Below, piece by piece: positions 1 to 28,852 of a DNA stretch of 28,852 nucleotides. The position numbers and the translations under genes are program-made. Each line of letters opens with the position of its first letter. The stretch's first letter is position 1. Source of the stretch: a virus; IMG/VR virus record IMGVR_UViG_3300047508_000050, positions 1 to 28,852 of that record; one strand, given 5' to 3'. Below the pieces are notes generated by a model that was not told the origin of the DNA, did not search any database, and worked only from the letters and a program-made list of their open reading frames with translations.

Positions 1-83
1 TCCCGAGCGGGATGAACATACTGGCGGTCCACAGGGACGATAAGACGCTGGAGAATATTGGCGTGATGAAAGAGGCCGCGTGA
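1..83 (+). CDS. 3' end of an unidentified upstream phage gene (partial)
   Basis: An open frame enters from the left edge and stops with TGA at 81-83; the visible C-terminus is about 26 residues ending IGVMKEAA. Its stop overlaps the GTG start of the next gene (GTGA at 80-83), the coupling signature used throughout this genome, so it is very likely a real gene of the same late operon. By position, upstream of scaffold and capsid, it could be a portal- or terminase-region gene, but too little is visible to assign it. Confidence 0.55.
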   Translation, partial: PSGMNILAVHRDDKTLENIGVMKEAA

Positions 84-1408
84 ACGTCGAGAACTACCGC
101 GCCACCTGTAACCAACTGATCCGCAACCCTGACGACACTGCGGCGCTGGTCGGTCAATATGCCAACATCGCGCAAAAGATTGAATACGGGAAACACTATC
201 TGCCGCTCGCAAAACGAGCCTATGAGATCGCGCCGGAACAGATTTCCGCATTGTTCAACTATGCGTCTGCGCTGCACCGCACCGGACACTTCGACCAAGC
301 GCTGAAACTATACCTGAAGGGGTTGCCGCTGGTTGACGATGAATGGCGCGGCCGGTTCCTGCATCATGTCGGCATTGCCTATCGTGCGCTGAACGAAAAC
401 CGCAAGGCGTGTGACTATTACATGCAAGCCTATAAGGTTACTGGCGATCCTGAGATATTGAAAGACCGGGCGATTGCCACGCTGGCGTCGGGCGACCTGC
501 AAGAGGGTTTCCGGCAGTTTGAAATCCGCAAAGAGTGCGCGGCGCAACGCTTAAAGAACAACGGCAAGCTGATTGCCCAGCAAAAGCTGCCACCCGATGT
601 GGTGTATTGGAAGGGTCAAGATCTCAATGGCAAAACGATTGTCGTCTACCACGAAGAAGGCCAAGGAGATTTCGTCCAATTCTGCCGATACATCCCGAGA
701 CTTCGGGAGCTTGGTGCCGATCGAGTCCTGCTTTGCGGGCCTGCTGACGGACTCCTTGATCTGGTTGCCGATAATATCAGAATTGATGGCATTGTCCCAT
801 TATCTGGTCCTTTCGAGTGCGATTACGTCGTTGGATCTATGTCGGTCCCCTGGCGCACCGATATCGACTACGCTTCAGTAAGCGGGAAGCCATATTTCAA
901 GGCCGAACCGCATGAACTACCCAAACGCGGCAAGCTCAACATCGGCTTGGTGTGGCGCGGTAATTCCGAATACGGCATGGACGCGCATCGCTCGATCGCG
1001 TTCTCCGAGTTCTGTCCGCTATTCGATATTCCCGGCGTTGCATTCTATTCCTTGCAGAAGGGCGGCGCGGCGCTTGAGGTGACAGCGCTGGGCTATGACG
1101 GGTTTGTCGCAAACCTCGAACCGCTGGCAAATACATGGCGCGATACTGCGAGATTGATTGCTGCGCTGGACCTGATTGTCACTGTGGATACAGCGGTTGC
1201 TCACGTTGCCGGCGCGTTGGGGAAGCCCGTTTTCATCCTCTGTACCAATCACTCGGACTGGCGCTGGAACCGGAACAGCGAAAAGACGCTCTGGTACGAC
1301 AGCGCGAGAGTGATCCGGCAGAAAAAGCAGGATGACTGGTCGCCCTGCATTGCCAGCGTGCGCGACAAGATAAAGGGAATGCTGGGTGAACGACGACAAG
1401 CTGCTTAA
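80..1408 (+). CDS. TPR-repeat glycosyltransferase-like protein (GT-B fold, family 9/41-like)
   Basis: This 442-residue protein has a helical N-terminal half with TPR-like repeats (about residues 20-150, for example YASALHRTGHFDQALKLYLKG) and a C-terminal half with glycosyltransferase-B motifs: EEGQGDFVQFCRYIPRLREL near 192-211, IGLVWRGN near 288-295, and TVDTAVAHVAGALGKPV near 368-384, which resembles the nucleotide-sugar site of heptosyltransferase/O-GlcNAc-transferase-like enzymes. It probably transfers a sugar to a protein or surface glycan in the cytoplasm; donor and acceptor are unknown. The start is GTG at 80, overlapping the previous stop, and its 3' end overlaps the next gene by 23 bases, so it is embedded in the head operon. 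Fold assignment is fairly secure; substrate is unknown. It may modify virions or be a lysogenic-conversion gene. Confidence 0.75.
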   Translation: MNVENYRATCNQLIRNPDDTAALVGQYANIAQKIEYGKHYLPLAKRAYEIAPEQISALFNYASALHRTGHFDQALKLYLKGLPLVDDEWRGRFLHHVGIAYRALNENRKACDYYMQAYKVTGDPEILKDRAIATLASGDLQEGFRQFEIRKECAAQRLKNNGKLIAQQKLPPDVVYWKGQDLNGKTIVVYHEEGQGDFVQFCRYIPRLRELGADRVLLCGPADGLLDLVADNIRIDGIVPLSGPFECDYVVGSMSVPWRTDIDYASVSGKPYFKAEPHELPKRGKLNIGLVWRGNSEYGMDAHRSIAFSEFCPLFDIPGVAFYSLQKGGAALEVTALGYDGFVANLEPLANTWRDTARLIAALDLIVTVDTAVAHVAGALGKPVFILCTNHSDWRWNRNSEKTLWYDSARVIRQKKQDDWSPCIASVRDKIKGMLGERRQAA

Positions 1409-1676
1409 AGCGCGGATGGACGGCGCGCGGGCCGATAGCCTGCTTAAAAACGAGGCTTTCGTCTCCGCCACCGAAAGCGTCCGCAACGAACTGATACGGC
1501 TTTGGCAGCAGAGCAAAACGCCAGATGAACGTGAGCGGGTTTGGCAATCCGTCAACCTGCTTGAGAAACTGATGATGGCGCTGGTTGTCACTCACGACAG
1601 CGGCAAGTTAGCCGAAGTAGACCTAAAGAACCTCATTGAAGGCCAAGAGCGCAAAAAGCGGTTTGGCATCATATGA
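1386..1676 (+). CDS. small helical head-module protein, unknown function
   Basis: This 96-residue protein is charged and predominantly helical, with no signal or membrane segment. It starts at GTG 1386 inside the end of the glycosyltransferase gene. Small acidic/basic helical proteins of about 70-110 residues commonly lie between portal and scaffold genes in alphaproteobacterial phages, and its pattern (RADSLLKNEAFVSATESV, then VWQSVNLLEKLMMALVV) is reminiscent of these. It is probably expressed with the head genes, but no role in assembly can be read from the sequence. I do not recognise a named family. Confidence 0.6.
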   Translation: MNDDKLLKARMDGARADSLLKNEAFVSATESVRNELIRLWQQSKTPDERERVWQSVNLLEKLMMALVVTHDSGKLAEVDLKNLIEGQERKKRFGII

Positions 1677-1709
1677 TCCCGTCCTAGCAGGCCAACCCAA
1701 GGAAGATTT

Positions 1710-2813
1710 ATGTCTGAACAAGTCGCCGCCCAAACGGGCGGGGAAGCGCCTATTGCTGCCGTTATTCCTATCGTGGACGATGGCGCAAGCGAGCTATCCC
1801 TAGAACAAGCGGTCCAACTTCGCCGCCAACGCGAACAAGAGAAAGAAGATCCCGCTCCCGTCGAGAAGGCTGAAGCCGCTCCGGTTGAGCAAGAAGAATT
1901 GCCCGATGAGGGCAACGCCGCCGCTGATGCAGATCAGCCTACCGGCGAGACGCAGGAGGACGACCCGGTTGCAGAACCGCCACTCGCCCTGCCGAGGTCT
2001 TGGACAAAGGAGCAAGCCGAGCATTGGAACGCTTTACCCCGCACAACCCAGAAATACCTGACAGAGCGGGCCAGCAAAGACAGTGCAGAGGTGCGCCGAG
2101 TCCAGAACGAGATCGCTGAACAGCGCAAGGCCATCCAGGCCGAGCGTGAAGCGGCGGAAAAGGCAAAGCAGCAGTACGAGGCCCAGCTACCGGCCTTGAT
2201 GCAAACCCTACAGGACGCCCAGCAATCGGCATTCGCGGATATCAGATCCGTGGATGACGTTACCCGCTTGGCGAACGATGACCCGTTTCGATATCTGCAA
2301 TGGCAGGCGCACCAGACAAAGCTGCAAGCTGTCCACGCAGAAGCGGAAAGGGCCAAGTCTCAGCAGAGCCAAAAACAGCAATCCGAATGGGCGAACCACG
2401 TCAATGCGGAAAATGCTCTTGCGGCCGACCTGATCCCGGAGCTTGCAGACAAGGACAAAGGCCCCGCGCTGATGAAACGAGCGGCCGAAAGGCTCTCTGA
2501 TCTCGGCTTCAAGCCAGACGAACTGAACGATTACGCCAATGGCAAGCAAAAGCTCTCCATTTACGACCATCGGTTTCAGCAACTCGTCGCCGACAGCTTG
2601 AAACTAGCCGACATCCAGAGCGCCACGAAAACCGCTTCGGCTAAACCGCTTCCTCCCGTCCAGCGTCCCGGCACTGCGAAACCAGCCAGTTCTGGCGTCT
2701 CGCAGCAAATCCAAGCCCTCACCAAACAACTCGCAAACGCCAGCGGCGACCGCGCCATCAGAATTAGCGCGCAAATCCTCGGACTCCGAAGGGCCGCCGG
2801 CAGGAAAGGATAA
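1710..2813 (+). CDS. scaffold-like head assembly protein
   Basis: This 367-residue hydrophilic protein lies immediately upstream of the major capsid gene, the usual place for a scaffold. Residues 1-90 are acidic and low-complexity (Glu/Pro/Ala). A conserved-looking block follows (PRSWTKEQAEHWNALP, residues 95-110), then a long coiled-coil candidate (about 122-175, rich in Glu/Lys/Gln/Ala). The C-terminal tail is basic (ends LRRAAGRKG), the type of tail scaffolds use to contact coat protein. The start ATG at 1710 has AGGAAG 5-6 bases upstream. Phage scaffolds guide procapsid assembly and are removed before DNA packaging; that role is inferred from position and composition, not from a catalytic motif. 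Confidence 0.72.
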   Translation: MSEQVAAQTGGEAPIAAVIPIVDDGASELSLEQAVQLRRQREQEKEDPAPVEKAEAAPVEQEELPDEGNAAADADQPTGETQEDDPVAEPPLALPRSWTKEQAEHWNALPRTTQKYLTERASKDSAEVRRVQNEIAEQRKAIQAEREAAEKAKQQYEAQLPALMQTLQDAQQSAFADIRSVDDVTRLANDDPFRYLQWQAHQTKLQAVHAEAERAKSQQSQKQQSEWANHVNAENALAADLIPELADKDKGPALMKRAAERLSDLGFKPDELNDYANGKQKLSIYDHRFQQLVADSLKLADIQSATKTASAKPLPPVQRPGTAKPASSGVSQQIQALTKQLANASGDRAIRISAQILGLRRAAGRKG

Positions 2814-2818
2814 CTACT

Positions 2819-3778
2819 ATGGGACTCGCAACTTCCGCCCTCACCTCGATGGTCGCAATCGGCAATCGGGAAGATCTCGGCGATGATATCTACCGCATCG
2901 ATCCTACGCTGACGCCCTTCTATTCGGGCATCGAGCGCTCCAAGGCGTCCGCCACCAAGCACGAATGGCAGACCCAGGCGCTCGCGGCGGCTTCTACCTC
3001 CAACGCGCAGTTGGAAGGCGACGACAGCTATGCAGCGGACGCGACCACGGTAACCGTTCGTCTGAACAACGTATGCCAGATCTCGCGTAAAACCCCGCGC
3101 GTGACCGGCACTCAGCAGTCAGTTGACCACGCTGGCCGAGGCAACGAAATGGATTATCAGATCATGCTCAAGGGCATGGAGCTGAAGCGCGATATTGAAG
3201 CGATCCTGACCGGCGCCAACCAAGCGGCGGCTACAGGCAACACGTCTACCGCTCCGAAGCTTGCCGACACTTTGTCGTGGATCAAGACCAACACCGACAA
3301 GGGCGCTTCCGGCGTTGACCCGACTGCGGCGGACGGCACCTCGCTCCGCACCGATGGCACTCAGCGCGCGTTCACGGAAGCCCAGCTTAAGGGCGTTCTG
3401 AAGAAGTGCTATGACTCTGGCGGCCGTCCTACCAAGGTTCTGCTTGGTTCGTTTAACAAGCAGGCGTTTTCGATGTTCACGGGCCGTGGCACCACCACGC
3501 AGGCCGCGAACGACAAGAAGATCACCGCAGCGGTCGATGTCTATACCTCCGACTTCGGCACGCTTTCCGTGGTGCCTGACCTGTTCATGCGGACGCGGGA
3601 TGTTCTCGTGCTCGAAATGGACAAGTGGGCTTACGCACCATTGCCCGGTCGTAACTTCTACACCTACAAGCTGGCAAAGACCGGCGACAGCGACGCGGAA
3701 ACGGTGCTGTGCCAGTATACGCTTGAATCGCGCAACGAAAAAGCCTCCGGCGGCGTTTTCGACCTGACAAGCAGCTAG
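2819..3778 (+). CDS. major capsid protein, DUF5309 / SU10-type
   Basis: The 319-residue product resembles the DUF5309/SU10 major capsid family (HK97-fold coat proteins of podoviruses). Recognisable stretches are the N-terminal LTSMVAIGNREDLGDDIYRI and DPTLTPFYSG, the middle VCQISRKTPRVTGTQQSVDHAGRGNE written here in two parts (VCQISRKTPRVTGTQ; DHAGRGNE), and the C-terminal DLFMRTRDVLVLEMDKW. It forms the icosahedral shell. The start ATG at 2819 lies 5 bases after the scaffold stop with GGAAAGGA upstream, so the two are co-translated. A strong hairpin terminator follows directly, consistent with a highly expressed capsid message. Confidence 0.88.
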   Translation: MGLATSALTSMVAIGNREDLGDDIYRIDPTLTPFYSGIERSKASATKHEWQTQALAAASTSNAQLEGDDSYAADATTVTVRLNNVCQISRKTPRVTGTQQSVDHAGRGNEMDYQIMLKGMELKRDIEAILTGANQAAATGNTSTAPKLADTLSWIKTNTDKGASGVDPTAADGTSLRTDGTQRAFTEAQLKGVLKKCYDSGGRPTKVLLGSFNKQAFSMFTGRGTTTQAANDKKITAAVDVYTSDFGTLSVVPDLFMRTRDVLVLEMDKWAYAPLPGRNFYTYKLAKTGDSDAETVLCQYTLESRNEKASGGVFDLTSS

Positions 3779-3806
3779 TCGTTTAGCCTCTTATCATCAA
3801 CCTTAT

Positions 3807-3834
3807 GGGCGGCCTTCGGGTCGCCCTTTTTCTT
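3807..3834 (+). terminator. rho-independent terminator after capsid gene
   Basis: An 8-bp stem GGGCGGCC (3807-3814) pairs with GGTCGCCC (3819-3826) through a stable TTCG loop, allowing one G-U pair, followed by TTTTTCTT. It lies 28 bases after the capsid stop and just before the ribosome-binding site of the next gene, so it probably terminates only part of transcription, leaving the downstream tail genes at lower expression than capsid. Confidence 0.85.
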
Positions 3835-3847
3835 GGAGGCTACTTAA

Positions 3848-4255
3848 ATGGCTCTACCTATTGCGCACCCTCTCGACGAGGTGGTGGTTACGACCACGGC
3901 GTTAAGTGTTGCGACCGGCATCGCGGGCGTTCTTCGCGCTCCCTTCAAGGGGACGATCAAGGAAGTTGGCTCGATGATCGGAAGCGTTGTGTCCACGGCC
4001 GATGCTACCGTTACCGTCTCCATCGCTGGAACGGCGATTACTGGTGGCAACTGGGTTATCACCCAGTCCAGTTCCGCTATTGGCGATCTCGACGCGGCTG
4101 CCGTCTCTGGCACCGTTGCCAACGGCGTTGCGGCCAATACCACCATTACGGCTGCAAATACCTGTCTGGAAGGCGATCTAATCAAGTTCGCCGCAACCGG
4201 ATCGGGCACCGCTGGCGGTCACGTTCACTACTACGCCGTTATTCGTCGCAGCTAA
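3848..4255 (+). CDS. small beta-rich head protein (decoration/head-fibre-like)
   Basis: This 135-residue protein is rich in Ala, Thr, Val and Gly with alternating beta-strand-like patterns (TVTVSIAGTAITGG, VANGVAANTTITAA) and almost no charged residues, like capsid decoration or head-fibre proteins. The start ATG at 3848 has GGAGG 8 bases upstream. It sits alone between two hairpin terminators directly after the capsid gene, a position typical of capsid-stoichiometry structural proteins. The assignment rests on composition, size and position; no catalytic motif or membrane segment is visible. Confidence 0.62.
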   Translation: MALPIAHPLDEVVVTTTALSVATGIAGVLRAPFKGTIKEVGSMIGSVVSTADATVTVSIAGTAITGGNWVITQSSSAIGDLDAAAVSGTVANGVAANTTITAANTCLEGDLIKFAATGSGTAGGHVHYYAVIRRS

Positions 4256-4260
4256 ACCTT

Positions 4261-4288
4261 GGCTCGCCTTCGGGCGGGCCTTTTCTCT
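4261..4288 (+). terminator. rho-independent terminator, second in head module
   Basis: GGCTCGCC (4261-4268) pairs with GGCGGGCC (4273-4280) across a TTCG loop, with one T-G pair, followed by TTTTCTCTTTT. It begins 5 bases after the stop of the preceding gene and ends shortly before the GGAG of the next gene. It is closely similar in design to the terminator at 3807, suggesting stepwise partial termination after the two most abundant virion proteins. Confidence 0.8.
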
Positions 4289-4303
4289 TTTGGAGACAAC
4301 TCA

Positions 4304-4600
4304 ATGTCACGAGGCTTTGCCAATGTTGACAGCGCCAGACTCGGCACTGTCAACAACGTAGCGGTTGCAACGACTTCGACGGCTGCGGCCTCGGCGGCGT
4401 TCGGTAGCCAGACATTCCAAATCCGTGTCGTGGCGTCTGCGGTTTGTTATGCCAAAGTCGACCAAACTCCCACGGCGGCGACGACCGATGCCATGATCCC
4501 GCCAAATTGGGAAAACCATTTCACCGTCACGCCGGGGCAGAAGATTTCGATCTACTCGCCGACCATCCAGACCGTTTCTGTGGTGGAAATTACCCAGTAA
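4304..4600 (+). CDS. small beta-rich virion protein, unknown
   Basis: This 98-residue protein begins MSRGFANVDSARLGTVNNVA and has a Thr/Ala/Val-rich N-terminus followed by a beta-like core (TFQIRVVASAVCYAKVDQTP) and a closing PGQKISIYSPTIQTVSVVEI segment. An in-frame TTG at 4259 exists, but it lies in the terminator hairpin; the ATG at 4304 has GGAG 10 bases upstream and is the better start. The stop overlaps the next ATG by one base (TAATG). It is likely a minor head or head-fibre component by position. No named family is recognised. Confidence 0.65.
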   Translation: MSRGFANVDSARLGTVNNVAVATTSTAAASAAFGSQTFQIRVVASAVCYAKVDQTPTAATTDAMIPPNWENHFTVTPGQKISIYSPTIQTVSVVEITQ

Positions 4601-4914
4601 TGGAACGCAAACTTTACATCGACGAGGGTGAGAGATGTCTCACCTTCGTTAACGTGCAGGACGTTGAACCGATCCTGGATCTCAACAAAGAAAATCGCTC
4701 GGAAGATCAACACTCTGACTGGGGGCGACATACGCACCGCATCCCAAATATCGTTCTGCTGAACTGGTTCTATGAGGAACACCGTAAGGGCAACACGACG
4801 CTTCAGATGTATTCGCCCGAGTGGGATCGGCTGGTGGCCAAGAAGCTGCAAGACCCGGACTATGCTTACCTCAAGGTCGAAAAGCCGAAGCTGCAAACGG
4901 GATGGGTCTTCTGA
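4600..4914 (+). CDS. conserved-looking 104-residue protein in head-tail region, unknown
   Basis: The product (MERKLYIDEGERCLTFVNVQ...) is a charged soluble protein with several aromatic residues (IVLLNWFYEEHRKGNTTLQM; YSPEWDRLVAKKLQDPDYAY) and no membrane segment. It starts at ATG 4600 overlapping the previous TAA by one base, and its own TGA overlaps the adaptor gene ATG (TGATG at 4912-4916). Longer in-frame extension upstream is open but would run antiparallel to no signal and overlap the previous gene, so it is rejected. Role unknown; it is co-translated with the adaptor. Confidence 0.65.
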   Translation: MERKLYIDEGERCLTFVNVQDVEPILDLNKENRSEDQHSDWGRHTHRIPNIVLLNWFYEEHRKGNTTLQMYSPEWDRLVAKKLQDPDYAYLKVEKPKLQTGWVF

Positions 4915-5516
4915 TGGCGCTCGCTAGCTATGCCGACCTTCAAACCCAGATCGCGAACTGGCTGGCCCGTGACGACCTCACGGCGTACATCCCCGATTTT
5001 ATAACGCTGTTTGAATGCGCGGCGGCCCGAAAGCTAAAGGTCCGGCTTCAGGAGACGACTGCCACGCTGACGCCATCGAGCGGCGTTGCGACGATACCGG
5101 CGGATTATCTCGGCTATCGCCGGGTGACATGGACGGGCCAGCCCATTCATGAATTGAACTATGTCGTTCCGACCGTCTATGCGCAATATCTCAATATCAC
5201 GTCTGGCATTCCGGTATTATTCACGATCGAGGGCACTAATCTTCGCCTTGCGCCTTCGGACGATACGCCCCTGACCTTCGACTATTTCCAGCGCACGCCC
5301 GCGCTATCTGGGGGGCTGAACTGGCTCTATACCAACCACCCTGACGCCTATCTGTTCGGCGCGCTAACCGAGGCCAATGCCTTCAACAAGGGGCAGGCAT
5401 TCGAGGCTGCTTCGTTATGGAAGACCCGCCGGGATGAGGTATTCAACGAAATCGCGATGTTGGATTTCAATGAGCGGCAGGGCATGGCCGTGCGTACCAT
5501 GGACGTTACGCCCTAA
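4914..5516 (+). CDS. head-tail adaptor protein (SU10 gp13 / P22 gp4-like)
   Basis: The 200-residue product has features of podovirus adaptor proteins: an N-terminal helical region with YADLQTQIANWLARDDLTAY and IPDFITLFECAAARKLKVR (about 5-43), the ATIPADYLGYRRVTWTG beta segment, and a C-terminal helical part with HPDAYLFGALTEANAF. Such proteins bind the portal and start the tail. ATG 4914 overlaps the previous TGA (TGATG); an in-frame ATG at 4902 is also possible but overlaps more. Its order after capsid and before the stabilization protein matches P22/SU10-like phages. The family assignment is from pattern recognition, without a database search. Confidence 0.75.
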   Translation: MALASYADLQTQIANWLARDDLTAYIPDFITLFECAAARKLKVRLQETTATLTPSSGVATIPADYLGYRRVTWTGQPIHELNYVVPTVYAQYLNITSGIPVLFTIEGTNLRLAPSDDTPLTFDYFQRTPALSGGLNWLYTNHPDAYLFGALTEANAFNKGQAFEAASLWKTRRDEVFNEIAMLDFNERQGMAVRTMDVTP

Positions 5517-7225
5517 TGGCCGCGATGATCCCATGGGGGGACTTCCGCCCGGATACAACAGACTATCAAGGCTCCAGCGTCCACAGCATCCTGAACGTGC
5601 TGCCTCGCGGCGATGGCTACGGGCCGTTCAAGGATTTCGCCACGCTGACCGGGTCGCTTCCGGCTGCTTGCCGCGGCGGCTTTTATGCGCTGAAATCAGA
5701 TGGCTCGATTGCTATCTTCGCCGGCACGATCGACAGGCTTTACCAACTCAACAACACCGATTTCACATGGAAGAACGTTAGCCTTCCTGCGGTCTGTACG
5801 ATCTCGATCGCAACGCCGGGCGTCGTCACCTATACCAACACCTTCGCGGCTAACGACCCGGTTGTGTTCTCGACCACGGGCGCTCTGCCGACCGGGATAA
5901 CGGCGGGGACGACCTATTACGTCAGCGCGACCAGTCTTTCCGGGTCTTCGTTCAAAATCTCGGCTACGCCGGGCGGCTCGGTCATCAATACCAGTGGCAG
6001 TCAGTCTGGCGTCCAGTCCGTCACCTCGATTTATTCAGCGCTGACGGGTTCGGCGCAATGGCAATTCGCCCAAACCGGCAATCTGGTATTCGCCACACAG
6101 CAAAACGTGGTGTTGCAAGTAACCGATCTGTCGGCGCCCAGCGCCTTTGGCGTGGCTTTGGGTTCGCCTCCGCAGGCGGCCTATATCTCAGTGGTCGGCC
6201 GGTTTCTCGTGCTGTCCGGCCTTCTCTCACAGCCCTATCGCATCCAATGGAGCGGGCTTAATAGCTTCAACGCTTCGGCCTCATGGACCTCGGGCACCAA
6301 TAGCTCTGACTTTCAGGACGAACCGGACGGCGGCATTGTCCGCGGCGTGGCCGGCGGCGAGTTCGGGACCATCTTCCAGGATCAGGCCATGCGCCGGATG
6401 TCCTACATTCCGGGCTCGGCGTTTATCTTCCAGATCGAGCGCATCACGCAGGACATGGGGCTTTATGCGCCATATTCGATCATTCGGGCTGGGGCGACGA
6501 TCTATTTCTATGCCGGCCAAGGATTCTTCAAGATCGATCCGGGCGGCGTTCCCGTCCAGATCGGGCGAGAACGGGTTGACCGGACGTTCCTGATTGATCT
6601 CGACAAGGCCAACTTGCAGCTTTTCATCGGGGCCGCCGATCCGCGCTCAAGCCGCATTTATTGGGCTTACAAGTCGGTGTCAGGGGCGACCGGGCTTTAC
6701 GACAAGATCCTCGGCTATGACTCGGCACTGGACCGCTGGTTTCAGATTGCCATGAGCGGGGAATATCTGCTCGGCGTCTCGCAAACCGGGCTAACGCTGG
6801 AAAACCTCGATAGCATTTCCGCATCTCTGGACGCGCTTGGCGTCAGCCTCGATTCGTTCGCAACCGCCGTGCAGCCGCAGATCGCGCAGTTCAATAGCTC
6901 GCATAAGCTGGGCTTCTTTACCGGCACCAACCTAGAAGCCACGCTAGAAAGCGCCGAGCAAGGCACAGCTGGGACTGAAATCTTCGTCAACGGCTTTCGC
7001 CCGATTACCGACGCGCCAACCGTCTATGGCTCTGTGTCATGGCGGCAGGCTTTGAACGCCACGCCGACGCAAGGCACCGAAATCGCGATGATGGCGCGAA
7101 CCGGCAATGTCAACTTAAGGCGCGAAGCCCGCTATATCAGGTTCAAGCAGCGCATTCCGGCCGGAACGGCTTGGACTTATGCCGCTGGTATCGAGCCTGA
7201 TCCGGCAATGTCTGGTTCGACATGA
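5516..7225 (+). CDS. large tail/packaged-DNA stabilization protein (P22 gp10-like position) with embedded beta module
   Basis: The 569-residue protein begins with a segment common in alphaproteobacterial podoviruses (SSVHSILNVLPRGDGYGPFK, then CRGGFYALKSDGSIAIFAGT), suggesting repeated beta blades, and continues to about 450 with propeller-like strands (GRFLVLSGLLSQPYRIQWSG; ATIYFYAGQGFFKIDPGG). Residues about 93-170 (GVVTYTNTFAANDPVVFSTT; ALPTGITAGTTYYVSATS; FKISATPGGSVINTSGSQSG) form a beta-sandwich-like module known from many phage tail proteins, apparently inserted between the first blades. The start overlaps the previous TAA by one base; the stop overlaps the next ATG (ATGA). It probably plugs or extends the portal-adaptor stack. 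The exact P22 gp10 equivalence is inferred from gene order. Confidence 0.65.
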   Translation: MAAMIPWGDFRPDTTDYQGSSVHSILNVLPRGDGYGPFKDFATLTGSLPAACRGGFYALKSDGSIAIFAGTIDRLYQLNNTDFTWKNVSLPAVCTISIATPGVVTYTNTFAANDPVVFSTTGALPTGITAGTTYYVSATSLSGSSFKISATPGGSVINTSGSQSGVQSVTSIYSALTGSAQWQFAQTGNLVFATQQNVVLQVTDLSAPSAFGVALGSPPQAAYISVVGRFLVLSGLLSQPYRIQWSGLNSFNASASWTSGTNSSDFQDEPDGGIVRGVAGGEFGTIFQDQAMRRMSYIPGSAFIFQIERITQDMGLYAPYSIIRAGATIYFYAGQGFFKIDPGGVPVQIGRERVDRTFLIDLDKANLQLFIGAADPRSSRIYWAYKSVSGATGLYDKILGYDSALDRWFQIAMSGEYLLGVSQTGLTLENLDSISASLDALGVSLDSFATAVQPQIAQFNSSHKLGFFTGTNLEATLESAEQGTAGTEIFVNGFRPITDAPTVYGSVSWRQALNATPTQGTEIAMMARTGNVNLRREARYIRFKQRIPAGTAWTYAAGIEPDPAMSGST

Positions 7226-7779
7226 CGGCGCTTTACGTTCCTGGTGTTGAGGAAACCGACACCAAGAAGATTATCCGATCCCAGCAGTTGGTGGCCTCGC
7301 AGACTTCGACCAACACGGCGAATGTAGCGACCAACACGGCGAATGTAGCGACAAATACCGCCAACATAGCGACCAATACGTCCGCCATCACTGCCTTGCA
7401 GGCCGGCCCTCTGGTTTCGGGGAGTGTCGCGGCGCAGTCGGATCAGGAGACGGCCACTAGCACGACTCTGGCGGTAACGCCGGGAAGGCAAAAATTCCAC
7501 CCGTTGCACCCGAAGGCGCTCGCGTATGTAACGGTAGCGGCCGGGACTTACACGCTGACCACCAATACCGGCGTTTCCGGCATCGTTAAAAACTCCACGG
7601 GCAATATAACACTGACATTCTCAACTGCGTTTTCCTCGGCCAACTACCATTGCATTGTCAGTGCCAACACCAACGTTCGCAACTGGACCGTTGTTTCCCG
7701 AACCACGAACACGGTTAATCTGGTGACGACCGATGACGCCGCGGGGTTTGATCTCGTGGCTTTCGGCGACCTTCCTTGA
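7222..7779 (+). CDS. coiled-coil tail needle or fibre-like protein
   Basis: This 185-residue protein has an N-terminal KKIIRSQQLVASQ helix, then tandem heptads TNTANVA / TNTANVA / TNTANIA (about residues 31-50) that should form a trimeric coiled coil, then a C-terminal beta domain (about 90-185: FHPLHPKALAYVTVAAGTYT; ITLTFSTAFSSANYHCIVSA; WTVVSRTTNTVNLVTTDD). This shaft-plus-knob plan is typical of trimeric tail needles and spikes. ATG 7222 overlaps the previous TGA (ATGA) and its TGA overlaps the TTG start of the next gene. It could be the plug/needle of a P22-like machine or a minor fibre. Confidence 0.65.
   Translation: MTALYVPGVEETDTKKIIRSQQLVASQTSTNTANVATNTANVATNTANIATNTSAITALQAGPLVSGSVAAQSDQETATSTTLAVTPGRQKFHPLHPKALAYVTVAAGTYTLTTNTGVSGIVKNSTGNITLTFSTAFSSANYHCIVSANTNVRNWTVVSRTTNTVNLVTTDDAAGFDLVAFGDLP
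7309..7371 (+). repeat. 21-bp tandem repeat encoding the coiled-coil heptads
   Basis: Three adjacent 21-bp units at 7309-7329, 7330-7350 and 7351-7371. The first two are identical (ACCAACACGGCGAATGTAGC plus G); the third has diverged at several positions, all but one conserving the protein. Each unit encodes one heptad TNTANVA or TNTANIA. The exact identity of two units points to recent duplication by slippage. Confidence 0.9.
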
Positions 7780-8177
7780 TTGATCTTCTTTGCGTCAATC
7801 CAAAGAATGTTCATCAGATTTGGCCGCAGGCGAAAGAGTTGATCCGCTCCGCGATCGAGCGGACGGATTTAAGCGATTTTCGAGACATCGAATACGACGT
7901 GTTGGCGGGCGATCAATTGCTTTGGTTGGCGATCTCTAACCACGTTGAAGCCGCTGCAACTACGCATCTGACCCGGATAAGGGGCAAGACGGTTCTAGTA
8001 GTGACAGCCTGCGCCGGCCACGGCAAAGACCGTTGGCTCCCGCTGAAAGCCCGCATTGAACAATATGCCAAAGCCGAGGGCGCGAAATGCGTTCGTCTGT
8101 ACGGTCGCAAGGGCTGGGCGCGTGAATTGAAAGACTATCACGTCCAATACGTGATTATGGAAAAGGATCTAGCCTGA
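7776..8177 (+). CDS. GNAT-fold-like small phage protein, possible internal virion protein
   Basis: The 133-residue protein has an alternating helix/strand layout (HQIWPQAKELIRSAIERTDL; DVLAGDQLLWLAI; RGKTVLVVTACAGHGKDRWL; LKARIEQYAKAEGAKCVRLY; GWARELKDYHVQYVIMEKDL), which resembles the acetyltransferase-like fold also present in T7 internal protein gp13, though no clear acetyl-CoA R/Q-x-x-G-x-G/A loop is seen (GHGKDR is the nearest). It begins at a TTG (7776) that overlaps the previous TGA (TTGA) and ends in TGATG coupling to the next gene, an ejection-type protein. It probably acts with the ejection proteins; enzymatic activity is doubtful. Confidence 0.6.
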   Translation: MIDLLCVNPKNVHQIWPQAKELIRSAIERTDLSDFRDIEYDVLAGDQLLWLAISNHVEAAATTHLTRIRGKTVLVVTACAGHGKDRWLPLKARIEQYAKAEGAKCVRLYGRKGWARELKDYHVQYVIMEKDLA

Positions 8178-9040
8178 TGGGCGGCACTTCGTCAGCGAAC
8201 CAAACGCAGTCATCGACCACGGCACCGTGGACGGCTGCGCAGCCTGCTCTTTCCGGCATGCTAAGTCAGGTAGGAACCGATCTTAACAATACGCCGGTCA
8301 ACGCAGCGGAAAACGGTGCGCTCAATACGCAGGTATCGAACGCCAACAACTTCGCCAGCCAGTATGCGCCTCAGATCGGCGGCTATGCCAACAGTCTGCT
8401 CGCGGGCGGCGGTGCGAATGCGCAGGCCGGCAACGTCAATCAGAATTATCAGAATTATCAGGCCCAGACCAACCCACTTGCTTCGAATACCAATTATGAT
8501 CCGATGCAGACGCCCGGAATCGGCAACCAGCTTCAGGCGATGCAAGATCAGATCACGGGGCAGGTGAACGGATCGTTTGCCGCAGCCGGGCGCGATGGCT
8601 CCGGCTATAACCAGAAGGCGCTAGGGCAGGGGCTTGCGGCCGGAATGGCGCCGATCCTGACCAATCAATACAACCAGAACGTCCTGAACCAGCAGGGCGC
8701 GGCAAGCAACCTCTATAACGCCGGCAACACCAATGCGGGCATCCTTTCAGGCCTTCAGCAGCAATACCTCACCAACCAAGGGCAGGGCGTCACGGCGGCC
8801 GGGCAATCGCTTGACGCGAACAACGCGGGTGCCAACGCGACCTTGCAGGCGGAAGCCCAACGCCGGGGCATTCCAGTGCAAGCCTTGGGGCTGCTCGCTC
8901 AGATCGGCATTCCCATTGCAGGTCTTGGCTCGCAATCGACAGGGACGGGCAACACGCAAAACCAGATGAGCGGCGCGCAGCAGTTTGGGATGGTTTCGAG
9001 CGGATTGGGCAATCTCTTTTCGGGATTGGGGAAACTCTGA
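8177..9040 (+). CDS. ejection-type internal virion protein, Asn/Gln/Gly-rich
   Basis: This 287-residue protein is very rich in Asn, Gln, Gly and Ala with no charged clusters, has a QNYQNYQ repeat near residue 90, a helical centre (GIGNQLQAMQDQITGQVNG) and a C-terminal amphipathic helix (SSGLGNLFSGLGKL). Such composition and its place as the first of three consecutive large low-complexity genes before a lysozyme match DNA-ejection (pilot) proteins of podoviruses, which are packed inside the capsid and enter the host envelope. ATG 8177 overlaps the previous TGA; its TGA overlaps the next ATG. Function is inferred from composition and order. Confidence 0.65.
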   Translation: MGGTSSANQTQSSTTAPWTAAQPALSGMLSQVGTDLNNTPVNAAENGALNTQVSNANNFASQYAPQIGGYANSLLAGGGANAQAGNVNQNYQNYQAQTNPLASNTNYDPMQTPGIGNQLQAMQDQITGQVNGSFAAAGRDGSGYNQKALGQGLAAGMAPILTNQYNQNVLNQQGAASNLYNAGNTNAGILSGLQQQYLTNQGQGVTAAGQSLDANNAGANATLQAEAQRRGIPVQALGLLAQIGIPIAGLGSQSTGTGNTQNQMSGAQQFGMVSSGLGNLFSGLGKL

Positions 9041-10683
9041 TGGGGCTGCTTGACTCGCTGTTCAATTCAGACACTTACGGCGGCCAAGGCGGCGGCTTGC
9101 TAGATTTTCTGCGCACTGCCCAAATGCAGAATAGCCAATATCAGCCGAATCAGCCGAGCATCGGCTTTCCCGACAACCAGCCGAGCCCGCTTGATAACGC
9201 TCAATATCCATCTGGCCCGAACGGCGCACCTTCCGCACCCGCGAGCTTTGCGGATCGTTTCAACGCGATGCCGAACGCGCCACAACCATTTAATCCGTCA
9301 GGCCGCACCTTTGATGCAGCGCAATTCAACCCGGCGACCTATGCGCCAAATCAAGCCCAGCCTATCGCAGTCGGCAATTACCAGATGCCGCGTATCGGGG
9401 ACGCCCAGCAATTCGCTGGACCTGATCCTGCCGCACTTCCTCCGAACGCGCAGCCCACACAGGGCGGCCCGCTTCCTGCTATGCAGGCCCCGACTACGGA
9501 TATTTCGGCCCAAAGCCGTCAGCCGGAGGCGCAGTCAGCTTTGCCACCTGCCTTTGGCGGCACCAGCATTTTGGGCCGTATCGGCAATCCCGATGGTCTA
9601 ATCGCAAGACTTACCGGCAACGACTCGCGTTCGATCGCGCAGCAAAATTTGCGCGCGACGTTCGACGCTACGCGCCAAGTTCTTAGGCAAAGCGGGATGA
9701 GCGATCAGGAGGCCACGTCAAAGGCCATGCTTGCGGTCCTCAACCCTGAAGCGGGTAAAACCATTTTGCCGGAAGCCCTAACAAATAAGGAAAAATATCA
9801 GGTCATTAGCGAAGACCCGTTGCAGGGCAAGAAATACGGCTTCGTCAATGATCGTGATCAGACCATCAACGGCAAGCCGCTTGGCTCTGATGCCGCCGCC
9901 GGTGCCTCGCAGGGCTTGCAAGCGATGACAGACAAGATTTCGGCCATGAGAACTTCCGGCGCGACAAAAGAACAACTCTTAAACCAGATTCCGACCGGCT
10001 ATCGGGAAGACGTTGACTCCCTGCTTACCGGAAAGGGTGTGCCTGCCAATATGGGGCGCGCTCAATCCCGGATGGCGATACTTACGCTTGCCAAGGTCGT
10101 TGATCCAAGCTTTGACGAAACACTGATCCCGACCCGGATCGCCATGCGCAAGGATTTCTCTGGCGAAGGCAAGAACGGTCAGGCAATCGGTTCGTTTAAT
10201 ACGGCCCAGCATCACATCGACAAGCTCAGTGATGATCTTGAGCAATTGTCAAAATATAACGGGAACTTCCCGACTATTAATGCCGCGAGGTCGTGGTTGG
10301 CAACTAACGCCAACACAAATCCGAAACTGCGCGATTCAATGCAGGCCGTGAACGATGATATGGCCGCCGTCAGTCACGAGGTCGCCAACGCCTACAATAC
10401 AGGTCACTTGTCAGATCATGACATGTCTACGTGGAACAAACTGACGAACACGGATCTTCCGCCAGATCAGTTGCGCCGTGGCATTTCCGATTTTGTCGAT
10501 CTTCTAAACGGCAAACGCGATTCTCTGAATCATATGTACCAACAGACATTCAAAGAGGACGCGCCGACCATCGATAAAGAAAAGAACGATGCCATCACGA
10601 CAAAAGTTCATTCGCGGCTGCCGGGATATGCGAGCGGTGGACAGGGCGGGCTCCCTTCTGGCTGGTCTGTGAAGGTCCACTGA
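9040..10683 (+). CDS. large ejection/internal virion protein
   Basis: The 547-residue protein starts with MGLLDSLFNSDTYGGQGGG, a short helical signature shared with the GH24 lysozyme at 12440. Residues about 25-190 are Pro/Gln/Asn/Ala-rich and disordered; residues about 190-520 are helical and better ordered (SIAQQNLRATFDATRQVLRQ; NKEKYQVISEDPLQGKKYGF; TAQHHIDKLSDDLEQLSKYN; DFVDLLNGKRDSLNHMYQQT). It is coupled by TGATG on both sides. This layout suits an internal protein that unfolds through the portal and forms part of an ejection conduit. I recognise it as a conserved type in rhizobial phages but not as a named family. Confidence 0.68.
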   Translation: MGLLDSLFNSDTYGGQGGGLLDFLRTAQMQNSQYQPNQPSIGFPDNQPSPLDNAQYPSGPNGAPSAPASFADRFNAMPNAPQPFNPSGRTFDAAQFNPATYAPNQAQPIAVGNYQMPRIGDAQQFAGPDPAALPPNAQPTQGGPLPAMQAPTTDISAQSRQPEAQSALPPAFGGTSILGRIGNPDGLIARLTGNDSRSIAQQNLRATFDATRQVLRQSGMSDQEATSKAMLAVLNPEAGKTILPEALTNKEKYQVISEDPLQGKKYGFVNDRDQTINGKPLGSDAAAGASQGLQAMTDKISAMRTSGATKEQLLNQIPTGYREDVDSLLTGKGVPANMGRAQSRMAILTLAKVVDPSFDETLIPTRIAMRKDFSGEGKNGQAIGSFNTAQHHIDKLSDDLEQLSKYNGNFPTINAARSWLATNANTNPKLRDSMQAVNDDMAAVSHEVANAYNTGHLSDHDMSTWNKLTNTDLPPDQLRRGISDFVDLLNGKRDSLNHMYQQTFKEDAPTIDKEKNDAITTKVHSRLPGYASGGQGGLPSGWSVKVH

Positions 10684-12290
10684 TGGCAACCTTTGATTTC
10701 ACTTCCCCGGAAGGCAAGACCTATTCAGTGGACGGCCCTGACGGTGCGACCAAAGAACAGGCTTTCCAGATGCTTCAAACCCATCTCGGGACTGCATCGC
10801 CGCAAGATTCCGCCCCGCAGGTTGGTGTCGGCGAAGATACGGTTAAGGGACTTGCGGCTGGGTTGGGCAATCAGACCTTGGGTGTACTCGGCACCCCCGG
10901 CGTTATTCGTGAAGGACTAGGAGCTGCGACCAGCTACCTCGGCAATAAGTTTGGATTTGATGCCGACCGCATCAGGAACAGTGATCTCGCGACCAAGCTT
11001 GCGGGATATACGCCCGATCCTTCTGAACTGCGGCAGGGCGTCACTGATCCCATTGTGTCTCCGGATTATCAGCCGCAAAGCCTTCTCGGGAAAGGGGCCA
11101 AACTGTTCGGCGAATATAGCTTAGGCTTGGCTGATCCTGCGGCGCTCGCTTCTCCGGCAGGACTCGGACGGGCCGCGCTGACTAATGTTGTGGCTCCGGC
11201 AGCCGGGAGCGAAGTTGCAGGCAAACTGACGGAAGGCACTTCGCTAGAGACGCCCGCACGCATTGCCTCGGCATTTTTAAGCGCCTATGGGGCGTCGAAG
11301 GGACTTGGTGCTCTCGGAGATGCGCGGGCACTCAAGAATGCGACGATTGCCCCAGAATCTCTCAGGTCGCAGACATCGACGGGTTATGATGCACTGAGGG
11401 ATGCCAATGTCGGGAAGCCGCTCCCAGAAGGGGCACTTGGGGATGTGGCGAATACCGTCAGAACCGACCTTAACCTGAAGAACCAGCGTCCCATTAACGC
11501 CCCTGAGCTTCATGCGACCGTAGACCAAATGGAAACGCCTGCGACGGCAGGGGCGCCAGACGTGGCCGACCTGTTAGCCGCGCGGGCAAAACTTAAAGAG
11601 AACATTGGGACCAATCCAGCGGGCACCAAAACGGCGCTGGATAGCATCGACAAGGCAATTGAGAATTATTCGCCGGATACTATCTCGCAGCTAAAAGAAC
11701 TGGATAAAAACTGGACAGGTGTTCGGTCTGGCGAGGCGCTGGACAAGAATTTGGCGATTGCCGAGCGGCGCGCGGCCGGCGCTAATTCGGGACTAAATCT
11801 CGGCAATACGATCCGGCAAAGGGTGAATAGCTTTCTGACCAGCTCGCAAGCCAAGTTTCTATCTGACGACATGAAAGCGCAACTAGAGAAAGTTAACGCG
11901 GGCACGGCCACGCAAAACACGTTGCGCGATATTTCCAACATGCTTGGTAAGGGTCATGGCCTAGGGGGGGCCGTTGCTGGCGAAATCATCGGTCACATTT
12001 TCGGCAATGATTTAGCAGGGTTGGCCGTTGGCACTCTTGCCGGCCGGGGGACGAATGCTCTTTACTCGCGCTCCGTCGCGAGTTCGGCGCGGAAGGCCGC
12101 AGACGCAATTCGCCGCGAAACTCCGGCGGGACAGACATTCGCCACAGCCAATCTTCCTGCGAAGATGACGCCGGCCGAGTTCAATCGCGCTATTAAAGCA
12201 GCTCGCGTTGAGCACCGCAGGCAAGCCGCTATTCCGGCAGCGGTGGCGGGCATTTACGGCGTGAGAAGTTACGCCGACAAAAATCAATAG
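10683..12290 (+). CDS. third ejection/internal virion protein with short N-terminal GKTY-type domain
   Basis: This 535-residue protein opens with FTSPEGKTYSVDGPDGATKE followed by QAFQMLQ (about residues 4-32), a short N-terminal module that recurs at the start of many phage internal proteins. The middle is Ala/Gly-rich with amphipathic or membrane-active stretches (SLGLADPAALASPAGLGRAA), then helical coils (LLAARAKLKENIG; QLKELDKNWTGVRSGEALDK), and near the end a Gly-rich hydrophobic segment (GGAVAGEIIGHIFGNDLAGL) that could insert in membranes. The C-terminus overlaps the small antisense gene at 12229. It is the last of the ejection set before the lysozyme. Function is inferred. Confidence 0.65.
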   Translation: MATFDFTSPEGKTYSVDGPDGATKEQAFQMLQTHLGTASPQDSAPQVGVGEDTVKGLAAGLGNQTLGVLGTPGVIREGLGAATSYLGNKFGFDADRIRNSDLATKLAGYTPDPSELRQGVTDPIVSPDYQPQSLLGKGAKLFGEYSLGLADPAALASPAGLGRAALTNVVAPAAGSEVAGKLTEGTSLETPARIASAFLSAYGASKGLGALGDARALKNATIAPESLRSQTSTGYDALRDANVGKPLPEGALGDVANTVRTDLNLKNQRPINAPELHATVDQMETPATAGAPDVADLLAARAKLKENIGTNPAGTKTALDSIDKAIENYSPDTISQLKELDKNWTGVRSGEALDKNLAIAERRAAGANSGLNLGNTIRQRVNSFLTSSQAKFLSDDMKAQLEKVNAGTATQNTLRDISNMLGKGHGLGGAVAGEIIGHIFGNDLAGLAVGTLAGRGTNALYSRSVASSARKAADAIRRETPAGQTFATANLPAKMTPAEFNRAIKAARVEHRRQAAIPAAVAGIYGVRSYADKNQ

Positions 12291-12441
12291 CCTTGCCTAG
12301 TAGCCAAGTTGCGAACCACGCGGAAAGACCTCCGATCAGGGCTAAACCATAGCCGTTATTCGGGTCATCTGGCGTCGATAACGCTTGTTGCCAATAGTAA
12401 ACCGCCCCGAAAATCACAAAGGTCTGGAATAACAGCCACAT
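12229..12441 (-). CDS. small two-TM membrane protein, antisense in the late operon
   Basis: A 70-residue reading frame on the minus strand fills the only sizeable gap in the virion operon. It has two convincing hydrophobic segments (residues 2-20, LLFQTFVIFGAVYYWQQA; residues 30-50, GLALIGGLSAWFATWLLG) joined by a polar STPDDPNNGYG turn, and a basic tail (CRRNFSRRKCPPPLPE). Its ATG (12441-12439) overlaps head-to-head with the ATG of the lysozyme at 12440 (CATG). An AGGGAG lies about 15 bases upstream, farther than ideal. The last 62 bases run opposite to the end of the preceding gene. It could be a holin-like or superinfection-exclusion protein, but the plus-strand stops in the gap are the main support. 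Confidence 0.5.
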   Translation of the reverse strand: MWLLFQTFVIFGAVYYWQQALSTPDDPNNGYGLALIGGLSAWFATWLLGKAIDFCRRNFSRRKCPPPLPE

Positions 12442-13198
12442 GAGCCTGTTTGACTCCCTATTCAGTTCGGGCGGCGATGCTCAACCGGCTGCCGCTGCGC
12501 CGCAAGATACTAGCCAAACGCTTGCGCCTCAATACCTTGACGCGATCAAGGGGTTCGAAGGCTATAGCCCGTCCGCATCATGGGATTACAAACAAAACAG
12601 TTCCGGCTACGGCACAAGAGCCCAGCCCGGCGATGAAAATATCCCGCCCGATCAATTAAAGGCGGTTCACGAACAACGCTTTCAAGACGAAACCGGCAAA
12701 GCCGCCGCTAGTGTCGATTCCTTTAGCCCGAACCTTCCTCCCGGGGTCCGCGCCGCCCTTACGTCCCTGACATATAACGCGGGACCGGGCTGGCAGCAAT
12801 CAGGGCTTGGGCAAGCCATCAAGGCCGGGGATCTCGACAAGGCCAAAGACCTGTTTCTGCAATACAACAAGGCGGGCGGCGCGGTTAACCAGGGCCTCGT
12901 TAATCGTCGCCAGCAAGAGGCGGCGTGGTTCGGGACTGGATTGCCAGCACCCCAGCAAACCGCATCAGCGACTTCCGCAAGCCCGCCTAGCGCCCCTGCA
13001 CAGCCCATCCCGCAACCGCAACAACCGATATTCCCGCAGCAGGCCGCACCACAAGCGGCCCCGTCCGCCTTTGCCCAGATGCCAGCGCCGCAAATGGCCC
13101 AAGCCCCGCAAATCTTCTACGCGCCGCGTAAGCCGATCGACCTTACCGCCCTCCATGCCGCGCTCGCCAACCGCGCGCCAATCTTCCCCCAAGGATAG
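12440..13198 (+). CDS. GH24 lysozyme (muramidase) with virion-type N-terminus
   Basis: The 252-residue protein has a GH24 (T4/P22-type) lysozyme core at about residues 28-165: IKGFEGYSPSASWDYKQ with Glu40 and Asp49 at the E-8-D spacing, SSGYGTRA with Thr59 as the likely third active-site residue, LTSLTYNAGPGWQQSGLGQA, and GLVNRRQQEAAWF. It cleaves peptidoglycan. Before it is MSLFDSLFSSGG, matching the start of the ejection protein at 9040; after it is a Pro/Gln/Ala-rich tail (about 168-235). No signal peptide is present. Its place among ejection proteins rather than lysis genes suggests a virion-carried entry enzyme. The ATG at 12440 has only a weak upstream GGAA. Confidence 0.82.
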   Translation: MSLFDSLFSSGGDAQPAAAAPQDTSQTLAPQYLDAIKGFEGYSPSASWDYKQNSSGYGTRAQPGDENIPPDQLKAVHEQRFQDETGKAAASVDSFSPNLPPGVRAALTSLTYNAGPGWQQSGLGQAIKAGDLDKAKDLFLQYNKAGGAVNQGLVNRRQQEAAWFGTGLPAPQQTASATSASPPSAPAQPIPQPQQPIFPQQAAPQAAPSAFAQMPAPQMAQAPQIFYAPRKPIDLTALHAALANRAPIFPQG

Positions 13199-13204
13199 CA
13201 ATCA

Positions 13205-14251
13205 ATGTCTCAAGGTTTCTATACGTGGTCGCAAACGGCGTCCTCGAATGCAAGCGCGTCTTCGGCGATCAATTGGGCGGAAGGTCAAGCTCCGTCCTCG
13301 GTCAATGACAGCGCCCGCGCCATGATGGCGGAAACCGCGAAATACCGCGACGACATTGCAGGGGCAATCGTCACGGGCGGCACTTCCACGGCCTACACTG
13401 TCACGTCCTATCAGGTATTTGATACTCTCGCCCATCTTGACGGGAAGGTGATCGCGTTCACGCCTCACGCGACCAGCACGAACGCAGTTGGCGTCGATGT
13501 GACATTGAGTGTCGATTCACTCGGTGCAAAACCCATCCGAATGCAGCCTAGCGTAGCACTGCCAACTGGGACGCTTATTTTGGGAACGCCCTATATTGGC
13601 CTCTATAATAATTCTGACGGCGTGATCTATCTGCACAATACCGTTAACCCCTATGTCATCCCGCTCGCCGCTGGGATGGACTTCTGGGGATCTACCACGC
13701 CGAACAGTTCGTTTGCCTTTCCGACCGGGCAGGCGATCTCGCGAACGACCTATGCCACGCTGTTCTCGATTATGGGCACGACCTACGGCACGGGGAACGG
13801 ATCGACGACGTTCAATTTGCCGGACAAGACAGGCCGCATTTCGGCCATGCAGGAAGCGAGCGCGACCAGGCTAACGTCAACCTATTTCGGTGGCGACTCG
13901 ACGGCGCTCGGCGCGGTTGGCGGCAGCGAAAGTCACGCACTGACAACGGCTGAACTGGCAAGCCATAGCCACACCGCTACGGATGCGGGTCATACGCATA
14001 CGTATTCGGGTCATACCAACACCGCAAGTCAGGGCAGCGGGGCGTCGTTTACTTATCTCGACACGATTCCCGGTGCATTGAGTACCAATTCCGGCACTGG
14101 AACGGCGAGCATCACAGTTGCAAACACGGGTTCCGGCAGCGCTCATACCAACGTGCAGCCGACCATCGTCTGCAATTACATCTTGAGAATTGCTATTGTT
14201 TTGTTGACCTTACATGCCTCTGTTGATATTTTTACAGGATGGACACTTTAG
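13205..14251 (+). CDS. tail fibre with collar domain; C-terminus extended into adjacent insertion
   Basis: The 348-residue protein is a receptor-binding-type fibre. Residues 1-50 (FYTWSQTASSNASASSAINW; APSSVNDSARAMMAETAKYR) form a virion-attachment region common in phage fibres. Residues 152-212 are a phage collar domain (MDFWGSTTPNSSFAFPTGQA; GNGSTTFNLPDKTGRI). The tip has His-rich HSHTATDAGHTHTYSGH (254-270), a metal-binding pattern of trimeric fibre tips. Such proteins usually finish soon after a conserved TIVCNYILRI-type strand; here an extra hydrophobic tail of about 18 residues follows (IVLLTLHASVDIFTGWTL), encoded by AT-rich DNA at the border with the homing endonuclease. ATG 13205 has AAGGA upstream. 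Confidence 0.82.
   Translation: MSQGFYTWSQTASSNASASSAINWAEGQAPSSVNDSARAMMAETAKYRDDIAGAIVTGGTSTAYTVTSYQVFDTLAHLDGKVIAFTPHATSTNAVGVDVTLSVDSLGAKPIRMQPSVALPTGTLILGTPYIGLYNNSDGVIYLHNTVNPYVIPLAAGMDFWGSTTPNSSFAFPTGQAISRTTYATLFSIMGTTYGTGNGSTTFNLPDKTGRISAMQEASATRLTSTYFGGDSTALGAVGGSESHALTTAELASHSHTATDAGHTHTYSGHTNTASQGSGASFTYLDTIPGALSTNSGTGTASITVANTGSGSAHTNVQPTIVCNYILRIAIVLLTLHASVDIFTGWTL
14204..14232 (+). promoter_or_regulatory. candidate sigma70-type promoter for the HNH endonuclease
   Basis: TTGACC (14204-14209) and TATTTT (14227-14232) are separated by exactly 17 bases in an AT-rich stretch inside the 3' end of the fibre gene. The predicted start point falls near 14239, just upstream of the endonuclease start. 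This would let the endonuclease be expressed independently of the late operon. Confidence 0.5.
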
Positions 14252-15006
14252 TGATTTGCGGCGGCCAGTTTGGGAAACTGACCGTAATTGAATACCACTC
14301 CAAGGATCGGAGTGGCTACAAATACAGATGTCGGTGCGAGTGCGGCAAAGAGTGCGTTGTCTGCGCATCCAAGCTTAAGTCGGGGCACACCAAATCCTGC
14401 GGATGCTCCAAGCATGGCAATCGTCCATCCGCTATTCGGGCCGGCCAAAAATACAACCGACTAACAGCAATTGAATTTCTCAGGAGCGATTGCGGCCGGC
14501 GCATATGGAGGTTTGCCTGTGATTGCTCCACCGAGCACGTTGCAGCAGCCGGGCCGGTAAAGTTTGGCCAAATCAAATCCTGCGGCTGTCTGTTCTCCGA
14601 TAAAATCAAACTACCGAGGCCCGGTAAGCACAAGATGATACGCACGCCGGAATACCGAACGTGGTCGTCTATGCATCGGCGCTGTCGATATAAGGTGGAG
14701 AATCCACGTCATGGTGGTCGCGGTATTGCCGTGTGCCAACGGTGGAGTGAATTTGCCAACTTCTATGCTGACATGGGGCCGCGTCCACGTGGATGTTCCC
14801 TTGACCGCATAGACAATGACGGCAATTACGAACCATCAAACTGCCGCTGGGCTACGCCCAAGCAACAGGCGAACAATCGCCAAAACAGCAAGACAGTCAG
14901 CGTCAACGGCGAAGAGGTCTCAATTGCAGACGCTTCGGTAATTCTCGGAGTGCCGACGCCAACTTTATATTGGCGTCTTAAACACGGAAAACCGCTCTAC
15001 GCTTAG
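14251..15006 (+). CDS. HNH homing-type endonuclease with duplicated Cys-rich N-terminal module
   Basis: From GTG 14251 the protein has 251 residues. Two tandem modules of one type precede the nuclease: FGKLTVIEYH...CRCECG...GHTKSCGC (about 7-52) and YNRLTAIEF...FACDCS...GQIKSCGC (about 68-113), probably metal-binding. The nuclease core (about 130-205) has TPEYRTWSSMHRRC, HGGRGIAVCQRWSEFANFYA and CSLDRIDNDGNYEPSNCRWA, typical of phage HNH homing enzymes. A C-terminal helix-turn-helix segment (SIADASVILGVPTPTLYWRL) probably reads DNA. GTG 14251 overlaps the fibre stop (TAGTG) and has AGGATGG 8 bases upstream; the in-frame ATG 14239 lacks a site. Base composition is more AT-rich than its neighbours, indicating transfer. 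Confidence 0.8.
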   Translation: MICGGQFGKLTVIEYHSKDRSGYKYRCRCECGKECVVCASKLKSGHTKSCGCSKHGNRPSAIRAGQKYNRLTAIEFLRSDCGRRIWRFACDCSTEHVAAAGPVKFGQIKSCGCLFSDKIKLPRPGKHKMIRTPEYRTWSSMHRRCRYKVENPRHGGRGIAVCQRWSEFANFYADMGPRPRGCSLDRIDNDGNYEPSNCRWATPKQQANNRQNSKTVSVNGEEVSIADASVILGVPTPTLYWRLKHGKPLYA

Positions 15007-15020
15007 AGCAGACTTTTCAA

Positions 15021-15041
15021 ACCGCCTCCGGGCGGTTTTTT
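15021..15041 (+). terminator. rho-independent terminator after HNH gene
   Basis: ACCGCC (15021-15026) pairs with GGCGGT (15031-15036) around a TCCG loop and runs into a stretch of T residues to 15041. It lies 15 bases after the endonuclease stop, separating it from the endolysin. The endolysin ribosome-binding site follows within 5 bases. Confidence 0.82.
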
Positions 15042-15054
15042 CATGGGAATATCA

Positions 15055-15750
15055 ATGGCAATCTTCCCTCGCGTTGTGGACCTGTTCCACGGCGATCTGC
15101 TCTATAGCGATGCCCATCATACGGACCCTACGGCTGATTTCCGCGCGATGGCGTCGGCCGGTATTTATGGAATGATCCACAAGGCCACGCAAGGGTTAGG
15201 CGTCTCCGATCCTGCCTATGCGCGACGTGTCCAGAATGCGCGGCTCGCGGGTCTCCTGACCGGTGCCTATCACTTCAACACAGGCGACACGGTACAGGGT
15301 CAGATCAACCATTTCTTCGATGTAGCGCAACCTGACTATCGCACATTGATGGCACTTGATTGGGAGGACAATAGGGCCTCGCAAATGACGCTTTCGCAGG
15401 CCGTCCAGTTCCTTCAGATCGGCAAGGAAATGCTTGGGCGGCCGCTATGGCTATACAGTGGCAATCGGGTCAAGGAACAGATTGTCAACGCCAGCGAAGA
15501 GATAAGGCAGACGTTTGCGGAATGCCCGTTTTGGCTTTGCGAATACGGCCCGGTTGCCAAGATGAAAGACAGCACTGGAAAGCCGTTGCCGTGGGTTGAG
15601 CCCACGCTTTGGCAATTTTGTGGTGACGGTATCGGACCGATGCCGCACACGCTGCCCGGCATTCTCACTAAAGGCATTGACATCAACAGCTTCCAGGGAA
15701 CGCGCGACGATTTGGTCGAAGCCTGGACCGATAACGCTCTTACTTCCTAA
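15055..15750 (+). CDS. GH25 endolysin (lysozyme/muramidase)
   Basis: The 231-residue protein matches glycosyl hydrolase family 25: VVDLFHGD near the N-terminus with Asp9, FRAMASAGIYGMIHKATQG, GAYHFNTGD (70-78), and MALDWEDN (99-106) carrying the catalytic Asp/Glu pair, then PLWLYSGNRVKEQI, FWLCEYGP, LWQFCGDGIG and GIDINSFQGT. It hydrolyses peptidoglycan for host lysis. No signal peptide is visible, so it relies on a holin. An in-frame ATG at 15043 sits in the terminator T-run; ATG 15055 has GGGA 6 bases upstream and is preferred. It leads the lysis group (holin and lipoprotein follow). Confidence 0.87.
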   Translation: MAIFPRVVDLFHGDLLYSDAHHTDPTADFRAMASAGIYGMIHKATQGLGVSDPAYARRVQNARLAGLLTGAYHFNTGDTVQGQINHFFDVAQPDYRTLMALDWEDNRASQMTLSQAVQFLQIGKEMLGRPLWLYSGNRVKEQIVNASEEIRQTFAECPFWLCEYGPVAKMKDSTGKPLPWVEPTLWQFCGDGIGPMPHTLPGILTKGIDINSFQGTRDDLVEAWTDNALTS

Positions 15751-15773
15751 CCCTCACATCATTGGAGAATATC

Positions 15774-16133
15774 ATGCCCCTGCCAACGCAGGCACAAGTC
15801 AACACGGCTACCCGATACGGGGTTGCTGTCGCCAGCGGCGTATTTGCAATGCTGAATTTGCAAGCGCTTGGCGTCACGCTCGATCAAGTCAAGACTGTCA
15901 TCGAGGAATTGGGGACGACGGCAAACAGCCTTCTAACGCTGATCAGCGGCATGACCGCTTTGTATATGGCCTATCAGGGCGTGAAAAGTTCAAGCTCGAA
16001 CGGGCAGGCCGCCGCGATCGGCGCCAATCCAAAGGCCCTCGTTAATGCCGCGCCAAACGGCAAGGCGATCATCACAATCACCGATCCCGCAATGGCAACC
16101 GCTGCGCTCGAAGGCCAGCGCAAAGCCGCTTGA
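15774..16133 (+). CDS. holin-like membrane protein
   Basis: The 119-residue protein has two hydrophobic segments, about residues 14-33 (RYGVAVASGVFAMLNLQALG) and 53-69 (LLTLISGMTALYMAYQGV), and a polar Ala/Asn/Lys-rich C-terminal half. This and its place directly behind the endolysin gene fit a phage holin that permeabilises the inner membrane. ATG 15774 has GGAG 7 bases upstream; an in-frame TTG at 15762 is less likely. The specific holin class is not clear. Confidence 0.68.
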   Translation: MPLPTQAQVNTATRYGVAVASGVFAMLNLQALGVTLDQVKTVIEELGTTANSLLTLISGMTALYMAYQGVKSSSSNGQAAAIGANPKALVNAAPNGKAIITITDPAMATAALEGQRKAA

Positions 16134-16144
16134 AAGGAACTTCA

Positions 16145-16546
16145 ATGCGTAAATTACTGATCCTTGCGGCTGTCGGGCTGTCGCTCGGCGGCTGCGCACA
16201 GCTCAAGAACGCCTTTACTGAAATTCAGGGCGTTTACACCTATGCGACTACCACCACGGTCAGCAGCGGTCAGGCCGCTATCGTGGCGAACGCCTATGAC
16301 ACACTCAAGGCAACGGCAACTAATTACGGAAACTATTGCATTGCGCAGAAGTTCCCGCTGCCGGTTTGCTCGGCTTCAAACCGTCGCATTGTCATCAAGG
16401 CCGTTAGGACAGGCGATGCCGCCCGGGCTCAGATTGAGTTGCCGATCACGACCGGACAGCCCGTAACAGCGGCGCTCTACAACACCATCGTCGCTGTGAT
16501 TAAGCAGCTTCAGGCCGCTCCCATTAACGTAGCAAAGGCTCAATAA
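16145..16546 (+). CDS. predicted lipoprotein in the lysis group
   Basis: The 133-residue product starts MRKLLILAAVGLSLGGCAQL: a short basic N-terminus, hydrophobic core and lipobox LGGC with the lipidated Cys at residue 17. The mature part has SSGQAAIVANAYDTLKATAT and two Cys (NYCIAQKFPLPVC) that could form a disulfide in the periplasm. ATG 16145 has AAAGGA 7 bases upstream; an earlier TTG at 16130 overlaps the holin stop. It lies in the usual place for an outer-membrane spanin, but no partner inner-membrane spanin is obvious, so spanin function is speculative. Confidence 0.7.
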   Translation: MRKLLILAAVGLSLGGCAQLKNAFTEIQGVYTYATTTTVSSGQAAIVANAYDTLKATATNYGNYCIAQKFPLPVCSASNRRIVIKAVRTGDAARAQIELPITTGQPVTAALYNTIVAVIKQLQAAPINVAKAQ

Positions 16547-16547
16547 C

Positions 16548-16871
16548 ATGTCTGAAGCGATCATTGCGATTCTTGCCGTCATTCAGCAGCTCGTTCCGCT
16601 GCTCGGCACTTCAGCGGCCACGGCAGACATCATCGCTGGAATTATCGGCGCGCTGACCAAACTGCTCCCGTTCATCATCGATGAGGTTTCGACCGTCTAC
16701 ACAGCCGTAAAGAACATTATTTCGCTATTGCAGAACAGCGGCGCGGTGACGGCGGATCAGACTGCGGCACTTCAGCAGCTTGACGCTCAAGTCGATGCGG
16801 CTTGGGCTGCGGTCCTGCCTCAGATCGACCCGGACAACCCGGCGAACGCTGGAACGCCAGCGGCAGGCTAA
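16548..16871 (+). CDS. small hydrophobic lysis-region protein, unknown
   Basis: The 107-residue protein has hydrophobic stretches at about residues 4-19 (AIIAILAVIQQLVPLL) and 26-43 (ADIIAGIIGALTKLLPFI), then amphipathic helices (YTAVKNIISLLQNSG; LQQLDAQVDAAWAAV) and a short Pro/Asn-rich end. It begins one base after the lipoprotein stop (TAACATG). It might be a second holin, an antiholin, or a membrane-surface helix protein; nothing distinguishes these. It is the last gene of the rightward late block. Confidence 0.6.
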   Translation: MSEAIIAILAVIQQLVPLLGTSAATADIIAGIIGALTKLLPFIIDEVSTVYTAVKNIISLLQNSGAVTADQTAALQQLDAQVDAAWAAVLPQIDPDNPANAGTPAAG

Positions 16872-16879
16872 ACCAAGGC

Positions 16880-16914
16880 GGCATGCTCATTCGCTGGAAA
16901 CGTCTGAGCATGCC
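16880..16914. terminator. perfect stem-loop between convergent genes
   Basis: GGCATGCTCA (16880-16889) and TGAGCATGCC (16905-16914) form a perfect 10-bp stem with a 15-base loop, placed between the convergent ends of the gene stopping at 16871 and the one stopping at 16918. No strong T-run follows on either strand, so it may terminate weakly in both directions or protect 3' ends. Confidence 0.5.
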
Positions 16915-16917
16915 TAA

Positions 16918-17367
16918 CTAGGTTGCCCCTGGTTCGCTAATATATGAAAGCGCTCTCGCTACTCCCTCTTCATTATCTCCGAGATGCGCCAAAACACTGT
17001 TGCATCTGGTACAGAGTAAACCTCGGATTCTTCCTGTTTTGTGGCAATGGTCAACGGCGAGCTTTTTTGCTGTGCAACGGTCGGGAGTTCTGCGACAAAT
17101 TGCGCACCGGCCACCTTGCGCGGACAACATCCTGTCGAAGTCCTCTTGATCTAAACCATAAACGGCACGTAACCGATTGTTTCGAGCCTTCAAGGGGTCT
17201 GGCTTCCATGAATACGCGCGTGCTTCGGGACGCCTTCTACGGATATTCTGATATCCATTGCGGCAAGATCGGCACTGTCCACGGTAGCCGTCTTTATACC
17301 AGCGGGACACCTCAAATTCCGAAATGGTCTTTTCGGTCTTGCAATCGGAACAAGTTTTAGTTTGCAT
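16918..17367 (-). CDS. endonuclease VII-like HNH nuclease
   Basis: The 149-residue protein has an N-terminal treble of Cys pairs (C6-x2-C9 and C32-x2-C35) and a C-terminal recombination endonuclease VII-type core: VYGLDQEDFDRMLSAQGGRC, C88-x2-C91, VDHCHKTGRIRGLLC (105-119) and C119-x2-C122, ending NSVLAHLGDNEEGVARALSY. The family cuts branched DNA in T4; many phage copies are free-standing or homing-type nucleases. ATG 17367 has GAGAAGG 7 bases upstream. It is transcribed against the late genes, so it is likely an independently regulated or mobile insertion. Membership in the nuclease superfamily is well supported; the exact role is not. Confidence 0.82.
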   Translation of the reverse strand: MQTKTCSDCKTEKTISEFEVSRWYKDGYRGQCRSCRNGYQNIRRRRPEARAYSWKPDPLKARNNRLRAVYGLDQEDFDRMLSAQGGRCAICRRTPDRCTAKKLAVDHCHKTGRIRGLLCTRCNSVLAHLGDNEEGVARALSYISEPGAT

Positions 17368-17602
17368 ATGGCAGCCTTCTCAATGGTCAAATCATTGGGC
17401 GGGTTAGGGGTGGCGAGCTGTTAGCGCAGCAAACCATCCCGCTAAGAATGTAGCACAATACCAAAATTTGACATCTGAAAAGGCGGGCATCCACCGGTGT
17501 ATCAGCACCGGAGGGCGCCCTAACCTATATCGAAGCGTAAACTTCAATACAGGCTGGGACTTTTCCTAGCGGCAATCAGTTAACAGCTAGGAAATTCGGG
17601 GA
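17368..17602. other. divergent intergenic region with two strong inverted repeats
   Basis: This 235-base gap between the leftward nuclease and a rightward gene has no supported reading frame. CCGGTG (17494-17499) and CACCGG (17506-17511) form a perfect 6-bp stem extended by flanking CC/GG pairs; TTTCCTAGC (17562-17570) and GCTAGGAAA (17586-17594) form a perfect 9-bp stem with a 15-base loop whose right arm contains the probable ribosome-binding AGGA of the next gene. A TTGACA occurs at 17468-17473 but without a good -10 at normal spacing. It may be a structured 5' leader; whether it is an RNA gene cannot be decided from sequence alone. Confidence 0.45.
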
Positions 17603-17896
17603 ATGCAAGAGCAGGATATAAAGCAAATCATTGCGGAAGTTCTGGCCGAACAGCAACGACTGCACAACAACGATATCGATACGGTTGTTCTCAAGACGAT
17701 AGCCACCATCCTAACCTCATTCGGCATCGAAGAGGACGACCGTAGGGAGCTCCAAGCCGATTTTCGCCATCTCCGAAAATGGCGCAAGAGCACAGAAGCT
17801 GCGCAAGCATATTCCTTCAAAGCCATCGTCACGATTATTGCCGGCGGCTTCATTGGGGCCGTCTGGATGGGCTTCAAGACCATCATCGGCAAGTAA
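17603..17896 (+). CDS. small C-terminally anchored membrane protein, conserved phage type
   Basis: The 97-residue protein has a helical soluble part (IKQIIAEVLAEQQRLHNNDI; LKTIATILTSFGIEEDDRRE; LQADFRHLRKWRKSTEAAQA) and one C-terminal membrane segment (SFKAIVTIIAGGFIGAVWMG, about 71-90). I recognise the pattern 'TLTSFGI-EEDDRRELQADF-HLRKWRKS' as recurring in alphaproteobacterial phages near lysis genes, but not its function. ATG 17603 has AGGA 10 bases upstream, inside an inverted repeat. The next gene starts 13 bases after its stop. It could be a lysis accessory or an exclusion protein. Confidence 0.7.
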   Translation: MQEQDIKQIIAEVLAEQQRLHNNDIDTVVLKTIATILTSFGIEEDDRRELQADFRHLRKWRKSTEAAQAYSFKAIVTIIAGGFIGAVWMGFKTIIGK

Positions 17897-17909
17897 CAGA
17901 AAGCATCAC

Positions 17910-18311
17910 ATGTTGAAAACCGCTGTTCTGGCGGCGCTTTGCGCTGCCTGCCTGCTATCGCCTGCCCAAGCCCGTCACAGGCACCGGACAGCGCATTTGG
18001 CGGGTTATGGGGCTGTTGTAGCCCATCCATCTGGTTGCCCATCACGCGCCTTCTGTGGCTGCGGGGCGGCTGTGCGGATCTTCGGGAACGCAATGCGCCA
18101 TGAGCTATGGCGGGCCGCTAGCTGGTTCCGGTTTCCACGAGCAGCGCCCGCGCCGGGTATGGCGGCCGTCCGAAGGCACCACGTCTTTGTCCTCGAACAG
18201 CATATCGGCGGCGATACCTGGCTGGCCTATGATGCAAACAGCGGCCACGGGCTAACGAAAATTCATGCGCGAAGCCTAGCTGGATTTACGATAGTCGATC
18301 CGCACGGCTAG
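17910..18311 (+). CDS. secreted Cys/His protein, possibly CHAP/NlpC-like
   Basis: The 133-residue protein has a clear Sec signal peptide (MLKTAVLAALCAACLLSPAQ, with cleavage likely after AQA at 19-21) followed by a His-rich stretch (RHRHRTAH). The mature part carries CPSRAFCGCGAAVRIFG (Cys43, 49, 51), AAPAPGMAAVRRHHVFVLEQ with His90/91, and TWLAYDANSGHGLTKIHARS. The order Cys - His - Asp/Asn with a 'PGMVAVRRHHV' strand is reminiscent of compact papain-like CHAP/NlpC peptidases, but that is inference. It is exported to the periplasm. Its stop overlaps a convergent minus-strand stop (CTAG at 18308-18311). An in-frame upstream GTG/ATG-type extension to 17838 is rejected because it would hide the signal peptide. 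Confidence 0.68.
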   Translation: MLKTAVLAALCAACLLSPAQARHRHRTAHLAGYGAVVAHPSGCPSRAFCGCGAAVRIFGNAMRHELWRAASWFRFPRAAPAPGMAAVRRHHVFVLEQHIGGDTWLAYDANSGHGLTKIHARSLAGFTIVDPHG

Positions 18312-18472
18312 CGCGTTGCTTGGCCAAGAGCGGAGGACCGACCAGGTAAGTCGCCCACGTAAAGAGCCTGAACCTCGGCTTCGGGGTGAGGCAAGACACT
18401 ATCGCGAGGGTCGCTCTCGACGTAATACCAGCGATCTTCTCCGGGATTTTTATAGCGCCAAGCATCCGGCAT
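18308..18472 (-). CDS. 54-residue small phage protein, unknown
   Basis: The product, MPDAWRYKNPGEDRWYYVES..., is short and aromatic-rich (WRYKNPGEDRWYYVE) with an acidic middle and no membrane segment. The start at 18472 overlaps the TGA of the upstream gene (TGATG), the standard coupling in this genome; a longer start at 18502 is possible but poorer. Its 3' end overlaps the convergent secreted-protein gene by 4 bases. Function unknown. Confidence 0.55.
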   Translation of the reverse strand: MPDAWRYKNPGEDRWYYVESDPRDSVLPHPEAEVQALYVGDLPGRSSALGQATR

Positions 18473-18786
18473 CAGAGTTCCTTTTGGCCAACAACGCCAC
18501 ACCCCTGCATCAGATGCCGGCGAGCTTTACGTTCCCACTCAGCCAGATCCTTCTCATACTGATCCTGAACCCACAGAGGAAGAGTGGCGCTCCGGGTCGT
18601 CATTGGCTGATCCGGAAACATAGCGTTGTGGCGTGCCGCTCGACGCCCAAGGTTCTCATCCCACCATTCTTTTGGCGCTGACGATATAGCGATCTGCGCG
18701 TCGGTTCTATCCTGTGCGTCCATAGCGCGGGCACGGACGCACAGGTCCAAACCTTCAGAAAGAATATCGCGGCACGTCTCGCACAT
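18472..18786 (-). CDS. 104-residue cytosolic phage protein, unknown
   Basis: The protein begins MCETCRDILSEGLDLCVRAR, with a CxxC pair at residues 2-5, followed by a helical charged region (WWDENLGRRAARHNAMFPDQ; LPLWVQDQYEKDLAEWERKA) and a C-terminal Cys (MQGCGVV). There is no signal or transmembrane segment. The start follows the upstream gene by 20 bases with only a weak ribosome-binding site. It is coupled to the next gene by TGATG. Function is not recognised; the CxxC may bind metal. Confidence 0.55.
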   Translation of the reverse strand: MCETCRDILSEGLDLCVRARAMDAQDRTDAQIAISSAPKEWWDENLGRRAARHNAMFPDQPMTTRSATLPLWVQDQYEKDLAEWERKARRHLMQGCGVVGQKEL

Positions 18787-18806
18787 TGGGATCTCGCGTT
18801 CGTCGG

Positions 18807-18986
18807 TCAGGATTGCTCGGGTGGCGCCGACCGCAGAGCCTTAGCTAACCGACGCCATGTTGTTGGGTGCAGATTGATCGGGGACATTCCTGTATCAAAT
18901 GCGGAAAATTCTGCAGCCTTGTCAAAAATCTGCGCGTAATCTTCGATAGTTGTCTTGGCTAGTAGTTCTGCAATTGTCTCGCTCAC
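18807..18986 (-). CDS. 59-residue helical phage protein, unknown
   Basis: From GTG 18986 the product is a short helical protein (TIAELLAKTTIEDYAQIFDK; INLHPTTWRRLAKALRSAPP). The GTG overlaps the upstream stop (GTGA) and has GGGGAG 5 bases before it, much better than the longer in-frame start at 19112, which lies inside the upstream gene. The C-terminal basic helix could contact nucleic acid, but this is a guess. Function unknown. Confidence 0.6.
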   Translation of the reverse strand: MSETIAELLAKTTIEDYAQIFDKAAEFSAFDTGMSPINLHPTTWRRLAKALRSAPPEQS

Positions 18987-19210
18987 TTTCGCTCCCCATT
19001 CGAGAGCGGGGCCAGGGCGTCCAATATCGCCCGGACGTGACTTCCTGTCGCTCCGCAATAGCCGCCGTATGCCGCCGGGACGTTGATGTCCCAAGTCTTG
19101 ATGCACTGCCAAATCGCCTCAAAGCGAGGATCTTCCAGCATTGCTTCGGTGGGGCTCGGCATTTCACGCTGCATCCTGTCGTGATCGATCGGCTCGTCGT
19201 CGCTTTCCAT
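18983..19210 (-). CDS. 75-residue conserved rhizobial-phage-type protein
   Basis: The protein starts MESDDEPIDHDRMQREMPSP and contains MLEDPRFEAIWQCIKTWDIN followed by VPAAYGGYCGATGSHVRAIL. The 'DPRF-AIWQ-IKTWDINVP-AY-GYCGATGSH' pattern recurs in alphaproteobacterial phages, though I know no function for it. ATG 19210 has AGGAG 9 bases upstream. It overlaps the next gene by GTGA. It is soluble, with two Cys that may be structural. It is a probable accessory gene of the segment left of the integrase. Confidence 0.68.
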   Translation of the reverse strand: MESDDEPIDHDRMQREMPSPTEAMLEDPRFEAIWQCIKTWDINVPAAYGGYCGATGSHVRAILDALAPLSNGERK

Positions 19211-19357
19211 GGTCTTTCGCTCCTATTTCGAATGTGCGGGGCTTCCACCCGCTGCTGCCCCATACAGGCAGAGCCTAGAGCCTCTGTTGGATCAGAGTGT
19301 TTCGCCGTCCAACCGACGCCCGGTGCCCACGCGCAGGCATTCGGGGACTCTCCGTGT
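19211..19357. other. 147-base gap with no supported gene
   Basis: This gap separates two groups of leftward small genes. Reading the minus strand gives only a 21-codon frame with a fair ribosome-binding site (GGAGAG before an ATG near 19340) and longer frames that are shadows of neighbours. No convincing promoter or terminator was found. It may hold the 5' leader of the downstream group. Confidence 0.35.
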
Positions 19358-19609
19358 CTACTGAGGATCGCTAGGCGCTTCGACCCAGCGATACATTTTC
19401 TTGCCGGCATCCCAAGCCAATACCTTCCCAGACTCACCGAAGGGAACCGTCGCGGCAGAAGCGATCGTGCCCTCTGCGTTCATCACGGCGATCATGGTTC
19501 CCCATGATGGGGCAGAGACCACATTCACAATCCTTTCCTTGGGCGTGAAGGCCACAAGGATGCCGCCTAAAATGATGAAGGCCATACCGGCTAAGGTGAT
19601 CGTTGGCAT
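19358..19609 (-). CDS. single-TM membrane protein, unknown
   Basis: The 83-residue protein has an N-terminal membrane segment (ITLAGMAFIILGGILVAFTP, about 4-23) and a soluble C-terminal part with short beta-like strands (GTMIAVMNAEGTIASAATVP; FGESGKVLAWDAGKKMYRWV). ATG 19609 has GAGGAG 6 bases upstream, formed by the end of the upstream gene, so the two are coupled. The orientation may be N-in with a periplasmic tail, or reverse. Unknown function. Confidence 0.62.
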   Translation of the reverse strand: MPTITLAGMAFIILGGILVAFTPKERIVNVVSAPSWGTMIAVMNAEGTIASAATVPFGESGKVLAWDAGKKMYRWVEAPSDPQ

Positions 19610-19612
19610 CTC

Positions 19613-19819
19613 TCACTCCTCTGCATTGTGCGTGAGTTCGGTCAGTTCCGCCATCTGCCGCTCTATGCCCTTGGCGAGGTGCTTGCGCTGGTCGCCCTGG
19701 GCCGTCCGCATGGCGTCCAGTTGCTCGACAAGATTGGAGCAACGGTGCCCGGCTGGCGTCAGGGCTCCGAGCTTTGAGCGCAGCGCGATCAGTTGGCGGC
19801 GGCTTTCCTCAAATTCCAT
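19613..19819 (-). CDS. 68-residue coiled-coil protein, unknown
   Basis: From ATG 19819 the protein is almost entirely helical and charged (MEFEESRRQLIALRSKLGAL; LVEQLDAMRTAQGDQRKHLA; IERQMAELTELTHN), suggesting a coiled coil. GGGAG lies 8 bases upstream; the longer in-frame start at 19861 lacks a site and would extend into the att-like gap. Its TGA overlaps the ribosome-binding site of the next gene. Unknown function. Confidence 0.6.
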   Translation of the reverse strand: MEFEESRRQLIALRSKLGALTPAGHRCSNLVEQLDAMRTAQGDQRKHLAKGIERQMAELTELTHNAEE

Positions 19820-20004
19820 CTGGTTTCTCCCGTGAACGGCTGGGGAACAGCCGCGTGTCAATTACGTGTTAATCCGTCAGAAAGTTCTCATATCGTTCAC
19901 GCGAGTTTTGGCACGCTCCCGACATTACGAATATTTTACCCATTTGATTCATTGCGCTTTTTCGGGCCGGGCATATTTTAACTGCTTCCTTCCGGTGGAA
20001 TACG
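19820..20004. other. AT-rich gap behind integrase, candidate attP region
   Basis: This 185-base gap directly downstream of the integrase gene has no reading frame of note and is markedly more AT-rich than the surrounding sequence (for example GAATATTTTACCCATTTGAT). In lambdoid phages attP lies immediately behind int, and gene order here is phage-like (late genes on one side, int on the other). A small hairpin GGCTG-TTCCC-CAGCC (minus strand) and repeated ATTGACACG-type elements are present. The core sequence cannot be identified without the host junctions. Confidence 0.5.
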
Positions 20005-20079
20005 CTACTTCCCGTAAGTGCCGGTCTTTCCTATGTTTTCAGCCACTTCCGAAATCGCGCGTGTCAATGGCGTGTCAAT
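19854..20079 (-). repeat. paired ATTGACACG repeats in and behind the integrase gene
   Basis: On the minus strand ATTGACACG occurs at 20071-20079 and 20060-20068 (inside the last codons of the integrase), and again at 19854-19862, next to a one-mismatch copy ATTAACACG at 19865-19873. The copies in each pair are 11 bases apart, about one helical turn. They could be integrase arm-binding sites or a remnant duplication of the gene end. Confidence 0.45.
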
Positions 20080-21039
20080 AATTCGATTGGTCAGCGTGGC
20101 GTCCTTCATCGCGTGACCATAGGTTTCGATCACCATTTCCGGCGTCATATCGACCAGCCATCCGACCGTCACCGGATCGATCCCTCGGCGCAGCAATTGC
20201 GTGACGCAGCCGTGGCGGCAGCAGTGTGGCGTGAGAAGTTGGATCTTCGCGCGCTTGACGGCCTGATCCCATGGCCATCTGACAACCTTCAGGTCGCGAT
20301 ACCAGAACAGCGGTCGGCCTTCCTCGACCGGCATATTGGCGAGCGCCGCGACAAGCATTGCCGGCAGATGTGCCTTGCGCTTGCCCTTGTGCTGCCCGCG
20401 CTCTTTCTTATTCCTGATGATGGCGGTCCCGGCCTCTAGGTCCAGATCCCTCACAGGATCGATCGCTAGGGCCTCCGACGGCCTGCATCCGGTCAGGAAC
20501 ATGAATAGCGCATAGGTGCCCAAGATCGGCCCAGCCTCGCCCCGGAAGGCGCTAACCCATTCCATTGTCGCCGGGTCTTTCGGCTCGCCCTTTTCCTCGA
20601 ATCTGTTCTTGATCAGCAGCGGCGGACAAAGTTCGGCCTCGGCGCAATGATTGATGACCGACTGCGCCGGAGTCAGCGCGCGCCGGTTCATGCTGGCGCC
20701 GGAGTTGCCGGGGAATAGCTCGATCGCCATCTGCTTCAGCGTGCTCGGCTTGATGTCCTTGACCAGCCAGTCCCTCAGATAGTTCTCGACCGGCTCCAAA
20801 AACTTGTTGTCCTTGCCGGCGGCGCGATACAGCTTCACCGCCTCGCCGAACGTCAGGATTGCTGTCGGACCATCGAAATGACCGTTCCAGATTTTCCCTT
20901 CGATGTCGGTAGCGAACCTCTGGGCCTTCGCTTTGTCGGCGGTTTTGGTTGACTGGCGGACGTGGAGACGCCGGCCAGGCGGGCCAAGAGTGTCGTCGAT
21001 ATGCCAGACGCCGTGACGCTTGATGAGCTTGACGGGCAC
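20005..21039 (-). CDS. int: tyrosine-family site-specific integrase
   Basis: The 344-residue integrase starts at GTG 21039 with GGAGG 7 bases upstream; the longer frame from 21108 is rejected because it lies in the excisionase-like gene and lacks a site. The N-terminal part has KLIKRHGVWHIDDTL arm-binding strands, followed by a core-binding helical region (FGEAVKLYRAAGKDNKFLEP). The catalytic domain has LFMFLTGCRPSEAL (Arg186), LLTPHCCRHGCVTQLLRRGI (His272, Arg275), a likely Trp294 (VGWLVD), and IETYGHAM with the nucleophile Tyr307. It recombines attP with a host attB. It is the last gene of the long leftward operon, so its expression is tied to early leftward transcription. Confidence 0.9.
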   Translation of the reverse strand: MPVKLIKRHGVWHIDDTLGPPGRRLHVRQSTKTADKAKAQRFATDIEGKIWNGHFDGPTAILTFGEAVKLYRAAGKDNKFLEPVENYLRDWLVKDIKPSTLKQMAIELFPGNSGASMNRRALTPAQSVINHCAEAELCPPLLIKNRFEEKGEPKDPATMEWVSAFRGEAGPILGTYALFMFLTGCRPSEALAIDPVRDLDLEAGTAIIRNKKERGQHKGKRKAHLPAMLVAALANMPVEEGRPLFWYRDLKVVRWPWDQAVKRAKIQLLTPHCCRHGCVTQLLRRGIDPVTVGWLVDMTPEMVIETYGHAMKDATLTNRIIDTPLTRAISEVAENIGKTGTYGK

Positions 21040-21203
21040 TTGTTCGCCTCCAAAATCTTCCTGACATCTTCGTCCAGCAGCCGCATACGATGCCCTGAAC
21101 CGCGACACGCGCCAAGGCGCATCGCCTCGCTTCGTACAAATCTTTCAGGCCAGCCGAAATGTTCGGCGACCTCGTGGGGCTTATAAACGGCCGGCAGGGT
21201 CAT
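20853..21203 (-). CDS. excisionase-like HTH DNA-binding protein overlapping int
   Basis: The 116-residue product begins MTLPAVYKPHEVAEHFGWPE with a winged or HTH_17-type DNA-binding region to about residue 55 (FVRSEAMRLGACRGSGHRMR; LLDEDVRKILEANK). A Ser/Thr/Ala-rich linker and a basic tail ending GTVISMVRQQS follow; the tail pattern resembles that of rhizobial phage proteins encoded next to integrase. ATG 21203 overlaps the upstream stop (ATGA). The last 187 bases overlap the integrase start in another frame. It probably controls excision direction; no sequence evidence excludes a simple regulator. Confidence 0.7.
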   Translation of the reverse strand: MTLPAVYKPHEVAEHFGWPERFVRSEAMRLGACRGSGHRMRLLDEDVRKILEANKCPSSSSSVTASGISTTLLARLAGVSTSASQPKPPTKRRPRGSLPTSKGKSGTVISMVRQQS

Positions 21204-21403
21204 GGTCGTTCTGCCTGAGGGAGCGCGTATGGACACGAAATGTCGTGCAGGTCCGGCTGGTCTAGGTCCGCGCCGCAAGCGCAGGACGGCGGTTTCCTTG
21301 TGGACACCGAACACCAAATCGAAAAGAGAACTCCGATCAAAAAGCCGCCGGCTAGACCGTAGATCAGGGCCTTCGTCGGGCCAATAAATTCGAGGAATGT
21401 CAT
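21200..21403 (-). CDS. small membrane protein with CxC-x9-H-x3-CP motif
   Basis: This 67-residue protein has an N-terminal membrane segment (FIGPTKALIYGLAGGFLIGV, about 5-30) followed by a short soluble tail with CACGADLDQPDLHDISCP, exactly C-x-C-x9-H-x3-C-P. Four Cys/His ligands in this order could bind zinc. Similar spacing is found in proteins at 22606 and 23745. ATG 21403 has AGGT about 10 bases upstream; the TGA overlaps the excisionase ATG (ATGA). Function unknown. Confidence 0.65.
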   Translation of the reverse strand: MTFLEFIGPTKALIYGLAGGFLIGVLFSIWCSVSTRKPPSCACGADLDQPDLHDISCPYALPQAERP

Positions 21404-21414
21404 AGCTGTTTTAC

Positions 21415-21633
21415 CTATCTTGTAGAATCGCCGCGCAGCGCGCGGGTAGCGATCTCGTAAACCTTGTCTACAATGGCGCGCCTATCACCGGGGCCAGCGG
21501 CGCAAATTCGGATGTCGCCCAGCGCGTGCCGAAGCCGTTCGAAATTGGCTTTATTCGGATTTGGACAGCGGTTCGGGTAACCACAATGTCCTCTGTAGTT
21601 CCCGCAAACAGAGCACTGCACAATGTCAGTCAT
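21415..21633 (-). CDS. 72-residue Cys-rich protein, possible zinc ribbon
   Basis: From ATG 21633 the product has an N-terminal cluster CSVCGNYRGHCGYPNRCPNP (C7, C10, C17 and C23), likely to bind zinc, followed by a helical part (FERLRHALGDIRICAAGPGD; RAIVDKVYEIATRALRG). GGGAGGAG precedes the ATG by 6 bases. The longer frame from 21756 is rejected. The gene overlaps the upstream stop by 8 bases. A role in nucleic-acid binding is possible but not shown. Confidence 0.62.
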   Translation of the reverse strand: MTDIVQCSVCGNYRGHCGYPNRCPNPNKANFERLRHALGDIRICAAGPGDRRAIVDKVYEIATRALRGDSTR

Positions 21634-21955
21634 GGCGCGCTCCTCCCACACGACTGAGGACGTCAGCCGCCATCGAAGCGTCTCGGCTGCACAAGGCAAA
21701 ATTGACGCTGTCTCCGGACTTGTCGAACTCAGCGGCCAAACGCTCAAATCTGGCATAGGAGTGCTTCAGCGCCTTCACCAGAACGTCCACATCAGCCTTG
21801 AAGGCGAGGGTATTCCGCAGTTGCCCGGCGTGGCTTGCTAGCGCCGCCTGCCGTTGCTGCTCGGTCCATTCGATCAGCTCGTTGCAGCGGGCTTTGGATT
21901 CGGCCGACGCTTTGACCTCTGCCGCATAGGCCTTCCTGAAATCTACTTCGCTCAT
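21626..21955 (-). CDS. 109-residue helical coiled-coil protein, unknown
   Basis: The protein is entirely helical and charged (FRKAYAAEVKASAESKARCN; LIEWTEQQRQAALASHAGQL; VDVLVKALKHSYARFERLAA) and contains no membrane segment. Its ATG (21955) overlaps the stop of the ASCH gene (ATGA). The length and context are typical of leftward-operon accessory proteins. No named family is recognised. Confidence 0.6.
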   Translation of the reverse strand: MSEVDFRKAYAAEVKASAESKARCNELIEWTEQQRQAALASHAGQLRNTLAFKADVDVLVKALKHSYARFERLAAEFDKSGDSVNFALCSRDASMAADVLSRVGGARHD

Positions 21956-22344
21956 TTTGAGTCCCCCGCTGCGGACACATCAACGAGTAGCCGTTCGAAC
22001 TCGATACGGGTGATGGTCCGCTTCGGGAACGCTCCGGTGTGTCCCTTGCAAAAGAACTCGATAAATTCTGACGGCACCATTTCGGGGAAACCCTCGCGCT
22101 TGCATTCCACAAGCCCGTAATCCGGATTCCGCGTCATTTCATCGAGAATCTCTCGGCGCGCGCTCACCACTCGGATCATGTCTAGTGGCTTCATCTTCTC
22201 GCCCTTCTTAAGGCCCATGCACTTTTCAACCGCGCGGAGCACATCGCCGGCCCTGAGATTTTCCCAGCCCATGCGCCGCGTGACATCCTTGGAGCCATCC
22301 AAGAATTGCGGCGTCGTCATCGAAAATGAGATGTTACGAGGCAT
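21952..22344 (-). CDS. ASCH-domain-like protein
   Basis: The 130-residue protein begins MPRNISFSMTTPQFLDGSKD with VTRRMGWENLRAGDVLRAVE, an ASCH-like opening (small beta-barrel that often binds RNA or modified nucleotides), followed by MGLKKGEKMKPLDMIRVVSA, YGLVECKREGFPEMVPSEFI and ITRIEFERLLVD. These match a conserved type of phage ASCH protein with a 'KDVTRR-GW-LK-GD' signature. ATG 22344 has AGGAG 7 bases upstream. The longer 178-residue frame from 22488 is a read-back into the upstream gene. Binding partner and role are unknown. Confidence 0.72.
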   Translation of the reverse strand: MPRNISFSMTTPQFLDGSKDVTRRMGWENLRAGDVLRAVEKCMGLKKGEKMKPLDMIRVVSARREILDEMTRNPDYGLVECKREGFPEMVPSEFIEFFCKGHTGAFPKRTITRIEFERLLVDVSAAGDSK

Positions 22345-22531
22345 CGGCGTTCTCCTGCGGAATGCGAAAGTGCGTCGGCGTGTAATAGACGTACATTGCC
22401 CCGTCCGGCGTGAACCAAAGATTGCCCTGACGTTTGAGTGGGCCGTGGTTACGATCGCCCTTCTCATCCTGAAGTTTTGTTTCGACAACGACGCCCTCGG
22501 GCGCGTCGCATGATGGCTTCCAGTCAGTCAT
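22334..22531 (-). CDS. 65-residue conserved phage protein of the 'DAPEGVVVETK' type
   Basis: The product has WKPSCDAPEGVVVETKLQDE and GNLWFTPDGAMYVYYTPTHF, a beta-rich small protein pattern (related in look to DUF551-like phage proteins) that I recognise from rhizobial phages, without a known function. ATG 22531 directly follows the previous TAG and has GGGGGA 5 bases upstream. It is short, soluble and lacks Cys clusters. It overlaps the ASCH gene by 11 bases. Confidence 0.66.
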   Translation of the reverse strand: MTDWKPSCDAPEGVVVETKLQDEKGDRNHGPLKRQGNLWFTPDGAMYVYYTPTHFRIPQENADAS

Positions 22532-22609
22532 CTATTCCCCCTTTGCCTTCTCGCCTTTGCGGTAGCAACCGTCCGGCGCGATGTGCCAGCTGTATTGTTT
22601 GTGTGTCAC
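22532..22609 (-). CDS. 25-codon micro-gene in the leftward operon
   Basis: From GTG 22609 a 25-residue frame reads THKQYSWHIAPDGCYRKGEK after the initiator and ends at TAG 22532-22534. The GTG overlaps the upstream TGA (GTGA), AAGG lies 7 bases before it, and its end abuts the next start. This fits the coupling pattern of all neighbouring genes. The protein is basic and soluble. It may be a real micro-protein or just a coupling relay; no family is known. Confidence 0.45.
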   Translation of the reverse strand: MTHKQYSWHIAPDGCYRKGEKAKGE

Positions 22610-22809
22610 GAAACTGCCTTAGGGCATGAGATGTCATGCTCTTCAGATGGCCGAGCACCTGCGCCGCAGTCGCATTCGTCAACGTACCTTAAAACATCGT
22701 CAGGCTTCAAATCCAGCAAGCCGGAAATGCGCTTCAGTTCGGCATGAATGAGATACAGAATCAGAAGGATAGGGCCGCCAAAGGCAGAAATCAGGATACT
22801 AGATGCCAT
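22606..22809 (-). CDS. small membrane protein with second CxC-x9-H-x3-CP motif
   Basis: The 67-residue protein has an N-terminal membrane segment (SILISAFGGPILLILYLIHA, 4-23), a short helical linker and CDCGAGARPSEEHDISCPKA, identical in spacing (C-x-C-G-A-x7-H-D-I-S-C-P) to the protein at 21200. ATG 22809 has AAGGAG 10 bases upstream. Its stop overlaps the GTG of the following micro-gene. A membrane-anchored zinc knuckle is the simplest reading; function unknown. Confidence 0.65.
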   Translation of the reverse strand: MASSILISAFGGPILLILYLIHAELKRISGLLDLKPDDVLRYVDECDCGAGARPSEEHDISCPKAVS

Positions 22810-22843
22810 GGGTCCTGATCTCCTTGGCGTGTTCGGTTTCCAT
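22802..22843 (-). other. 13-codon mini-ORF joining two genes
   Basis: An ATG at 22843 overlaps the upstream TGA (TGATG), runs METEHAKEIRTHGI and stops with TAG 8 bases inside the next gene. Its codons include the AAGGAG used by the next gene. It probably serves to bring ribosomes to the 22809 start rather than make a stable protein. Confidence 0.35.
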
Positions 22844-23070
22844 CACTCGACCTGTGTTGATGGGAGCCACGCCCACGGGCCTAATCGGTACATCGCCGTC
22901 CAGTATGCCGGCCATGTAATAACGATGGTGGGTCCGATAACTAACGTGGCGCATGTTCTATTGCACCCCTGGTATGATGGCGCACCTTTGAGCCAAACAA
23001 ATTCCCAATGCGCCATGGTCAGAAAACCAAGAGCTAAGTAAATTGCGGCGATCTTGCTCGCGAATTTCAT
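22843..23070 (-). CDS. 75-residue membrane protein, unknown
   Basis: The protein has two hydrophobic segments, about residues 5-25 (SKIAAIYLALGFLTMAHWEF) and 41-62 (ATLVIGPTIVITWPAYWTAM), with two Cys in the loop between (YQGCNRTC) and a Trp-rich end (GPWAWLP). ATG 23070 has AGGAG 8 bases upstream and overlaps the preceding TGA. A hairpin with both termini on one side is likely. Unknown role; exclusion or envelope function is only a guess. Confidence 0.62.
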   Translation of the reverse strand: MKFASKIAAIYLALGFLTMAHWEFVWLKGAPSYQGCNRTCATLVIGPTIVITWPAYWTAMYRLGPWAWLPSTQVE

Positions 23071-23228
23071 TCCTGACGCTCCTGCGAAGACAGCGCGAGT
23101 GCGAGCGCGGTTAGCGATATCGCCGGGCCTTCATCGTAGAGACTGAGAAACCATTCCAGGCCCTCTTCGAGGACATCCGCACCGGCAGCCTCGAAATAAT
23201 CCACGATCAATCGCTCGATCTCTTTCAT
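23067..23228 (-). CDS. 53-residue acidic helical protein
   Basis: A frame from ATG 23228 to TGA 23067 reads MKEIERLIVDYFEAAGADVL, then EEGLEWFLSLYDEGPAISLT and ALALALSSQERQE. The start overlaps the upstream TGA (ATGA) and the stop overlaps the next ATG, and the coding frame fills what would otherwise be a 154-base gap. It is acidic and fully helical. No family is recognised; it is too short for default gene finders set to 60 codons. Confidence 0.62.
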   Translation of the reverse strand: MKEIERLIVDYFEAAGADVLEEGLEWFLSLYDEGPAISLTALALALSSQERQE

Positions 23229-23623
23229 TTTCCATCCGGATATCTGTGGGTGTTATCCCCGTCGCTGAAAATCTGTCGCATATCCGCGCGTGGCTTTGGG
23301 CTGTGCCGCTCTGGCCGCGTCAACGCGAGGTGTTCGGCCGATCCTCGCCAAGATGATCCGGTGACTATTCCCGTTGTTCCTGGCTTGTATTTTGACCAGT
23401 CAACCGGCTCTCGAATCTGCGTGCATTCGCAAAGCCAGTACGCCGGAACGCCGAGCGAGGTGCGATCAAACCATTCGCATTCGTCGATCCGATGCAGGCC
23501 AAGATGATCCTCGCCTTTGATGCGGACGATATCGCCTTCGCGGAAAGGTGGTTTGTCCACGATCTCATCGCGATCCTCCGGCGAGACAGGGCACTTGGGG
23601 CCATTTGCTGAGGTCCAGACCAT
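23225..23623 (-). CDS. 132-residue KOW/SH3-like phage protein, unknown
   Basis: The product contains FREGDIVRIKGEDHLGLHRI followed by DECEWFDRTSLGVPAYWLCE and PGTTGIVTGSSWRGSAEHLA, a small beta-barrel-like layout of the KOW/SH3 type (GDIVRIKG; G-IVTG). ATG 23623 overlaps the upstream TGA (TGATG); a GTG one codon earlier is also open. The C-terminal region is basic and flexible. It may bind nucleic acid or protein; this is an inference from fold-like pattern only. Confidence 0.62.
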   Translation of the reverse strand: MVWTSANGPKCPVSPEDRDEIVDKPPFREGDIVRIKGEDHLGLHRIDECEWFDRTSLGVPAYWLCECTQIREPVDWSKYKPGTTGIVTGSSWRGSAEHLALTRPERHSPKPRADMRQIFSDGDNTHRYPDGK

Positions 23624-23748
23624 CACCGGCCCCTATCGTCAGTTAGAATCACAAACGCACCGACGCAAAGCACCACGAAAATGCCGATCGCCCAGAAAAC
23701 GAACCACCGCGGCAAAAGCGTATTGCCGATCCAAATCAGGTCGCTCAT
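23623..23748 (-). CDS. 41-residue single-TM protein
   Basis: From ATG 23748 the peptide is MSDLIWIGNTLLPRWFVFWA followed by IGIFVVLCVGAFVILTDDRG R, essentially one long membrane helix (about 14-35). GGAGAG lies 6 bases upstream and the ATG overlaps the previous stop (ATGA); the stop overlaps the next start. The longer frame from 23826 is rejected since it runs into the upstream gene. Probable membrane micro-protein, function unknown. Confidence 0.6.
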   Translation of the reverse strand: MSDLIWIGNTLLPRWFVFWAIGIFVVLCVGAFVILTDDRGR

Positions 23749-24236
23749 GGCTGGCTCTCCGGGGAGAACAGCGGGCATGTCCGCGCATGCGGGATGTTTG
23801 GATTTACGATGGCGGCGCAGGTACATCGCGGATCTGTCGATTTTATCGTTAGCGCATCGAGGTTCGCCATCGTTTCGTCATGGCCGGGGAGGATTGCGCG
23901 TGCTGTCGATGTGAATGTGAGACCCCGCGCGATTAGATCGTCGGCAATCCTGTTGGCCTGCCGCTCGCAGGCTTCCATGGACAGGTTTACGGAAGCGAGG
24001 TCTTGGAGAAGCCTGACAAGTTCGCCCCGATCCAAAAGGGGAGGCAGCGATCCTTGGGCAACACTGCGTAGGTGAAGCGCTGCAGCTTCCAGCTTCCTAG
24101 CCCAAGCATGAGTCCGCTGGATCGTCCCCGAGTTATCTCCACAATGCAGGCTATTCGTGGCAATTCTGGCCTGATCTTCCAACCAGTCAGCAACCTTGGC
24201 ATGCTCTCTGTCAGGATAAGAGTGAGAGTCCGTCAT
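23745..24236 (-). CDS. 163-residue phage protein with third CxC-x9-H-x3-CP motif
   Basis: The protein is helical (REHAKVADWLEDQARIATNS; THAWARKLEAAALHLRSVAQ; RLLQDLASVNLSMEACERQA) and ends with CTCAAIVNPNIPHARTCPLF, again C-x-C-x9-H-x3-C-P, the same zinc-knuckle-like spacing as two small membrane proteins of the same operon, but here without a membrane segment. ATG 24236 has GAGG 5 bases upstream and overlaps the nuclease stop (ATGA). The longer 235-residue frame is rejected. Function unknown; DNA or protein binding by the motif is possible. Confidence 0.66.
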   Translation of the reverse strand: MTDSHSYPDREHAKVADWLEDQARIATNSLHCGDNSGTIQRTHAWARKLEAAALHLRSVAQGSLPPLLDRGELVRLLQDLASVNLSMEACERQANRIADDLIARGLTFTSTARAILPGHDETMANLDALTIKSTDPRCTCAAIVNPNIPHARTCPLFSPESQP

Positions 24237-24526
24237 CGTGACCTCAATGAAATTGCCAGCATGAATGGATCGAGCCCGTATTGTTTCCAGAACGCCATTT
24301 CGTTCATGGTGTGCTGTTCGCGATGATGCTTGTTGCAGAGCGGGAGCGCCCATTTGTCGCTCGACTTCTCTTGCATGCCCGTATGGTTTTTGCCGTGCGC
24401 TAGGGATGCGGTTCGGATATGCGCCGCTTCCGTGCTCGTGTCGTCTTTGCAAATGCAGCAGGGAAGGGACCGGATATAATCCAGGTGCCGTTCGTCGCGC
24501 TGTCGCGGCTCTCTCTGTCTAAGCAT
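24233..24526 (-). CDS. Ref-like HNH nuclease (recombination-associated)
   Basis: The 97-residue protein has HLDYIRSLPCCICKDDTSTE, AAHIRTASLAHGKNHTGMQE, then KWALPLCNKHHREQHTMNEM and FWKQYGLDPFMLA. This order (CxxC, AHI, LCxxHHxxQH) matches the phage HNH group related to P1 Ref and DUF968 proteins, which bind or cut DNA in recombination with annealing proteins. His36 and the H67-H68-x3-H72 region are likely metal/active-site ligands. ATG 24526 has GGAAGG 9 bases upstream and overlaps the preceding gene by 8 bases. Its place a few genes from RecT and exonuclease supports a recombination role. Confidence 0.78.
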   Translation of the reverse strand: MLRQREPRQRDERHLDYIRSLPCCICKDDTSTEAAHIRTASLAHGKNHTGMQEKSSDKWALPLCNKHHREQHTMNEMAFWKQYGLDPFMLAISLRSR

Positions 24527-25001
24527 GTTCTAGGGCCTTCCAAGCCTGGTAATGCTCGTCGATCTGATGCCAAAGCGTCATGCGCTTTGGATCTGTCTTA
24601 AGTTCCGTCTTGGACTCGATACGCAGGATCATCTTCAGACATGCATCGGCGTCGCCGGTTTCGTGCCATTCGTCGGGATGGTGCTCTTTCAGGTAAGCCG
24701 CAAAGGATGGCTCTCCGATGCGAATGCCCGCTTGCTGCGAAGGCGCAATGTCGCGCCAGTCTCGCTTTGCAGGCTTCGCCCGGTCAGGAGCGGGGGCGGA
24801 TTCCTGGTCGGGCTTGACCATCGCCTCGCGGACCTTGATTGCGGCAATGCCGAACCAGCGTTCGTTAGCGGGGTTGGGCATCCCGCCAAGAACTTCATAA
24901 GCCATGTCAAATTCAGCCAAAGGAATTTCGAAGATCAATTGCGCGACTTGGCGCGTCTTGACCAACTTCATATCTGAGAACGTGGCGCGGAAGGCTGTCA
25001 T
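24519..25001 (-). CDS. 160-residue protein between recombination nucleases, unknown
   Basis: The protein contains MKLVKTRQVAQLIFEIPLAE, FDMAYEVLGGMPNPANERWF and GIAAIKVREAM, then a charged, flexible linker and FAAYLKEHHPDEWHETGDAD with CLKMILRIESKTELKTDPKR at the C-terminal helical end. This type recurs in rhizobial phages beside annealing proteins and nucleases; I know no assigned function. The start ATG 25001 overlaps the previous stop (ATGA). The domain split suggests a beta-rich N-terminus and a helical C-terminal DNA- or protein-binding part. Confidence 0.65.
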   Translation of the reverse strand: MTAFRATFSDMKLVKTRQVAQLIFEIPLAEFDMAYEVLGGMPNPANERWFGIAAIKVREAMVKPDQESAPAPDRAKPAKRDWRDIAPSQQAGIRIGEPSFAAYLKEHHPDEWHETGDADACLKMILRIESKTELKTDPKRMTLWHQIDEHYQAWKALEHA

Positions 25002-25159
25002 GTCGTTTCAATCCGGTCGTATTTACGAACGGCGCTTTGGACTGCATCGGCGCAGAACTGCATTCCGTTCTTGCGAACCAGCCGCTTTGCGACTTCCCGC
25101 CAGTTTCGCCAGGTGTGGTAAAGGCGAAGTGCTTCCTTAACGTCGATCTGTTCGCGCAT
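24998..25159 (-). CDS. 53-residue small helical, possibly HTH, protein
   Basis: A frame from ATG 25159 to TGA 24998 reads MREQIDVKEALRLYHTWRNW, REVAKRLVRKNGMQFCADAV, QSAVRKYDRIETT. The pattern 'ALRLYHTWRNWREVAKRLVRKNG--F-ADAVQSAVRKYDR' looks like a small helix-turn-helix. The start overlaps the exonuclease TAA (TAATG) and the stop overlaps the next ATG, so both junctions fit. It may be a DNA-binding micro-protein; too short for a 60-codon cutoff. Confidence 0.65.
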   Translation of the reverse strand: MREQIDVKEALRLYHTWRNWREVAKRLVRKNGMQFCADAVQSAVRKYDRIETT

Positions 25160-25794
25160 TAGGCGGCTTCCTGCAAACCGTAGAGGCTATTCAGATCCGA
25201 TAGCTTGGCAGCCAGTTCCGAAAGGAAAGAGGCGATTTCAGTTTCCAGTGCGGCTATGCGCTTGTCATCCCGATGGACACGCTTGATAAACAGGCGCATG
25301 TTTTCCGGCATTCTCGGGTCATAGGAGACGAAATCACACCAAGCGCGGCCGGTGCAGGCCATCTGGAATTGCATCTGCGTTTCGTATTTGGCGGGCACGG
25401 CTTGGCCGATCAGCGTCTCTAGATGCGTGGCCGTGTTGGGGCATTTTATTTCCACGAGCCCGTCAGCATCGACCAGACCGTCAGGGGAACATCCGGCCTG
25501 ATCGATCTTCGGATGCGGTACAAATGCGACTTGTTCGACCGTTACGCCTTGATAGAAGCAATAAGCGTCGCGCGCCTCTGGCTCTGTTTCCGTGCCGTGC
25601 TGCATGGCTGCATTGGTGAACGTCTCTGCCGGGGTCCCTGTCAGGCGCTCCGCGATAAGCTGCGCCGCGTAGTTCGCTCGGCTGGCGCTGTAGCCGCTCT
25701 TGGTCTTGGCAACCACGTCAGCGACCTTTGAGGCCGTGACCTTGCCTAGCCGAAGGGCTTTCCATGCGTCGGAGCCTTGAACGATCTGTTCCAT
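25159..25794 (-). CDS. YqaJ-type phage exonuclease (lambda Exo family)
   Basis: The 211-residue protein has QGSDAWKALRLGKVTASKV at the start, MQHGTETEPEARDAYCFYQG (64-83), AGCSPDGLVDADGLVEIKCP (100-119) with Asp105 and Glu115-Ile-Lys117, the catalytic D-(E/Q)xK signature of the YqaJ/lambda exonuclease family, and the conserved VPAKYETQMQFQMACTGRAW. It degrades one strand of double-stranded DNA 5'-to-3' so the annealing protein can load. ATG 25794 overlaps the RecT stop (TGATG); a GTG just upstream is also open. Confidence 0.88.
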   Translation of the reverse strand: MEQIVQGSDAWKALRLGKVTASKVADVVAKTKSGYSASRANYAAQLIAERLTGTPAETFTNAAMQHGTETEPEARDAYCFYQGVTVEQVAFVPHPKIDQAGCSPDGLVDADGLVEIKCPNTATHLETLIGQAVPAKYETQMQFQMACTGRAWCDFVSYDPRMPENMRLFIKRVHRDDKRIAALETEIASFLSELAAKLSDLNSLYGLQEAA

Positions 25795-26615
25795 CACTGC
25801 GACCTTTTCTTTTCGAGAGCGGAAACCGCGCGGGCAAAATCTCGGGGCGGAAGATCAGCAACAGAACCGATTTTGAAGTAGCGGCAGAACGCGATTTTGT
25901 CGGCGTTGGTTTCGTCAAAGAGCGCGAGAAGCGTTTTGATCTGCTCCGCCGTGATTTTCTGATCTGGCGGGAACACCTCGCCGGTTATCGCGTCGTAGTC
26001 AGGAACGCGCTCGTAGGTTGGCGCCGGTCGCTCGTCCGCCGCCTGTCCCATTTCATCGCTGGTGTAGAGGCCGCTTAGTTCGTGCGGGAAGCCCTTGCGC
26101 AGCGCGAGACTTTCGGCGCACTTCGCGAGCATCACATCGGGCATGACTGACCACATGCGGGTCGGTGTGCCGTCCTTTTTGGTCTGGGCATACGACTTGA
26201 ACCGGGCAACGCCCCAGCACGGTTCCTTGAAATCGCTGCGAATGACACCAACCCGAGCCGCGACCGGCGGTGCGTCAGAAAGCCAAACGTCGCACCACTG
26301 GCCGTCCTGACCGCACCAGAACGGACCAACCTGACCGGCATACTTGCCCGTGCGCTCGGCAATCAGCCGAAAGCCGTCAATGCTGACCTGAATGGACATG
26401 ACCTCGCGGCCGGCTTGCGCGTCGTACCGCTTAACCGCGTAAATTTGACGGGTGAGTGGGTCCAGCCCGGTGCGTTCCGCCTGATGCAGAAACATCTTCA
26501 ATTCGTCGTCGGTGCCACCTTTGCAGATGGTCCGCTTGATAAGATCGACTTGGCTCCCGTCAAACTGCGGGCGGATCGTTGCGACTTCCTGCGAAGTACG
26601 AATTGCGATATTCAT
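25794..26615 (-). CDS. RecT/Bet single-strand annealing protein
   Basis: The 273-residue protein shows the Bet/RecT family order: [40 protein letters not shown], then [35 protein letters not shown], and [15 protein letters not shown] with [22 protein letters not shown] near the C-terminal half; the end is acidic/flexible. It anneals complementary single strands in phage recombination. ATG 26615 has GGAG 8 bases upstream and overlaps the preceding TGA (ATGA); an ATG at 26633 is rejected. It is directly followed by the exonuclease, forming a two-component recombination system. Confidence 0.9.
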
Positions 26616-26785
26616 GACTGACACTCCATGCACTGGCGGATGATCTCTAGGTCCCGCTCTAAGCTGTCATTGGCGGGAAGCCTGCGAAACTCGGGTTTAA
26701 TCCCAGCCGCACGTTGCAATTGCCAGAAGGACAAAAGCCGGTCTGCGTACTGCTGGGCTGTCTCGATCTGTTTGGCGGAAGCCAT
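26612..26785 (-). CDS. 57-residue helical protein upstream of RecT
   Basis: A frame from ATG 26785 to TGA 26612 reads [57 protein letters not shown]. It has a very good ribosome-binding site (GGGAGG, 7 bases) and its stop overlaps the RecT ATG (ATGA). It is helical with a C-terminal CxxC pair. It falls below a 60-codon cutoff but the start and coupling are strong. Function unknown. Confidence 0.66.
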
Positions 26786-26788
26786 GAC

Positions 26789-26902
26789 CTAACCTCCCAA
26801 TATCGCCGCCCAAAGGCCAAGCGATCCGATAAACAAAACAATGACAACGAAGTCCCGAACGTCAGTGGCGTCGAGGCAGTGGCGGGTGAGGAAGGATTTC
26901 AT
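26789..26902 (-). CDS. 37-residue single-TM micro-protein
   Basis: The frame from ATG 26902 to TAG 26789 reads MKSFLTRHCLDATDVRDFVV, IVLFIGSLGLWAAILGG. The C-terminal half is one membrane helix (about 18-36). The ATG overlaps the upstream TGA (TGATG), and the GGGAGG ribosome-binding site for the next gene lies inside its last codons. A real but tiny membrane protein is likely; function unknown. Confidence 0.55.
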   Translation of the reverse strand: MKSFLTRHCLDATDVRDFVVIVLFIGSLGLWAAILGG

Positions 26903-27129
26903 CAGGCAACCTCCCGAGCGAGCACTTCGGCTTCATCGAACAGGGAATCCGTCACGTCCTCAACTAAGCCGTCTTCAACTCGATGGATGAAAACGACATG
27001 CTTGTATTCGCCGGATGCCAGCCTCGAAACGATGTCGCGGCGGGTAAGCTCCGGGTGAGCGATCCCTTCAAGGCCGAGATCGTCAAAATCCTGCATGACT
27101 AGGAAATAGCTGTGTCTGGTACGCTGCAT
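26902..27129 (-). CDS. 75-residue first gene of the leftward operon, unknown
   Basis: From ATG 27129 the product reads MQRTRHSYFLVMQDFDDLGL, then EGIAHPELTRRDIVSRLASG, EYKHVVFIHRVEDGLVEDVT and DSLFDEAEVLAREVA. It is a mixed alpha/beta, acidic protein. GGAG precedes the ATG by 8 bases; the longer 102-residue frame from 27210 would start at the promoter itself and is rejected. It is the first gene of the long leftward early transcript and could be an early regulator or host-takeover protein, but there is no family evidence. Confidence 0.65.
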   Translation of the reverse strand: MQRTRHSYFLVMQDFDDLGLEGIAHPELTRRDIVSRLASGEYKHVVFIHRVEDGLVEDVTDSLFDEAEVLAREVA

Positions 27130-27181
27130 CTTTCCGTCTCCATCATCCCCGGCGGGTGCCGGCTGGTTCGTCGATGGATGG

Positions 27182-27210
27182 AATCTACTCCAAGAAATTT
27201 GTAAACGCAA
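27182..27210 (-). promoter_or_regulatory. candidate promoter of the leftward early operon
   Basis: On the minus strand TTGCGT (27205-27210) and TAGATT (27182-27187) are separated by 17 bases, with a predicted start near 27175 and a 46-base leader to the first gene at 27129. The leader holds a CCGGC-GGGT-GCCGG hairpin (27149-27162). The surrounding 27130-27355 gap is AT-rich and carries several related TTTGTAA/TTTGTT-type stretches that could be repressor sites. The -35 is weak, so activation or an alternative promoter is possible. Confidence 0.45.
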
Positions 27211-27330
27211 CCCCTAAGCTAAAAATAATTTGTAATGCATTGGGGCGAAATTTTGTTGCAATCGCAGCGCTGGAATGCCATCGTCTAAATTGTGCTGGCG
27301 GGGGTTCCCAACTGGAACGACCGGCACGAT

Positions 27331-27346
27331 CACTCAAAAAGCAGGG
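27331..27346 (+). repeat. 16-bp direct repeat, copy 1
   Basis: CACTCAAAAAGCAGGG occurs here just before the ribosome-binding site of the gene at 27356 and again, identically, at 28775-28790. Exact repeats of this length are not expected by chance in 29 kb and may mark a module border or a shared translation-initiation region. Confidence 0.75.
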
Positions 27347-27355
27347 GAATTGGTC

Positions 27356-27679
27356 ATGACAGTCGATGACGGCTGGCACCGCAGACAGGCGGTTGCCATT
27401 GCATCTACGCTACCTGACGACATTGATGACGCCAGAAAGATCCTCCAGCTCAGCATGAAATTGCTGGACGGGTTCCTGTCGGAGGGTTCTAAGCCGGGTT
27501 CCGTGGGGGCAGTCGAGGCGGATCAGCCACCACAGCCTCAGTCGGGCATGTTGAGAACTACCAAATTGTGGCTGTGCGCGGCTCTAGTGTTGGCGATCGT
27601 CGTTCCGTCGCCAATTTTCCAGGGGAACAGCATTTTTGCCAGTGCTGCGAAGGCGGACGGACTAACCTCCGCTCGGTAA
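27356..27679 (+). CDS. 107-residue protein with C-terminal TM, opposite the repressor
   Basis: The product begins MTVDDGWHRRQAVAIASTLP followed by DDIDDARKILQLSMKLLDGF, a helical N-terminal part of a type recurring in rhizobial phages, then a Pro/Gln-rich linker and a membrane segment (LWLCAALVLAIVVPSPIF, about 71-88). ATG 27356 has AGGGGA 8 bases upstream. The stop lies 2 bases from the convergent repressor stop. It is probably transcribed from a promoter in the 27130-27355 gap, divergent from the leftward operon. Function unknown; a lysogen-expressed or membrane-exclusion role is only a guess. Confidence 0.62.
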   Translation: MTVDDGWHRRQAVAIASTLPDDIDDARKILQLSMKLLDGFLSEGSKPGSVGAVEADQPPQPQSGMLRTTKLWLCAALVLAIVVPSPIFQGNSIFASAAKADGLTSAR

Positions 27680-27681
27680 AT

Positions 27682-28032
27682 CTAATCGGGGCGCTGGTGT
27701 TCTTTCTTCAGCGCCTCTTTCCGCAAGCGCGTAAGCATTTCCATGGGAACCGCGCGTTCCTCGCCGTGATACAGCCAATCCAGCGTAATACCTGGCGCCG
27801 CCAATCTGATTTTATTCGCGACATCTATGGAGAGCGGGAAACCGTTCTCCATGTTGCCCAATCGCTGCGGCGATACCTTTAGCCTTTTGGCAAAGTTGGT
27901 CGATTTTTCGTCGAACAGGGCACACCTTAGCACCCTCAAACGTACTGAATGTGGTGCCCATTTGCCACCCTTTTCCCTTATCGCCATGCGGCGGGAATCT
28001 GTCACTGAACCCTCGTCAGGCAAATCCGTCAT
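27682..28032 (-). CDS. XRE-family phage repressor (CI-like, single domain)
   Basis: The protein of up to 116 residues has an XRE helix-turn-helix at about residues 30-78 (RLRVLRCALFDEKSTNFAKR; LKVSPQRLGNMENGFPLSID; VANKIRLAAPGITLDWLYHG). There is no C-terminal LexA-like peptidase domain, so it is a short repressor unlike lambda CI. The start could be ATG 28032, which overlaps a palindrome, or GTG at 28005 with GAGGG just upstream. It faces the Cro-like gene across a 44-base gap, the usual immunity switch. It is the likely regulator of lysogeny. Confidence 0.78.
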   Translation of the reverse strand: MTDLPDEGSVTDSRRMAIREKGGKWAPHSVRLRVLRCALFDEKSTNFAKRLKVSPQRLGNMENGFPLSIDVANKIRLAAPGITLDWLYHGEERAVPMEMLTRLRKEALKKEHQRPD

Positions 28033-28076
28033 TGTTTGACGATTGACTTTCCAAAAAAATTGTATAAAAAGACGGT
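28027..28076. promoter_or_regulatory. immunity control region: palindrome and face-to-face -10 elements
   Basis: CGTCA (28027-28031) and TGACG (28037-28041) form a 5-bp inverted repeat around TTGTT, overlapping the repressor ATG. A further TGACG half-site lies at 28085-28089 in the Cro-like gene. The central stretch ATTGTATAAAA holds a plus-strand -10 (TATAAA, 28063-28068, with TTGACT at 28043-28048 only 14 bases away) and a minus-strand -10 (TACAAT, 28059-28064). This looks like overlapping divergent promoters for repressor and Cro, with an operator; exact spacing is imperfect. Confidence 0.55.
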
Positions 28077-28316
28077 ATGCGAAATGACGTTTCCAAACTT
28101 ACCACGACCCGCGAGGTTGTCACGGCGCTCGGTGGAACCAAGTCCGTCGCGCGCTTAACCGGCCGTAAATACTCGGCCGCAGCCAATTGGCCGCTGTCCG
28201 GTCAGTTCCCAGCCAACACCTATGTTGCGATCAGCGCGGCTCTCGCCGCCATCGGAAAGAACGCACCGCCGTCTCTGTGGGGTATGGCGCCGGCCGAAAC
28301 GGATTCGGTCGCATGA
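28077..28316 (+). CDS. Cro-like regulator
   Basis: The 79-residue protein has TTTREVVTALGGTKSVARLT, GRKYSAAANWPLSGQFPANT and YVAISAALAAIGKNAPPSLW, a helix-turn-helix with the 'ALGGT--VA-LTGR----NWP-SG-FP--TY' pattern of Cro/YdaS-like phage regulators. It starts at ATG 28077 with no ribosome-binding site, only about 9 bases after the -10, so it may be translated from a leaderless or nearly leaderless message. It opposes the repressor and starts the rightward early operon. Its stop overlaps the next ATG (ATGA). Confidence 0.75.
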   Translation: MRNDVSKLTTTREVVTALGGTKSVARLTGRKYSAAANWPLSGQFPANTYVAISAALAAIGKNAPPSLWGMAPAETDSVA

Positions 28317-28612
28317 GATCCGCGCCCGCCAGCCTCTTCAAGACCGGGCGCAAAAGCCACGCGCCGCGCAATGCCATTCCGAGCGAGGGCAGCAAGCTCC
28401 GCGCAATCTATGACCGCTTCCAAGCGAGCAAGGGGCGCGTGATCGAATTTAGCCGCACCAACGATCGGCCGCTGCTCGATTTGCAAGATTATTATGGCTT
28501 GGACATTCGGCGCGTCTCGCGCGGCAAATGGGTTCTCGCCGGAGAATGGTTTGGCCGAGTTTATCTGGACTATGTGAGCGAGCATCTGGCCTCTCAAGAT
28601 GGGGTCGCCTGA
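28313..28612 (+). CDS. 99-residue early protein, unknown
   Basis: From ATG 28313 the protein reads MRSAPASLFKTGRKSHAPRN, AIPSEGSKLRAIYDRFQASK, then GRVIEFSRTNDRPLLDLQDY, YGLDIRRVSRGKWVLAGEWF and GRVYLDYVSEHLA. The basic N-terminus and 'LRAIYDRF-A-KG' block resemble a DNA-binding early protein but no named family is recognised. It overlaps the Cro-like stop (ATGA) and is followed by a membrane protein with TGATG coupling. The longer 141-residue frame from 28187 is rejected. Confidence 0.65.
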   Translation: MRSAPASLFKTGRKSHAPRNAIPSEGSKLRAIYDRFQASKGRVIEFSRTNDRPLLDLQDYYGLDIRRVSRGKWVLAGEWFGRVYLDYVSEHLASQDGVA

Positions 28613-28800
28613 TGATATCGCTGGTCCTGTCGCTTCTCTTCACATGCTGGACCCTTAGCGTCCTGTTTTTCGTGCGGCACATCCTGATCCCATACATTGC
28701 TGATCGCATAGAGGAAGCGCGCTGGCAGCGCTTGCATCCGAACATGCCGTCATGGCGCATGCCTCATCTAACTTCACTCAAAAAGCAGGGAGCCGCGTGA
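28612..28800 (+). CDS. 62-residue membrane protein, early operon
   Basis: The protein MISLVLSLLFTCWTLSVLFF... has an N-terminal membrane segment of about 25 residues, then a basic/aromatic soluble part (RIEEARWQRLHPNMPSWRMP). ATG 28612 overlaps the previous TGA (TGATG). Its last codons contain the second copy of the 16-bp repeat. The stop overlaps the next ATG (TGATG at 28798-28802). Function unknown. Confidence 0.6.
   Translation: MISLVLSLLFTCWTLSVLFFVRHILIPYIADRIEEARWQRLHPNMPSWRMPHLTSLKKQGAA
28775..28790 (+). repeat. 16-bp direct repeat, copy 2
   Basis: Identical to 27331-27346 (CACTCAAAAAGCAGGG). Here it lies inside a coding sequence (as SLKKQG) 9 bases before the next ATG, whereas copy 1 is non-coding 9 bases before its ATG, so both are positioned to supply a ribosome-binding GGG at the same distance. 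Confidence 0.75.
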
Positions 28801-28852
28801 TGTCGCATTGGCTAAAAGTCCTGTTAGTGGCGTGGGTTGCGTTTTCACCAGT
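28800..28852 (+). CDS. 5' end of a membrane or secreted protein (partial)
   Basis: From ATG 28800 (TGATG overlap with the previous stop; AGGG about 9 bases upstream) the frame reads MSHWLKVLLVAWVAFSP and runs off the window. The short basic start and hydrophobic core suggest a signal peptide or membrane anchor. It continues the rightward early operon. Confidence 0.5.
   Translation, partial: MSHWLKVLLVAWVAFSP

Follow-up and report, generated by a model that had tools for sequence, protein, structure and literature searches.

A phage ejection-block lysozyme is probably one form of a wall-cutting enzyme with interchangeable catalytic domains and appears to carry a domain-swap scar at its start

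Why does a phage lysozyme begin almost like an ejection-block protein encoded nearby? The question arises in a viral DNA stretch of 28,852 nucleotides (IMG/VR record IMGVR_UViG_3300047508_000050; hereafter the window), where the gene for a 252-residue GH24 lysozyme (12440..13198, + strand) lies between the ejection genes and a tail collar/fibre gene (13205..14251, +; Pfam PF07484, E = 3e-14). Upstream, the + strand encodes ejection-block proteins 1 (8177..9040), 2 (9040..10683) and 3 (10683..12290), of which the first is assigned from its position and the third, the upstream neighbour of the lysozyme, is likewise putative. The product of gene 9040 matched nothing in Pfam or PHROG, and a Foldseek search of its model (pLDDT 55) against the PDB returned nothing at E = 0.001 or better, so that its identity as an ejection protein is also taken from its position. 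A GH25 endolysin (15043..15750, +; PF01183, E = 2e-21) is encoded in a separate lysis region, in agreement with the statement of an earlier note that the lysozyme sits beside the ejection genes and not with the lysis genes. Judged by eye, two genes beside the fibre and lysis genes (14239-15006, +; 16918-17367, -) look like HNH-type endonucleases, and three others look like a tyrosine integrase (20005-21108, -), a YqaJ-like exonuclease (25159-25797, -) and a RecT-like protein (25794-26633, -), from which we consider the phage probably temperate.

Both reading frames start with ATG, and their products begin MGLLDSLFNSD (9040) and MSLFDSLFSSG (12440). The two DNA starts were identical at 23 of 29, 25 of 33 and 27 of 45 bases, which confirms the match at about 23 of the first 29 coding bases that had been reported for them. 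When the first 11 residues of the 40 window genes were compared in all 780 pairs, this pair obtained the highest BLOSUM62 score (33; next best, 17). The chance of such a score for unrelated N-termini was approximately 8e-5 per pair, or 0.07 expected per window, a figure inflated by a background made of the N-termini of fetched loci, some of which were chosen for this motif. The likeness of the two starts is more than composition. It stops at residue 10, however, and beyond residue 8 the similarity of lysozyme and ejection protein was at the level of shuffled sequences (p = 0.93).

The earlier note had suggested that the shared start could be a tag for packaging in the capsid or docking at the portal, which would make the lysozyme an entry enzyme delivered with the DNA. 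Another source of the 23 identical bases would be a local duplication by which the lysozyme gene received the beginning of the ejection gene, but no repeat of at least 20 bases connects the starts at 9040 and 12440, approximately half of the residues in common after the methionine are encoded by differing codons, and the part of the lysozyme leader that follows the likeness resembles other leaders instead (see below). We regard such a duplication as very unlikely.

The lysozyme itself was assigned with confidence to GH24. The PF00959 match (E = 6e-15; 56 bits against a cut-off of 22.3) covers residues 37-160 of a catalytic domain encoded at 12536..12931 (+). Residues E40 (12557-12559) and D49 (12584-12586) were invariant across 15 alignment rows, with a spacing that we take to be that of E11 and D20 in T4 lysozyme. 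Ser54 was equally invariant and apparently occupies the position of T4 Thr26, the third catalytic residue, according to a mapping made by eye. The predicted structure, of modest confidence (pLDDT 62), resembled PDB entry 6et6 (Z = 15.0, rmsd 3.0 over 136 residues), consistent with the lysozyme fold of GH24 enzymes. Reading of the sequence revealed neither a signal peptide nor a membrane anchor. Elsewhere (L021/L081 and L022), a tape-measure-looking protein of approximately 1800 residues has within it a GH24 domain that shares 57% identity with that of the window.

To survey the position of this gene in related phages, an alignment of the ejection protein was used as an independent query. At nearly all loci with room downstream, one enzyme gene was found 1.6-2.3 kb past the ejection protein, the exceptions being L123, with a different arrangement, and L034, which is masked. 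The wall-cutting domain encoded in this slot is of three unrelated kinds (Pfam): among 40 distinct enzymes, 19 were of the GH24, 16 of the SLT transglycosylase and 5 of the Phage_lysozyme2 (PF18013) kind, the last rising to about 12 after a later search. The Pfam match of the SLT versions (PF01464) was weak, and their closest solved relative is the phiKZ transglycosylase gp144. A search of 265 genomes from the genus to which Bradyrhizobium jicamae belongs yielded only two prophage lysozymes. Downstream of the slot, loci L014, L003, L008, L025 and L107 encode GH24-like enzymes of the lysis region that have a hydrophobic N-terminus and are distinct from the ejection-block enzyme.

The N-terminal signature proved to be the exception rather than the rule among the GH24 enzymes. 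The window lysozyme has a 27-residue leader (MSLFDSLFSSGGDAQPAAAAPQDTSQT; 12440..12520, +) that was missing from 18 of the 19 distinct GH24 versions of the slot, drawn from viral contigs and from phage and genome records. These leaderless versions start MALDPEYLDAIK or similar; the relatives on viral contigs, mostly 57-70% identical, begin MALDPEYLDAIK or MALDQSYLDAIK at what is residue 26 of the window protein onward. The leader does not stem from a misannotated start, as there is no in-frame ATG, GTG or TTG between 12440 and the GH24 domain. Enzymes with and without it occupy the same slot and end in the same C-terminal tail, while the homologues of the ejection protein retain the GLLD start.

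The earlier note had named the lack of the common start in homologues as a refutation of the tag, which was rejected on these lysozyme homologues. The pair at 9040 and 12440 is indeed the best N-terminal pair of the window, and all 16 SLT versions as well as about half of the Phage_lysozyme2 versions have an M[GAS]L[IVLS]D-like start in phages whose ejection protein starts with GLLD, so that a weak shared role of these starts is possible. But apart from the leaderless GH24 versions, the start is also missing from at least 5 of the roughly 12 Phage_lysozyme2 enzymes in the same slot, in the SLT versions it lies inside the catalytic domain (Pfam SLT match from residue 4), and it is the tail, not the start, that is universal. 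A tag of this kind is thus highly improbable; the likeness is real, and the cause proposed for it is most likely wrong.

Where the leader may come from is suggested by the Phage_lysozyme2 versions of the same gene. A tblastn search of phages with the leader alone gave no match. The window leader MSLFDSLFSSGGDAQPAAAAPQDTSQ aligned over its full length with the leader of one Phage_lysozyme2 version (L121; GLLDSVFSGGQAEQPAPQPDPQDNAQ), with a score of 57 compared to 34 for the ejection protein. Beyond residue 8, where no similarity to the ejection protein is left (p = 0.93), the match remained significant for three Phage_lysozyme2 leaders (p = 0.018 for L121, 0.003 for L109 and 0.001 for L127), and more leaders of this kind were found at L158 (MGLLDSILGGGQAEQPAPQDNAQ), L162 (MGLLDSLLGGGDQSASSPQPAPQDNAQ) and L155 (MGLLDSLPGEQPAPQDNAQ). 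By these alignments, the nearest kin of the leader is the leader of a Phage_lysozyme2 version and not the ejection protein.

What then remains of the likeness to the ejection protein reflects, we propose, either chance or a common habit of beginning with a short hydrophobic segment. Starts of the type MG[LI][LI]Dx[LI]F recur among unrelated phage proteins, including long proteins beginning MGLIDRLFGR that look portal-like on reading, and a stricter codon-pattern scan of the collection for this start retrieved unrelated proteins. Convergence alone on a widespread amphipathic start, without any shared history, may account for the resemblance to the ejection protein taken alone; as a full explanation of the leader it is unlikely, since the match to the Phage_lysozyme2 leaders extends over the whole leader, linker included, and would be left unexplained.

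The Phage_lysozyme2 leader in turn is apparently the start of an SLT version. In the latter, the start MGL[IV]DSIIG[VA]ESGG belongs to the catalytic domain, and the glutamate of ESGG aligned with the ES of phiKZ gp144. The DNA of one Phage_lysozyme2 locus (L109) was 100% identical to that of an SLT locus (L115) from position -23 to about +37 of the gene, dropped to approximately 50% through the catalytic domain and rose again to mostly 60-93% toward the tail. L109 thus appears to exemplify an SLT start left behind on a Phage_lysozyme2 domain.

Exchange of domains in the slot seems to have been frequent. When the domain kind was mapped onto an ejection-protein tree, at least 15 changes were needed compared to 16.9 after shuffling, which is near random, although the count is rough because the ejection gene is itself mosaic. 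Between near relatives with different domains (L009/L027 and L013/L025), the DNA was approximately 70-98% identical as far as the start codon, fell to about 50% identity across the domain and became more similar again at the linker and tail. These comparisons show repeated swaps whose left border usually coincides with the start codon. In the window, the left border would lie approximately 80 bases inside the gene, and the leader of an earlier Phage_lysozyme2 or SLT version would have stayed on the incoming GH24 domain. We therefore infer that the leader is a domain-swap scar, the remnant of a previous domain, a reading that rests on a 26-residue match of low complexity in the one leader-bearing GH24 gene known. 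The N-terminal signature is optional and was most likely passed down from versions of this gene with another domain.

The universal element of these enzymes, as judged from the alignments, is the C-terminal tail and not the start. In the window, the GH24 domain is followed by a linker rich in Pro, Gln and Ala (12932..13093, +; pLDDT below 50 for residues 168-224) and the tail (QAPQIFYAPRKPIDLTALHAALANRAPIFPQG; 13094..13195, +). All 40 distinct enzymes, of all three kinds, have such a P/Q/A-rich linker and then a tail of approximately 34 residues, QAPPIFYAPRRSPDLSKLRAAFxxPIFxRG; the 40 were chosen by the tail, and the sample based on the ejection protein gave the same picture. A search of the phages collection with the tail found ppBeUSDA76-2 only. 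The conserved tail is a better candidate than the leader for a segment that docks the enzyme in the virion. Elsewhere in the block, some gene 3 homologues have a tail-like C-terminus (NPAILPPRLNVALSALRPALLTRPYF, L107; HMM E of 0.035), a match too weak to claim, and the C-terminal PPxxxVALSALRPALLxRP of the gene that precedes the enzyme at L107 (7043-8636), L068, L007 and L094 bears a faint likeness to the enzyme tail.

The start of the lysozyme gene is overlapped by a second reading frame. On the minus strand, a small gene (12229..12441, 70 aa, MWLLFQTFVIF...) encodes a membrane-like protein and shares with the lysozyme the CATG at 12439..12442, in which the start codons on both strands overlap. 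Whatever the kind of enzyme, a minus-strand frame of 35-73 codons starts at this CATG in 34 of 40 distinct relatives, and at most 2 bases away in 37 of 40. The differences between relatives fell 838/410/1539 on the three antisense codon positions, and single changes were synonymous in 814 and non-synonymous in 280 cases (the pairs are not independent). Given this codon-position pattern and the synonymous excess, the antisense frame looks to be under purifying selection at the protein level. Its products form two or three alternating families of small proteins, membrane-like by eye, that had no match in PHROG.

The first codons of the leader may be subject to a second constraint from this gene. 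A putative Shine-Dalgarno sequence, GGGAG (12454..12458, -), lies opposite leader codons D5-S6-L7. In leader-bearing enzymes, Asp5-Ser6 is mostly encoded by GAC TCC, which on the opposite strand gives GGAGTC at a distance of 12 bases upstream of the antisense start. TCC was used for Ser6 in 16 of 20 cases, compared to 145 of the 579 other serine codons of these genes (Fisher p = 7e-7, uncorrected for relatedness), and the neighbouring Leu and Ile codons were variable. Significance was limited to this pooled bias: for single sequences, the strength of the antisense Shine-Dalgarno did not differ significantly from synonymous reshufflings (mostly p = 0.1-0.5), and no excess was seen in the leaderless GH24 versions. 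It is possible that the first leader codons are also kept because they supply the antisense gene with its ribosome site.

The entry role proposed for the lysozyme has fared better than the tag: synteny and domain kin make it plausible that the GH24 gene encodes a virion entry enzyme, which we regard as its most likely role given its location among the ejection genes, the GH25 enzyme encoded apart from it, the alternative domains of tail or tape-measure type and the relatives in two other phages. These are Shewanella phage phiY2 and Vibrio phage D530, in which a GH24 domain approximately 33-35% identical to that of the window forms the N-terminus of a large ejection protein of the ejection block, there fused into a protein of about 1390 residues. 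That the window enzyme is instead a second lysis enzyme would agree with the name endolysin of its PHROG matches and with the free-standing GH24 protein. However, the slot is fixed within the ejection block, separate GH25 or GH24 enzymes of the lysis region are encoded downstream, the other domains of the slot are tail or tape-measure types, and in phiY2 and D530 the GH24 kin head giant ejection proteins; a lysis function is accordingly doubtful.

In known podoviruses, wall-cutting domains are part of internal virion proteins, namely the transglycosylase of T7 gp16 and the lysozymes of SP6 gp36 and phiKMV gp36 (PMC5380687). As in these phages, the enzyme of the window has its place in the ejection block; theirs is contained within an ejection protein of 107-143 kDa, whereas the window encodes it separately, as a free 252-residue protein that has a tail of its own. 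A small, free and virion-associated lysozyme of a podovirus is P22 gp4, an 18 kDa neck protein (PMC5380687), which is set beside the window lysozyme by description and, unlike it, is part of the head-tail neck. Also comparable is the lysozyme WAX24427.1 of Bradyrhizobium phage ppBeUSDA76-2, a podophage by microscopy (PMC10127595). It is 78% identical over the domain and has the same slot and the same tail, but begins MATSSLDQSYIDAIK and thus lacks the leader.

Together, these data lead us to read the gene as coding for one form, with a GH24 domain, of a wall-cutting enzyme that is exchanged within the ejection block of a group of phages to which the Bradyrhizobium prophage ppBeUSDA76-2 belongs. 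On this reading, to which we assign as a whole a probability of roughly 0.7, the leader is a swap scar whose first codons may be held as the ribosome site of the antisense membrane-like gene, and the enzyme probably travels in the virion, where its C-terminal tail would hold it, and would cleave peptidoglycan as the DNA enters the cell. More tentatively, the locus could be a plug-in site, in which one tail docks three domains in the virion, the CATG is the exchange point and the first codons serve as the antisense ribosome site.

The proposed N-terminal packaging tag thereby gives way to a candidate docking tail at the C-terminus, which is open to test and is joined to three unrelated wall-cutting folds, so that one short segment could be tested as the holder of such enzymes in the virion. 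The locus also illustrates that anyone reading a single genome may be led astray by what is probably a domain-swap scar. In most of this phage group, moreover, an antisense gene that overlaps the start codon of the enzyme has been kept.
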